Positions 1 through 64,000 of a stretch of DNA of 64,000 bases are shown here, one piece after another (positions within the stretch are counted from its first letter, which is position 1; the number at the start of each line of letters is the position of its first letter). Source of the DNA: Eublepharis macularius. Its lineage: Eukaryota; Chordata; Lepidosauria; Squamata; Eublepharidae. The translations under genes and the position numbers were made by a program. The notes beneath the pieces were generated by a model. That model searched no databases. It was given only the letters and a program-made list of their open reading frames with translations, and had not been told where the DNA came from. The stretch lies in contig NC_072807.1 in the NCBI RefSeq assembly GCF_028583425.1, positions 38,135,001 through 38,199,000 on the forward strand, given 5' to 3'.

Positions 1-276
1 GAGGGAACGGATTCTTTCACAGCCCTCTGCCGCCTCTGCCATGCTGGACTCTTTCATGCTGCCGCCTTTGCTGCTTAAAACTTTGAATTAACTGAGCCTT
101 GGCAAGGCAAAGGCTCCAGAAGGCGAAATGCCAGAGGTGGCAGAGGGCCATGAGAGAATCCGTACCCTCCGGAGCAATCTATGTCGGCTCTATCTTTCAA
201 AACTATGCTTCCTGGCTAACACTGCGTCTCCTGATACATGAAAAACACATGTCAGATGTCTTGTGTAGAGAGACTC
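1..276. mobile_element. Harbinger-like MITE (family F), cut by window edge
   Basis: The right end GTCTTGTGTAGAGAGACTC and the preceding TATGCTTCCTGGCTAACACTG match the right end of the complete copy at 21377-21812. The left end lies outside the window. Confidence 0.65.
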
Positions 277-2344
277 ATAGCTATGCCCCGAAGAGGTCAC
301 AGTTCAACTTTCCCTGGGTGGCTTGGAGATAACTTTGCTTTAGAATATATAATCCAGCCTCTTGCTTAGCACTGAGCCTCCCAGGGCGTCTGGTAGGGGG
401 GTGGGAGACGCAAGAAGCGCAGATCACTGGATCTAACCCAGCTAGGCAATCTTTTCTGCATTCTTTCTCCCAGTTTCTTCCTGCCCTGTTTTATCATTCC
501 CAGAATCTTCACTGGCTCTTCGATCAGCCAGCAACTTTACTGGAAACGCCAAGCAGTAGCGTAGAAATGGAAGGTTACCCAGCAGCTTCGAGAAATACAA
601 AAAGCATGAGACAAATGTGGACCCAAAGCAGGAGCTCTCACGTCCAACCAGCAGCACGGAACAGGTCTGCCCGGAGGCAGAGAAGATTGCGGGTCGCAGA
701 ATGCCACAGTAGTGGTAGCAGATCTGCGTAGGGCACTGCCAAGCTGGTTTCTTCTGGCTTTAGCATTCTGGTTCAGCATTTAAAAAGCCTGTGGTAGAAC
801 TCTTAACTTTTACCCAGGCAATAGAAAAGCAACCAGGGAAATTAAAAGGGGGGGGGGATTTCACAAGGGCCTGTCTCGTTGGACAAAGTGCCAAGATCAG
901 GATTCTACTAGCGCTAACTCTGAAAAGTTTTGCTTACTTTTACCGCATTGGCAAGTTGTGCAAGCGAGAAACTTGCCAAACCATCTGTTAGTACATGATG
1001 GAGATACTCCACAGGGAATGACTGTACAGTTACAAAGACGCAGAATTGCCCCCTCTCCTTGTGAAGCGGTTCCAGGTTCATGCTGGGAGGCAGCTGTTTT
1101 TCTCATGCTGGATTCTTGGAAGCTTATCAGTGAAAACCAGTTAGGAACAGCAGATAGGAGTCCCTGTAAGACCCAGCTTTCACCCATCGCCTCTGATCTG
1201 TTCCTGGCAATCTATGGCCAGAGGAGGGTTGGGAATGCTCTCCGGTTCACACAGACCTCATCAAGGCCTGGCCAGCACACCATGCGCCCTACGATATGTC
1301 CCCAAATCCTATGACGGTGACTCTCCTCAACAGATTAATCAGTGCAGAATGCATTCCTTGAAGCTACCAAGTTTGGGAATGACGCCAGTGGTGGAGAGGC
1401 AGCAGGACTAAAAGCCCACCTTGTGTGGCACAGGGTTTTGTGCATTGCCGGACCCCGCTGGCCGGCCGTGCAACAATGGCCCAAGAGCAGACGAATGTGT
1501 TAAGGAGTGGACCCTGGGGAAGCAACTCCCACATGGGTTCTGCGACAGCTTGAAGGTGAACCACTATCGTTATGTGCGATTCTTATGGAATTGCACCACT
1601 TTGAGCTGCAGATGTGAGACTTGTGGTTCTGAACGCTCCCCACATGGAAAACCTGCAACTAGAAAGCTAGCATAACAGGACCAAAGCTAGGCTATAAGAA
1701 CCTTTCTCTCTGATACTCTCTAACTTTCCATGACCTTCTGACAGGCCATTCACCACCTTCAGCCTGGAGTGGCGCAGTCCTGAAAGCACGCTGCTGTGGG
1801 TCTTTTCTGATTGTATAGTTCACATTGTGCTGTTGGATTGCAGTGGGATTGCCACTGTTTTCTCTTTGCCAGTTCATGCCCAATTCAAAAACAAATCTTG
1901 CCTTTTCCTCAACAGCTTTGTTATTTTTAGCACAAACATATTCTGGGCTCATCGAATCAACTTTGTGTTTTGTTGAATTCCTGTTCTGGAGGGGCAGCCC
2001 CATGCTTGCTTTCCTCTGCTGTTCTTCAGCCACCACATGTCAGTAGCAGAAGAGGCAGGACACTTCAGAGGAGAGCCAAACCACTATGGGGGGCGGGGGG
2101 GGGGGAGGAAGAGAAGAGGGGAGGGGAGGAAAGGCAGGATTTATTCAGAGAAGGGCATTAAAAACGGACTGAAAATGTGCCAGAAACAGTTGCACCTCCC
2201 TAATCCTCAGCTGATCCTTGGAGAGATTTACTGAGCAACCCAGCCAGAAGGCAGGCTGCCACGTTATTGGCAGGAATGAAGCGACGGGACTGAATGTCAA
2301 AAATTAAGGGAAAATATACACCTAAGGCTCAATCCAAAACATAA
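277..2344. other. No recognisable gene
   Basis: Ordinary non-coding DNA with a G tract (848-857) and a GGGGAGG-rich patch near 2090-2140. Open frames up to 118 codons lack domain signatures or splice context. Confidence 0.5.
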
Positions 2345-2657
<313 letters not shown>

Positions 2658-2728
2658 GTTCGTTCGTTCGTTCGTTCGTTCGTTCGTTCGTTCGTTCGTT
2701 CATTCGTTCGTTCGTTAGTTCGTTCGTT
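2658..2728 (+). repeat. (GTTC)n microsatellite
   Basis: About 18 GTTC units with three point interruptions, abutting the GATA array. The frame open on the minus strand here is a repeat artefact. Confidence 0.97.
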
Positions 2729-3913
2729 GGAAAGTTCTACAAAGCCTCATAGGAAGTTAATGCATAGCTCCCTCGTTCCCTTCAGCTAGGCTCACTCAGG
2801 ATTTCGTTGGATCACGTGGCCAAAATGAAACTATGCCTGGTAAATTATCCTTTAATTTTCTCAGGTGCGCATGCCATTTTAGGGTCACGGGATGCACCCA
2901 TGAGGGCATCAGCTCTCTAGAAGGGCTGAGCGTGGTTCTTCCTTCTTTGTGTTATATTCCTGGGACTCACATGAAAAATCACAGAGTGGGTTCATAAGCC
3001 TCCATGTGTAGACTGTGCACATACAAAAAGAGCAGACCAGGAAGAAGGTCTGAGGTTTACTTTTGCTTAGACATGTTAGTTTTGTATATGTTGGGAGTAA
3101 TGATATCAAGAAGCATTCAAACATTTGATCCCTGTCATGTCTGAACAGATATAGCCCTGACACAGATGTATCACACGGGACTTTGTTCATCTCTTTGATC
3201 AATGAGCCACTAGTGTTGAGCTCCAACAACGCTCTCAAATGGCAGCGGTCAGCACCTGAACCCACAACACAGTAATGAAGACTACGTTGAGCATATGCCG
3301 AATTCTTCCCCTCCCCATCATTTAATAACCCCATCCAGCCTAACCAGGGTCATATCTAGGATTAAAGCCCTTTCAAGGAAGACTGGAGGACTTGCATGTC
3401 CTAGGTTAAGGAATTAAGCAAAAATATTTATAAAGCCAAAAAAAACACGCTCTTGCCATGTGAGATTTAAGGATCCCAGAAAGTTAATGGGCAGGAACGG
3501 CAGTAATTCCAAGGTGAATGCTCCTATTATATAACATTCAGCAGCACAGCCATGATTCTCCATATTTTAATCTTACACGGTGTCTATAAAGTGGGAGCCA
3601 TCCCTAACCTCACTTCCACAGTCATTCTTTTGCAAAACTGGTGCTTTCATAACAACGAGCAGAGGTCAGATTTGTGAGAAAGCGTGCATTGACGGTGTGC
3701 AACTGAATGGCTGCCGTCTACCCAGTTGCATGTCGCCACACACTGGCTGAACAACGTAAGGAAACTTTGGGAGGCAGCCACAACAATCGGCAGCCACAGC
3801 CATTGCCCTCTGATAAATGTTTAGGCACGTTACATTTCCTTAGGTTGTCTCTATCTTAACGGCTTAATTGTGCCAGAGGAACTGGACCAAGCTTGAATGG
3901 CGCAAACAGGATG
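2729..3913. other. No recognisable gene
   Basis: AT-moderate non-coding DNA. A 141-codon minus-strand frame (2909-3334) shows no known motif. Confidence 0.5.
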
Positions 3914-3921
3914 GTCTTAAA

Positions 3922-4529
3922 CAGTGCTTTTTTCTGGGGGTACGTGTACCCCTAAACATTTTGTGAACAGGAGAAAGTAAAAATTTTTAAATGTTGGAAT
4001 TCCCGCTAAACCAACTCCAAATGTATTATTATGGATATTTATGTGATTTGTTAAGTTTTATGTAGCGTATGTTGGCAACAAAGATGTTTAGTTATATTTA
4101 AACTCACTAGGAGCGCTGTTCGTCTAACAAAAAATGGAACGTCTTTGAGCATCGAACACGCCACCGAGATTGCTGGCATAATCAGTGATGGTTAGGGTGC
4201 AGACAAATACAAACAAGTCTTCTCTAAGCCACTTGGAGCTCTGGTAGTTGGAATCTAGTACAGTGATTGGTCAGTCTTGTTGCTACCCCCAATGGCAGCG
4301 ATTTGTGTATTTGTGTACGTTTTGTGCAAAGAGTTTGTCTATACCGAACTCTTTGGTTGTGCACATGTGTCACTATAGAGGGGATTGGTTGGTAATATTG
4401 ATACCCATAATTCTCATCACCGACAGTCTTCTGACATCATTTCCTTTCACGATTTGAACTATAAAATGGTGATTTTCTTGAGTCAAACTGAGAGTACCCC
4501 TAAACATTTTTTTTAGAAAAAAAGCACTG
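3922..4529. mobile_element. Non-autonomous hAT element, 608 bp
   Basis: Terminal inverted repeats CAGTGCTTTTTTCT and AGAAAAAAAGCACTG, with a perfect 8 bp duplication GTCTTAAA (3914-3921, 4530-4537). A second inner motif TACCCCTAAACATTTT repeats near both ends. No transposase frame is visible. Confidence 0.88.
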
Positions 4530-4537
4530 GTCTTAAA

Positions 4538-5124
4538 GTTTCTAGGGCTGTGAGCAAAAGTCCAGGTCGGTGCCTCAGAATCGCTGCCACCGCCACTTCC
4601 GCCCCTCCACCAAGGCCCTTGCCCCATGCAAGGTGGGTAAGAGCTGCTGCTGCCACCAGAGGTCAGCTGCCCGAGGCCCATACAGAACAGGGGCAAGCAG
4701 CCGCGGTAGCCTGCCTTTGGAGAGGCCGGGGGGAGCCACTCCCGTCCTTGGGGGAGAGGGGTGAATCCTTGCCATGATTTGAAGCAGCCCATTTCTCTTG
4801 AAGGCGGAGACAGTTACATCTCCATCCAGACTTCAAGAGTGCGCTCTTCCACCCAGAAAGAAGCCCTGAGATCATCAGCTGCAAGCACTGGGAAGGGGGC
4901 CGCTCCTTTGACAAGGCGAAACCAGCAGGAGTCTGGGATTTATGCCTGGCCCAGCCAATCCAGACGATTCACCCTGCCTGCCAGTTACACACCCCTTGCA
5001 CACCTGAACTGCAGTCACTGAAGTGCATGTCCTCATATGCACTCCTTGGTAGCTTCCCTGATGCAGTCCATAAGGTTCTTGGTCCTGGTGGGCTGCTCTG
5101 CGGAAGGAACTCTTTGAGGAAGAC
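4538..5124. other. GC-rich patch, unassigned
   Basis: 4550-4760 is GC-rich with overlapping frames on both strands. It is probably a relic of a GC-rich mobile element. Nothing specific is recognised. Confidence 0.4.
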
Positions 5125-5230
5125 TGTCAGTCCTCAGCAGGTAGAATCCCCAAGTTCTCCACAGCAAACATGCAGGTGTATTGGTTGAAGTAACTTTATT
5201 AGAGACCCAGCAAGTTCAAGGTGCTCAGAC
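5125..5230 (-). mobile_element. LTR 3' region (R/U5), related to the 37.5 kb LTR
   Basis: The reverse complement reads TCTAATAAAGTTACTTCAAC ... ACACCTGCATG ... GAGGACTGACA, matching the end of the 37.5 kb LTR. The rest of the LTR probably continues rightward towards 6 kb, but I cannot fix its other end. No viral coding sequence is visible. Confidence 0.55.
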
Positions 5231-6954
5231 AAGTGCATTGGCAGAAGTGACATAACTAGAGTTGGTGGTGTTAGTTATAGGGAACATTCCTGCCATCAGG
5301 ATAAGGGCCGTTAAAGTTTTTGGACATGAAAGAGCCAGGGGTGTTGTCAGGGAGAAGCTACGTTTAGGCTAGACAGAACAAAGAATGAAATAATCTCAGT
5401 TCCCAAGTAAGATACATTTCGAGCTGGCCGCAGCCGGCCTTCAAGGACACTTGCTGGAGGCAGCGGGGAAAGAGAAAAGTAAATACTTGTGAGATAACCT
5501 ACTGCCTTAACATCAATAAGAAACTTCTCATGCCCTCAGAGGACCAGTACATCATACATTCGTGGCAGATGTGCAGGCAGGCATATATGACAAAGATCTG
5601 CTCTCAAGGCATGCCCTTATCCTAACCATTAAGATCCTATATTCTTAGTCAATCTCTGGCATGCGAGTCATCTGTCAAAGCGAGTTTTAAAATACCAAAA
5701 CAGAACAGATACAAATGCTAAACCAGTCAGAGAAGGCCTTAAAAGCCGCCAGCAGGCCCAGCCTCATAAGGTGTTCAATCAATGCTCAAAGCGCTCCAGT
5801 GATGCGATTAAAACAAGGAGTGTAAAATTAACATTGTTTTCTAACAGCATCATTAAGAGGCAAGCAGCAGGGGCAGAACACAAAGGCAAACACAACTCAA
5901 CTCAGCGTCTGCGGGGAAAGGTGATCCTCAACCAGGTGCCAAAAACTCAAAAGATTTGGTGCTAGGCACATGGACATGGGCCATTCTATGACTACAGAAA
6001 CTGAGAAGGGCCAGAGCTTCTGTAGCCCATCACAGCATCTTTGAAGTCAGCCAATGGAGATACTTGTATGGAATGACTCTCACAGCGCAATCCTAGGCAG
6101 AGTTATTCCAGTAACCAACAGATTTAGCAAAGAGTAACTCTGTACAGGATCGAACTGTTAATACCACTATTTGCAAATTTCGTCTCTCTTTGGAAATGTT
6201 TTCTTTTGGAAGAATCATTGGGTGCGCTCATCAAACAGCTTCGCAAGACCACCTGTAACGATGCCTAAAGGAAGAACGCAGCTGCCTCGCCTCTAATAGC
6301 ACTAAGATTTTTGGCACACGGGCTGGATGGCTCTGCTATGGAAGAGAGATGACCCCGAACAGCCTATTTCATTATTAAGCTTCATCTGTTTCTCTGTAGC
6401 CTGCTGCTCCAAGAACAATGGGGATTCTGGCTTTCCAGCTTCCAGAATTAACGAGGTTGTTCACATCACTGGCATCCAATTTCTCTCGAAAACACTTCTG
6501 AAATTCTCGTTTTCTGATTTGTTCCCCCCCAAATCAAATTAAGCCCAAACACAGACTCAGACATATCCCCCCTGCTTTCAAATTCAAAAACCCATGAGTA
6601 AGTTGTTAAATTCGATGCTGCTTACACTTTTTTTTGGAAAAAGAAAAATGGTCCCTAACATTATTTTCTTCTTCTCCAGGAATATGCCTTACAAGAAAGT
6701 CTCATGGCGGGATTTAGAGATGCCTCTAGAACTCTCCTTCTGGATTTTTCTTCTCGAATTTGTTCACGGATTTTGGAGCTTGGATAGTGCAATCTTAAGC
6801 AGAGTTGTTCCAATATGTTCACTATTTCTGTTTCCAAATTTTATGACATATGAAACGTTTTGAACTCTTAAAATGTTATGCAAATGCTAGGTGGAGAACC
6901 AGTGAGGGGCAGTGGTAGTGCCAGGCTGTGACTGGGAACAGCTGGGCAAAATCC
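5231..6954. other. Unassigned; may include the rest of an LTR
   Basis: 5231 to about 6000 may be the upstream part of the minus-strand LTR ending at 5125. The remainder is AT-rich with no gene signal. Confidence 0.35.
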
Positions 6955-6966
6955 CTTCTCCTCCAT

Positions 6967-7153
6967 AGTAAAGAGTCCAGTAGCACCTTTAAGACTAACC
7001 AACTTTATTGTAGTATAAGCTTTCGAGAGCCACAGCTCTCTTTGTCCGATCTCGAAAGCTTATGCTACAATAAAGTTGGTTAGTCTTAAAAATGCTACTG
7101 GACTCTTTACTATTTTGCAACTACAGACCAACATGGCTACTTCTCTGGGTCTA
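6967..7153 (+). mobile_element. Palindromic family A retroposon, copy A1
   Basis: A 187 bp inverted repeat. Flanks CTTCTCCTCCAT (6955-6966) and CTTCTCATCCAT (7154-7165) agree at 11 of 12 positions. The hammerhead core at the centre is deleted or mutated on both strands, while the arms remain clear. Confidence 0.82.
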
Positions 7154-7167
7154 CTTCTCATCCATGA

Positions 7168-7262
7168 AGCTCGCTGTATGATCTTGGCCTAGTCACTCTC
7201 TCTGAGTCTAATCTACCTGACAAGGTTGTTGTGAAGATAAAAGGGAGGAGCCACCGCTTTGG
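7168..7262 (+). mobile_element. Sauria-type SINE 3' fragment
   Basis: GATCTTGGCCTAGTCACTCT and AATCTACCTGACAAGGTTGT match the SINE body. The tRNA head is missing. Confidence 0.7.
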
Positions 7263-7831
7263 AGGATGCACAGGTGCTTATGAGCACGTGAGTAAAAACA
7301 CTGCACGGAAGAATCTTGACACGGTCCGACATGTACCTTGCGTCAACACTGGCTTCTATGACCTCCTTGGAAGCCTTCCAGGGGCAACTGGAAGGCCACG
7401 GTGTAAAACAGAATGCTTGAGTAGATGGACCACTGGACCGGTTCAGCAGGGGGGCGCTTAGACGAACCAAGTCAGGCTATTCCCTCCTCCTTAAGCAAAG
7501 AAAAAGGATTTGTGGGTGTATGTGTGCATAAGAATAGGAGGGGGAAACTCCTGTCATGCCCCTCGCAACTCTCAAAACAGTCGCCTGCTCCGCTCTCTCG
7601 CCCTTTACGCAACAATACCCAAGTTACCGATCTCTTTTTAAACTCAGCACTGCCACAATCATGGGTTTTCCGACAGCTACTAAACTGAGGTCAAGACTCG
7701 CCAATTGAGCTGCAATGAGATAGCTCAGACATAATGCCCACTGCAGGTTGGCACCCAAAACGGAGGGAAACTTCCCTGTGAAAAACCTGCATCTCACTGA
7801 GGCCCCAAAGTAATGCAGACAATTAAGACTA

Positions 7832-7996
7832 CAGGCCAAGCTACAAGTGACGAATGACACTTGCCTGGCAAGTGAACAGACTCACGCGTATTCCTCCCTG
7901 TTCACTTGCCAGTCACTTGTGCGCTACTTGATCACGAATACACGTGAGTCTGTTCACTTGCCAGGCAAGTGTCATTCGTCACTGGTAGCTTGACTC
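7832..7996. mobile_element. Foldback MITE (family B), copy B1
   Basis: Ends GGCCAAGCTACAAGTGACG and complement, with arms sharing ACACTTGCCTGGCAAGTGAA. The flanking bases do not give a clear duplication. Confidence 0.75.
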
Positions 7997-8699
7997 TCAG
8001 ATGAAACTTAGAAAATGCTTCTTTTGAGTTTACATTTGCTTGACCTGGAAGGTTAATCATCTTAAAAATTACACACACACATGCCAAACGCATCATAGTT
8101 GCAATTTAAGATTTAACTGCTTGCCGGGGTGGGGGTGGGGGGCACTGACAGGGCAACTGGCAAATGGAGCATAGCTTCATAACTTCTGCTTGCTTCCTAT
8201 GCTACGAAGGGTTTTCTTTTATCCATACTGCTATTAATCACATGAAAGCAGATATTGCAAAATATTAATCCAGACCAGCTGTTACATCTTTGATGATGCT
8301 ATTATCAGATTAATCTTTTGTCCAGAAAAGGCCACCTCTGCCTGCCATTTCTAAGTGAATTTACAAAATAGCTCTTTTAATGTCTTTCTTTTCAGAGAAG
8401 GTGATGGAAATGGTGGGGAAATGTGAGGGGGCAAGAGGAAGGATCCACTGCAGAGCGGCTGCACAATTTCTTTGCATGCAGAAGTATCTCGTTCGTGAAC
8501 ATCTCTGGTAGCGGGGCAGGAAAAGAAGACCCTTCTCTGCCAGGGAGCTTGTGGGGTCACTGCAGGCCACAGCAGACTAAAACAGTTTTCTGCTGGTCAG
8601 ATTTGGAAGCCTGAATGTTTTTATCAGAGACACAAGTGTTTGAACTAGAGCATTTCTGCTTTACTGGTCCAAAGATGTTCTTCGTTTCTCTAGAAAGAT
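7997..8699. other. No recognisable gene
   Basis: Non-coding, with a G-rich patch at 8125-8142. Confidence 0.5.
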
Positions 8700-8925
8700 C
8701 TATTTATTTATTTACTTATTTTATAACCTACCTTCTCCCCAGTGGGTCGCCATTTGTTCTGTTCTCCACCAGTTTATCCTGACAACAACCTTGTGAGGTA
8801 GGTTAGGCTGAGACTATGTGACTGGCCCAAGGTCACCTGGTGAGCTTCCATGGCAGTTGGGGATTGAACCTGGATCTCCCAGATTCTAGTCCATCACACC
8901 TAACCACTACACCATACTGGCTTGA
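8700..8925 (-). mobile_element. Sauria-type tRNA SINE
   Basis: A full-length minus-strand copy. The head is the complement of AGTATGGTGTAGTGGTTAGG, the B box lies in GGGGATTGAACC, and the body is ACCTTGTGAGGTAGGTTAGG, with a T-rich (TATT)n tail on the left. Confidence 0.85.
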
Positions 8926-11699
8926 CTTTGGACAGAACCATTCCTGGGACTTTTCCTGGAATAAAGCCCCATGAAAAGGAACTGAAGACACAGAAAAATC
9001 TTGTCCCCTTCCCCCCCCTCTCAGGATTTTAGGAATCTGAAACTTGGAGGCCACCAAACTCCCTCATCGCAGCCCAAAAATATTGATTTCCTCCTGGCTT
9101 ACAGTTTAACTAACTCCTGGGGAAAAGAGTAGTTTGGGATGGGGAGATGGGAATCATGGAAAGAAGTCGCCCGCCACTTCTGAAGTCATAACTAAGCTGC
9201 AGCAAAATGCAGTTGCAACATTACAGAAACATAAATACCAATTAATAAATATCTATTAATAAACTTGATCCCACAGCCATGTGGAAACATAAAACACTGC
9301 ATGGATTGTAGACGAGGCTATGATGTTCAGCCTTCAGTTTTTATTTAGATTTCAATGAACATCTAAGATGAGCATAAAATCAAAGATTGGTGCTAAAATG
9401 ACAGGAGGTCCAAATTCAAGCCCGAATGATCCAAAGTAGGAAAAAATACTGCAGTATTTAAAAATGCACATGAAGGAGGGATAATTCTACAGCACCTCCT
9501 ACGCTCACTGTCAGCAAAAGTGAATGAGCTGCTCTACGTTTCAGTGGACCAGACCCAATTTCAGCTCAGCCCCTTTCTTGTAAGGTGGGCTTCACACATT
9601 GATCGATATTGCATACTCATTGTGCGATGGGAACCAACAGCAATTGAGTTGTCTTGCCCAAAAAGGAAACTCCAGGTTATCTTGCCCACAAAGGTCTGTC
9701 TCGCTCACAAAGCAAACTCCAGGCGCGAGAGTGCAATATGATGTGAAATATGATGTGCAATATGATGTGCGGGTGCAAACTCCAAGCTGTCACCCTGCCC
9801 TGATTATCAATTCAGAACGATTATGAACTATCTTGGGATGAAGCAGCTTCCGCTTATCAATCTCGTATCTCCAAAGTTTTCATGGCCTAATCATCTCCCT
9901 TATGTAGACTGAAAGCTGCATCGCCTATTACCAGTGTGTGGGGTTAGGGGGAAAGCTACAGCCTTAGGCACCTTCCTCCATCACGCTTAGGGTGAACGGA
10001 GGCATTTTCATGCCCTGTTCAGCAACTGGTTTACTGGGAGATCATCCAGTGCAGATGTATCCATCACCTACGGCTGGGACTGGATGCCCCTTGCTATGGC
10101 CACAGCTCCAGAGCTAAAGTGGACAGCCACTAGAGAAAGGGTTGTCTCTGTGATGACACGGCACAGGAGGCAAAAGGAACAGCCACAGGGCATCTCCAAT
10201 CACAGGCTGCAGCAGGGTGGAGAGTGAACTGTGGGACTCACGACGGAAGGGTCCAGGCTAGAGTTTCGGCCTGCATGGTGGGCTTCGTGCAAAAGACAAG
10301 CTGCGAGGCTTACCTTCTGCGATCCAGATGCCGAGCCCTTCAGCGAAGTGTGTTTGAAGGAGCCGCTCATCCTCCTGAGGGAGCCGCTGAGCTTCCTTCC
10401 TCGCCCTTTTTTAGCTCCCGGCCCCTTGCCCTCCATGGGTGACCAGCTACCCAGGCAAGACCTACATCTTCCAAGCTTGGTCCACGGAAACCAGTCCAGG
10501 AACTAATCAACGGCCACCAGAGAGAACGTGCAAATGGGTATCGACAGAGTCAAAGCCTAAGGACATGCCCGCCTCGGGCAGAAGAGCACCCGTGCTGGAA
10601 AGCAGAGCGACTCACCAGGCTGGGCAAGTGGGAAAAGCAAGCAAATGAGCTGGCAACCGGCTCTCCCTCCCGCCTCCCCGACATCTCTGTAATCAGGCTT
10701 AATGCACAGGGCTCCTGCAAGCGACGGTTTCTAATGGACAGAGATTTAATAAATGGTGATTGAAGGTAAATCTACTTTGGAAAGCAGCAGACCCAAAAGG
10801 TTTTTATTCACATAAAGCATGGAGCGGTCAGATGGAAAGCGTTCTTGGCTTGCCAAGTAGAAAGGTACTGGAAAGGAGCAGATGGCACGCAGAGGACTAG
10901 AAACTTGGTGGGATGCTAACACTGGGAGAGTGGGACAGCGGTGGGGGTGGGCACTCCGTGGACCGGAACCTGAAGACAGCCAAGGATGTGAGTGGGCCGT
11001 ATGTCGACTGCAGTGTCTAATGCTGAGAAAGCGGATATTACGTTAATGGCGCCGCAAGTTCCTGGCCCTCATGGCAACAGAGAAATGCTTACAGACACTG
11101 AATGCAAAAAGACTAAAAGGTGCAAATCAAGTTTGTTTCTGAATTCCCAGGAGTCCTCTAACCCAATTTGTTTTTTGCAAGTGACAATTTCAGCATAGGA
11201 CAGTTAGAAAAAGGACAAAATCACATGCTATTGATATCCTGCCCTGTGTGCCTGTGGTTGGTCCCAGAGGGGCCTGGCCCAGGATGGGAGTGGCTCTGTG
11301 GCCACGTGGATTTGTACCCAGACGCCGAGTTGACCCACATGGGCTCATTTTGAGGGCAACAAACCGAGAATGGCCCATCACGCAAGTGTTGCCATTTATT
11401 TAGATTACAAATAACTGGCCAGCATTCGCTGGTGAGGGTGTGCCCTAGGCTAAAGCTGTCAAGAAGAAGGTAGAGGAGCCCAAGGGCAGGATCCATGGTT
11501 AGGGTGTGCTTGAAAAGCCGTCTGGTGACCCAGCTAGGGGTAGCTGGAAACAGAGGAATGGGTCACCAGGCAGGGAAGGGGAACAATTAGCCCAGCCTTG
11601 GTAATCAATCAAGAAGTGAGTCTAGCAAATATTGGGGGTGAGCTCATTTGTAGGAAAGGCCAAGGATTAATTTCTCCAATCTACTTTCATTTCTCCACT
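8926..11699. other. No recognisable gene
   Basis: Non-coding. Only the short tandem repeat at 9734 stands out. Frames at 10200-10650 on both strands overlap and lack motifs. Confidence 0.5.
9734..9772 (+). repeat. Short tandem repeat, three ~13 bp units
   Basis: Three tandem copies of GCAATATGATGTG-like units. Confidence 0.85.
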
Positions 11700-12205
11700 T
11701 CATTCCCTCATTCCAATGTTATTTTCACAGAACTCTGATAATCTTTTTCTCCCATTTTGTAGCTTATTATTTCTGAACATTGTAGAGTTTGACAGAACTG
11801 GCTTTGAAGTTTGTTTCTTTTATCTTCTTTTTAATCTTTATTTGGAATCAAGTTCCAATAACCCCTTCTGGGGAAAGGGGGCGAAGAGATTTTAGCACAT
11901 ATTGCGGCCTTAATTTTGATTTTATGGAATAGTTTAGTCTCTTAATAGGTTGTATTTCGTCAATATGCTTTCCTTTGTTCAGCATGGGGTAAGCTAAAAA
12001 GTGGGAAACACCAGTTCTTCTACCATATGTCCAACTTTGTCTCCAACAATTCTTCTCCTTATGATTTTAATTGCCGCAGAGATTATCCCAACTCTCTTCC
12101 TTATCTCTGGCCAGATGCTAATTGAACGTGCCCGCTCTACTCTCATAATGGTTACAAGCGGATAAATAATCAGTTGCCAATAGCAGGAGGATTCGGCGTG
12201 CAAAA
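11700..12205 (-). mobile_element. L1-like LINE fragment
   Basis: The minus strand carries an A-rich, partly open stretch (frame with IRKRVGIISAAIKIIRRRIV) that resembles the 5' region of squamate L1 elements rather than a gene. The assignment rests on general resemblance only. Confidence 0.4.
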
Positions 12206-12453
12206 TATAACTCCATCTTTTCAGGGGTGTTCAAATCTGTCCTCTGATCTGAGATCACCACAGTATCTCACAGTTCATGTGGCCAAACACAGGTGGGGGA
12301 ATCACACCGCTCAATGTTCCTCACATCAAAAACTGTTGGCGCATCTGAAGAAGTGGGATATACAGCACAACCAGAACCACAACCGGGATAAAAATCTATT
12401 TGCCTTCAAGATGTCACAAGACTCCCATCTGGTTTTGCTTCTGCAGTGGACAA

Positions 12454-12651
12454 GAGCCAAGCTACAAGTGAGGAATGACACTTGCCTGGCAAGTGAACAG
12501 ACTCACGTGTATTCCTCCCTGTTCACTTGCCATTCACTTGCTCTCGACTTGATCAAGTGGAGTGCAAGTGAATGGCAAGTGAACAGGGAGGAATACACGT
12601 GAGTCTGCTCACTTGCCAGGCAAGTGTCATTCCTCACTTGTAGCTTGGCTC
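12454..12651. mobile_element. Foldback MITE (family B), copy B2
   Basis: A 198 bp near-perfect palindrome with ends GAGCCAAGCTACAAGTGA. Flanks CAA and TAA would be a 3 bp duplication with one change. Confidence 0.8.
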
Positions 12652-13551
12652 TAACACAGCTATCCCTCTAGAATCTGCCGGTCGAAGCAAATCTAGCATG
12701 TCAGAGGAGGGAAGTTTAAACTTAGCTGTCTTATTGGCAAACTAGTTTTCTATCATTTCTGGTGTGGAAGCAGCATTCAGTTGGGCAACCCCCGCCTTCC
12801 ATGCATGGGATCATGAGGACCATACTGGATGCGTTTTGTTCTTTGGGGGTAGAGATGGGATCTTTCCCCCTCTCCTAGTCCAACTAACCTCACAGAATTG
12901 GCAGTATGGACTATGTACACTAGAAAAATGTTGTAGAGATGAATGATGATTAAAAAATAAGGAATGGGCACACGGTATTTTTAGAAAGGCTATAAACGCT
13001 TCTTATTAAAAAAAAATCCTGCTGGGAATTTGGACACAGCTGTTGGGGAGTTTGCAATATTAAAAGAATGCCATTAAAAGAGGAGGAAGTTCACAGAAAG
13101 AGGAGCAGTGGGCGGAGAGCATTCATATAACGGCAGCTGATAAGCAGGAATGAGGAAACCGGAGGCTTAAGGCTCGGACCTCATCAAGTTCAGCTATTTA
13201 GGAAGTGAGCCAGCAGTTGCTCCAGAGTGCAAGAAAGCAAACGCAAATGGTCAGAAGCGTCACGTGGATTCTCTGCACAAACAAAGGGGCTGCTTTTGAG
13301 CAACCGCCTTCCATACATTTGAGGAAGTGCTCTACTCGTTGACCACAAACTGCTCTGCCCATTTTCCTATAAGTTAAAAGACTACAAGGAACATCAAAAG
13401 TGTCCTGGGAATCTCAATCAGAGGTCAAATCAGGCAAGATTTCCTTTTAGACGATAAAATAATAATTCAGAGACTGCATCGCCGTTAAGTATTAGGTTGG
13501 GAAGATATGATCAATGTTTCAGTTCACACCACTGATTTGAAGGAGGGCACC
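12652..13551. other. No recognisable gene
   Basis: Non-coding DNA between family B copy B2 and the CR1 end. Confidence 0.5.
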
Positions 13552-13905
13552 AGTTTAACAGAATCACAGAGCTGGAAGGGGCCATTCAGAGACCATCTAG
13601 TCCAACCCCCTGCCCAGTGCAGGATGAGCCTAAAGCATCCCTGACAAATATTCATCCAGCCTCTTCTTGAAAACTGCCAGTGAGGGGGAGCTCACCACCT
13701 CCCCAGGCAGCTGATTCCACCTTTGAACTACTCTGACCGTGAAAAAGTTTTCCCTAATAACCAGCCGGTAGCTTTCTGCATGTAATTGAAGCCCTTTGTT
13801 TCGGGTCCTATCCTTTGTTTTCTGGTTTCTTTCACACCACCATTGCCCTCTGCTGGATATTTGGAAAAGGTATTCCTTTCTGTGGATAATATTTAATTGC
13901 ATTTA
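13552..13905 (-). mobile_element. CR1 LINE 3' end
   Basis: The minus-strand frame contains ENFFTVRVVQRWNQLPGEVV and SPSLAVFKKRLDEYL, the C-terminus of CR1 ORF2. It is followed by the conserved CR1 3' UTR (complement of CATCTAGTCCAACCCCCTGC). It is 5' truncated, as is usual for CR1. Confidence 0.9.
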
Positions 13906-16202
13906 TTTACCTATTCATAACTTAGTTCCCTAAGGTCCAAAGCTCAGAAGAAACAGCAATGATTTAATATAATTTTGTACAGAAAAACACATCTGTATTG
14001 CACTTGCAAACTTGAACCTGCATATGTGCAGACGACCAAGGACACAAAAGGAACTGGGGAGAGAAACAGTCACAGGTCAGATCATACTGCCATGCCTCAT
14101 AATGCCCTGACCTTGTGGCTTTGCCTTGCATGTTCCACAGCGTCTTTTAATCCATCAATGCCCCTTGCACGGTTTCCAATAAGTCAGCAAAGGACTGCCA
14201 GCTACTGTGGCTATTTTTACTATATCGACAGTGGCCCACTGGCCACGGCACTGAGAGATCGGACTCTGGCTTGTGTGATCCCTTGTGCCAAAGCACTGGG
14301 GTGAAAATAGCATCACACCTCATGGTTTATAGCCCCCTACTTCTGCCTGCCTCTGACACTCCCAAGAGAATACCAAACAGCAAAACATGAAGGTGCCTTT
14401 GATGTGATAAACACTGGGGCACAGAAAACCTTCGCTGCTGCCAAGATTAAGCAAACATGCTTCCAACACGTGTGGGCCTATTCCCGGGAGGCAGGGGAAT
14501 CCAGCGAACGAAGTGCAGCAATCCGCAAAAGGACCTTGCCCTAATAGGATCACGCCAAGATTAGCCCCTGACACAGATTGGACCTGGCTTGGTTGTAAGC
14601 TCTCCATAGCAAACGAATCCTTCTCCAGACACCCAGCTGCATCGTTCAACTCGAGGTAACACCACTTAGTCCCCCCTCCCCAACTTCTTAACCTATTTTC
14701 CCAGCTCACTTTAGTGCACGGAGCAGCCAGACGTACAGGAATGGCAGAAGCCGAAGGGAGGGCAAGACAAAGCCGAATGGGCAAAAGAGACATTTCCTGT
14801 CCCCGGGGAGTTGTAGCTCTCAGAAGGGTGGGAAGTGCTTGGGATCTCTCATGGGGCATTTCCAGCATCCTCACCACCCTACATTTCCAAATCTTCTCCA
14901 AGGGAAGCTACGGCCAATAAACAGGGATAAAAACAGAGTCGGGAAACAGATCGGGTGCCCGGCTGCAGCAAAGCAAAGCCAGAAGCACAGGGTGCTGAGT
15001 GCGGAGGCTGGGACAAGACATGGGGTATATTGGGGGGTGGCTATTCAGAAAGAGGCAGCTGCTTTACTAAAGGAGCCCCACCGAGAGGGCTCCTTCAAAT
15101 GGCTTCCAGCTTGGTCTGGCTCAACACACGTGCCGTCCAGAGATGAGGGTCACGGGAATGAGCCCTGCCTTTCGGGCAGGACTGCCAAGAGCCACACTAG
15201 ACAAAGATCCCTTTCTCCGCTCCCCAGACCCGACTCACACATCCTCACAGGAAACCAAATTGCATGACCTATCCAGCTCCACGGATGTCCAAGGAGGCCA
15301 GACGCCCCCCTCAGTCCCCACCCTCAGCCGCCCTGCTGGAAGGACAGTTTCTTCTGCTCCTTTGGACCAGCCCCTCTGCCCTTGCCACCTACTTCATTGC
15401 GTCGGCCACGAGCCATGCCTTCTGCTCCTCATCTGCCACCTGTCTCCGGGCATCTGCCCTGGCACACATCTCTTTCTCAGTCCACGGGGCTGCTGCCTCT
15501 TTCACTTTGGCCCGGCTCTCGCTTCTGATTGCTCCACTGCCTTCTGACCCTGACCACATGCTTGGCTTTCACCTGGCGTCACTCCTGACCTCAGGTCCCA
15601 CTTGATCTTGGCTGCAGAAAAAGGCCGGCCTCTGGCGGTGGACGAGGGACTAAGGACTCGCCACAATTCTGCACGCCTGGCCTCCTCCTTGAAAGCCAAC
15701 AGGGAAGGCAGAGAGCTCAGGGGCGTTCTCTCCATCAAGGGAGAGGGCTTGAAGTTAACTCTATTTATAGACTGAGCAAATTCACAAACAATGCAAATGC
15801 GTGTTAGTATGAAATGGGCTTTAAAGCCCACAAAGGCATCTGCCGCGAGGCACCTGTTAGTCATTAAGTTGCCAGAAGATTCCTTTTGGATGTTACCACA
15901 ACAAACAGGCAGGGCCACCCCTTGGAAATGTACTATCTTTTCGTAAGCTCCCAAGTTGGGCCTCGGGCTCTCACCAAGCAAGAGATATCTTGAACCACCA
16001 CTGTTGTGAGAAGCGATTCTGAAATGGCATTTTGCGTATCTGTGAAGTCCGCCTTATTGTTCGTTGGGTTCTTCCACACATACTAGAGCTCAGAAGTTTT
16101 GCCTGTTTCGGGGTTCTGGCCAGAACAATCAACAGCGAGAAACTTTATCAAGCATTGTTCCCCACCTGGAGGGAAGGCCAGAAATATTACACATGTAGAA
16201 TT
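13906..16202. other. No recognisable gene
   Basis: Includes open frames of 193 (14320-14901, minus), 142 and 134 codons that overlap on opposite strands, show no domain and have no splice context. I treat them as chance frames in moderately GC-rich DNA. Confidence 0.5.
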
Positions 16203-16220
16203 CCTAGATATTTATAGCAG

Positions 16221-16409
16221 ATGTGGGTCTAGTGGCAGCTTAGAGATCAACAAGATTTTCACGGTATAGGCTTTTGAGAGCCAGAGCTCTCTGATGAAGG
16301 GACCTCGGACTCTCGAAAGCCTATACCGGGAAAATCTTGTTGGTCTCTAAGCTGCCACTGGACCCAAAACCTGCTATTCTACTGCAGACCAACATGGCAA
16401 ACTACCTAT
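16221..16409 (+). mobile_element. Palindromic family A retroposon, copy A2 (older subfamily)
   Basis: A 189 bp inverted repeat of a diverged subfamily (AGCTTAGAGATCAACAAG... arms). Flanking sequences at 16203-16220 and 16410-16427 agree at 14 of 18 positions. CTGATGA and GAAA remain on the plus strand, but stems I and II have decayed. Confidence 0.7.
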
Positions 16410-16454
16410 CCTAGGAATTTATGGCACTTATATAGCAAAGAGGTGTCAGAACTT

Positions 16455-16745
16455 ATTCTCAGTTACTTCCTAAGCTGCAGTACTGCAGCCCAAGCTCTGC
16501 TCATAACCTGAGTTCGATCCCAGCAGAAGCCGGGTTCAGGTAGCTGGATCAAGGTTGACTCAGCCTTCCATCCTTCCGAGGTCGGTAAAATGAATACCCA
16601 GTTTCCTGGGGGTAAAGTGTAGATGACTGGGGAAGGCAGTGGCAAACCACCCCGTAAAAAGTCTGCCCAGAAAACGTCGTGATGCGACGTCTCCCATGGG
16701 TCAGTAATGACTCGGTGCTTGCACGGGGGGACTACCTTTACCTTT
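16455..16745 (+). mobile_element. tRNA-derived SINE (second type)
   Basis: A tRNA-like head with B box GAGTTCGATCCC (16511-16522), then GAGGTCGGTAAAATGAATAC, GACTGGGGAAGGCAGTGGCA and the end ACTACCTTTACCTTTGCC. This is a widespread reptile SINE distinct from the Sauria type. Confidence 0.75.
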
Positions 16746-17516
16746 GCCTACCTGAGCATGCTTGAGCTATGAAAGGCAGCTCAGGAGCAGTTCTCTCTAA
16801 AGGGCCCAACATCTATTTTCAACACAAACATGCATGCTATGTTTGAATCATGTCATGTCGGAATCAGCAGTGGAGCAATCAGAAGCGAGAGCCAGGCCGA
16901 AGTGAAAGAGGCAGCAGCCCCATGGACTGAGAAAGAGATGTGCAGAGTTGGGCAGATGCCTTGGGCAGATGCGCCAAGGAGACCCACTCAAGAGCCGACG
17001 CACAAACCAACGGGTAATGCTGCACCGTGTCTATCCCAATAGCTTCCCCATCACTGCATTTTAAACTCCACCACAGTTTAGATTCATGGGGGGGGGGATG
17101 GAAATACACATCCTTCCTTCTCAGTCATAGCGATAGCAGCATCTCCTTGGTGTGAGAGGACCTCACAGAGTGCAGAGTTCAGGGTCAGAAGTGAACGGTA
17201 CCCAGGGCTTATTACTCCAAGAGGTTCTTGGCATTTGCTGTGCTGGGGAAGGGAAGGGAGGAGGTGCTCTGCTCAGCTCAGGGCATTAGGGTAATGCTGC
17301 TGCTTAATTCCCTCAATTCAGCTTTTCTGCTGCCAACAGCCATCCTAGGCTCTGCTCAAGAAACTTCCCGTTGCCTGACCCAACCATGCTGGGTCAGACA
17401 CGAGCGGGAGAGCAAGGGGGGCAACGGTGGGCACGAGCATGTGTCTAAATCTTCACCTTCAGATTAAAAGAAGCACGTTCATTCTTCCATTTTAAACCTA
17501 AAACAACTTAATACAG

Positions 17517-17555
17517 AGAGCCAGTATGGCGTAGTGGTTAGAATGAGATACGTAT
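17517..17555 (+). mobile_element. Sauria-type SINE head fragment
   Basis: GAGCCAGTATGGCGTAGTGG TTAGAATG is the SINE tRNA head. It is cut off where family A copy A3 begins. Confidence 0.65.
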
Positions 17556-17565
17556 CCTCTTCTGG

Positions 17566-17684
17566 AGCATCTGACGAAGGAAGCCTTGACTCTCAAAAGC
17601 TCAAACCCTAGTTGGCCTTTAAGGTGCTACTGGACCCGCACCTTGTTCTACTGCAGACCAACATGGCTACACACCTGAAAATAA
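17566..17684 (+). mobile_element. Family A retroposon, single-arm copy A3
   Basis: Only one arm is present, starting AGCATCTGACGA, at the hammerhead stem I. Flanks CCTCTTCTGG (17556-17565) and CCTCTTCCGG (17685-17694) agree at 9 of 10. It lies just after a SINE head at 17517-17550. Confidence 0.75.
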
Positions 17685-17694
17685 CCTCTTCCGG

Positions 17695-18839
17695 TGCGAT
17701 GGGGGACCTTTTGCTGTATGCAGGAGTGGTGGTGGTGGTGGGCACCTGACAGATTCTTCAGGCATGTTGGGCTAAACTGTACATCGCCAGCTTGCTCAGG
17801 GGTCAACATTACGACGTGGGGGGAGTGGCGGCTGCAATCCCAAAGCAGCTCAGTAGCAGGAGACCAGCCCTGCAAACTTTCCCCATTGGCCATCGTGGAG
17901 ATAACCAGTAATCCAGTTTCATGGTTCTCGGTTGGACATGGCCTGCTTAAAAATTCCATTTAGATGCAGGCAGTTGCTAGAAAGCACCGTTTGTGCAGAA
18001 GCATGGAAGGGAGCGACAGCTTGGTTCTTCCGTGGCAAAAAGCAAGCTTTTGGAGTTTGTGGTCTTCAGGCTTACGTTGCCTCACTCATTCCCATGCCCA
18101 GACCTGAGCAAAGCACAATCAACAGGTTCCAGAGCAAATCGGTGCAAATTCTGATTCAGCCCCCACGGAATACTAAGAGCACTTTTTGCTTCTCCTGTCT
18201 CTGTCATTAAAATGTAAAACCTACAGGCTTTCTCTGTCCTGCCTGAACAATCTGACATGGCAGGGAAGAGAGCAATCTCTCTTCAGGCTCTATCCGCTTC
18301 TTTTGCTGTTTATGCAGAACGAAGAAAAGGACCAGAGGTGTTGTTTGTGTCAGGTGGAATTGCATTAGGGATGTCTGCAGCCCAACCCTGAGAAATTTTT
18401 TATTGAAAGTGTGGCTTCTATTAAAATTCAACAGGAGTTTCACTCAAACAGGAGCCTCAAAATACACCTTGAAACTTCACTGTAGGCAAAAATGCATTTC
18501 CGCTTCTGCCTGCCATACCATTTCTCACCAGCCGATGGGGCTAGCAAGCCACTGACTGCCGGAGCCTGGCCTCGGGCCCATTATCAGAGTTCCCAACCGT
18601 TTTCTATTTTTAAAGACGGACTTTATTTTTAAAGGAATTTCCCACATGCCACATTACGGCTCCTCAGAACAGAATGGACGGCTGCCACTGGTCCCAGTCC
18701 CGCCAGCCATATTTCCTTGTATTATCACGCAAGCTGAAAATAAGGAAATGCACTAAGCCTGCTGGGCACTGGCAGACATTATAAGCAACAGAACAGGACA
18801 AGCGCTACGAGAAAGAGGTCTGAGGCTCACAGCAAGCCT
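17695..18839. other. No recognisable gene
   Basis: Ordinary non-coding DNA. Confidence 0.5.
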
Positions 18840-19250
18840 GCAGGATCAGGCCAGTGGTCCATATAGCCCGGCATCTTGCTTCCAGTAGGGGCCAGGCAGG
18901 CGCCAGAGGGAAGCCCACAAACAGGCAAAAAACACTGGCAGAGTGCTGCTGGCCAGTATCTGACAATTAGTTATTAGCCTGCTGTTAGGGCTAATAACTA
19001 GCAATAGACCAGTCTTCCATGGATGGCTGCAGAACAGCTTTCGAAGGGGGTTAGAGAGACTCACAGACAACAGGTCCATCAATGGTGAGTAAAGGGAGGT
19101 TCATAAATTTGTCCATCCTCCTATAAAACCCATCTAAAGTAATGGCCGTCTCGATATCTTGTGGCAGTGAGTTCCGCAAGTCAGCTATCAATCAGCCACT
19201 ATGTTTTTTCTGTCTTGAATCCCATGCCAATCAATTTCATAGAGGCCTAA
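18840..19250 (+). mobile_element. Old interspersed repeat (CR1/L2-like 3' region)
   Basis: GGATCAGGCCAGTGGTCCAT, GGCAGTGAGTTCCGCAAGTC and similar phrases belong to an abundant reptile dispersed repeat. A related decayed piece lies at 48900-49060. Confidence 0.5.
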
Positions 19251-19287
19251 TACCATGGGAGAAGGTGAAGTTTCTCTTTATCCATTT

Positions 19288-19440
19288 TCTCCTGAGGTGG
19301 TCACAGCTTGGGAGCTAAGCAGGGTTGGCCACGGTCTGTACTGGGATCAGAGACCACCGAGGAAGACTGGGGCTGCTATGCAGCAGAAGGCAAGGGCAAA
19401 CCACCTCTGCTCATCTTTTGCCTGGAATGCCCCACCGACG
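19288..19440 (+). mobile_element. 5S rRNA-derived SINE
   Basis: CTTGGGAGCTAAGCAGGGTT GG and CTGGGATCAGAGACCACCGA resemble 5S rRNA from the A box to the C box. They are followed by a SINE body AAGGCAAGGGCAAACCACCT CTGCTCATC. Confidence 0.75.
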
Positions 19441-21373
19441 GGGCCACCACCATATGTCTGCTGAGACTCAAAGGCACATTCTTCTTTCTGTACTTTTCCC
19501 GGCTCCAAGGCCTGTCAGGGTCCAACAGCTTGAAGAAGTAGCCTAGATGGGAAGAGGGTTCCTTTGCGTTCCTGGGACCAAAGTCCCATTATTTGACTCC
19601 TGCAAACTGTACCACTTACAGTGCAGAGGAGCCTGAACTCCAAATCCTTCAAGCGGATTTGCATAAATATTCGAGAACCTGGGAGGATAATGAAGACATC
19701 TGAAGTCAAAAGTTACAGAACTCCAATATCCCTTACAGTTTGGGCAGAGGGATTCCTCCGGGGCCCAGACCAACACCAGGATTTCTTAACTCTAGCAAGG
19801 TTGTTGTGTTATGAGCCTGCCATGCTCTGAGTCAATTGTGCGGAACTCAGAGCCGAGGGCTACGTAGAAAACTTGCCTGGAAAATCCCACAACCTTTACT
19901 GAAAGCCTCAAAATCCCTAAAGAATGTTTGCCTGTGCAGGATGCTCCAAACGTGCCTTGAATTTACCTTTTGACCAAATTTGGTGCAAACTTTTCCAAAC
20001 TGTATTGTTATTTGTTAGGCCCGTTAGTCTTCAAAAGATGCTTCAAGAGAGCCAATCTCCACCCACCCCCAATTCAGCCAAGGGCAATTCCGCATGCTTT
20101 CTCTGTCCCTCTCTTTTGTCTCTTCGGTTGTAATCTTAAAAAACGAACACACAGTTGCATGCAAAATCTCTCTCCGGATTTCAGTTTGAAGGGCACACTA
20201 CCCAAAACGACCTTTCTTCCATTCAAATCCTGAGGGTTGACCTACTTTCCCTATTTGTGTTCATCGCTGGAACCCTCGGCTCAACACTGCCCTACTGTAC
20301 AACAGGTGCTGTTCAGATAGAAATCTTTGTTCCTGTTGGGGTGGGTGGGGCTTTGTTTTGCAAAGCTGGCCTGCCGCAGCAACGCTGTGACTCATATAAC
20401 CTCTCTTCTTTTCTGCTTTTCCGAGAGATGCACATTATATTTGTACAGGCGGGAGGGAAATGGCCGAGGGAGGGACCGCAAGGGAAACTCTGGCACACAG
20501 CTTGCAATGGGGTGTGTGTGTGTGTGTGTGTGTTTGAAGGCCCCCTCCCACTGAAAGGAAAACCGTAACAGGTGATTTCTGTTCCAGGTCTTCGTTTCGA
20601 GGGACGGCATTTAAGGAGTTGGAACCATCAGTAATACTTCGAGTAAATATGGGTAATGAATCCCAGAGAGAATGAATTCTTGACTACACAGGAAAAAGTC
20701 TGAACTCAGTTTTACTGGGAATTTGGCAGCCTAAGCATTGTCCGCTTGCCAAGGAAGAATATATAATCAGCCAAAAACAGAAATCTTTGCAAGGGGGAAA
20801 AGCTGGGAGAAAAGAAAACGTTTGTGTCTTTGCGGAACGTGGGCCTAGCGGAAGAAACAGCCCCGGCCTCACGAAGCTCACTGGTGGAACGTATGAAAGA
20901 CCTCCAAACCCTCGAGGCAGATGACAATCCACACAATCACATCAATTTTCTATACTTAAAAAAACAAACACGGAGAGAACCTTCCTTTCTAAAACCCAAG
21001 AGTGTGGCGCAACAACAGAACTTCCTCCAGCAAATCACCCCAGAAGACTGAGGCAGCCACCAAGATGGCCCTACATCTTCCCACGGATGTTCTCACCCCC
21101 CTTGATGGAGGGGCTCCCCGCAGCGCCTGCCCGAAAGATCCTCAGAGGCAAGGAGAGGTGTTCTTTGCAGGCTCCAGGCCTGGAAATGCTTCCAAGGTCA
21201 ATAGTTGTGCCTTGAACTGCTCAAGGCACAACTCCACTCTGGTTGAATCTATTCCTGCCTCTCCTTTGTGGCCGACATCTTTGTAATCTATCTCATGGGG
21301 CTTATGGTACAGCATCCTGAACACCCTAAAACATTCTTGGGATTGCAGTGTTTGCAAGGATAAGATCACAGAC
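19441..21373. other. No recognisable gene
   Basis: Non-coding except for the (GT)n tract. Confidence 0.5.
20509..20533 (+). repeat. (GT)n microsatellite
   Basis: About twelve GT units. Confidence 0.95.
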
Positions 21374-21376
21374 TGA

Positions 21377-21812
21377 GAGTCTCTCTACACGAGACATCTG
21401 ACACGTGGAGAACACGTGTTGGGAGCTGCAATAGTAGCTGGGAAGGGTAGTTTAAAAAGACAGAGCTGGCGGCAGGGCAAAGGCTTTGCTATATACTGGA
21501 GCTGTGTGACGGGGCTGTGAAATGCCAGAAGGGAAACTTCAGCCCATGATAACCTCTCCAGGTCCAAGCCCGGCTCCGGAAGGCAGCTCCAGCCCATTTC
21601 CATTCCTCGCTGCCCTCTGGTTGCCATCCCACACAGTTTTAGACTGGAGAAGTGAAATTGACAGAGCCTTCCGGGAGGCCAAGATGAAATGAACAAACCC
21701 TCTGAGGAGCGATCTCCGCCGGTTCTGTCTTTTTAAACTAAGCTTCCTGGCTAACACTGCATCTCCCTACACTTGACGAACACACGCCGAAGCGTCTCGT
21801 GTAGAGAGACTC
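21377..21812. mobile_element. Harbinger-like MITE (family F), 436 bp
   Basis: Inverted ends GAGTCTCTCTACACGAGAC with a 3 bp TGA duplication (21374-21376, 21813-21815). Three-base duplications and GA/GG-starting ends are typical of PIF/Harbinger. The right flank continues as a LINE 3' end. Confidence 0.75.
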
Positions 21813-21815
21813 TGA

Positions 21816-21890
21816 CTTTACGGTGTAATCTGCCCTGAGTCTCAAAGGCGGACTTTACATAACATTAAGTTAAATGAGTAAATAAAATTG
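21816..21890 (+). mobile_element. L2-like LINE 3' end fragment
   Basis: GTGTAATCTGCCCTGAGTCTC followed by AAAGGCGGAC and an A-rich tail matches the 3' end of the LINE at 43480-43690. Confidence 0.6.
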
Positions 21891-23762
21891 AACCATCTAC
21901 TACTAGGCAGAACTGAAGAGGCAGAAGTAATCTCTTAAGTGCAGCAACCCACTTTGTTCATTCGGCGAGCCAGAAATAATCTGCCCTGCATTCTTGGGGA
22001 AATGTACACCGCAGCCCCTCTTCTCTTTCAAAAACTTCCTCATTTGCCTCTGTGTGAAAACAGAGCATTTAAGGACATGGTATAGATTTCTTTCCTCAAA
22101 CAGATTCCTGCTCTGGTTCAAGGATGGAGCTGGGTGGCTCATCTTCCCCCCTCTCCCCAGGGGCTGAAAAGGCCTTGTTGGTAACACTGGTGGGGGGGGG
22201 CTTGTTTCCATGACCCTTTAACAGGGCCTGACAGAAAGCCCTTGTTTGTAACAGCACGAGGAAATGCCTGGTGGCACGGCTGGAAGAATAACAGGTCCCT
22301 GAGGTCCCTGGGGGTTCATAAAGCATTTGCAGGCCTGGGCCTCGGCAGGGGGCAAAAGGGCAGCGCATCACCAGTGTGCACTTCAGTCTCCTGCTTCCAT
22401 GTCGGAGTTCAGTGGGCCAAGGGCGTCTCTGCCGCTTAAGAGATTACTTCTGCTGCTTCAGTGTTAACTGTTGCTGCCGCACACAGATTTACTCTCCCCC
22501 AAGAATGTCAGGAGAGAGACAGGAAAAGTGTATTGATGTTACGGAGGATGGGCAAGCCCGTCTAAAAAGCAGGCTGTGTATCCAGCGCCAGCACAGATCA
22601 AACCCTCCTTTGGGGTATTTTGTTTGAAAAGCTAGGCACAAAGAATGCGCCAGAAAGACACTCCCCGTCTTCTCTAAGCCCTCTGTGACTCATGCGTGCC
22701 TTTCGCAAGAACTCGACTCCCTTGGCCTAGGCAAGACCGGAATGGGTGTTATTTTGAACGTACGTCACACACTCTGGCTGTTACTGATCTGAGATACGGC
22801 TGGGGCCGAGGAGGGAACGGGCGCCAAGAGTTGCACAGAGCAAGTGGCCATCCTACCATTGAAAAAGCTTTTTTTGCTGTTTGCGAGGGCCGCAAAGGAA
22901 AAGGAGGCAGGCAGAAAGGAGCACAGCCCCTTTGAAAACAAAGGATGGATGAGGGCTGCTGCTAACAGAGCTCTAGCCCATGACCCACAATTCCTTGCAA
23001 TATTATGGCTTGCGGACTTTCTACCTGCAGGGAGCCCTTTCCACCCTGACTCCGCTGCTGAGGAACTCCTGCAGGTCTGCCCCATGGGGCACAGGTTCTA
23101 GGCCCCAGACGCCGCACTGTGGGAACGCACCATTGCACTAAATGAAATGCACGTGCTTCCCTGGAAAGCCTGGCCGTTCTCAGTTATTTTTTCATTCACA
23201 AACCCTGATAAATTTCCGAGAAATCCCGGAATTTCCCGGAAAACAACCTGGATCCCATTGTTTAATGGATGCTGGGGTAACTCTGGGAGAGTAAGCGGCC
23301 CCACATCATCTGAACTGTGTCCTGGCCCCCCCTGCAATTTTCAAAAGAACCCCACCCAGGGTGCACCTCTTGGACTATGCACCCGTTTTGTTGGCACCCC
23401 TAAAAATACTGCTGCCTGTTCAGAATGCTTCTTGATTGATCATGGAATCCACTGACCACGGGATCCTGTTGCAACCAGTGAGGGGGGGGGGAAGGAGAGC
23501 AGGGACCAAGGCTCAGACAGCTAATGTGAACCATCAAGGAATGGCTTCTGCAAATGGAGAGCTCAAGATGATGGATGGTACATGGCAAAAAACAGGCAAC
23601 GGGGGACGTTGGGGGCAGCAGTCACACAAAGCATCAGTGGTGGTAAATCATTCTCATCAAGGACCCTCCCGCTGCAGAGAAGAGAATGAAATTGAAAAGG
23701 CGACATATGCAAATGGTTCCGCTGAAAACATCCCGTGCACTCTCCAACAGACAGCGCTTACG
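21891..23762. other. No recognisable gene
   Basis: Non-coding with several G or C homopolymer runs (22191-22200, 23482-23491). Confidence 0.5.
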
Positions 23763-23773
23763 GACACGTGCTT

Positions 23774-23925
23774 AAGACGAACCAACTTTACTGTAGCACA
23801 AGCTTTCGAGAATCACTGTTGTCTTCTTCAGATGCATCTGTGATGTTGGTTAGTCTTAAAGGTGCTACTGGACTCTTTTCTATTTTGCTACTGCAGACTA
23901 GCACGGCTAACTCCTCTGGATCTAA
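23774..23925 (+). mobile_element. Palindromic family A retroposon, copy A4
   Basis: A 152 bp copy with a shortened centre. Flanks GACACGTGCTT (23763-23773) and GACACATGCTT (23926-23936) agree at 10 of 11. The left arm keeps a minus-strand GCAT-CTGAAGA...GAAA-AGCT order with a degraded stem II. Confidence 0.78.
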
Positions 23926-24022
23926 GACACATGCTTGCAAGGGCTGGTTTGCATGGTGAAATCAGACGTGGGATAACGCTAACGAGCACCTTCTAGTTTG
24001 TGGGAGTGGGTAAGGCCTAGAG

Positions 24023-24541
24023 CAGGGGTGGCCAAACTGCGGCTCGGGAGCCACAAGTGGCTCTTCTAGACATACAGTGTGGCTCCTGGAGGTCTCCGAG
24101 CATCACCATGGCCATACATTTTATTTTAGTTTATTTCTCTCCCTTTCCTTCTTTCTTTCCACGTCTTTCCCTCCCTTTCCCTTTTTTCCTTCAATCTTTC
24201 TTATCATGTCTTTCATATTTTCAATAAAAATGTTGAGGTTGCTAGGTCTGACTCAGAAAATGCCTCAGGACTTTTGGGGGTGAAGCCTAGCAAGGATGTG
24301 ACATCACTTTTGTGTTGTCACTTCCACGTCAAAGGTCAGATGATGGCTTTTCCCAAGCTCCACCCCTTCCGATGGTGTCACTTCCAGCATACTGCAGCAA
24401 AACCCCACCCCTTCTTGTGATGTCACTTTCAGGACACAGCCCCAAATCTGAAGTCACTTCAGTGCATCCTGTCTTGCGGCTCTCAAACATCTGACATTTA
24501 TTCGATGTGGCTCTTACATTAAGCACGTTTGGCCACCCCTG
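24023..24541. mobile_element. Non-autonomous hAT element, 519 bp
   Basis: Inverted ends CAGGGGTGGCCAAAC and GTTTGGCCACCCCTG, with a perfect 8 bp duplication GCCTAGAG (24015-24022, 24542-24549). The interior has a pyrimidine-rich tract and no coding potential. Confidence 0.92.
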
Positions 24542-25035
24542 GCCTAGAGCATGCTGCCCAGTGAAAGCTCTGCAGCTTGGGTAGCAGTTCCCAGTTCACC
24601 AGGCAATAAGTTTGCCAGACACTCCATTTGCACAAACCATTTCTGTCCACCTGCTTGCCAGACTCAAGCAGCATTCTGGAACAGTCTCCTTTATGATTCT
24701 CTAAACACAAGAAGACGGAAAACTGAACATTCAAGAAAAGATGCAGGGCTTGCTCGGAAGCTCTGGTCCCCTCTTGCACTTGTCCCACGTGGGACTCGGG
24801 CAGCTGGCCGGCAGCAGCGTCTCTTGGCCACTTTGCAAGAAGAGAGGGCCACCCCCTGCTCGGCCCTGGCAGAGGGGCAGTGATTCTGGGGTCCTGGGCT
24901 TTTGCCTAGGCCACACCTGGCAGGGAAGCAGGGAGTAACAACAAACGGTCCTGCGCCCTTCAGGAGCAACTTTTGCTTTCTTTCACCTTGACAGGTCAAA
25001 GAACAAAGCCAACTCGGGCGGTAGTTAAGTCTCGG

Positions 25036-25255
25036 CAGGGCCTTTTTTCTGGGAAAAGAGGTGGTGGAACTCGGGACCGCACAATGACATCATTTTGGGT
25101 CAGCTGGAACAAGGCAGAAGTTTTTTAAAGTTTAAATTGAGATCGCTAAACTCCCCTCTGTCTGGAAATCAGAGGGCGGGGCCACCAGCCATGTGACCAT
25201 TTTCAAGAGGTGCCGGAACTCCGTTCCACCACATTCCAGCTGCAAAAAAGCCCCG
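25036..25255. mobile_element. Non-autonomous hAT element (family C), 220 bp
   Basis: Ends CAGGGCCTTTTTTCTGGG and GCAAAAAAGCCCCG. The 8 bp flanks AGTCTCGG and CGTCTCGG agree at 7 of 8. The core shares CTCCCCTCTGTCTGGA and CCACCAGCCATGTGACC with three other copies. Confidence 0.85.
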
Positions 25256-25263
25256 CGTCTCGG

Positions 25264-26961
25264 TCTGGCCTGACAGGCAGCTACAGGGCATGGCAAGGTC
25301 AAGGCTCAGCTCCCCCCCCCTCCCCTCCCACCAGGTGAGTTCACATCATCAGCTTAAGGAAGAGGAAGCACATGATAGGCTTAGATCACCTTCCAGCTGG
25401 CCTCCCCCAGTTAGATAATTGGCTCAGGTGGCGGTTTGTGACTCTGGGGGCACCAGGAGGGCAGTTCCACACTTGCAGAAGAGGCAGCCCTCCGCCCGCA
25501 GGTACCAGCTGATGCCCAATCCCAAGAGGAAGTGCTGAAATCCTCAGGAAGGTATCGCACTGGTGTTCCCGGATCTGTGCACAGCTGCCAATGTTTCACA
25601 GGTGAAGAGGGGCAGTTACAATCCCCCAATTCTCATTCTGAGGATTACGGCCAATGCACCCCCCTCCCACTACCCCTCATTGCTGAACTGAAGATATTTT
25701 TTCCTGATCGTTGCCTTTCTTAGCCCCTCTGACCATGCACCGCCCCTCACTCTCTTTGTGGCTTTTCCAGGGGTTTTGAAAAATGTGCAACCAGACACAA
25801 AATGGGCAGCTCAGAGGAACGGAAGTCTGCTGTTCAAGCCTCCTTCAGGACTGCTTTCAGGTCCCCTGTTCTGAGGATTTCCTCCCACTCTGCGTAGGCT
25901 TGTCAATCGGGTGTGGAATGTAACTCTATGCAACAAAGCATGTGCGCACACCCGAGGAAAAGGCACAGGTGTGTTGTAGTGGTTTGCACAAATTACAGCC
26001 ACTGTGCAGTTTCCCTCTGAAAACGCCTGAGCCGCTCCTAGCCTCACGCCTCATCCACACAGCATTTCTTCACGTGCCTGGTTTCGAACCCGAGTCAATG
26101 CTACTTCATCCTGGCTGTGGACCAACCTCTTGTCTCCCCGCTCCTCCCACCAGAAGACTGGGAATGTCCCCCAAAGCTCCCTCTCTCACCAGCCCCACCT
26201 TCTCCACATTTTCCATCTCACCCTTTCTTACTGTTGCTACTTCTTAGCCCACTGAGAAATCCGGCTCCATTTCCTAAGCACCTTCACACACCTGCCTCCT
26301 GGGATTTTTTTCCTTTTAAGTTCCTTCCCACACAGTTCCTCTTGAGAGGGGTTTTCCCCGACAAGCCAGATTTTTTGCTTCCTAGCACAGAAACCGGTTT
26401 GAGGACAAACACTCAATAGCTGGTGGTTTGATTCCATGGGCAGATGTTGGTGAACATTCCATAGCATCACATCAGCTTAGCCAATTATGACCAACGGCTT
26501 TCGAGCCTCTTGGCACTTCACCGTTTAGATTCTGGAGCGTGCCTGTCGATAGGCTTCACTACCTCCAGTGGCTGCTTATGGGTCCAAGCTGCGAATTGGG
26601 AAGGAGGGCAGCTGCCCTCTGGCCAAGACCGTGCTGCTAAGTGGTTTCCAGGTTTTCAAAAGCATTTTTTAAAATCACATTCTGAATAAAAAGGAGTACG
26701 TTTTAAGTTTCTACACATAAGACAGAGGCACCATACGTCATTTGAAGAGCTTTAAAAAGAGCTTTGAAATTTGTTCCCAATCAGAAACATACTAGAAATA
26801 GAGCTACACTGAAATCAATGTGTCATTTACAGTGATCCAGGAAAGCTGGTGTCACTGACTGGAGCCAGAGCCTAACATATACATAAGGAAACTCTTGTAA
26901 TGGATTTTGTCTCTCCTATGAATTCACTTCCTGCAGGCCTTAAGTTAGCCACTGTCTGTCT
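25264..26961. other. No recognisable gene
   Basis: Non-coding. Pyrimidine-rich stretches near 26100-26340 give spurious proline-rich frames. Confidence 0.5.
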
Positions 26962-27180
26962 CAAGCAGCGGTGGTGCAGTGGTTAGAGTATTGGACTAGG
27001 ACAGAGGGATTGAATTCCCATACCGCCACAAATGCCCTTGAGACTCTTGGACCAATCATTCTCCCTCTCAGCTTAACCTACCTCACAGGGCTGTTGTGAG
27101 GAGAGCATGAAGAACAGGAGAATCATGTATGGTGCCCTGAGCTCACCGAAGGATGGGGGAGGAACGCAATAGCCTCAGCC
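26962..27180 (+). mobile_element. Sauria-type tRNA SINE
   Basis: Head GGTGGTGCAGTGGTTAGAGT, B-box-like GGATTGAATTCCC, and body CTCAGCTTAACCTACCTCAC AGGGCTGTTGTGAGG. Confidence 0.85.
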
Positions 27181-29545
27181 CACCCGTCTGTAATATGTAT
27201 TTCTTCTTGTTATTTAGAGAATGCATCTGCTGCCTTTCCAAAGCCTGGATGGAAGAAGCAATGCAGGAATAAAGACCGAAGTTTCAGGGAGGCGGTGTCA
27301 GCACAGCTCTTTGAACACTACAAGGCAAGACATGCGTGCTACACGTGTTTCGATCTGGGACTCGAAACCCACAAGTGCCTCGCTTCTTTCTCTAACCTGA
27401 CTTGCCAATGGCGACTGTGAATGGCACGACGGAGGCCGAAACCATCCTTTTCCTGTTTTCTCGCTCTGGGTTCTTGGTCCCCTTTTGAAAACAATGTTTG
27501 TGCAGCTGAAGGCGCCCCCCCGAGAGGGCTGGTTTGGGCTGGGGTTTCCTGCCAGCCAGCGATAGCTCTCTCTGCTTCCCGGAGCTGGCAGGGCAGGGCA
27601 GGGCAGGGGAGGGTTCCTCATCGAGTGCCTGACAGCGAGTGAGCCCTCCCTCTTTTGTGAGTATTAATAACTCAGCCGAGTCTGGAGGAGCTGCTTAGCC
27701 GCAGGGTCACCTGAGGACACCAGCAGCAGCAGCGAACCGCTCCACGCTTAAAAGGGCGATGGCCTTCTCTGCCCCACCCCCAATTCTCACTTCCCAGCCA
27801 AGGCCAAGCCACGGGCAACTGCCACCCTTCACCCTTAGAATCTAACAGCTCGGCCCCTGTTCTTTCCAAGACTCTTGTGGGGCCCACAAGAATGGAAGCC
27901 TCTCCCACCCGCTTCTGCTAAAACCCTCCTTTGCAACAAGGGGGCCCTGGGCACTGTGCAGTAATCCTGCTGTGACCTGCCGCTTCCGAGCAGCAAGGAA
28001 ACGGAGGACTGGGAGCTGGTGCAGCACTTCTCACCCCTGTAGTTCTCCCCCAGATTCCCTCCCGGACACAGAACACTAAAGGCAAGAGGAGTCTCATTTT
28101 CTAAGCTGCATCGGGGAGCCCGAACAGGAGCACGAGGGGAGCGGTTCAGTGTCTCGCAAGCTCTCTCAAAGGGCAGCAGCAGAAGGCGTTTCCCGTGTTC
28201 CCAATTCCTGCTTTAGGGCACAGACTGGGGTGTGGCCGGGTGCCAGGGGAGGCAAGTGCAGCATGGCGTGAGTTCCCTCGCACACCTTCCTGAGGCATGC
28301 CTCCACCGCTCCCACATCCCCCATGTCTTCGTGGGCAGGTATGGGATCCAGGCGGGCAGGCAGGGAGAAGGCCTTTATGTTTAAGGATGGCCACTTGGGG
28401 CTCTGCCTTATGCCCCTGCAGATCCCCCCCGTTGCTTCCTCCCATTCCAGTCCCTTTAATTCCAGGGGGTAGGCAGGATGAGGCCGAATGGCACTTCTGC
28501 ACAGCTTCTGCCCAGGCTGCTTTGGGACAGTTTAGAGAGAGAAGGGAGCTCGATTGACGGGAACAACTCCAGGCACTCGTTCATTGCAAAGAGAGGCAGG
28601 CACAGCTCCCGAGGGAACAACGCTCCTTCCGACCTTTTCTCCCAGGGATTTGCTGTGGACTTTTTGGTCCAGGGGAACTACGCTGAGACTGGGCTCGCTG
28701 AACCTCTCTGAGGGTAGAGGCGGCTCATTATGCCGGATCATGCTCAGAAAGTCCTTTGCCAGTGGCTCTTTGGGAAGTGGAGCCATTAGGGGGATAACAA
28801 GGAGCGCCTTTCATGGATCAGCAAGTGGCTGAATGGGGAAAAAAGGCAGGAATAATTGACTTACATAATGGAGACTGAAGGGGAATGTCACAGGTCACTT
28901 CAGGCCAGCGATGGGGCATGTGCACTTAACCTCTTAATTAATTGCTTTAGCCAAGGGGATGTGTGTGGGGGGGGGCGCAGTGGGAAAAGTCCAGCAAACG
29001 ATGCCCAAGGACTGCGACACAAAACGGGTTGTGGAAACGTGCACATTGCGGCAAGATTCTGCACTGCTCTTCTGCACCTCTCCTCCTCCTGCCAGCACCT
29101 GGCAAGCCGCCATGCCCACAAAAAGCAAGTAGGAAAAGGTATCAGGATTGCTCTCAGAGCATGGCCTCGGGGTGGGCGCTGAAATGGGGCTAAGCTTCAG
29201 TACTTGCAAGATCCAGAGGGAGGGTCAAGAAGACAGCAAACAGAAACCGAGTTGTTCTCTGCGGTCCCAGGCCTGCAACAGCGATTGCTGGGCCCTGCCC
29301 TCCTCCCTTGGCACGCATGCTGCAGTTGCAGCGGAAGGTGGGGGGGGGCCTCCCCCTCTGCCACACAATGCCACACCTCAGGCACCTGCCTGAATAGCTA
29401 CTAGGACTGGCAGCAAGGGCAAGCATCTTGCACAAGATCCCTCAGACTTCAGAACCAGTCCTTGAAGGTTTTTCTCAGAGCAACGGCAAAACTAGGAAAG
29501 GAAGGTTACCTCTCAAAGACTGCTAGCCCTTTGCAATCTCCCATA
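27181..29545. other. Repeat-poor upstream block
   Basis: A 2.4 kb block without recognisable mobile elements and of higher GC. 28440-28860 is the most gene-like in composition but has stops in every long frame. It could hold conserved regulatory DNA for the downstream gene. Confidence 0.35.
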
Positions 29546-29555
29546 GCTCCTCAGC

Positions 29556-29792
29556 AGGATCGGAGTCCAGTGGCACCTTAGAGACTAACAAGATTTTCAG
29601 GGTGTAAGCTTTTGAGAGTCACAGCTCCCTTCTTCAGATACCTCAAGACAGGAGCAGAAGATATCTGAAGAAGGGAGCTTTGGCCCTTGAAAGTTTATAC
29701 CCTTGAAAAACCCTGTTAGTCTCTAAGGTACCACTGGACTCAAATCCTGTGGTTCTATTGCGGACCAACATGGCTACCTAACTGAAACACTT
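29556..29792 (+). mobile_element. Palindromic family A retroposon, copy A5
   Basis: A 237 bp inverted repeat of the same subfamily as A2. Flanks GCTCCTCAGC (29546-29555) and GCTCCTCAAC (29793-29802) agree at 9 of 10. The plus-strand motif at 29661-29700 keeps CTGAAGA and GAAA. Its stem I has changed from GCAT/ATGC to ATAT/ATAC with the third pair still complementary (T-A for C-G). Confidence 0.78.
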
Positions 29793-29893
29793 GCTCCTCA
29801 ACTCATTAATGCAAAATGGCTGATCTTTTCATTCTCCTGCTGCCAGCAGCATCTATGTCTGCCTAAAGAGCTCCTCAAATAGATTCATCTGAA

Positions 29894-30250
29894 ATGTGGT
29901 GCTGGAGGAGAGTTTTGCGGATACCCTGGACAGCCCAAAAGACAAATAAGCGGGTACTAGATCAAATCAAGCCTGAATTCTCCCAAGAAGCTAAAATGAC
30001 AAAACTGAGGCTATCGTATTTTGGGCACATCATGAGAAGACAAGACTCTCTGGAAAAGTCAATAATGCTAGGAAAAGGGGAAGGCAGTAGGAAAAGAGGA
30101 AGTCCTAAAATGAGATGGCTGGACTCAAGAAAGGAAGCCACGTCCTCCAGTTTGCAGGATCTGAGCAAGTCTGTTAATGATAGGATGTTTTGGAAGTCTT
30201 TCATTCATAGGGTCGCCATAGGTTGGTGGCAACTTGACGGCATATAACAG
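29894..30250 (+). mobile_element. Bov-B (RTE) LINE 3' end
   Basis: The open frame begins MWCWRRVLRIPWTAQKTNKR and continues with LRLSYFGHIMRRQDSLEKS and KMRWLDSRKE, the C-terminal part of a Bov-B-type ORF2. It ends in GGGTCGCCATAGGTTGGTGG and CAACTTGACGGCATATAACA, the typical Bov-B 3' terminus. The copy is 5' truncated and non-functional. Confidence 0.88.
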
Positions 30251-30309
30251 ACACCCCTGGGTTGTTAACCTCTATTAAAAATTCTGTGCGTGTCTCTCTT
30301 TTATCAGAA

Positions 30310-30450
30310 TATATATATATGGCTATCTATATTTTACCCACCTCCCTTTCTCCACAGTGTTCAGAGCAATACACACAGTCTTCCCTTCCTCTCTTTTATT
30401 TTCACAACAACCCTGTGTGGTAGGTTAGGCTGAGAGGGAAGGGGTGGCCC
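30310..30450 (-). mobile_element. Sauria-type SINE 3' part
   Basis: CACAACAACCCTGTGTGGTA GGTTAGGCTGAGAGG on the minus strand, with a TATATA-rich tail at its left. Confidence 0.75.
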
Positions 30451-31489
30451 AAGATTCACAACTCCTTCTCTTCTCTGCTGCACCAGCTCTCAGATCAAAG
30501 ACTCCTTCACACATTTTTACACTTCACAGAGAACAGAGAGCAGAAGCCTTTTGTGCAGAAGAAGACTCCTAGCCGCACACTTCCTCTCCTGGTCTCTCTT
30601 CCTCCCCACACCCTTGTTGAAGTCTACAATCATTCAACCCTATGGGGGAAAAAAAAACCTGTGTGTTGTTTCTGTGAGATTCCTGACACTTGGGGTGTTG
30701 ACGCTTACTAGAGAAAAGAGATGTTGAGCACCTCTGCTGGGAAATGAAATATTGCCTAACTCTAGAGTAACCACAAGAACAGAAAAAACAACTTTTTTTC
30801 TCTTTTTCTGCAGCGGGTGGCCTTTTCCCATAACTCTGGCCTCTCTGTTTTGCAACAATACAGCTATGCATCCTGCCGGGGTGGCTGCCCAGCGCCAACC
30901 ACATGCCGAGCAAATGCAAACCCCCTCGGGAGATCAAGATGAAGGCAAGGCTGGAGACAAGCCCACCTCAGCTGGTCTCTCTGGGGCAAGAGCCAAGAGG
31001 AAGGGGGCTGAGAAGCACACGGGCTCTGCCACAGCCTCTGCCGCTGGTTGCTCAAGCAGAGGGAGAAAGGGTTGACCAGCCCTTTGCCTCTGCTCCCCAA
31101 GTGATGTGGCAGTGGGTGGGACCAAAACGCTGGCCTTTCCACCCTTTCTTACGGCAAAACACTGCCCCACTTAAAAGGCCGCAGGCTTAGTCAGGGAAGC
31201 ATGCCGTGGCTTTTATGGTTTCAGGAGGGGGGAAAGAGAAAGAGAGACCCAGAACGGAAGCAGGAGGCTTTGAGCGTTCTTCGGGAATCTGCTCTATGTT
31301 CTATGGAAACTAAAAATGCTGGCTTCCAGCCTGCGGCAAGCGAGTCCTGTGTTATCACTACCACGCACAGGAGTCGACTTCTTTTCCTGAGCAGTGACAG
31401 TGGGGTAGCGTACATGATTTGCACGTGGAAGGATCCCACAAGGGTACGTAGATCCTACTGATCAGAGGATCAGTCTGTACTAGTCTGTA
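30451..31489. other. No recognisable gene
   Basis: Non-coding. Overlapping frames on both strands at 30750-31190 lack motifs. Confidence 0.45.
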
Positions 31490-31590
31490 GTAGCAGAAGG
31501 CATTTCCAAGTCCAGCAGCACTTTAAAGCCTGGAACATTGTGTATGAATGTCCTTAGGGTGCTACGGGACTTAAATTCTGTTCTACCAAT
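31490..31590. mobile_element. Family A relic, copy A6
   Basis: Degenerate arms (CAAGTCCAGCAGCACTTTAA and GGGTGCTACGGGACTTAAATTC) facing each other. No reliable flanking duplication or ribozyme core remains. Confidence 0.5.
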
Positions 31591-31738
31591 CAGAATGCTG
31601 CTTCAACAGCCCAAGGAGCCAATGAGGCCAGCATCTTCTTACTAGAAGTGGCCATCCTGGGGAGAACAGTGTGGCTCAGCAGATCTTTCATAGGTTTTCC
31701 AGATGGGTGCTGTCATTTTGACACATCATAGCCTTAAG

Positions 31739-31739
31739 A

Positions 31740-31800
<61 letters not shown>
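31739..31800 (+). repeat. (AAT)n microsatellite
   Basis: Twenty AAT units forming the 3' tail of the adjacent minus-strand SINE. Confidence 0.98.
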
Positions 31801-32037
31801 GATTTATATACTGCCCTTCAGGACAACTTAATGCCCACTCAGAGCGGTTTACAAAGTAAGTCATTATTATCCCCACAACAAAACACCCTGTGAGGTGGGT
31901 GGGGCTGAGAGAGCTCTGAAAGAGCTGTGACTGACCCAAGGTCACCCAGCTGGCTTCAAGAGGAGGGGTGGGGAATCAAACCCGGCTCTCCAGATTAGAG
32001 TCCCGCACTCTTAATCACTACACCAAACTGGCTCTCA
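31801..32037 (-). mobile_element. Sauria/ACA-type tRNA SINE, complete
   Basis: The best preserved copy: the complement reads AGCCAGTTTGGTGTAGTGAT then GGAGAGCCGGGTTTGATTCC (A and B boxes), GACCTTGGGTCAGTCACA and the CACCTCACAGGG body. Confidence 0.92.
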
Positions 32038-32074
32038 TCTCACTGTATCGTACCAAATCAAGGCATCAAAGGGC

Positions 32075-32118
32075 CTGTTACCAGCCCAGGGCTCTAACTA
32101 CTACACCACGTTGTTCCC
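32075..32118 (-). mobile_element. Sauria-type SINE head fragment
   Basis: GGCTCTAACTACTACACCAC is the reversed tRNA head of a second copy abutting the complete SINE. Confidence 0.55.
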
Positions 32119-32236
32119 TGCATAAGAAGAAATCCTAGGCCTACTTAGAAGCAAAAACGAGACACAGGAAACCACTGCAAGGATCCCAAAAGAGCTTGAG
32201 ATCAGTTCAGTGAGCACAAGAGGAGTTTAAGACTTA

Positions 32237-32438
32237 GAGCCAAGCTACAAGTGACGCCTGACACAGGTTGGACACTTGTCAGCCTCCCTCAAGTTTTGAT
32301 GGGAAATGTAGGCGTCCTGGTCTTGCAGCTGTAATGGAGAGCAAAGATGTAAAACCAGGACGCCTACATTTCCCATCAAAACTTGAGGGGAGCTGACAAG
32401 TGTCCAACCTGTGTCAGGCGTCACTTGTAGCTTGGCTC
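32237..32438. mobile_element. Foldback MITE (family B), copy B3
   Basis: A 202 bp near-perfect palindrome with ends GAGCCAAGCTACAAGTGA and a 3 bp TTA duplication (32234-32236, 32439-32441), as in PIF/Harbinger. The inner sequence differs from B1/B2 but matches B4. Confidence 0.85.
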
Positions 32439-32954
32439 TTACTCTTCTTGAAAGGTAGACACCCTCCCCCCCTTGCCTTCCAGCAAACTGCTTTTGAAAC
32501 AGAGACGGGATTTCTGAAAGAATTTGCGATGTGGTTCAAAGGAAAAAGGGGTGGGGGAGAATCCTGAAAGATTCTGCCAGGAACGGGAAGCCTCTTGGAT
32601 GAGCTTTAAGCCTGCAGGAAGCAAACCCAGCAGCTGGACGGGGGAGCGTGCTGGTAAAAATAGGCGCATCACCTTACCGTGCACATGCGCCCCTGTCTGT
32701 AGCAGGAAGCACCAGGCAGAGCCAAAATAACAGCAAAGCTGCCCTTTGCACTTTCACATTATCCCTGCACGGGAAGAAAAGGAACAGCGATAATTCCCCC
32801 GCCCGGTAATACTAACTTAGGTGGGCGCGACTTCCAGATGCCGGCCAGTCTCAAGTGATAAGAAATGTTCATTAGGGTGTTAGTTGAGCAAGATCTGTTT
32901 GGTTGTTCTCTCCCACTGCTGATGGACTCTACTTGAGAAAGCCGGTCTTCTTCC

Positions 32955-33560
32955 CAGATGCAGAGGCGGTTTTAGCTACAGGGCATCTGGGGCAGCTACC
33001 TTAGGTTTCCAGGTCCCCTTACCCTCCCAGCGGGAGAGGGGGCAGGATCTGGCTCTTACCTTGTTCTCCCCTTCTTCTTCACTCACGCATGTGCAGCATG
33101 ACTGCACGGTGACAACACTTCTGGTGACGTCACCATGCAGGCGTAGGGTGCAAACCTGCATCACAGCAGGCCTGTGATGGGCTCAGCCTCAAACGGGCCC
33201 GGTTCAGCCCATTTGTGGCCCAAATTGGCCCATGGCGAAACATGGAAGTGCTCCAGGGGTGGCGCAATGAGGTCAGTGACGTCGTCGTGCTGCCCTGGGA
33301 GCACACCCAGGAGGCCCGTTCTAGTGCCTTCCTCTCCTGCTGGCCAGGTAAGTGGAGGCGGGGGGTGGAGGGTGAAAGTGGGGGATCTCCCGTCCCCACC
33401 AGGGGAATGGGATCCCTACAGCTACCCCAGCCTCTGGGCTGGGCAGGGCCCCAACAACCCATGGCGCTGTCCCCTGATGGAGGGGGGAAGAACACGGTGA
33501 ATAGGGCCTCCCTCTGCACACACCTGCCCCATCTAGAACTCGGGCCACCAGCTTGGTGTT
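32955..33560. mobile_element. GC-rich dispersed repeat region
   Basis: Begins CAGAGGCGGTTTTAGCTACA, which looks like a hAT terminus, and holds GTGACGTCACCATGCAGGCG. No matching right end or 8 bp duplication was found. Long open frames (up to 158 codons, 33215-33691) reflect the composition. Confidence 0.35.
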
Positions 33561-34556
33561 GGCCACGTACCACCCGCCTTTCAGCAGCCAGCTCAAGGGC
33601 TGCCCTTTACTTGTGTGCGATGATCCCGAGGCCCCATCCTGGACTAGGCCCCCGAATCACTGCATACAAATGGGCAGCCGTTCTTTGGTGAGTCCTACCG
33701 GTCGGGCTCTTGTGAGAGGCCTGGGTTCATCTGATCACAAAAGCAGGATTCCTTCACCGCCACAGGAGCCGCTAGACCACTGCCTTGCTAGAATATCTAT
33801 GAAACTGGCAGCAGCTGCACCAAGAGAGGCTGAAAGACGGGAAGGGCACCAGAGGACAAGGTATGCTGTTTGGTCTTTAATGCCTCGGAGAAAGAATTCC
33901 CGACTCTCATTCTCGCTGAATTCTAGGCTTTACTGCGGCCTCGGAAGCCATTAAGAGGTTCTTTGCATTCTGAACTGGAAACTCTCCTATATTTCCTACA
34001 AAACCCGAGAGAGCTGGACCAGGTGTTACCACCATTGCATCAGACTGCCAGGCTGGCCTTTCTGTTTGCTGCCAGTGCTTTCCGGTGAGCAGTGCACAGC
34101 TCACACGTACCTCACAAAGGGACACGTAAGGTGTGTATGTGTGTGTATATTTGTGTCTCTGGCAAACATGCCTATGAAAACTTGTCTGCCAAAAAATTTA
34201 TTGATGTTGGTCCGGGCAGAGCAAATACGAGCCTGTGTTAGAAAGCCAATTCGTGGAAAAAGTACAGTGCACAAGAAAGCGCAACTTGTACTGTACTTTT
34301 GCATTTCAGCCAAGAGTAAATTTCAGAACGAAAGAGAAGACTTATGAATTGCTAAACTGGGTGGAATGAAGCCAGAGCTTACAATAATTGCCTCTATTCA
34401 GTGTCTTTCTCTCTGCTTCAGAAACAACGGCTCATCTCAGACAATGGCCTGGGTGTGTTAAGCGAGTGCCACCGAGTCGTAAATTGTGGAAAGGCGTGGG
34501 CTAAGAACGCAGTGGCAATTGACATTTCAGTCTCCTGCTTAAACAGAACTTTTTGC

Positions 34557-34801
34557 GTATTGTCGAAGGCTTTCACGGCTGGAGAACAATGGTTGTTGTG
34601 GGTTTTCCGGGCTGTATTGCCGTGGTCTTGGCATTGTAGTTCCTGACGTTTCGCCAGCAGCTGTGGCTGGCATCTGTGACACTGAGAGATCTCTGTCTTT
34701 CGGTGCTACACGTCTGAAGATGCCAGCCACAGCTGCTGGCGAAACGTCAGGAACTACAATGCCAAGACCACGGCAATACAGCCCGGAAAACCCACAACAA
34801 C
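34557..34801 (-). mobile_element. Palindromic family D retroposon, copy D1
   Basis: A 245 bp inverted repeat with the extended arm (TTGTCGAAGGCTTTCACGG) on the left. Flanks CAGAACTTTTTGC (34544-34556) and CAGAACTTTCTGC (34802-34814) agree at 12 of 13. Confidence 0.82.
34711..34751 (+). ncRNA. Hammerhead ribozyme motif (family D, copy D1)
   Basis: CGT, CTGAAGA, extra T, GCCAGC, loop CACAGCT, GCTGGC, GAAA, ACGT, cleavage nucleotide C, AGG. The core and stem II are intact. Stem I has a G-G mismatch at its second pair. The left-arm counterpart on the minus strand has lost the CTGAAGA core. Confidence 0.4.
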
Positions 34802-35564
34802 CAGAACTTTCTGCATTTCCTGCGAGACCCCTACCAACTGGGTGGAAACAAAGGGGCTGAGCAGCCTCGGATATTCAGGCTGGGCTTTATGTGACATCTG
34901 ATTGCCATGTCTCATGTGTGAGCATTAAAAGTCCCTTGTGAGCACTTCCAAGAGGTATGGCAACACACTAGTTGGCGAATGAGCCCTCTCTGGACTCATG
35001 GCATGGCCGGAGCTTATTGCAATGTCACCCGCATTCCTTCCCCCTGCTCCGTCCCCATTGGGATGCAATAAATAACCATGTTACAGCATTTCAAACATAG
35101 CAAGAAGTTTCCAAACAGCTGTCTTATTCCTGGAGGCGGGGGAGGGGGTAGTAACTTGTTGCATGGCATGTTGCACAATTAAGCCAATTTCCCAAAATGC
35201 CTATGGATTATCTGCCACAGCTATTGGCTAATTGTTGTGAGCTGTGCATCTTCTCCCTACTAGCTTTTGATTTCTGAGATCTGTCAAGTTCTTGCTGTTG
35301 ATTATTGCAGTGCTATCACGCGCAAACCATACAGTCGCTTTGGTGTCCTCTCACTCAGTGGTTATTCCTTCTCTTTCTCTGGAGAAGGGCCACCGTCCCC
35401 ACTTCTGTTTGGATATCCGGGAACATAAGCAGCTGTTTTATGCCGTGTCAGATTGTCGGTCTGTTCGGATCTGGGTTGTCTACTTTGACAGGCTGGGGCT
35501 CTCCAAGATCTCAAGGTGAGAGAGGCCTTCCTTAGCATCGGCTATACAAGATAATTTTCACTGG

Positions 35565-35640
35565 AGATGGTGGGGACTGAACCAGGGACCCTCTGCATGG
35601 AGAGCAGGAGCTCTGCTATAAAGCCATAAGCTCTCCCCTC
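35565..35640 (-). mobile_element. tRNA-derived SINE head (third type)
   Basis: The minus strand reads GCTCTCCATGCAGAGGGTCC CTGGTTCAGTCCCC, a tRNA-like head with a B box. Confidence 0.6.
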
Positions 35641-36366
35641 TTTCATTTCTGCCAGGATCATTTCTTGAGGTTTAAGCGTTTACCTGGCTTATATTTTGCA
35701 TTCATTTTGTTGAAGTTATATAGTATGTGCATTTTTCTACTGCCTTTAACCCTCATGACGGGGCGGGCTACTCGTCTAAGTACATAAACAGAATGTAACC
35801 GATCCACAATCCAAAAGTGAACGAGGAGGACTGAGAAGACTGGTTTTTGTCCTAGTTGAACAACAAAAACAAACATCGAAAACCCTGTCAGATGTGGCAG
35901 GGAAAATGGGAATGAACAGTGAGACTTTACAGTCTTCTGAGATATTTTAATAAGCAAAATCCCGCTCTTTCAGACATGGGAAAGAACTCCCTTTGATGTG
36001 TGATGTGGGCACTGGGTGTAATTGCCCCATTGAGTTACCACAGTACATTACGCCTGTTGAAATATACATAGGTATTGCATGTGGAATACAATGAAGACTT
36101 TGTACACCGGAGTGTGTAGTATACTATGCAGATGGTTGTGATGGTGTCTGGCGGGGGCGGACGGAGAATGCAGTGAACAGCCAGTGTCGTCTTTGTGTCC
36201 CAATTCACGGTAGCCATGAAGGAGTTCTGAAATAGGCTTCTTGTTTCAGCACCTCACCGCTTGCTTCCAGAAATTAAAGACTTTCTCATGCCACATGCTG
36301 TGGTTTCTGCCTGCGGACTCTGGAGACTCGGTGGCAAAAACCTATGGCCCACATGTGGCTCCTGTT

Positions 36367-36626
36367 CAGGGCTTTTTTTCTGGGAAAAGAGGTGGTGGAA
36401 CTCAGTGGGTTGCCCTCGGAGAAAAGGGTCACATGGCTGGTGGCCCCGCCCCCTGATCTCCAGACAGAGGGGAGTTGAGATTGCCCTCCGCGCCGCTAAG
36501 CGGCGCGGAGGGCAATCTCAACTCCCCTCTGTCTGGAGATCAGGGGGCGGGGCCACCAGCCATGTGACCGTTTTCAAGAGGTTCCGGAACTCCGTTTCAC
36601 CGCGTTCCAGCTGAAAAAAAGCCCTG
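36367..36626. mobile_element. Non-autonomous hAT element (family C), near-perfect palindrome
   Basis: A 260 bp palindrome centred on GCCGCTAAGCGGC, with terminal CAGGGCTTTTTTTCTGGG and a perfect 8 bp duplication CTCCTGTT (36359-36366, 36627-36634). Confidence 0.92.
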
Positions 36627-36829
36627 CTCCTGTTAGAGGTACCACCATGTAATCTGGTGCAAGGAGCCCCCACGCAGTTGTGGCCCTCCGGAGAAAGTTA
36701 GAAGGGCATCTTCTCTGTTGCCCTCCGGGAAGTCCTTTTAAGTAGACCTTTGGTGAGCGCCCCGGGGACAACTGTGGATCACTGGGCTCTTCCGCAATGC
36801 GTAATGTGGATAGTGATTGTTTAAAAAAA

Positions 36830-37260
36830 CGTTTATTAATACAGTCATAACATGATAAGAACAAGAACTAGAACAATAACAACAACAACTGAGGTAACGT
36901 GCAACTGTCATTATCAACCATACATCGAATAACTGCTTTTACAAGTAGATTTAAGCTAAGGTCCATAGAGTAGGTATACAGAGTAATTCCGATGGATTAT
37001 TTGAGCTGAACTCAAGTCCAGAAGAATTAAAAGTCCAGATTCACCATCATTTGACAAGGAAGTTTTGTTAGTAAAAATTCGTTATTCGTCAGATAATCTA
37101 AATACGGTTTCCATTTTGCATAGAAATTTGTTGTGCAGTGTGGCATTTCTCCATGTTGCAATCTATCAGTTAATTTTTCCATAATTAGCTGTTCCCAGAT
37201 TTTGTGATACCATGTGTTCAAGCTGGGAAACTTACGAGATTTCCTATTAAGAGCTATGGA
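36830..37260 (-). mobile_element. L1-like LINE, ORF2 C-terminus and 3' UTR
   Basis: The minus-strand frame ends with NTWYHKIWEQLIMEKLTDRL and NFYAKWKPYLDYLTNNEF, like the extreme C-terminus of L1 ORF2. It is followed by an A-rich 3' UTR with AATAAA. Confidence 0.6.
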
Positions 37261-37439
37261 GGTTTTTGCCGCTACTAGTAACGATTTTTAAAATATTAAC
37301 TAAAGTTGCTTTGAGTGAGGGAAAAAGGACAGGGTAGAAATCGATTAACAAATAAATACCATATGCAGAATTAAAAGCTCTATACTTTACGTGGCAGAAT
37401 AATAATTTTTTTAAAAATACCAAAAGGGCAACAGCACCC

Positions 37440-37550
37440 TACACGGTACAATGTCACACCACATTGTACTTTGTAGGGTGCCATCTCTTGATCGGACGCT
37501 CCGATCAGGAGATAAGAAATTATTGGTGGTCCCTGGCCCCAGGGAGGCCC
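37440..37550 (+). mobile_element. L2/CR1-type LINE, left part of an interrupted copy
   Basis: TTGGTGGTCCCTGGCCCCAG is joined, across the solo LTR, to GCCTGATCTCGACCAGAGCC at 38142. Together they read as one LINE 3' coding region. Confidence 0.55.
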
Positions 37551-38136
37551 TGCCATGTATGCCCTGCATCCGTGCCACGGTTGTGTTGTATGCCATCACT
37601 GCGTTCTGACTTTTATACTGAGAATGATGTAGACAATCCTACCATTGTGGTCTGCTGCATTTCACACTGCGTTTTATAGTATAATACTGTATCTTATGCA
37701 TTTTATGAGAAGACTCCTGTGGGTGCCTAAACTTTTAATATTAATCGCCAAAGGAGCTAGCAAGCTCTCCCTTATCTCTAAGAAATACGCACTTTCATTT
37801 CTGTGTGGCCTTGGCTGAGAGCTGGCTGCTGGGCACTGAAATGTGTCTGTTTCACAGGAGAGAAGATTCCACTGTGTACCTTATCTCAGACTAAACTGCT
37901 TTTGGTTCCCATGTAACTTTTTAGGCTTTCGCGCCTAAATGCAAAGGGGGCGGGAGAACATCTCTCTATATCAGTAGTCCTATTGTTTGCCTAGTTACTT
38001 CCGCCAGCTTCTACCTGTGAGTGAACACCTGAACTGTATGGATCTCTAATAAAATTTCTTCAACCAATGCACCTGCCTGCTTGCTGTGAGGGACTTGGGG
38101 ATCTAATTGCCAGGGACTGACACCCTAGGACTGACA
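37551..38136 (+). mobile_element. Solo LTR of an endogenous retrovirus-like element
   Basis: A 586 bp unit bounded by TG...CA and a 5 bp duplication GGCCC (37546-37550, 38137-38141). It contains an AATAAA (38048-38053) followed by an R/U5-like region whose sequence recurs, inverted, at 5125-5230. No internal viral genes are present. It interrupts an L2-like LINE. Confidence 0.82.
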
Positions 38137-38141
38137 GGCCC

Positions 38142-38590
38142 GCCTGATCTCGACCAGAGCCAGGGTCTTCTCGGTCCTGGCTCTGACCTGGTGGAACTCT
38201 CTGTCTAGTGAGACCAGGGCCTGGCAGGATTTACTATCCTTCCGCTGGGCCTGTAAGACAGAGATGTTCCGCCAGGCATATGCTTGAGGTTGGCTGGGCC
38301 TCTGCCGGTCTGGTGGAGGAGAAGGGAAGATCTGAGCGCTCCCTAGTCGTCCACCATCTAGCTTTCCCGATTGGCGGACTGATTGCCTCCAACTAGCGAA
38401 TTTGATTGCTGCTATCTCGTATATAAGCTGTTTTATTCTTATCCTGCACTGTTTTGATACTGTTCTTTTAAATTGCTTTTAGGATGTAAATTATATGGAA
38501 TGTTTTTACTTAATGTAATCCTCCCTGAGCCTGCTTTGCGGGGAGGGTGGAATAAAAATCTAAAGTAAATAAAATAATAAATAAACATCA
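38142..38590 (+). mobile_element. L2/CR1-type LINE 3' end
   Basis: Contains the decayed C-terminal reverse-transcriptase frame (motif LTWWNSLSSETRAWQDLL), then a 3' UTR ending CGGGGAGGGTGGAATAAAAA and an AATAAATAAA-type tail. Confidence 0.7.
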
Positions 38591-41500
38591 CGTCACCACA
38601 ATATGCCATTCCCAGGAATAACATGGGACTATCGCCAGCTGCCAAGTTAGGACCCCGCATGAGGCAGAGGGAATACAGGGAAGTGTATAGTAGAAGTTGC
38701 CAAGCCACATCTGCGTGAATGCTGGAAAAGGGCCACACCTGAGGCCACGTTCCCCGTACTCTTATTATTTCTTCCCATGTAATCAATAAAACATTTCCAT
38801 ATAGCATTAAACATTATGAGGTTCTAAGCTAAGCAGTCCCCTTAGAGAGCTACTGCAAGCAGAGGCACACACAACGGGCACGGCGCTAGACAACGCAAGC
38901 TGCAAGCTATTAGGGTCTACTGAAGTTCAGTCAAATTATACAATGTGATTTTATGAAGTCAGGGCTGATGAAGTCCTACGGCAACAGGGGCACGCTAACT
39001 AGAGCCATAAGAAGTGATTAAAACTTCCATCTCTGGACCCCAACACAATATCCTTATTATGAACTCCCACCCCTCATGCCTGACCAGGCTAGAACATAAA
39101 GGAAAACAAGCTTCCTAGGGGGAAAGATAGAGGGGGGAAATAACGTGTATTAATGAGCACAGCGTACATCTGGCACTTCACTGCAGCTGCAAACTGTTAG
39201 AGTAACAGTAATGAAATTATGAGGTTCAGCACATCAATTGCAACGAGAGGGGAAAATCCTCTTTGCTCTCACAGGCGTTCGATCTCCCTGAAAAAATATT
39301 TACATTTTTCTATTTTTTTTTTAAAAATGGCATGATGTTATTGCTTGTTTAAGAGGCTTTGTTCTGCATTTGTACAGCACAGAATAATTTAAAAGTGTTA
39401 ATCTCGGAGCACTGCCCTTGGGCGTTCCCCACCCCTGCGTAGGAACAATGGCCCCATTGTTTCCCAAGGGCTGTTGGCCAAACGCTGGGGTTCACATGAA
39501 CTTTTGGGGTCTGTCTCAGCCGGACATTTGGGCCACACGGCAGCTGCCAAATGAACACATCCAATTAGCTTGGCACCTGCTAGACACACTGCCACCAGCT
39601 CTGCTTATGCCTGGCCAATGATTCTTTCGCATACAAGAAAGGGGGGAAACAAGGTTAGGCGGGTCAGGTTGTAACAGCCAGAGCACAAAACGATATTTTA
39701 AAAACCCAGCAGATGTGGAAATACTAGCTGTCTTCAATGAGGGTGCAAAATTCATTCCCAGAATCCAGCTGCTGAATGTGAATTTGGACAGGGTTTCCCC
39801 ACCATGCTTATTGTTATTTATCACTATTATTCTTCATAAAGCACCCTCAGCATATCTAGAGCTTTACAGAGCTGCATACACCAAGGGAAGTCAAGGACGA
39901 TTGGGGTCTGCAGCTCTTTATCTTCTGAAAGCCCAACCAGCAGTTGGCATCTGAGAAGAGCTCAAAGTAGAAGGGTGATGGACGTCACCTGACATCCAAC
40001 AGGGTCCCCCACACGGCAAACATCCCAGGCCAAGAAGGAACCTTCCTGGGCCTCCACACACGCATCTATGGAGTTGCTGCAGTTGCATTGTGCACGGCTT
40101 ATTCTCAGAGCATGTCACTGGAAAGGAAGTGTTTCTAAATAATAAACAGAGGAGGGAAAAGAGATGCAAACAGCTTACCTGGGAAACGTTACTTTTGCAC
40201 AAGGGCCTGCCCGCCCGGGGTAAGCTGATTGAGTCACACCCTTTATTTTAGCGGGCTTCTCCCTCCAGGGCCTTTGATGGTGGCTCCCTTGCTTAGGATG
40301 AGTGAAGAAGGCAGCCTCTCTCTGCAGCCAGAATGTGGCATTTCCCCTGCAATCCGCTAACAGTTTAGGGGTGTGCTTCAGAGGAGAGGATCTGAGCTGG
40401 TACTGGAACAAACAGTCGAATTTGGAGAAGTTTGAGCTGGGACAGTAGAACTGGAGCTCCAAATCCTCTGAAAAGCCTCTCAACAGTCGTCCGTTGCAGC
40501 TGCGAGGTGGGGCCGTGGCTCGGCGGCACAGCAACGCGTGCAGAAGGCGCCAGGTTCAATTCACAGCCTCTCCAGTTTTCAAAAAGAGGCTCGGATAGGA
40601 AAACAACTTGCCCTGGACAGCTGCTGCCAGCCAGAGGAAACACGAGTGACCTTGATAGACTCAGTTCAGCTTCATGCCCAGAACTAGGGTTTTATAATAT
40701 GCAACAACCACATGAAAGCACGGGCTACCTGCTACAGAGTGGTACAAAGGTGACACGACAGCCGCCAGACCTCCAGCGGTCTCTTCTCCGCCTCGTTTCT
40801 GAAAAAGCCTTGTGCATTTGCGAGGGAGGGCGGTTGATCCTGATGTTGTAATGGTTTTCCAAACACATTGTGCACCACAGGAAGTTAATCATACAAGGCG
40901 CAGGCACGCTGTGAACGCTTCCAAGGAAGTCAGTGGCCCAAGCATTTAAAATGTCTTTGGGAAGCCGTATCAAAGACCTCTGCTGAAATTCTTACCCATG
41001 CGCCTAGCTATGCTAAACTATCCAAAGCAACCGGGTGCAAGGTCTTCCAGTACCGGACCCAAGCCCAAGACAAACTCCAGTGATATCTGGGGGGGCGGGG
41101 GTGCAAAGGGAATGGCGAGCAAGCTCCCCCCACCTCATTACTTTGCAAATCCTCACAGGAGCCAAAGGAAGAGAAGAAAAATCACTTTGGGCCAATAAAG
41201 AGGTGCATTTAGTTAGAATGGCAGATGCCGCATAGTGCTTTTCATGTTCTTAGATGCAACTGCAGGCGGAGGGATGCTTCGTGTGCATTCCCTGCCAGGC
41301 CTCATTCCACCTTCAGCCCTTTCAGACTCTTGGAAGCTCCTTTATCACAGTCATGTTGGTGTTTCCATCACTCGCCCCAAACGTTCACAGCCCCCTGCTA
41401 TTTCTGTGGCCCTCACAACAGCTGTGCTAGACAGGCCAGCGTTTCATCTCCGCACTGCCGATGTGGGAGGAGGGTGGGGCTGAGAACACACAGGAAGTGG

Positions 41501-41835
41501 CTTGTCTGAGGCCGAGGTGAGATTTCAGCGAGATACTTCTCAGCTCACCCTCTCAACTACCGTTGCCATTCGCTCTTGCAAGCTCCCCGTTTCTGGAAGA
41601 CAGGCAGGTTCTTTGCCTCAGGTGATCTGACCCAAATTCCTATCACTTTCAACCGGGCATGCACGCGTCATACAGCTTACCGGCCAAGCGTGATGCCTGC
41701 TCTGTCCTGAAAAGTTTTATCTTTTTTACAGCTTTGCAAAGACAGGTTCAATGGTGTGTGAGACAGACAGACAGACATTTGTCAGGCCACAAGACACTGC
41801 TGATGAGCTACACGGGACGGTATGGATGCCAGTGT
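38591..41835. other. No recognisable gene
   Basis: 3.2 kb of mostly repeat-poor non-coding DNA apart from a SINE head at 40507. A possible very old SINE lies near 41390-41560. Confidence 0.45.
40507..40570 (+). mobile_element. tRNA-derived SINE head (third type)
   Basis: GGGCCGTGGCTCGGCGGCAC, TGCAGAAGGCGCCAGGTTCA ATTC is a tRNA-like head of the same type as 35565. Confidence 0.55.
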
Positions 41836-42035
41836 GCAGTGAGGCCTGGAGAACCCCCAGAATTACAACTCATCTCTAGAATACAGAGATCATCCCCTGG
41901 AGAAAATGGCTGCTTGGGAGGCTGGACTGTATGGCATCGCACTTCGACTGACACCCCTCCTGTCCCTAAACCCCACCCTCTCCCTGAGCTCCAAAATTCC
42001 AGGAATTTCCCAAGCCAGAATTGGCAACCCCTCTG
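41836..42035 (-). mobile_element. Unclassified dispersed repeat (family H)
   Basis: The complement reads GGGTTGCCAATTCTGG, CCATTTTCTCCAGGGGATGA TCTCTG, and matches 62398-62640 in order. Coding class unknown; probably a non-autonomous element. Confidence 0.65.
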
Positions 42036-42559
42036 GACAGTCACAACTGCTGCAGGGCTGTTGTAAAATGTTTCCGGCAAAGTGAGGCCAGTGGGCCCTC
42101 CCTGCTAACCTTTTTTATTAGTAATTCCTTGCCGGAGCCCAAGCTCAGCGGCCTCAGTCCCTCTCGCTCTGAGCTGCCTGCAGTTGACTCTAACGGATCA
42201 TTGTACTGCTACTTGAGGCCATTTAACTGGGCCTGGGACCTTTGGCATGCAAACAGAGCTCTGCTGGGGAGCTTCTCTTGCTGAGCCAAGAGACACATCC
42301 CTGGGTGGGCTTGAATCACTAAGCATTCGGTAAACAGTTGAATGCACTGGTGTATTTTTATTATTTATTTATTTATGGTTTTTTTTTTATAGTTCGCCAC
42401 TCTCACTGGGACTCAAAAGGGCACAGAAGCGTTGTGCCAAAGAGATGAGAGAATGGGGAACAAAACTGGAAGGGGGCGGGCATGGAAGGAAACACGGCAT
42501 GGGCTCAGGGGTAGATTTTACCAGGAGTAGCTCAACTGGGGAAAGAATGTTTTCCAGGC

Positions 42560-43077
42560 CTCCACCTGGAGACTCCAGTTGATGCAGAATGTGTCAGCTT
42601 GGTTGTTACTGGGACTTAGGAGGAGCGTGTATATCACTCCCATTCAGTCCATTGGTTACCTATCCCTTACCTGGCTCATTTCAAGGTACTGGCTATCACA
42701 TACAAAATTCTTCATGGTTTTGGTCCATCATATCTACTGGACCACCCTTCTGCCTATGTTCCACCACAGCAGCTTTGCTCGCAAAATCAATGGCTGCCCA
42801 AACACGGCCATTCACTGCGGTGACCTCCACCTTATGGAGTGGCCTACCTGAAGAGGTCAGGAAAGCTCCCACTCACCTGGTTTTCCACAGACGACGCAGA
42901 ACTGAATTATTCAAGAGGGCCTTTTCCTCATACGGGAGGGCTGTACTGTGTGGAACTGGTCCCAAAATGATGCATTAGTAAAGGGATAGAGACTATAGAC
43001 TTTACTGCTATGTACTGCCTCTTGCTGTAAGTACAATCCTACCGGGTAGTTTCTTGTTGTTTAAAATGTCAGTCTTA
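42560..43077 (+). mobile_element. L2/CR1-type LINE, decayed ORF2 C-terminus
   Basis: Frames include LQLMQNVSAWLLLGLRRS followed by fragments of the downstream domain, a typical LINE ORF2 C-terminal signature with frameshifts. It is interrupted at 43078 by a MITE and resumes at 43480. Confidence 0.75.
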
Positions 43078-43476
43078 GAGCTGAACCACACAATACGAAT
43101 TACACGAAAACTTACTTACACGTGTTCCAACATTGTTTTCAACTACATGCGCCAGGGCTGCAGGACCTCCATCGAACCCGTGTTTGTGGTGGCACGGGTT
43201 TTCTCTGTGTACCTCTAAGATATCCCATCATGCATCTCCACTTTGCACAGATAGGAAGCGGAAGATATAGGAAATAAGGATGCTCTGCATTGCCGACTTA
43301 CTGATCGCGACCACGTACACATACCATTGTGGCTACACTGGAGCAGAAAATTTTGAATGCGTGCCTGGACCAGGACACGTGCTCATCGATAGAATGTTGG
43401 ACACGGGCATTTGGGGTAAGACAGGACTCCTGACACTCGCTCAGTCTCGTGTAATTCGTATCTTGTGGTTCAGTTC
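43078..43476. mobile_element. Harbinger-like MITE (family G), 399 bp, nested in LINE
   Basis: Ends GAGCTGAACCACACAATACG and complement, with a 3 bp TTA duplication (43075-43077, 43477-43479). LINE sequence continues on both sides. Confidence 0.82.
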
Positions 43477-43479
43477 TTA

Positions 43480-43690
43480 GAATTGCTTATGCTCTCTTTC
43501 AGCATTTCGTCAACTCTGCATTGGGTTTATGATGGTTTAAATCTTTTCAGATTTGCAATTATGTATCCTATTACATTGTTTATTGAAATGTCTTTGAAAT
43601 TGACTGTACTGACTCATATTGTGTAATCTGCCTTGAGTCTCAGTAAGAAAGGCGGACTATAAATAACGTAAATAAGGAAGTAATAAACTC
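43480..43690 (+). mobile_element. L2/CR1-type LINE 3' UTR, continuation after MITE
   Basis: Ends GTGTAATCTGCCTTGAGTCT ... AAGGCGGACTATAAATAACG TAAATAAG, the same 3' end as the fragment at 21816. Confidence 0.7.
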
Positions 43691-44522
43691 TCTCTTCCTT
43701 CTCCCACAACGCACTGTAAAATAACACAACACCCTTAATAAATAAAGCACAAACATCACAAAAGAGTAGACATCAGCCTGCACAGATGTGGAATTTCCTG
43801 CACATGCCATGTGCTGATAACACAAGAGAATATATAAACCAACTAGAACAATTTGTTCTTCTCAAACCTGGTCCTTTTATCCTCTCTTGCTGGCATTATA
43901 TATTTTCATCCAGTGAAAACGGGAAAACGTATTAAAGTAAAACAAGGGAACTAGATCCTGGGTTGGGGGCTAATGGAAAGCCAACACCAACAGCATTAAA
44001 ATGAGTTTAACAGAGCCCTAGAAGGACAGTTTGTTCTATAGTTTAGTAGCATGAACACTCTTTATTCACAGCTTCTAAACGTAGGGTATTTTCAGATACA
44101 TGCTTAAAAACTGCATCTTAAGAAAAGCTCTCCCATGCTGCAGTTGGACACGTATCCCAAACTCTCTATTCTTGGGGGCCACTCTGTTCCCCAGACACGA
44201 ATCATGGGGCTGGATTCATTCGGTCCCCTCATAAATGGTTAGGCTTTTAAAAGAAAAAGTTGCCCCCAGCTAGGAGTTAGGAAGGACCCGAAGGAACAGA
44301 GCACACCATGCTCTCAGATGGTATAAGGACATTCACTCCTCACACAGACACCAACACGTTTCCTGAAAGGCAGGGCAGCACAGCAGTCCTTTCCATTGCC
44401 ACCATGCTTATCGTTCAAGACAGCTATGGGTTTGCATTGCACCCCAACAAAACCAGACAAAGTTCTTTCAGACGCTCGATAAAGCCAATGGGCGGTCTTC
44501 AATTTAGACTATTAGTTTTCAG

Positions 44523-44935
44523 CAGGGCTTTTTTTTCTGGGAAAAGACATGGTGGAACTCAGTGAGTTGCCAGCACAGGGGGCAACTCTTGGTGGGAGGT
44601 AGTGCCCCTGGTACCACATGCACATGCACATGCACAAAGTGCGCACACACTTCCAGGACCACACAATGACATCACTTTGGGCCAGCTGGAACAAGGGGGG
44701 AGTTTTTTAAAGTTTAAATCGCCCTCAGTGAAAATGGTCACATGGCTGGTGGCCCCGCCCCCTCATCTCCAGACAGAGGGGAGTTTAGATTGCCCTCCAC
44801 TCCACTGAGTGGCACGGAGGGCAATCTCAACTCCCCTCTGTCTGGAGATCAGGGGGCGGGGCCACCAGCCATGTGACCATTTTCAAGAGGTTCCGGAACT
44901 CCGTTCTACCGCATTCCAGCTGAAAAAAAGCCCTG
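44523..44935. mobile_element. Non-autonomous hAT element (family C), 413 bp
   Basis: Same termini, with a perfect 8 bp duplication GTTTTCAG (44515-44522, 44936-44943). It holds a longer left arm including an ACATGC/ACATGCAC simple tract and a stretch resembling the 25.0 kb copy. Confidence 0.92.
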
Positions 44936-45269
44936 GTTTTCAGCCAAAGAGATGGTTCCCCAAACTGAGTAGCAGCCAAATCTAAGGTGGGCCATCTCTC
45001 TAACATACACGCAAGCATATTGCTGCAAGCCCTGCACACTGTAATTTTTTAAAAAAAATATTTTATTTTGGAAGTACCTTGGAAGCCCTATGCTAAGAGT
45101 TTTCTGCAGGATAGAAATGTTTTAATAAATATATGGTTATGTATGGAAAATATTTAGATCCAGTTCCCCCCACAACAAAAATTACAATTAATGTTGAGTC
45201 CATGTTGAAGTTATGGTTTAAGAGAAACTTTGGGACTGAAAAAAACCCAAAACCAAATTGAAGTCTATA

Positions 45270-45585
45270 GGGCTTAGATCTCCCACTATAGCGGAAGACC
45301 TCCAGGGACAGCCTTCAACCACTGCTTCCGCTCGATAGGGCAGCGGGGGGAAAACAAGCTGAAAATCACCGTTGTGACATCATTTTCAGGACAGACACAG
45401 AAATGACATCATGACATCAACGCTCTAGGATTCACCGCAGAGTTTTTGACAAATCCTAGTGTTGGGTTGATGGACTGGGTTCACCTTGGAAATGACATTA
45501 CACCATTGATGCAACAGCAGCACCCCCCCCCCATGTTCCCAACACCCCCAGTCTCCCATCAGATGGCTGGCAACCCTAGCTTAAA
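45270..45585 (-). mobile_element. Unclassified dispersed repeat
   Basis: Ends GATGGCTGGCAACCCTAGC at the right and includes repeated GACATCAT phrases. It looks like a mobile-element relic with ends similar to family H, but the body differs. Confidence 0.35.
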
Positions 45586-45927
45586 TGCTCTTGCATCATG
45601 CTTGAAGATAGATGAGAAGATCAGAGATTCATGACTTAACTTTGTTCATCCCAGTATGGGAAACTACCTAGTAGGGCTGTGAGCTCTGTGCGTTCACGTA
45701 TTTGTAGAGAAATGTTTTGAGCAAATGTAGAAAGGAATTGTGTACATGGTACAGTGGAATTCTTTATTTAAGTAGACAAAGGGTGTTCCCTGGTAGGATA
45801 ACAGCTCTGAATTAACTGACTCCAAATGTTAATTGTTTAAATGAGTGCTTGGGCAAACATGGGAGCAGTGGGGAGTTCCTAGACGTCTTTTCCCTGGAAA
45901 CAGAAATCTAGATCCCTTCTTCCCTAG

Positions 45928-46057
45928 ATCCAGAGGAGTTAGCTGTGTTAGTCTGTAGTAGCAAAAATAGAAAAGAGTCCAGTAGCACCTTTAAGACTAA
46001 CCAACTTTACTGTAGCTTATGCTACAGTAGGTGCTACTGGACTCTTTTCTATTTTTG
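45928..46057 (-). mobile_element. Palindromic family A retroposon, copy A7
   Basis: A 130 bp copy in reverse orientation with its long arm (ATCCAGAGGAGTTAGC...) on the left. It is flanked by a perfect 12 bp duplication CTTCTTCCCTAG (45916-45927, 46058-46069). The central hammerhead is deleted. Confidence 0.82.
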
Positions 46058-46334
46058 CTTCTTCCCTAGCAATGTTATTGGCACTAGTAGTAAACCTCCA
46101 GAACGCTCCTGTTGTTTGGGGAAAAATACGACCTGAGAAATGGTTCTGGAAATCTGCCCTGCGGATCGTACATGAGACAGAAAGGTGCGGTACAGGTACG
46201 ATAGGCAAGAAAGCAAACGAATGAAACAGACAGGGCCAACTATTTTAAAAGCTGGAGCAGATAGTCCTTTCAACAAAAATCACTTTGCATTATGCAACAT
46301 TACTGATTGTTACCATGACTGCAAATAACGCATC

Positions 46335-46505
46335 ATCATCATAGTCCCCCACCCTTCCTCCAAGGGAGAATGCACGAGGCTTTCCATCTATTTCATCTTC
46401 ACAACCCTCGCGAGGTGAGTTTGTACGATTGGCCCACACTCAGCCAGTGAGTATGAACCTAGGTCACCCAGATCTGATTTACTTTATCTACACTACCTCT
46501 CCAGT
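46335..46505 (-). mobile_element. Sauria-type SINE, diverged
   Basis: TTCACAACCCTCGCGAGGTG and the following AACCTAGGTCACCCAGATCT match the SINE body on the minus strand with many changes. Confidence 0.6.
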
Positions 46506-46557
46506 AACTCCTAACACAAAATATTGTACTTTGTTCAATTCCTCTTCATAAGAGTTC

Positions 46558-46640
46558 TATGGAACAAGACCTTATTATGATGCCCATTTTATAGATGGGG
46601 GCAGAGGCTAAAGCTGAAAAACTAATGGAATCCTCCACCA
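46558..46640 (+). mobile_element. MIR-core-like SINE fragment
   Basis: ATGCCCATTTTATAGATGGG GGCAGAGGCTAAAG resembles the core of MIR-type SINEs. Confidence 0.4.
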
Positions 46641-47050
46641 GTCTAGGAGGCCATGACTGATTTGGGGGTTGGAATAATGTTTGTCCTCAACCCCAGCATT
46701 GTACAGGTTGGACCAAAAAGCAGTTCTGATATTAACATCCCACTCTCTGGGCAATTATGGGGCAGGGCAAGGCCTTGAGAAGCAGAAGACAATAAGGCAC
46801 ATTTAAAAAATGCTCTTGGAAGTCACAAAATCAAGCTGTTTGTTTGCAGGCGCGGTACAACCGGAGCGAGTGCGAGGAAGCAGGGACTATGTGTGGAAGC
46901 CCAGGTACAACTAAAAGGCATGGGCTGTCTTTCCAAGGCTAGCACAGTGTACTGAAATCAAGACAGACCAACACCCCCTGCCCCCCATTTCTCGAAAGAT
47001 TCACCTTTCTTCTCAAACAGTGACATAAATTAATGCGAATCGGTAGCTTT
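46641..47050. other. No recognisable gene
   Basis: Non-coding DNA. Confidence 0.5.
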
Positions 47051-47060
47051 GTACTAGTGA

Positions 47061-47273
47061 AATAGTAGAGTCCAGTAGCACCTTTAAGACTAACCAACTT
47101 TATTGTAGCATAAGCTTTTGAGAACCACAGCTCTCTTCGTCAGAAGCATCTGATGAAGAGAGCTGTGCTTCTCGAAAGCTTATGCTACAATAAAGTTGGT
47201 TAGTCTTAAAGGAGCTACTGGACTCTTTACTATTTTGCAACTATAGACTAACATGGCTAACTCCTCTGGATCT
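47061..47273 (+). mobile_element. Palindromic family A retroposon, copy A8
   Basis: A 213 bp inverted repeat of the same family, with a long right arm ending ...CTCCTCTGGATCT. Flanks GTACTAGTGA and GTACAAGTAA agree at 8 of 10 positions and are a plausible duplication. The dyad centre falls at the hammerhead stem I. Confidence 0.8.
47146..47185 (+). ncRNA. Hammerhead ribozyme motif (family A, copy A8, right arm)
   Basis: GCAT, CTGATGA, extra A, GAGAGC, TGTG, CTTCTC, GAAA, AGCT, T, ATGC. The core and stem I are perfect. Stem II keeps four Watson-Crick pairs and one wobble, with the loop-closing C-C pair lost. The opposite arm carries a minus-strand version whose GAAA has become AAAA. Confidence 0.5.
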
Positions 47274-48063
47274 GTACAAGTAAGTGATGGGTGCAGTTTC
47301 ACAGACATCCTGGAAGGATTTCACTAATCAAAACTCTCTCTTTTTTTTTGCTTCCCTTCAAATTATGCAGATGTTTGTCACAAGCAGAAACCTCCAAATT
47401 CAAGTTTTAAAACATGTCAATTGCAATTCAGGGGCATGCCGAATAGTTAAAATTGTTTCATTAGAAATTCGCTGGTTTTGCTTGTGTGGGGACTTCCGAC
47501 ATTTCACTGTAGCCGAAATTCGGCAACCAACTGAACTGGAACTTTCCAGGAAAGTGCACCTGAACCTTTTATTGTTCACACCCAGCTAAGTCCATGAGTT
47601 TGCAACACTGTTATGCTCCCTGAAATCATGTGGTGAGATCCCAGAATTCTTCCAGACTCGGCTTCCTCCAGCGCAAGTAGCCATACACTCCTTGGATACC
47701 AGCATTTCTTTGTGGAACAGGAAAGGCAGGTTACACAGACTCTTAGCGTAACACAAACTGTGTGGCATCTAAGGCCCTCTTGTTCCTTTCTCATTTTTCA
47801 CTCATCTCACAGGGTAAACAAAAAAGCAGTTAAAATGCAGTAACTTAAAAGCAGTGGCCCATGTGAAGTAGCTGATTGTGTGAACATGGCCTTAGTGTCC
47901 AAATGGGCCTTTCTTCTCCTCCAGTGACAAATATGGGAGGGGGGAGCACTCTGAACCACCTGGCAATAGCAACCTGCAGATCACAGGATGAATTTTGACC
48001 AATGAGCAGTCACTGAGCGGCAGTTTGGAAATGCACAGGCCATACAGAGGCCGAACATGGCTG

Positions 48064-48164
48064 TAGCAGCAGAAAAGAGCAAGAGTCCTGTAGCATCTAT
48101 AAGACTAACAAAATTAGTGGTAGAGTATGAGCTTTCATGAGTCACAGCTCACTTCTTCAGATAA
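48064..48164 (-). mobile_element. Family A retroposon, single-arm copy A9
   Basis: A 101 bp single-arm copy in reverse orientation, flanked by a perfect 11 bp duplication GAACATGGCTG (48053-48063, 48165-48175). Its 5' edge is the hammerhead stem I. Confidence 0.78.
48125..48164 (-). ncRNA. Hammerhead ribozyme motif (family A, copy A9)
   Basis: On the minus strand: TTAT, CTGAAGA, extra A, GTGAGC, loop TGTG, ACTCAT, GAAA, AGCT, cleavage nucleotide C, ATAC. Relative to copy A11, the second stem II pair is T-A instead of A-T, a compensated double change, and three stem I pairs survive. The motif forms the 5' edge of a single-arm element. Confidence 0.5.
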
Positions 48165-48621
48165 GAACATGGCTGGATAACTTTAGATGGCAAGAGACGG
48201 GCAATAACCAGGGGTGGGAGAGTGGATGTAAAAGGTGGACTATGCCTCAAGTTTGTAAGTAGGAGCATTTGGATAGAAAAGTCTATTTTCTATCCAATAG
48301 AAAAGTCTATTTAATTTTCCATAGAAGGTCCTGTTCTTATGGCCCCTCTAAGCCTTTTAGACATCTACGACACTTTTCAACTTGGTCCGATTCTTAAATT
48401 GCTGCAGCCGTTCAAATGGCAAGGTCTATGTTTTCCTCTGTCCTTACTCTTCTGATTAAGGAGCACCAGGAGAATTGTGCTCCGAAGAAAGTAGAAACTC
48501 AAGAGCAGATTTCTCTGACTGTCAAGTCTTTAGCCTACTGCTGTTTTTGTTTTTAAGCTGCAATCTGGGGTGAATTTGGAGGGCAAAACAACTGTAGGGA
48601 ATTTTGAAGAAATCAAACAAG

Positions 48622-48843
48622 GGCCGTTTCCGCACGTCTTACCTGCCTGCGGAACATCGTGTGAAAGACCCAAAGACAGTGTCTTCTCGCCTGAAATCGT
48701 GCCAGGAAGACGCCATTACCTGGAAGTTTTGCACGATTTCACATAAAACTCCTGGATAACAGTGTCTTCCTGGCATGATTTTGCGCAAGAAGACACTGTC
48801 TTTTGGGTCTTTCCGCAGGCAGGTAAGACGTGTGGAAACGGCC
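48622..48843. mobile_element. Foldback MITE (family E), 222 bp
   Basis: Long inverted repeats GGCCGTTTCCGCACGTCTTA and complement, with a 3 bp AAG duplication (48619-48621, 48844-48846). The inner halves also pair (AGACAGTGTCTTC). Confidence 0.8.
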
Positions 48844-48899
48844 AAGATTTCTGTAAGATCAGCAAAATTTCTCAGGGGTCTTCATACACCTATCTAACT

Positions 48900-49060
48900 T
48901 TATATAATGTCAGAACATGACAGCAGCCATGCTGGATCAGACTAAAGGTTTACCTGGTCCAGAAACCTGCTCCACAAAACAGCCAACCAGATTGCCTATA
49001 AACAGGGCACAGAGGCCAAAGTTTCCCCCTGTTGCAAACCCCGCCCCTCGTTTTTTCATT
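48900..49060 (+). mobile_element. Old interspersed repeat fragment, related to 18.8 kb copy
   Basis: GCCATGCTGGATCAGACTAA followed by TGGTCCAGAAACCTGC matches the head of the 18840 repeat with divergence. Confidence 0.4.
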
Positions 49061-49849
49061 TGAGCTAGAAACTCTGCTGAATCATAAAGATCCATAGAAA
49101 TGTTTGGTCACGAGAGTATGCAGTGATCCAGTGTGTCATGTGGTGGCTGCTTATAGTAGGGGATTGAACAGCAATTCTTGTTCATGGCATGACAGCAATT
49201 GCCAACGACTGAAGTTGTCAGCACACAATGGGTTACCTCGGTGCTTTTGAGAAATTTGGAAGGGTTTGGTGAAGAAAGTGAAGCAATTCAAACAGGTCTT
49301 TTGCATCTCATATTGGAGAAGGCAGTTTTGGCAATGGGTTCATCTCGATGCCACAATTCTGTGGAGTCTTCTTGGTTTGGCCATAAGGGTGCATTTCAAG
49401 TAATGTTGGGCTCAGAAGAGTCCAGGATTGTTAAGCTGCTCCTTCCTAGTAAGCACTTTACTGTTTTGTGCCCTGCAGTTGTTGAGTTGCTGCCCAAGGA
49501 ATGTGTCTGAAAACAAACAAGAGTTTTAACGACCGGCATCGTAAGTTGTGTCATAAGTCACCTCGGGCATGGCAACGCATGCGTGCAAAGAGTGCTTTTC
49601 AATGGCACATTTGCCGTCTTGCGCTGTAGTTAGTGGAGGAAAAGGCAGCCTCTTTCTCTAAGGATATATTTTTTGTTTTGCATAAAAAGGAGCCAAAGAC
49701 TTATCTGGAACGTCTTGCCTTCTGTTGGGTCATGCAGGAAAAAGAAATTCATTAGCCCATGGAAATTTGCAAGTGTGGCTCTTTCTGTTTTGATTGGCCT
49801 AGCCCAAGCCAATCAGTTCCTTCCTTTCATTTAACTTGCTCTTATGCTC
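49061..49849. other. No recognisable gene
   Basis: Immediate upstream region of the KLF13-like promoter. A 103-codon frame at 49199-49510 has no motif. Confidence 0.45.
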
Positions 49850-50397
49850 TTGCCAAGCTCAGGCTCCCAGCCACATCGCTGTCTGCTTGTTGCTGCTGCT
49901 CCCCTTACTGCCTGTCTCCTCTGGTGGCAGCAGCAGCAGCAGCAGCAGCTGAAGTCTCTGTCTGCTGCTTAACCTGATCAGCCCAGGATGCGGCTGCTCT
50001 GTGACATCACAGCCAGATGTTTGGCAGAACCCCACACCCCCACGCACTGGGGTCTGGAATAATCTGAAGAGCAGTAACGGACAAGCTTGCTCAGTTCTGC
50101 CGTCAGCATGCAGTCCTGGAAGGGCTGAAGGCTTGTTATTGTAGACAACCGTCGTTAACTCTGTTCCAAACAACAGGCTGTTCCGGATGGGTTTTGTGTT
50201 GCTTTTCCCTTTCACTGGACATCATTTCTCTTGAGAAAGAAAGCAGCTGGGTGTGACCCTTGCTAAGAAAGTACTTCTCTGGTCGCTGCAAGACAAGAAG
50301 TGTTGTGTGTGGAGATCTACAGGTGCAAGGTGGAGGTTTTTTTTTTAAGCGAACACAAAAGGGAAAATTGCCATTGACACCAGAAGAGGTGTGAAAA
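49850..50397 (+). promoter_or_regulatory. Probable promoter/5'UTR region of KLF13-like
   Basis: This is unique-looking sequence directly upstream of the KLF start codon. It contains a run of eight CAG units (49928-49949) and a CRE/AP-1-like TGACATCA (50002-50009) in a near-palindromic context. A T-rich tract lies about 55 bp before the ATG. I see no TATA box and no CpG-dense stretch, which is unusual for a KLF13-type gene, so the main promoter could lie further upstream with a non-coding first exon. The transcription start cannot be set from sequence alone. Confidence 0.4.
49928..49949 (+). repeat. (CAG)n repeat upstream of KLF13-like
   Basis: Roughly seven to eight CAG units in the presumed promoter/5'UTR region. 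Confidence 0.9.
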
Positions 50398-50941
50398 ATG
50401 GCAACCGCTGCCTACTTTGCCGCCCAGTGCCTTGTCTCAATGTCAAGTCGTGTTGTCATCCACAGCCCCACAGGAGAATCAGCCCTTCAACCAGCGGTGA
50501 TCGCTTCACCGCTCATCATCTCAAACCGGGACAAGAAATGTGAAGGGAAAGACTCTGGAAGAGACAACGGAAGTGGGGCCTCCGTCTATGCGGTGGCCAG
50601 CATTTTAGCAGACTTAAACCAGCACGTTCCAAAGCCATCGTCCCCCCAGGTGGAGAAACCAGAGAGCGCCGACAGAGGGGAGAAGCCAAACCTTTCAGTC
50701 ACCTGTGAAAAGTTTGGAGAAGAAAGTCTCTTGCCGGCTGGCAAGTGTGGAGGAGGGAAAGCAACCACACCTACCAGCTTGGCAGCAACGAACACACCGA
50801 GCCCTAAACAAAGGAGCAGGAGAGGGCGATGCCGGCTTGACCCTGAGTTACCTCAGAAAAAGCATAAATGCCACTATGTGGGCTGTGAAAAGGTTTACGG
50901 CAAGTCGTCCCACCTGAAAGCTCACCTAAGGACCCACACAG
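50398..50941 (+). CDS. KLF13: Kruppel-like factor 13-like, first coding exon
   Basis: This is the N-terminal exon of a nuclear zinc-finger transcription factor of the BTEB group (KLF9/13/14/16), which binds GC/GT boxes and usually represses through Sin3A. Residues 5-17 ([13 protein letters not shown]) match the Sin3-interacting helix of that group. Residues 61-76 ([16 protein letters not shown]) match the KLF13 segment before the linker. A basic stretch (RSRRGR) precedes zinc finger 1, whose C158, C163, H176 and H180 are all present, and [16 protein letters not shown] is KLF13-like. The ATG has A at -3 and G at +4, a strong context. Coding stops in phase 1 after the first base of Gly182, at a GTGAGT donor, the position where KLF13 genes are split. 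Fingers 2 and 3 must lie in exon 2, outside the window. The exon is not GC-rich, and the residues usually found between AAY and FAA are missing, so a lineage-specific KLF13 paralogue is possible. The open frame running past the donor to a stop near 50964 is intron read-through. Confidence 0.9.
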
Positions 50942-50947
50942 GTGAGT
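50942..50947 (+). other. Splice donor of KLF13-like exon 1
   Basis: The sequence ACAG|GTGAGT is a full consensus 5' splice site. It falls inside the inter-finger linker codon (THTG|E), which matches the conserved phase-1 intron of BTEB-group KLF genes. Confidence 0.88.
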
Positions 50948-51314
50948 CACGGGCTTGCTTCTAATGGCACTGTGGGGAGGGGGGGGGGAGCAAACCGGCC
51001 AACATTAGGACATCCCACGAACAGAACCGTAGTGCAGCTTACAGGTAATTCAGCCACGCACGGGCACTTCTGAACACAGAAGTTGCTACTGGCCGCCCTC
51101 TTTCTGCACCGGCTCTGACCTTGTTGCTGCCACTTTTCAGGCACCGTTTTGGTGCGTCGGCTTCCAGTGCTGCCTTACAGCAGCATAGCTGCCATTCATT
51201 CTGTGCAATCCAGTTTCTTCAAAACGATGTAGAGGTATTGGGACTTGTGGCACTTGCTTGCATTTTGAGTCTTCTGGTACTGCCTGGTATGTTTGTGCAA
51301 CTTCTGAAGGACAA

Positions 51315-51395
51315 AGCATCATTTGCTTTGTTCTTCTGAAGCTGCCCTGAAGTTAGCTTTGGTCGAAAGGCAGCTTAGAAATAAATAAATGAAGA
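51315..51395 (+). mobile_element. LINE 3' tail fragment (L2-like)
   Basis: GAAAGGCAGCTTAGAAATAA ATAAATG is the kind of 3' terminus seen on L2-like LINEs in this window. No coding part is recognisable. Confidence 0.45.
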
Positions 51396-51544
51396 TGAGA
51401 GGGATGCATAAGTGGAAGGAGCTTCAAGGGGTGAGCAGCTGCTATCGAAAACAAAGTGTATCCTGACATTTTCCCAGAATGGACGTTGGCAAATAATCTC
51501 TCCGTTTCTTTTCTTCCGTCAACGGCGAGATATATAATCCGGTA

Positions 51545-51650
51545 AATCAGAGTCATGGAAGGGACCTCTAGGGTCGTCTAGTCCAACCCCCTGCACAATG
51601 CAGGAAATTCACAGCTGCCTCCCCCTTGCATGTATTAACCCCACTAGATA
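51545..51650 (-). mobile_element. CR1 LINE 3' UTR fragment
   Basis: CGTCTAGTCCAACCCCCTGC followed by ACAATGCAGGAAATTCACAG matches the CR1 3' UTR on the minus strand. Confidence 0.75.
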
Positions 51651-54079
51651 AATATTAATGCTAGAAAGTATAAACAGCACGGCCACCTTTTAACGACTAT
51701 CAAGGCTGTGGGTCAGGTCAACGTTTGCTGTTATCAAGGAAAACATGGGCCAGAGTGCTAGGAACCTAGCAGCCAGACCCCAGTTTTTTCCAGTTAATAC
51801 TTGAGGCTGCTTTTCACTTCATCCAACCAATGACTGGTAACTGGATTTGTTCGTGTGGATTATCTTGTGTAATAGTTTTGTGTGATTGTAGGGCTGGCAG
51901 GCCCCAAGACATTTCGGTGCATTCTTTCTCGACTCGTTGGTGTTGGGCATCAGTGAGTGATCGTGTGTGAGGACACCAGTACTCACCAGTGCTCTTGCAC
52001 CAGTGCTCGCACCAGTGCTCTTGCTCTGTTCCTCATCATGTCAGGAGGGATTCCAGGTTCCCTGACATCTATCTTTAAATGTACCCCAAATCTGATGACT
52101 GAGACGCCTTGCCACAGAAAAAGGCTGCCTCGGTTTGCTTCCCAGTGCCCTCCCTTGCTGAAGTACATCAAATGAATTTGGGTTTTGCTTGGGGTGGGAG
52201 AGAAATTTCAACAATATCAAAGTAATGCGGTACACAGGACATACAAGATTCCCTTGGATGGTGGGTGTCTTGATGCTAAAATTTTTATTTAGAAGTACTG
52301 TAAGTCCCTTTCGGTGGAAAGGGCGTCACTTCCAAGCAAGCATTCTTCGCACTGTCGCTTTCGACCCCCCTTCCTTGCCGTGGCTTTCATGTTTAAGGGA
52401 GAATATTTATTTCCTCGCTTGCCACTTGAACTTGGCAAAGCGTCCATGAATCACGCCCCCTCTGCTCTTGCCCAAACTTCTCTTTTGCTTCCTTTTAAAC
52501 ACAGAGACAAAAGGATTTTAAGCTCATAAAACCAACTGGAAATTTAAGCGGAGGAGGCTGCTGGGGAAAACTCCTCTCTTTGATGCCAAGAAGCAGGGCT
52601 TGGCTGCTCAGCCTCTGGGGAGAGGGAGGGAAGGAAAGAGGCAGCCAACGTCATTCTGGAGTGGGCTGGGGAGCAGGAGTCGTTCAGGGACACGGGCTCC
52701 CAGCCACGCTCTCTTTGTTATTAGTATTTCAAAAATGTTAACCCTCCACTTCACTCCTTTCCTCTGGACTGCCGGATTTAGTCTGGCTGTTGGCATAGCA
52801 AGCTAAGGGCAAGATGGGAGCCAAGGTGGCCCTGGGTGTCTCTCTTCTGTGGGAGTGGCTGAATCCCACAGGCTTTGGGCTTCTTTGTTTAACTGTTTCC
52901 CCTCGGGCAAGACTCGAAAGACAAGACAAAAACACACCTTCCAAGGTTCCCCTTCTTGGCAAGAAGAGGAAAACTCTCTCTCGGCAAATGTTTTCTACCA
53001 ATCCTCCCACAACAAAGTGTTTTACATCCAAGTCCAATAAGAGGCGTCAAGGTCTCCCCTTTCTTCCAGGTCTCCCAGGAGGCCAACGCTAACCACAGCA
53101 GCTCTTGCCAGCAGCCACGAAAGGAAGGGGGAATGTTCTCAGTAGTCCCAAAGGTTATTAATATTCTTGGACGTGAAGGGAGAGAATCACCCTCCCTTCT
53201 GGCCGTTTCCCATGAGAAGGAACATCTCCAATTCAATGTGAGTGACACAAACAACAATTGGAAAGAAAAGTGTATGTTGAGTGGAGGTTGAGTTTTTTTC
53301 TCAAAAAGACCAGTTTACTTCATTTATTGATTTATAGCTGGCTCTGGGTGAGCAATTAAAAAAAAATCTGTCCTGCTCCATGAAAAAGTGAAGTTGCGTT
53401 AAATTTTCCCACCGTACTCCTGAGACACAAAGGCTAGCCCATACAAGAAGGGCTCCGGTGTTTGCTGTTTGGGTGCTGTTTGGGCTCCGGTGGAATTCCC
53501 TCTGCAGGAGGGAGTTCTAAAATCGAGGGGATGTTACTTGGAACGTTTCCATGGGGCCTGCATTAAACGTTTGCCCGCTTCAATTTTTGGATTGAGAATA
53601 TTCACCTTTTACAGCCACTGTGCTCCCCGTCTATTACCATTCTGGAACTGCCCCTGTCCTTCTTTGTAGGGTCATCCCAAACAATCAGGGATCACATAGT
53701 GAATGCAATGGTATCATTCACAACACTATGTTAATCAGATGAGCACCATTTGCACTCCTGCTATCTTGGAGGGCAAATGGTGCTCATTTACGGCTCATGG
53801 TGCCAGCAATGGTGTGGGCGGTGCTTCCTAAACAGATCATTTGGCTGATCCTACACTATCAGGCATGGGACAAATCACAGGGGCCGAACAAATTCTATTA
53901 ACTGGAGTACTTCTGTCCCAGTTTTCCATCTAGATAGGAGACCCTCAAGAAGCAAACACCATTTGTGCCTCCTTTTTGCAGTGACCACAACAAATATCCA
54001 AAGAAGTATGCTGTTAGATGATTCCGAAAATGTTTACAAAAAATTGCCTTCTCTTTTGGCTCGGCCCAATATGCCCGTT
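51651..54079 (+). other. Intron 1 of KLF13-like, repeat-poor part
   Basis: Presumed intron with few mobile elements. No second zinc-finger exon (expected to encode RPFAC-type fingers) is present. Confidence 0.5.
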
Positions 54080-54275
54080 GCCCTGATATGGGTAGCCCAG
54101 GCCAGCGCAGCTAAGTAGGGTCGGCCTTGGTTAGCAACTGGATGGGCGACCTCCAAAGAAGAACAGGGTCGCAGAGGCAGGCAATGGCAACCCACCTCTG
54201 AATGTCTCTTGCCTTGAAAACCCCAGCAGGGGTCTCCATAAGTCAGCTATGGCTTAAGGGCATTTTCTACCACCA
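54080..54275 (+). mobile_element. 5S rRNA-derived SINE
   Basis: CAGCTAAGTAGGGTCGGCCT TGGTTAGCAACTGGATGGGC GACC is 5S rRNA-like. The body AGGCAATGGCAACCCACCTC TGAATGTCTCTTGCC follows, and the 3' end CCATAAGTCAGCTATGGCTT resembles the Bov-B terminus. It lies in intron 1 of the KLF13-like gene. Confidence 0.82.
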
Positions 54276-55769
54276 ATATGCCCAGTACAGTCCCCATCTG
54301 GAGGCCATTCTATGTGTGCCTGTTCACGTGAAATGGTCCATCAAGTATGTCAGGATTATTTTACACAGCCCCTCTGCAAACGTTGCAGTGAGAGATCGAA
54401 AACTGGTCCAAGTGGAAAGTGAGCTGCGACATCTGAATGGCTCATCGTATAGTAGCAGCAGCCATACAGATCAGCCTGAGATTGCCTTTACGTGGTGGCT
54501 TTAATGAGCAAGCTGTGTAAGGATGAGTGACACCCCTTTATAGAGAACTCTTCTTACTCTGGGCCAGAAGAAAACGTTGTTTGACCCAGTGGATTATGCC
54601 TGATCCTCTTCAGATTGCCAATATTTCTTAAAGTTAGACACCTCCTAGTTGCCTTCATATGTTTTCAGTTTGCTCACATTTAAACTGCATCATGGGTTTT
54701 GAAGTCTATTCCTGCTGTATTGTTCACCTCCACGCTTATCTGCATGCACAAAAACGTCACTAACCATGTAAGCAAGTAACCACAGACAACAAGTAACTGA
54801 GACTACAAAACACCCAGCATACACAAATACATCCACAATGCATAATGTGAAAGACAGAAGTAATAACCGCAAGAAGAGGCCCAGCTTGATTCCAGCTCAT
54901 AGGCTGCAGTTTGAGTTCAACGTCTCCTGGAAATCTGCCACCGATTCCATCCAAGCAAAAGTTTGAAATCAAGCCGAAGTTCTACTTTGGGAGGAATCTA
55001 GCAGTGGCTCTAAATCTTATTTAAAGAGGAAGGGTGTGAAGTTTCATTAGGACTTTGCGAGGGAAACGGGGAATTCAAACATGGATGGAAAAGGGTACAT
55101 TGCGTAGGAGTGAGCTCGAATTTCGGGAAAGACATCTGTTCACAACACAGATGGAAGAGATAGAGGTTGTTTTATATCCATGGTTCCGAGGCTCAGAACA
55201 GAAATTCTGGCTCCAGGAATTTATTTTTACAGTAAATTTAGCACTAATTTGTGGCAATCTAGGCGTGTATGGTAATTTGTCTAATTGTAACAACGCTGAT
55301 TGCCAACCCAAAACGTTGACTGTTTTACTCTTCTTGAAATCTGCTGTTTGTTTTGAGAATCTCTCAACTGCAAGGAATGGCAAACTTTGGCCTGAATAAT
55401 ACCCACCTCCTGCCGCCCCCGGCATGTCTCGATTCTTGCATGAACACAGTGGTGAAGGAACAGGATCACTTGCATTTTCTGCCAGACTGGAATAGCTTGT
55501 ACAGTATTCTGTAAACCAGTTGAAAGTTAAGAGAACCCCTTCAGGCTAGGAGCACAGCATCACGTAATGATTGATTATAGGTAGACACAGACACAAGGTA
55601 CAGCTTGTACTTGTTAGAGGCGCGTGCACATCTCTTTTTCCTACTGCAAAGCGATCCAAGAGGCCTAAGCTCATGCCCAAGGAAAAAGAAGAAGCTTCCC
55701 AGCCGGGATTTGTGGAAGGGCGGAGCACGACCAGGGCTAGGGTGGCACACCACGAATCTGTGGTAGTAC

Positions 55770-56018
55770 CAGGGCTTTTTTTCTGGGGAAAGAGGTGGTG
55801 GAACTCAGTGGGTTGCCCTCAGAGAAAATGGTCACATGGCTGGTGGCCCCACCCCCTGATCTCCAGACAGAGGGGAGTTGAGATTGCCCTCCACGCCGCT
55901 TAGGCAATCTCAACTCCCCTCTGCCTGGAGATCAGGGGGTGGGGCCACCAGCCATGTGACCATTTTCAAGAGGTTCCGGAACTCCATCCCCCCGTGTTCC
56001 TGCTGAAAAAAAGCCCTG
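55770..56018. mobile_element. Non-autonomous hAT element (family C), 249 bp
   Basis: Same termini. Flanks GGTAGTAC and GGTAGCAC agree at 7 of 8. The two arms are near-complementary around a short centre. It lies in intron 1 of the KLF13-like gene. Confidence 0.9.
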
Positions 56019-56026
56019 GGTAGCAC

Positions 56027-57290
56027 ACAAAAAGTGCGGCGGGTGTTTTGGAGCAAAAAATAAATAAATCTGATTCTTGTGAATTTCACCTTCCATTAGA
56101 AAGCTGCCAGGTTTTAGCTGTGATGGATGAAAGCCCAAAGAAGTCAGAGGAAGCACTTTAGTGTCCTGCGGAGTTCCTTGAACCTTCATGGGGTTGGCAA
56201 ACTCAGAATAAAGAACGCAAAACAAGAGAAACCCTGCGTACTGATAGGATGCAGCGTTCCTTTTTTTCTGGTACAGATGCACCCCCCCCCCAAAATACAA
56301 GCCCCTTCAGTTGCTCTTCTATGAGTTTATCCCCACGTTCTGCTCTAAGCTTTATGGAAATGTTGTAAACTAGGTCTTCTCCGCACCGGGCTTTTTTGTC
56401 AGTTCTGGCCCCATACTGCATTAATTTCTCTCCAGAGTTCTGCATGGTAGTCTCCAAACTGCTTCGCAGACTTTTTGCGTTCTGCAGAATCAATTTTCCT
56501 CCAGGTTTTCTGTGGGTTTTCTCCCTGGGCACATACCCTAATGTTTTTTTCCACAGTGAGGCCAAACCACGGCTTTTTTGAAGCGTAGAATGCTTTCTTC
56601 GGTGTGCGGCCTGCCTTTCGCCCTCTCCTCCATCCCCCTGCGTCCTGATTGGTTGATCAGCAATGTATAACCACCACACCTTCCTCCCCTTTCTTCCTCC
56701 ACCACTCCCACCCCTTATCGTTTAAAACAAAATGTCATTGTTATGTGTTGTGTGTTCATGTTAACCTTGGCAGTCGAATGGTCTTCTCACCAATAAAAGC
56801 TTGCGTGGGAGTATGTTGCGTTTCCTATATTTTTAGTCTAGATATTTTATCTTGTTTTTAAATTTCTTAAAAACCACAATGCTGCAACATTATTGTTTTT
56901 TAAAAATTGTTTTAAAAACCTGCTCAGTATTTTAAACTTTCCCTCCAGAACGCCTCAGCCAATCAACAAACAGAATGTCGTTGTTGTTTGATCTGGAGCA
57001 CAAACAGGGTGAGGTACAGGTTAATCACAACCTCTTCTCATGGCCAAACGTTAAAATGTTTTAATGCATGTGCCTAAAAACAACCAAACCCCCTACATTG
57101 ACGAAACTGCTGACATCGTTTTTCTTCAGAAAGCCTGCAGCAGAAACGAGGCATCTTTCTAAATGCAGAAATAAAAACCAGCCTCCACATCAGTTCATTA
57201 CAGAATTCTCCTAAACGTAGCGTGTGATGCTCTGTGGGCATCCAAGTCGCTGGGCAACTTTGCACCGGTGCTTCTGTCTCTGCCTTCAGC
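56027..57290 (+). other. Intron 1 of KLF13-like, unassigned part
   Basis: A 158-codon minus-strand frame (56203-56679) overlaps a possible old inverted-repeat element (56380-56625, CCGCACCG/CGGTGTGCGG ends). It is not convincing as a gene. Confidence 0.35.
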
Positions 57291-57356
57291 GAAGCAAAAG
57301 GAGATGGTTGTTGTGGACTTTCTGGGCTGTATCGCCGTGGTCTTGGCATTGTAGTT

Positions 57357-57397
57357 CCTGACGTTTCGCCAGCAGCTGTGGCTGGCATCTTCAGAGG
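57357..57397 (-). ncRNA. Hammerhead ribozyme motif (family D, copy D2, left arm)
   Basis: On the minus strand: CCT, CTGAAGA, one extra T, GCCAGC, 7-nt loop CACAGCT, GCTGGC, GAAA, stem III ACGT (self-complementary), cleavage nucleotide C giving a canonical GUC site, then AGG pairing with CCT. The core is intact and stem II is a perfect 6 bp. Stem I is only 3 bp, so activity is uncertain. Confidence 0.5.
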
Positions 57398-57433
57398 TGT
57401 AGCACCAAAAGACAGAGATCTCTCAGATCTACA

Positions 57434-57474
57434 CCTCTGAAGATGCCAGCCACAGCTTCTGGCGAAACATCAGG
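57434..57474 (+). ncRNA. Decayed hammerhead motif (family D, copy D2, right arm)
   Basis: This is the inverted counterpart of the minus-strand motif. CCT, CTGAAGA, T, GCCAGC, loop, TCTGGC, GAAA, ACAT, C and AGG are readable. One stem II pair (C-T) and the stem III palindrome (ACGT to ACAT) are damaged. Confidence 0.4.
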
Positions 57475-57749
57475 AACTACAATGCCAAGACCACGGCTAT
57501 ACAGCCCGGAAAATCCAAAACAACCATCGTTCTCCAGCTGTGAAAGCCTTCAACAATATATTGAAGCAAAAGGAGGTTTGCACAGCACTTTCTTTTTGCC
57601 ACACAGGACAATCCACAGAAAAGGGGGCCAAAATTCTCAGAGGGAAGGAAGGGGGCTGCTTTACTTCCCACCAGATTCCACCTTGAAGCTATGAGTGCCT
57701 CGCGGTGACCAGTTTCTGGAGGGCAGCCAGTGTTCGTATGTAGAGAATT

Positions 57750-57872
57750 AGAACAAAATTCAAGTCCAGCAGCAACTTAAAAAACCAACACAATTTTCAG
57801 AGGGATAAGCTGTTGTGAGTCAAAGCCCACCTGAAAGAATGTACTCAGCATTCTAGTAGCACTTTTAAATAT
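57750..57872. mobile_element. Family A relic, copy A10
   Basis: Decayed arms beginning TTCAAGTCCAGCAGCAACTT and ending TCTAGTAGCACTTTTAA. Only traces of the minus-strand core remain. Confidence 0.45.
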
Positions 57873-58839
57873 AGAATGAAATGCAGCCTTGCGACGCTGC
57901 TACGTTTTAATGCCACCTTAAATCCAAACTGCAAAATCCGAAAATGTGCTGATTTTGAACTTCTCTGGGAAGTTATTTCAGCTGCAGCCCCTCTGGGTCC
58001 TAGCCTCCCTCCCGCATGCCAGTTTCAAAAGGGTCCAGTTCTGACTCTTGCCCACATAACCAGTTATCAAGCAACTTTTCCTACCCTAGGCTTTCTGCTC
58101 TGGAGTGAACAATAAGCTTGACTTGCAAAATAAATCACCCGCCCCCCCCACTCACCTACCCACACTGCAAAGCTCAGCATTATATGGCCCTTTGTCCCCT
58201 TCTATTGTATGTGAACAGAATATTTTGTACTCGTCCCGGAGGAGTCATCTGTAAGGGTAAAGAGCAATGACAAAAATACACAGAGAGCCTGGAAAAACAA
58301 TCACCGCGACTATATTGTTGTGAAGCACTCTGATAAGTTCCTTATCACTTTACTGAAGGCCTGTGTGGTGTTCCTGGCATTCACCTCCTCTGCTAGGATA
58401 ATCTGTCTCTGCCCGCAGTGACAAGACAACCTCTGTGCACGTGCAGAATGCTCCCCCATACCCCTGAACCGCTGTTGCCCACTCCCCATTCATTTGGAAT
58501 TAGAGCTTCCAGCTCAGACGTGTGACAGTCGAACCAAGGCAGGCTCTTACAGTTGCACAAGGTTTAAAAAGCAGGCGGCTTCTCCTCAACACGCTCTTCT
58601 CCAAATCCTTCATAACAATAATAAAAATAGAGGTTGGCCAGAGCAGCAAGCCAGCAACCTACCTGGTGAAGAGTTTCTCTTCTTTCCCTCGCTTATTTGC
58701 ATCTTAGCTGGAGCTTTTCTTCAATGTTAACACAAATCCTGGTTCTGATTCCGCAGGCCAAGAAAATCAGAGCATTTTAGCCTGTAAAAGGTGTGAAATT
58801 TGATTTCAGGATCTTGCAAAGATGCTGCCTATATACCCC

Positions 58840-59010
58840 TGATTAACTAGGGCTGGCAAGTAGCAGAGTTAGTACTTGGATGGGAGACTACTAAGGAAGA
58901 CCAGGGTTACTATACGGAAGAAGGCAATGACAAGCCACACCTGCTCATCTCTTGCGTTGCAACTCCATAAGGGATTGCCATGAGTTGGTTGCAACTTGAC
59001 AACACTTTAT
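58840..59010 (+). mobile_element. 5S rRNA-derived SINE with Bov-B-like 3' end
   Basis: GTTAGTACTTGGATGGGAGA C (58868-58888) matches the 5S rRNA C-box region almost exactly. The 3' end GATTGCCATGAGTTGGTTGC AACTTGACAACACTTTA parallels the Bov-B terminus at 30210. Confidence 0.85.
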
Positions 59011-59057
59011 TACTATTACTATTGTTATTTTCAAAGACAGAAAGGCAAGTTGGGATG

Positions 59058-59306
59058 TAAAATAGTAAAGAGTCCAGTAGCACCTTGAAGACTAACCAAC
59101 TTTATTGTCGCATAAGCTTTCGAGAACCATAGCTCTCTTTGTCAGATGCATCAGCTTTCGAGAACCAGATGATGCATCTGACGAAGAGAGCTGTGGCTCT
59201 CGAAAGCTTATGCGACAATAAAGTTGGTTAGTCTTAAAGGTACTACTGCACTCTTTGCTATTTTGCAACTACAGACAAACAAGGCTAACTCCTCTGGATC
59301 TATGAC
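59058..59306 (+). mobile_element. Palindromic family A retroposon, copy A11
   Basis: A 249 bp near-palindrome whose arms share GTCCAGTAGCACC... and its complement, with a longer right arm ending ...CTCCTCTGGATCTATGAC. It is flanked by a perfect 12 bp duplication CAAGTTGGGATG (59046-59057 and 59307-59318). Both arms carry the hammerhead: the plus-strand one is intact, and the minus-strand one has a single core change (CTGACAA). An AATAAA (59217-59222) follows the plus-strand motif. Confidence 0.85.
59174..59213 (+). ncRNA. Hammerhead ribozyme motif (family A, copy A11)
   Basis: Read 5' to 3': stem I strand GCAT (59174-59177), core CTGACGA (59178-59184), one extra A, stem II GAGAGC/GCTCTC closed by TGTG (59186-59201), core GAAA (59202-59205), a self-complementary stem III AGCT (59205-59208), cleavage nucleotide T (59209), and stem I return strand ATGC (59210-59213). 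All invariant hammerhead positions are present. The extra A after A9 has a natural precedent in the plus-strand hammerhead of chrysanthemum chlorotic mottle viroid. A 4-nt palindromic stem III would favour a dimeric active form. The motif is sense to the KLF13-like transcript. Confidence 0.6.
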
Positions 59307-59318
59307 CAAGTTGGGATG

Positions 59319-60406
59319 AAGGCCTTTTATCCTTCACTGGATTCTGGCTTTCAGTAGGCTCCTATCCCCTCATTTACATCTGCAGATGGCAATTGAGCAG
59401 CCCCCCTGTGGGGCTGCTGAGGCACTCGAGAGTCATGCAAGGTGGCAGAGTGGAAAGGAGGTGTGCCAGTGAAGCCCTTCTGCTAAACCCACTGGCACAT
59501 GGCCAGTGGGTTTATTCATTTCAAGGACGCTGGCACAAGAAATCTGGCTGTGGATTGTGTCTGACCATTAATGAATGAAAACTCAGCCTCAAGCAACAGA
59601 ATACGCTTGCACTGGCCCTGAGGGCAGCTAAAGCTATTAACCTTTTCAGGACCCTGCTTGACCTACAGGAGGGCAACTGGCAGGGGAGAATTTCACTGTT
59701 AATTGTTTTAATTTTCTTCTTCTGTGCACTCCCACATTCGCTGGCACTCATTGCTTTTTAATGGGGGTGGGAATTTAAATGACCCAACTCTTTAGAGTCT
59801 GCAATGTTGACTTTTATAAATGCTTCTTCTCAGGAAAGCATTAGTGCTTCCTGAAACAGAAAGCTGCCTTGTACTGCCAGAGAAGTTTGAGAAATCTAGC
59901 GCTTCCCTTCTCCAGAGCACAGAAGGGCCAATTGCTCCTTAAGTTGCCCGTGAAACACCTGTTGTTTTCCTGCTGAAAATCGCCACCCCCTCACAAGCCA
60001 CTTTCACTTCATCTGCCCATTGCAAATCGACTCTCCCAATCAGATTTCCCCCGGTATGGGCAAGAGCAATATGGGGCGGTGATTTGTGTCTGGAAAACGG
60101 GGGGAAGGGGAAAGCTTGTTGGAGTAAATTAGCAGAGTAAATTAGTACGCAGTAGAATAAAAGAAGAACAAACTCCAGTGTTTTAGCTCTAGGGGGAAAA
60201 ACCCTTTACTACATATTAGGGATAAAGGGTAAATTTGGTGCGAAAATAAAGAATAACAGCTAACTAACTGCTACATCCAGATGGTCAGACTAGAACTCTA
60301 AACAATCCGTACTAAGACTGCAAAAAGTCTGAAGCCTGAACAGAACAAAGAGCAGTAAACCTTTAGTATAAGTTGCTAGTTAACTGCCCCCCAATAAACT
60401 GGTTGC
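59319..60406 (+). other. Intron 1 of KLF13-like, unassigned part
   Basis: No gene. 60120-60400 is AT-rich and, with 60815-61100, forms one older element split by the hAT insertion at 60415. Its class is unknown. Confidence 0.4.
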
Positions 60407-60414
60407 CCAATAGT

Positions 60415-60806
60415 CAGGGCTGGCCCGCTCACTGAGGCCAGCCCGGCAGCCACCTCCAGGCGCTGAGGTGCCGGAGGGGGCGCCGGCCCGGGGGCAGGGG
60501 CGCGTGCCACGGAGCTGCTGCCGCTGCCGCCAGCCAGGAGTGCGTGCTGGTGGTGGCAGCGTGGGGCAGCTGAGCGGGCAGCCTCCCGTTCAGTTGCTTT
60601 GTGGGCCAGGCACAGCCAGTGGCCAGCTGCACCTGGCCTGCGGAGCAACTGAACGGGAGGGCTGGAAGGCCCCCCGTATGCACATCCAGCCCTGCATGAT
60701 GACGTCACATGCAGTGATGTCATCACACAGTCCAGTGTGCATGCGCGTGCGCACAGCGGCAGCCCTTAAGCTGCCTCAGGTGCCAGCGACGCTGGACCCG
60801 GCCCTG
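60415..60806. mobile_element. Non-autonomous hAT element, 392 bp, GC-rich
   Basis: Ends CAGGGCTGGCCCG and CCCGGCCCTG, with a perfect 8 bp duplication CCAATAGT (60407-60414, 60807-60814). It is far richer in G and C than the AT-rich DNA around it. Long open frames inside it are compositional. Confidence 0.88.
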
Positions 60807-61399
60807 CCAATAGTGAATCTTAGATATCTTCATGAAGCATATAGACTCCTCTTTCTATGGCTGGAACCTTAACTCGGCAGCTAAGTGGTCCTATGCAAAC
60901 TAGTTGACTAACTAAATAAACAGAACAACAATTTAACACTTTCATGACTAAACATAAGACACTTGCTAAAATCCCAAGACATCTCCCCCATGCCAGAATC
61001 CCGTATAGAATCTGTAAAAGAAAAAAGACTCAACAAAACAGTCCCCAGAACTACAAGTAACTTTCTGAAACCTGTTTACTTCACCCATTCTTACCGCACA
61101 AGATATCTTAACAACTGAAGTGCAGCCCATAGTCTACCAGCAAAAGGTGCCAATCCAAGAATCCCTGTCGAATATACTGAGCAACAACAAAACCAGGTGT
61201 GCCACTGAAAGAACAGGGAACCACAACCTATCAAAGTCCTCTGATGATTGCAACGGTGTGACAGACATTTCGAAACCCCTGGTTGTCACATTCATGCTTT
61301 TAAGTCTTGCTTTAAACAATGTTAGGTTTATATCTAAAAGCTAAAGTGTGAAATAGAATCTAGACGTCTATGAAGGAGGCCTTGGGACAAAACGTTTGC

Positions 61400-61930
61400 G
61401 CACAAAGTCTCTTGTTTTTAGGTGCACTAAATTACATTTGTGATTTACAATAGAAAAAAAGAGAGCTTTTCTTTGTAAACACAGAGTAAGAGAAAACTTT
61501 GTAATTATATCTGTTGCAGAGAACATCAGAAGCCTCTTTTTAGTTTATATAGTTTTTCTCTTTCTTTTCTTTATTTCCCTGTTATTTGTTATTCTTTCTT
61601 TTATAAAAATTCTGATAAAAACACTAAAAAAAATAAAGTACATTTGTCATTTTAATAAATTAGGCCTAGGACAAGAGAATAGTTAATTGATGCTTCCCTG
61701 TCTCCAGGACTCTATTTATCCAGCACCCATAATTCATTCCTCCAACCCCAATAATAAGCCGAAGGGCTTTGTATCTGTTCCTTGGCAACATTAACCAGAG
61801 ATAATGGCAAGCCATGTGCCAAGTGACTAATTAGTCCTGCTAACATGTTGATCTGACAGCCTTTGTTTTCCACTTTCCAATAGAACATAAAGTACATGTT
61901 CCAAATGTGTTCTAATATTTAGTTGGGGGG
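61400..61930. mobile_element. AT-rich LINE-like relic
   Basis: A T-rich run ending in A-rich ACACTAAAAAAAATAAAG, and a short minus-strand frame (SAYYWGWRNELWVLDK), suggest L1 debris. I cannot define its borders. Confidence 0.3.
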
Positions 61931-62397
61931 TGTTCCTTCCAACAATATTAGTTTATCAAAAGGTGAAGACAAGGTTGCCTTAACGAGGTTAACTGAACGC
62001 TTTGAGATAAATACCCATGAAATCTGTTGCAGTCGCCTGTGGAGAAATTCCTTGCCCTGCGACTGTGCGTTGAAATCACAAGGCACAGGGTTTCAAATAA
62101 AACCGAATGGAATTATGCAAATTATGTTGCTGGAGTCATTCTTATAGGTAGTGGTGAGTTGCAACAGAACATCAAAAAAATTACTTCTGAAAAGTCAAAG
62201 CTTGATCGTATAAAGGTTGCAGCCTTTCAACCCTGGCCAAACCCTCTTCGATCTCCAAGGCTTTAGAAAAGTGCTTCTATTTTCTCTCCGGGCTTGGGCC
62301 CCGGATGCTGGGATCAGATGGAATCCTTCCGCCAGGCCTGTTCCTAGGCATGAGAGTCCTCAATGGCAGAAAATCCCTGCTTCGGTGCTCGTGCAGA

Positions 62398-62640
62398 AGT
62401 TGGCAATCCCGAATGACTATGTGGGTGATTCTAGAAATGCGATCTGGGGGAGATCTGGGGGGTGAAACCTGGAGAAAGTGGGGTTTGGGGAGGGAAAGGA
62501 CCTTGGCATGGCATAATTCCATAGAGTCCACCCCCCCCCCCAAAGTAGCCCTTTTCTCCAGGTGAACTGATCTCTGTGGCCTGGAGACCAGCTGTAATTC
62601 TGGGAGATCTCCAGCTACCCCCTGGAGGCTGGCAACCCTA
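62398..62640 (+). mobile_element. Unclassified dispersed repeat (family H)
   Basis: GGGGTTTGGGGAGGGAAAGG, ATAGAGTCCACCC, TTTTCTCCAGGTGAACTGAT CTCTG and the end GGAGGCTGGCAACCCTA. The terminal TTGCCA motifs face each other. Confidence 0.65.
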
Positions 62641-63915
62641 TCCTGTCCAGGGGCATGGACAGTATGGTACATCTCTCACCTTTCCACCACTAACAATTAT
62701 ACTGATTGGCAGCTTCAGGCCATGCAAGTAAGAGTTAAGGAAAAACTGCAGCCCAGAACTCAAACTCCAGTGAAACTCTAGCAAGCAAAGAAGTTCTCGG
62801 TCAAGAATGCTCCAGCACGATGTCAGAAAACACAGCACTGCAGATGTTGCAGGGATGTGACACAAAAGCCGAAAGCAACTATGCTGGTGCAAAATTTTGG
62901 AGCAGGGACACGAGAGAGTTTTTGGCTGCAACTAGTGGGCCCAAGATCACTTCTTTCTGGGGGCGGTGGTGGTCGTGTGCGCTGTGTTTTTTGAGCGAGG
63001 GGTCACCTAAACAGCCACCCACTTGGGATTCAAAAGATGTCAAAAGAAAACAACAATGCACGCAAAGAGAGAAGCACAATTCTAACATTTCAAAGTGCAA
63101 AAGTTGCATTCTTTCTTTGTCTGGCTGTGCACAGATGCAGCGTGTCCAAACGTGGAAACCTGGAACGAGTCTGACTCAGCCAGGTGGTTTGTAGCTGTTT
63201 TATAACTTCGAGTAAGCCTCCGCTCTGTTTCCCCCCCCCTTTCCACTCCAAATTATCCTGGATCAGCTGGTTGGAAGTCAGATATTGCTGACAGAGAGAG
63301 AGACTGAGAGAGAGAGAAACCACAACCTAAACGAAGGTCAACCATTTCAGAGGCATTTTCTTGAAACACGTCTATATTTGCTGCTTGCTCCTCGCACTCT
63401 TGGCCGTGGCCATCCAAGAGGACAAGGAGGGTCACGTGGCTTGTGAGATCATTATCTGCCTGCCTATTGTGAGACAACCGGCAGACAATCAGAGTTATTT
63501 AAGTGCAGACTCTGAGGCCAGACAAACATATCCTGTGGCTTGCCAAGCTTGCTGTTTCAGCACTTTGCATAAAACATCCACTTGGGCTTGGGAAAAAAAT
63601 AAGTTAGAAATATTAACTGTGTAATCCTGCAAAGAAACAGTCTCAGGACAGGAGCTGCACTAACACAAGAAGTCTGGGGGCCTGAGGCCGAACATTCAAA
63701 TCCCGCAAGTTGGAAAGTAGCGAAGCAGTTTAAACGACGTTTCTCCCTGACATGTTATCTTTGCACAGGCAGAGGGGTTCGGACCCTGTAGAGCAGCCAA
63801 GGCCACACACTCAGCCGTTCCTATCTGCTGGCAGAAGTGGCCCTGCACAAGGAAAGCTGTCCCACGTGGTTCTGTGGACTATTGGCCCTGCAGAAGGTTT
63901 GTGCTGTGGAGACTT
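62641..63915 (+). other. Intron 1 of KLF13-like, right part
   Basis: Non-coding, with a GAGA tract at 63294-63318. No second KLF exon is visible before the window ends. Confidence 0.5.
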
Positions 63916-64000
63916 GGGCCAAGCTACAAGTGACGCCTGACACAGATTGGACACTTGTCTGCTTCCCTCAAGTTTTGGCGGGAAATGGAGGCAGCTTGGC
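63916..64000. mobile_element. Foldback MITE (family B), copy B4, cut by window edge
   Basis: The left arm GGGCCAAGCTACAAGTGACG plus CAAGTTTTGGCGGGAAATGG matches copy B3. The right arm should follow outside the window. Confidence 0.75.

Follow-up and report, generated by a model that had tools for sequence, protein, structure and literature searches.

The stretch of DNA analysed here (the window, 64 kb) holds a string that a preliminary description had read as a near-perfect hammerhead ribozyme (HHR) inside a palindromic repeat. The locus raises the question of what kind of element carries such a motif, and of how the motif came to lie in a palindrome. Most likely, it is a minimal HHR belonging to a Penelope-like element (PLE). 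The coordinates of the motif, of its host palindrome and of the related insertions are collected in Table 1.

Table 1. The hammerhead motif, its host palindrome and the other insertions of families A and B in the window. Arm ends are given in nucleotides after H17 (short arm; long arm).
Feature	Position	Strand	Duplication	Arm ends	Descriptor match, C3 to H17	Remarks
HHR motif	59174..59213	+			59178-59209 (+)	Minimal type I hammerhead; sequence, descriptor and shuffles, fold
A9	59058..59306		12/12, perfect	56; 97		Whole head-to-head palindromic insertion, 249 bp
A9, left duplication copy	59046..59057	+				12 bp, CAAGTTGGGATG
A9, right duplication copy	59307..59318	+				12 bp, CAAGTTGGGATG
A9, left arm	59058..59167	-		56		Short tail, end counted from its own H17; HHR core decayed to CTGACAA
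A9, right arm	59171..59306	+		97		Long tail; holds the 59174-59213 motif
Extra partial HHR, 3' half	59148..59167	-				Upstream of left-arm HHR
A1	6967..7153		11/12	50; 92		Palindrome
A2	16220..16408		15/18	48; 86		Palindrome, more diverged subfamily
A3	17563..17681	+	9/10, weak (score 7)	79 (alignment gapped)		Single; begins 8 nt upstream of C3
A4	23774..23925		10/11	26 (left arm)		Palindrome; left arm short of usual site
A5	29554..29792		8/8	52; 96		Palindrome, more diverged subfamily
A6	45928..46057		12/12			Palindrome; left tail long
A7	47059..47272		8/9, weak	53; 91	47150-47181 (+)	Palindrome; right-arm HHR intact by descriptor
A8	48064..48165	-	11/11	65	48160-48129 (-)	Single; HHR intact by descriptor
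B1	34558..34802		14/16, overlapping right arm by 4 nt	54; 88		Head-to-head palindrome
B2	57306..57563		13/13	54; 89	57394-57360 (-)	Palindrome; intact HHR on minus-strand arm

In the standard numbering of hammerhead positions, the conserved core reads CUGANGA ... GAAA ... UH. Inspection of the sequence and a descriptor search both find this order in the motif. In stem I, GCAT (59174-59177) pairs with ATGC (59210-59213). The core CTGACGA occupies 59178-59184, and stem II is formed by GAGAGC (59186-59191) and GCTCTC (59196-59201) around the loop TGTG. The GAAA lies at 59202-59205 and H17 is the T at 59209; cleavage is predicted at the bond 3' of 59209. Stem II does not directly adjoin the core nucleotide A9, as an extra A intervenes at 59185 (a second family, B, has a T there). 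Stem III is the self-complementary AGCT at 59205-59208, which gives 2 bp and no loop. An intramolecular stem III of several base pairs is absent, and AGCT alone could pair only between two molecules or between tandem copies. The stems, core, extra A, GAAA, H17 and coordinates of the preliminary description all match the sequence. Its palindromic repeat is likewise borne out, the arms 59056-59156 and 59167-59267 being 91% complementary; its copy A11 is presumably the insertion we call A9.

The descriptor comprised the core, at most one extra nucleotide, stem II of at least 4 bp, H17, stem I of at least 3 bp, and a stem III in the form of a 2-nt palindrome or of a hairpin; both strands were scanned. 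Four HHRs were recovered in the window, whereas 300 dinucleotide shuffles averaged 0.0067 and only two of them contained any. All four fall in copies of families A and B. The core pattern without stems matched twice in the window and never in 100 shuffles. The same pattern matched 20 times in other DNA (once in a viral and 19 times in a microbial collection); stem I of at least 4 bp together with stem II of at least 5 bp was found in none of these 20, and we regard them as chance background and not as relatives of the family. Because the shuffles are nearly empty and no background match carries both stems, the motif is not attributed to chance, in agreement with what had been claimed for it from the letters alone.

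Against the whole window, Rfam gave no match of any family at the gathering thresholds. With E values up to 10, the interval 58900-59500 gave 12 matches, none of them to a hammerhead. A covariance-model search was the check that the preliminary description had set for itself, and its outcome went against that description. We hold this test to be weak because motifs of this type have almost no stem III; we ascribe the failure of the models to a stem III that is nearly missing and to the extra base after core nucleotide A9. Of the 12 matches, 10 are to microRNA families (e.g., MIR821 and mir-3160) and two to plastid 3'UTR families, all below the family cut-offs; we rejected these identities and read the matches as an effect of the long palindrome. 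The MIR821 and mir-3160 matches lie at 59076-59247 on both strands, are probably caused by the long hairpin, and are a possible source of false microRNA annotation. A covariance model built from 10 family-A segments recovered those 10, by construction (53-74 bits), as well as weak fragments. Family B was not listed by this model at E values up to 10, which we count against the PLE reading. The model reached 30.5 bits on the 20 viral and microbial background loci (locus L011), so its weak scores are not evidence.

BLAST and profile searches of the window found 16 family-A arms in nine insertions, A1-A9. Three weaker profile hits lie at 12336-12449 (E = 3e-9), 57731-57828 (7e-9) and 31477-31531 (4e-4). 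Seven of the nine insertions are palindromic, with heads joined and tails outward; the single ones are A3 and A8. Of the 13 HHR segments located in families A and B together, only 4 are intact by descriptor, which also counts against the PLE reading. The partial HHR in the left arm of A9 lies 38 nt from the matching part of the left-arm HHR, as if it derived from a template jump. By eye, the A6 arms join near the predicted cleavage site. The A6 centre, also by eye, is one base off the junction of two cDNAs that both end at the cleavage site; as a single case this was not used.

Family B is represented by two palindromes. In its HHR, the core CTGAAGA and one extra base are followed by a stem II of 6 bp, GAAA, a self-complementary ACGT and C17; one of the three full-stretch segments passes the descriptor. 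Family B matches the printed template RNA of PAc (Poseidon), an experimentally studied PLE of the green anole, Anolis carolinensis (PMC11167929), with 73-77% identity at four places (E = 1e-18, 2e-17, 2e-13 and 4e-13). The reading frame that opens with the ATG at stem II gives MPATAAGETSG (MPATASGETSG in B2R) against MPAIDVGETSG in PAc, a comparison that covers the N-terminal part; in both, the HHR lies at the start of the ORF. The motif thus shares its window with a family that is related to a known PLE and has an HHR of the same design. This relationship to PAc also points to a reptile as the likely host. Family A is unlike PAc in its stem sequences and has no open frame at this place: A9 has AAG instead of ATG, and in-frame stops close the frame that PAc keeps open, which again counts against the PLE reading. 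No significant DNA similarity between family A and PAc was found in four arms compared (the best was A3, 22 nt, E = 0.05). In an exact-letter search of printed articles, a family-B string occurred solely in PMC11167929, and a 13-nt family-A string occurred in the unrelated PMC3567022, which we take as chance. This search says little, since most sequence sets stand outside the main texts.

Target-site duplications were scored for the 11 insertions (nine of family A, two of family B), nine of which are palindromes. With the first boundaries, 7 of the 11 scored at least 8, and none of 110 swapped flank pairs did; the scores below 8 were those of B1 (5), B2 (7), A3 (7) and A7 (6). For a second scoring, the ends were set to abut the first matches, the two family-B boundaries were reset by eye, and narrower windows were used. 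A score of at least 8 was then reached by 9 of the 11 (A3 with 7 and A7 with 6 staying weak). Of 3000 random pairs 21 scored as high, and of 110 swapped pairs none did; this second figure is partly circular, and ends and duplications are not independent, because the ends were chosen from the first scoring and by eye. The clearest duplications, in A6, A8, A9 and B2, are 11-13 bp long.

The arm ends fall into two clusters, at 48-56 and 86-97 nt after H17, each with seven arms and each drawn from both families. The left arm of A4 and the single copies A8 and A3 end outside both clusters, and A4R, A6L and A6R gave no H17 and so stood outside this measurement. Three of the family-B ends were taken from the PAc alignment, and that of B2R was placed by eye; the duplication scoring would shift B2R by about 2 nt. 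All nine palindromes have unequal tails, one arm being long and the other reaching no further than the near site, as read from the alignments in the case of A6 and A4R. Under an even and independent choice between two sites, nine of nine has a probability of about 0.002, in a test conceived after seeing the data. A stem in the tail is paired in 93.8% of cells (8 arms), compared to at most 37.5% in slid controls; its covariation, reached by 95 of 500 shuffles, is no better than chance.

The 5' ends of the single copies lie near stem I, adjoining the duplication (weak in A3); that of A8 is about 4-5 nt before C3. By eye, the sequence shared by the other full-motif family-A arms stops about 5-8 nt upstream of C3. 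In the family-A palindromes, the other arm or unrelated bases start beyond this shared part; B1R and B2L have at least 20 nt further upstream in common. We infer that the 5' end of the fragment is that of the transcript, and that the fragments span from there to an internal start of reverse transcription. This fits the view taken in the PAc report that uncut RNA is the dominant substrate (PMC11167929), as HHR cleavage would leave another 5' end.

We assign the motif to a PLE because families A and B share the distances from HHR to end, the duplications (11-13 bp in the clearest cases), the head-to-head pairing and the long and short tails. PLEs encode a telomerase-like reverse transcriptase with a GIY-YIG endonuclease and may have a tail of 30-40 bp between two start sites of reverse transcription, a spacing that the two clusters of ends reproduce. 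The HHR would sit near the start of the PLE coding transcript, and the element's enzyme would begin reverse transcription about 50 or 90 nt downstream of the ribozyme cleavage site. Copying back toward the 5' end, it would yield a fragment of about 100-135 nt. Usually, both nicked target strands would receive such a fragment, which would give a head-to-head palindrome with tails outward and an 11-13-bp target-site duplication. Family A would have been mobilised by a PLE enzyme, the clustered ends would be reverse transcription start sites, and the two strands would have been primed separately. We regard the whole account, comprising a PLE HHR, a two-site start of reverse transcription and head-to-head insertion with target-site duplication, as very probable.

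The main-text passages on PAc offer several points of comparison (PMC11167929). PAc likewise has two reverse transcription start sites a tail apart, and both target strands are cut and extended. The in vitro starts are at +111 to +118 of the ORF, which by our own count on the printed template is 82-89 nt after H17. The start site was alike on both strands in vitro, whereas the tails of the window palindromes are always unequal between arms; we count this difference against the PLE reading. Head-to-head copies, a tail difference and target-site duplications also recall Penelope elements of the rotifer Adineta vaga, in which pLTRs lie inverted in head-to-head order, one of them carries a 31-bp tail at its 3' end, and the copies quoted have 8-10-bp duplications (PMC3846280). 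In the rotifer, however, most arms enclose ORFs or captured genes, and a duplication is missing from some copies (PMC3846280); the pairs in the window are short terminal fragments only. The main-text passages on PAc (PMC11167929) and on the rotifer Penelope (PMC3846280), together with a literature search, yielded no statement of always-unequal tails.

Whether the pairing of the motif has been maintained was assessed on 10 family-A segments. In these, 84% of stem cells are paired, compared to at most 46% in six slid controls. Changes on both sides were seen in 3 of 10 pairs and 5 of 100 cells, in a set that is small and made of related sequences. The observed percentage paired was reached by 3 of 500 shuffles, the covariation score by 1, and the number of cells changed on both sides by 9; the number of pairs changed on both sides (reached by 45) and the number of pair types (229) are not unusual. 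The right arm alone (59172-59306) folds into the ribozyme, with probabilities of 0.84-0.87 for stem I and 0.94-0.95 for stem II. A transcript of the palindrome (59058-59306) is predicted to form a hairpin of -153.6 kcal/mol, in which the ribozyme pairs have a probability of 0.0. Because of this long hairpin, the ribozyme of A9 is probably inert and the copy a fossil. Activity, if any, probably belongs to transcripts of active elements and not to the A9 locus, given the hairpin fold, the small fraction of intact segments and the dependence of PAc ribozyme cleavage in vitro on PAc's own protein (PMC11167929). In such transcripts, cleavage may proceed as a dimer or with the help of protein.

The ribozyme itself is not new, as PLE hammerheads have been described since 2014. 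Minimal HHRs of PLEs were reportedly the subject of Cervera and De la Pena (2014), and small hammerhead variants are said, in the title of Lunse, Weinberg and Breaker (2017), to cleave RNA as dimers. In the relevant passages of two articles, minimal PLE HHRs have little or no helix III and the type I order, may self-cleave as dimers, and occur scattered through animal genomes and within PLE pseudo-LTRs (PMC6155905, PMC7761336). The motif resembles them, by description, in its near-absent helix III and type I order. The preliminary interpretation is supported in part. The motif is a minimal hammerhead with a self-complementary 2-bp stem III, and dimer self-cleavage is given as a possibility for PLE motifs of this kind (PMC7761336). 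The earlier expectation of mainly-dimer cleavage is doubtful for the copy at 59058-59306 because the palindrome arms form a hairpin that excludes the ribozyme pairs. The carrier, most likely PLE terminal fragments placed head to head with a target-site duplication, had been left unnamed.

Four other explanations were weighed. A chance hammerhead-like string without RNA function would agree with the silence of Rfam's hammerhead models and with the 9 of 13 located segments that fail the descriptor; it is practically negligible in view of the shuffles, the pair changes and the recurrence of the design in a second family whose sequence is different. That the palindromes are foldback DNA transposons (MITEs) with a fortuitous hammerhead-like string is a very remote prospect. 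The inverted repeats are indeed long and near-perfect, and the window holds other palindrome families without a seen HHR. However, the arm tails are unequal, the head ends vary, A3 and A8 are single and the clearest duplications have 11-13 bp; the PAc relative, family B, has the same HHR design and end geometry in a different sequence. We also consider it highly improbable that family A is a non-LTR retrozyme, non-autonomous and spread via circular RNA from tandem ribozyme cleavage. Its short length, lack of the PAc frame and type I HHR would suit a retrozyme, as would the 38-nt partial tandem HHR in A9 and a proposal that PLEs move metazoan retrozymes (PMC7761336). Yet the window copies include no direct-repeat HHR pair 150-300 bp apart, the starts of A3 and A8 lie close to stem I instead of at the cleavage site, and the layout is head-to-head.

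The explanation that carries most weight after the PLE account in full is that the second arm arose by fold-back self-priming of the first strand and not by a second target-primed start; we judge this unlikely, though it deserves serious consideration. Self-priming, with an antisense template, was suggested for the rotifer Penelope (PMC3846280). It would suit head-to-head palindromes, and at several junctions self-complementary strings (GATGCATC, AAGCTT) can be seen by eye in the heads. The likeness of arms within a copy is 0.89 in A2 and 0.85 in A5, compared to 0.77-0.81 between copies, where the subfamilies apparently differ, and the A9 arms have one base change in common that is absent from the other arms printed. 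But self-priming gives no reason for a fixed second site, and the short ends nonetheless cluster in both families. In A1, A7 and A9, moreover, identity within the palindrome (0.92-0.98) lies inside the range between palindromes (0.88-0.98). As these ranges overlap, and as A2 and A5 look like different subfamilies, arm identity does not distinguish one template from two. We prefer separate priming of the two strands on account of the clustered ends.

The window holds further palindromes. A third family (36421-36575, 44729-44885, 55824-55967 and a half copy at 25146-25205) has 87-94% identity between copies and no HHR was seen in it. Another group (7837-7992, 12453-12652, 32229-32446 and a part at 63910-63992) has common ends like AGAGCCAAGCTACAAGTGA. 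By eye, this AGAGCCAAGCTACAAGTGA group may have TTA/TAA flanks, which we take to be as in Harbinger-type MITEs. Its copy at 12453 seems to be inserted in the tail of the family-A relic at 12336-12449. A lone imperfect palindrome lies at 48669-48806, with arms that are 79% complementary.

The role of PLE hammerheads is called unknown in a review (PMC7761336). We offer as a speculation, itself rather unlikely, that the two target strands are primed one after the other in a set order, each at its own site on a single structured RNA. Tail region and HHR would then form a two-step device for initiation and joining, in which the self-complementary strings of the HHR join the cDNA ends. If this were true, minimal PLE hammerheads would gain a role at the level of DNA, besides or instead of RNA cleavage. 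Within 64 kb, nine palindromic insertions from two families have unequal tails and mostly measurable ends, which provides a simple statistic that can be taken genome-wide. This tail statistic is relevant to the priming of the two target strands by PLEs and to the place of the ribozyme in that process.
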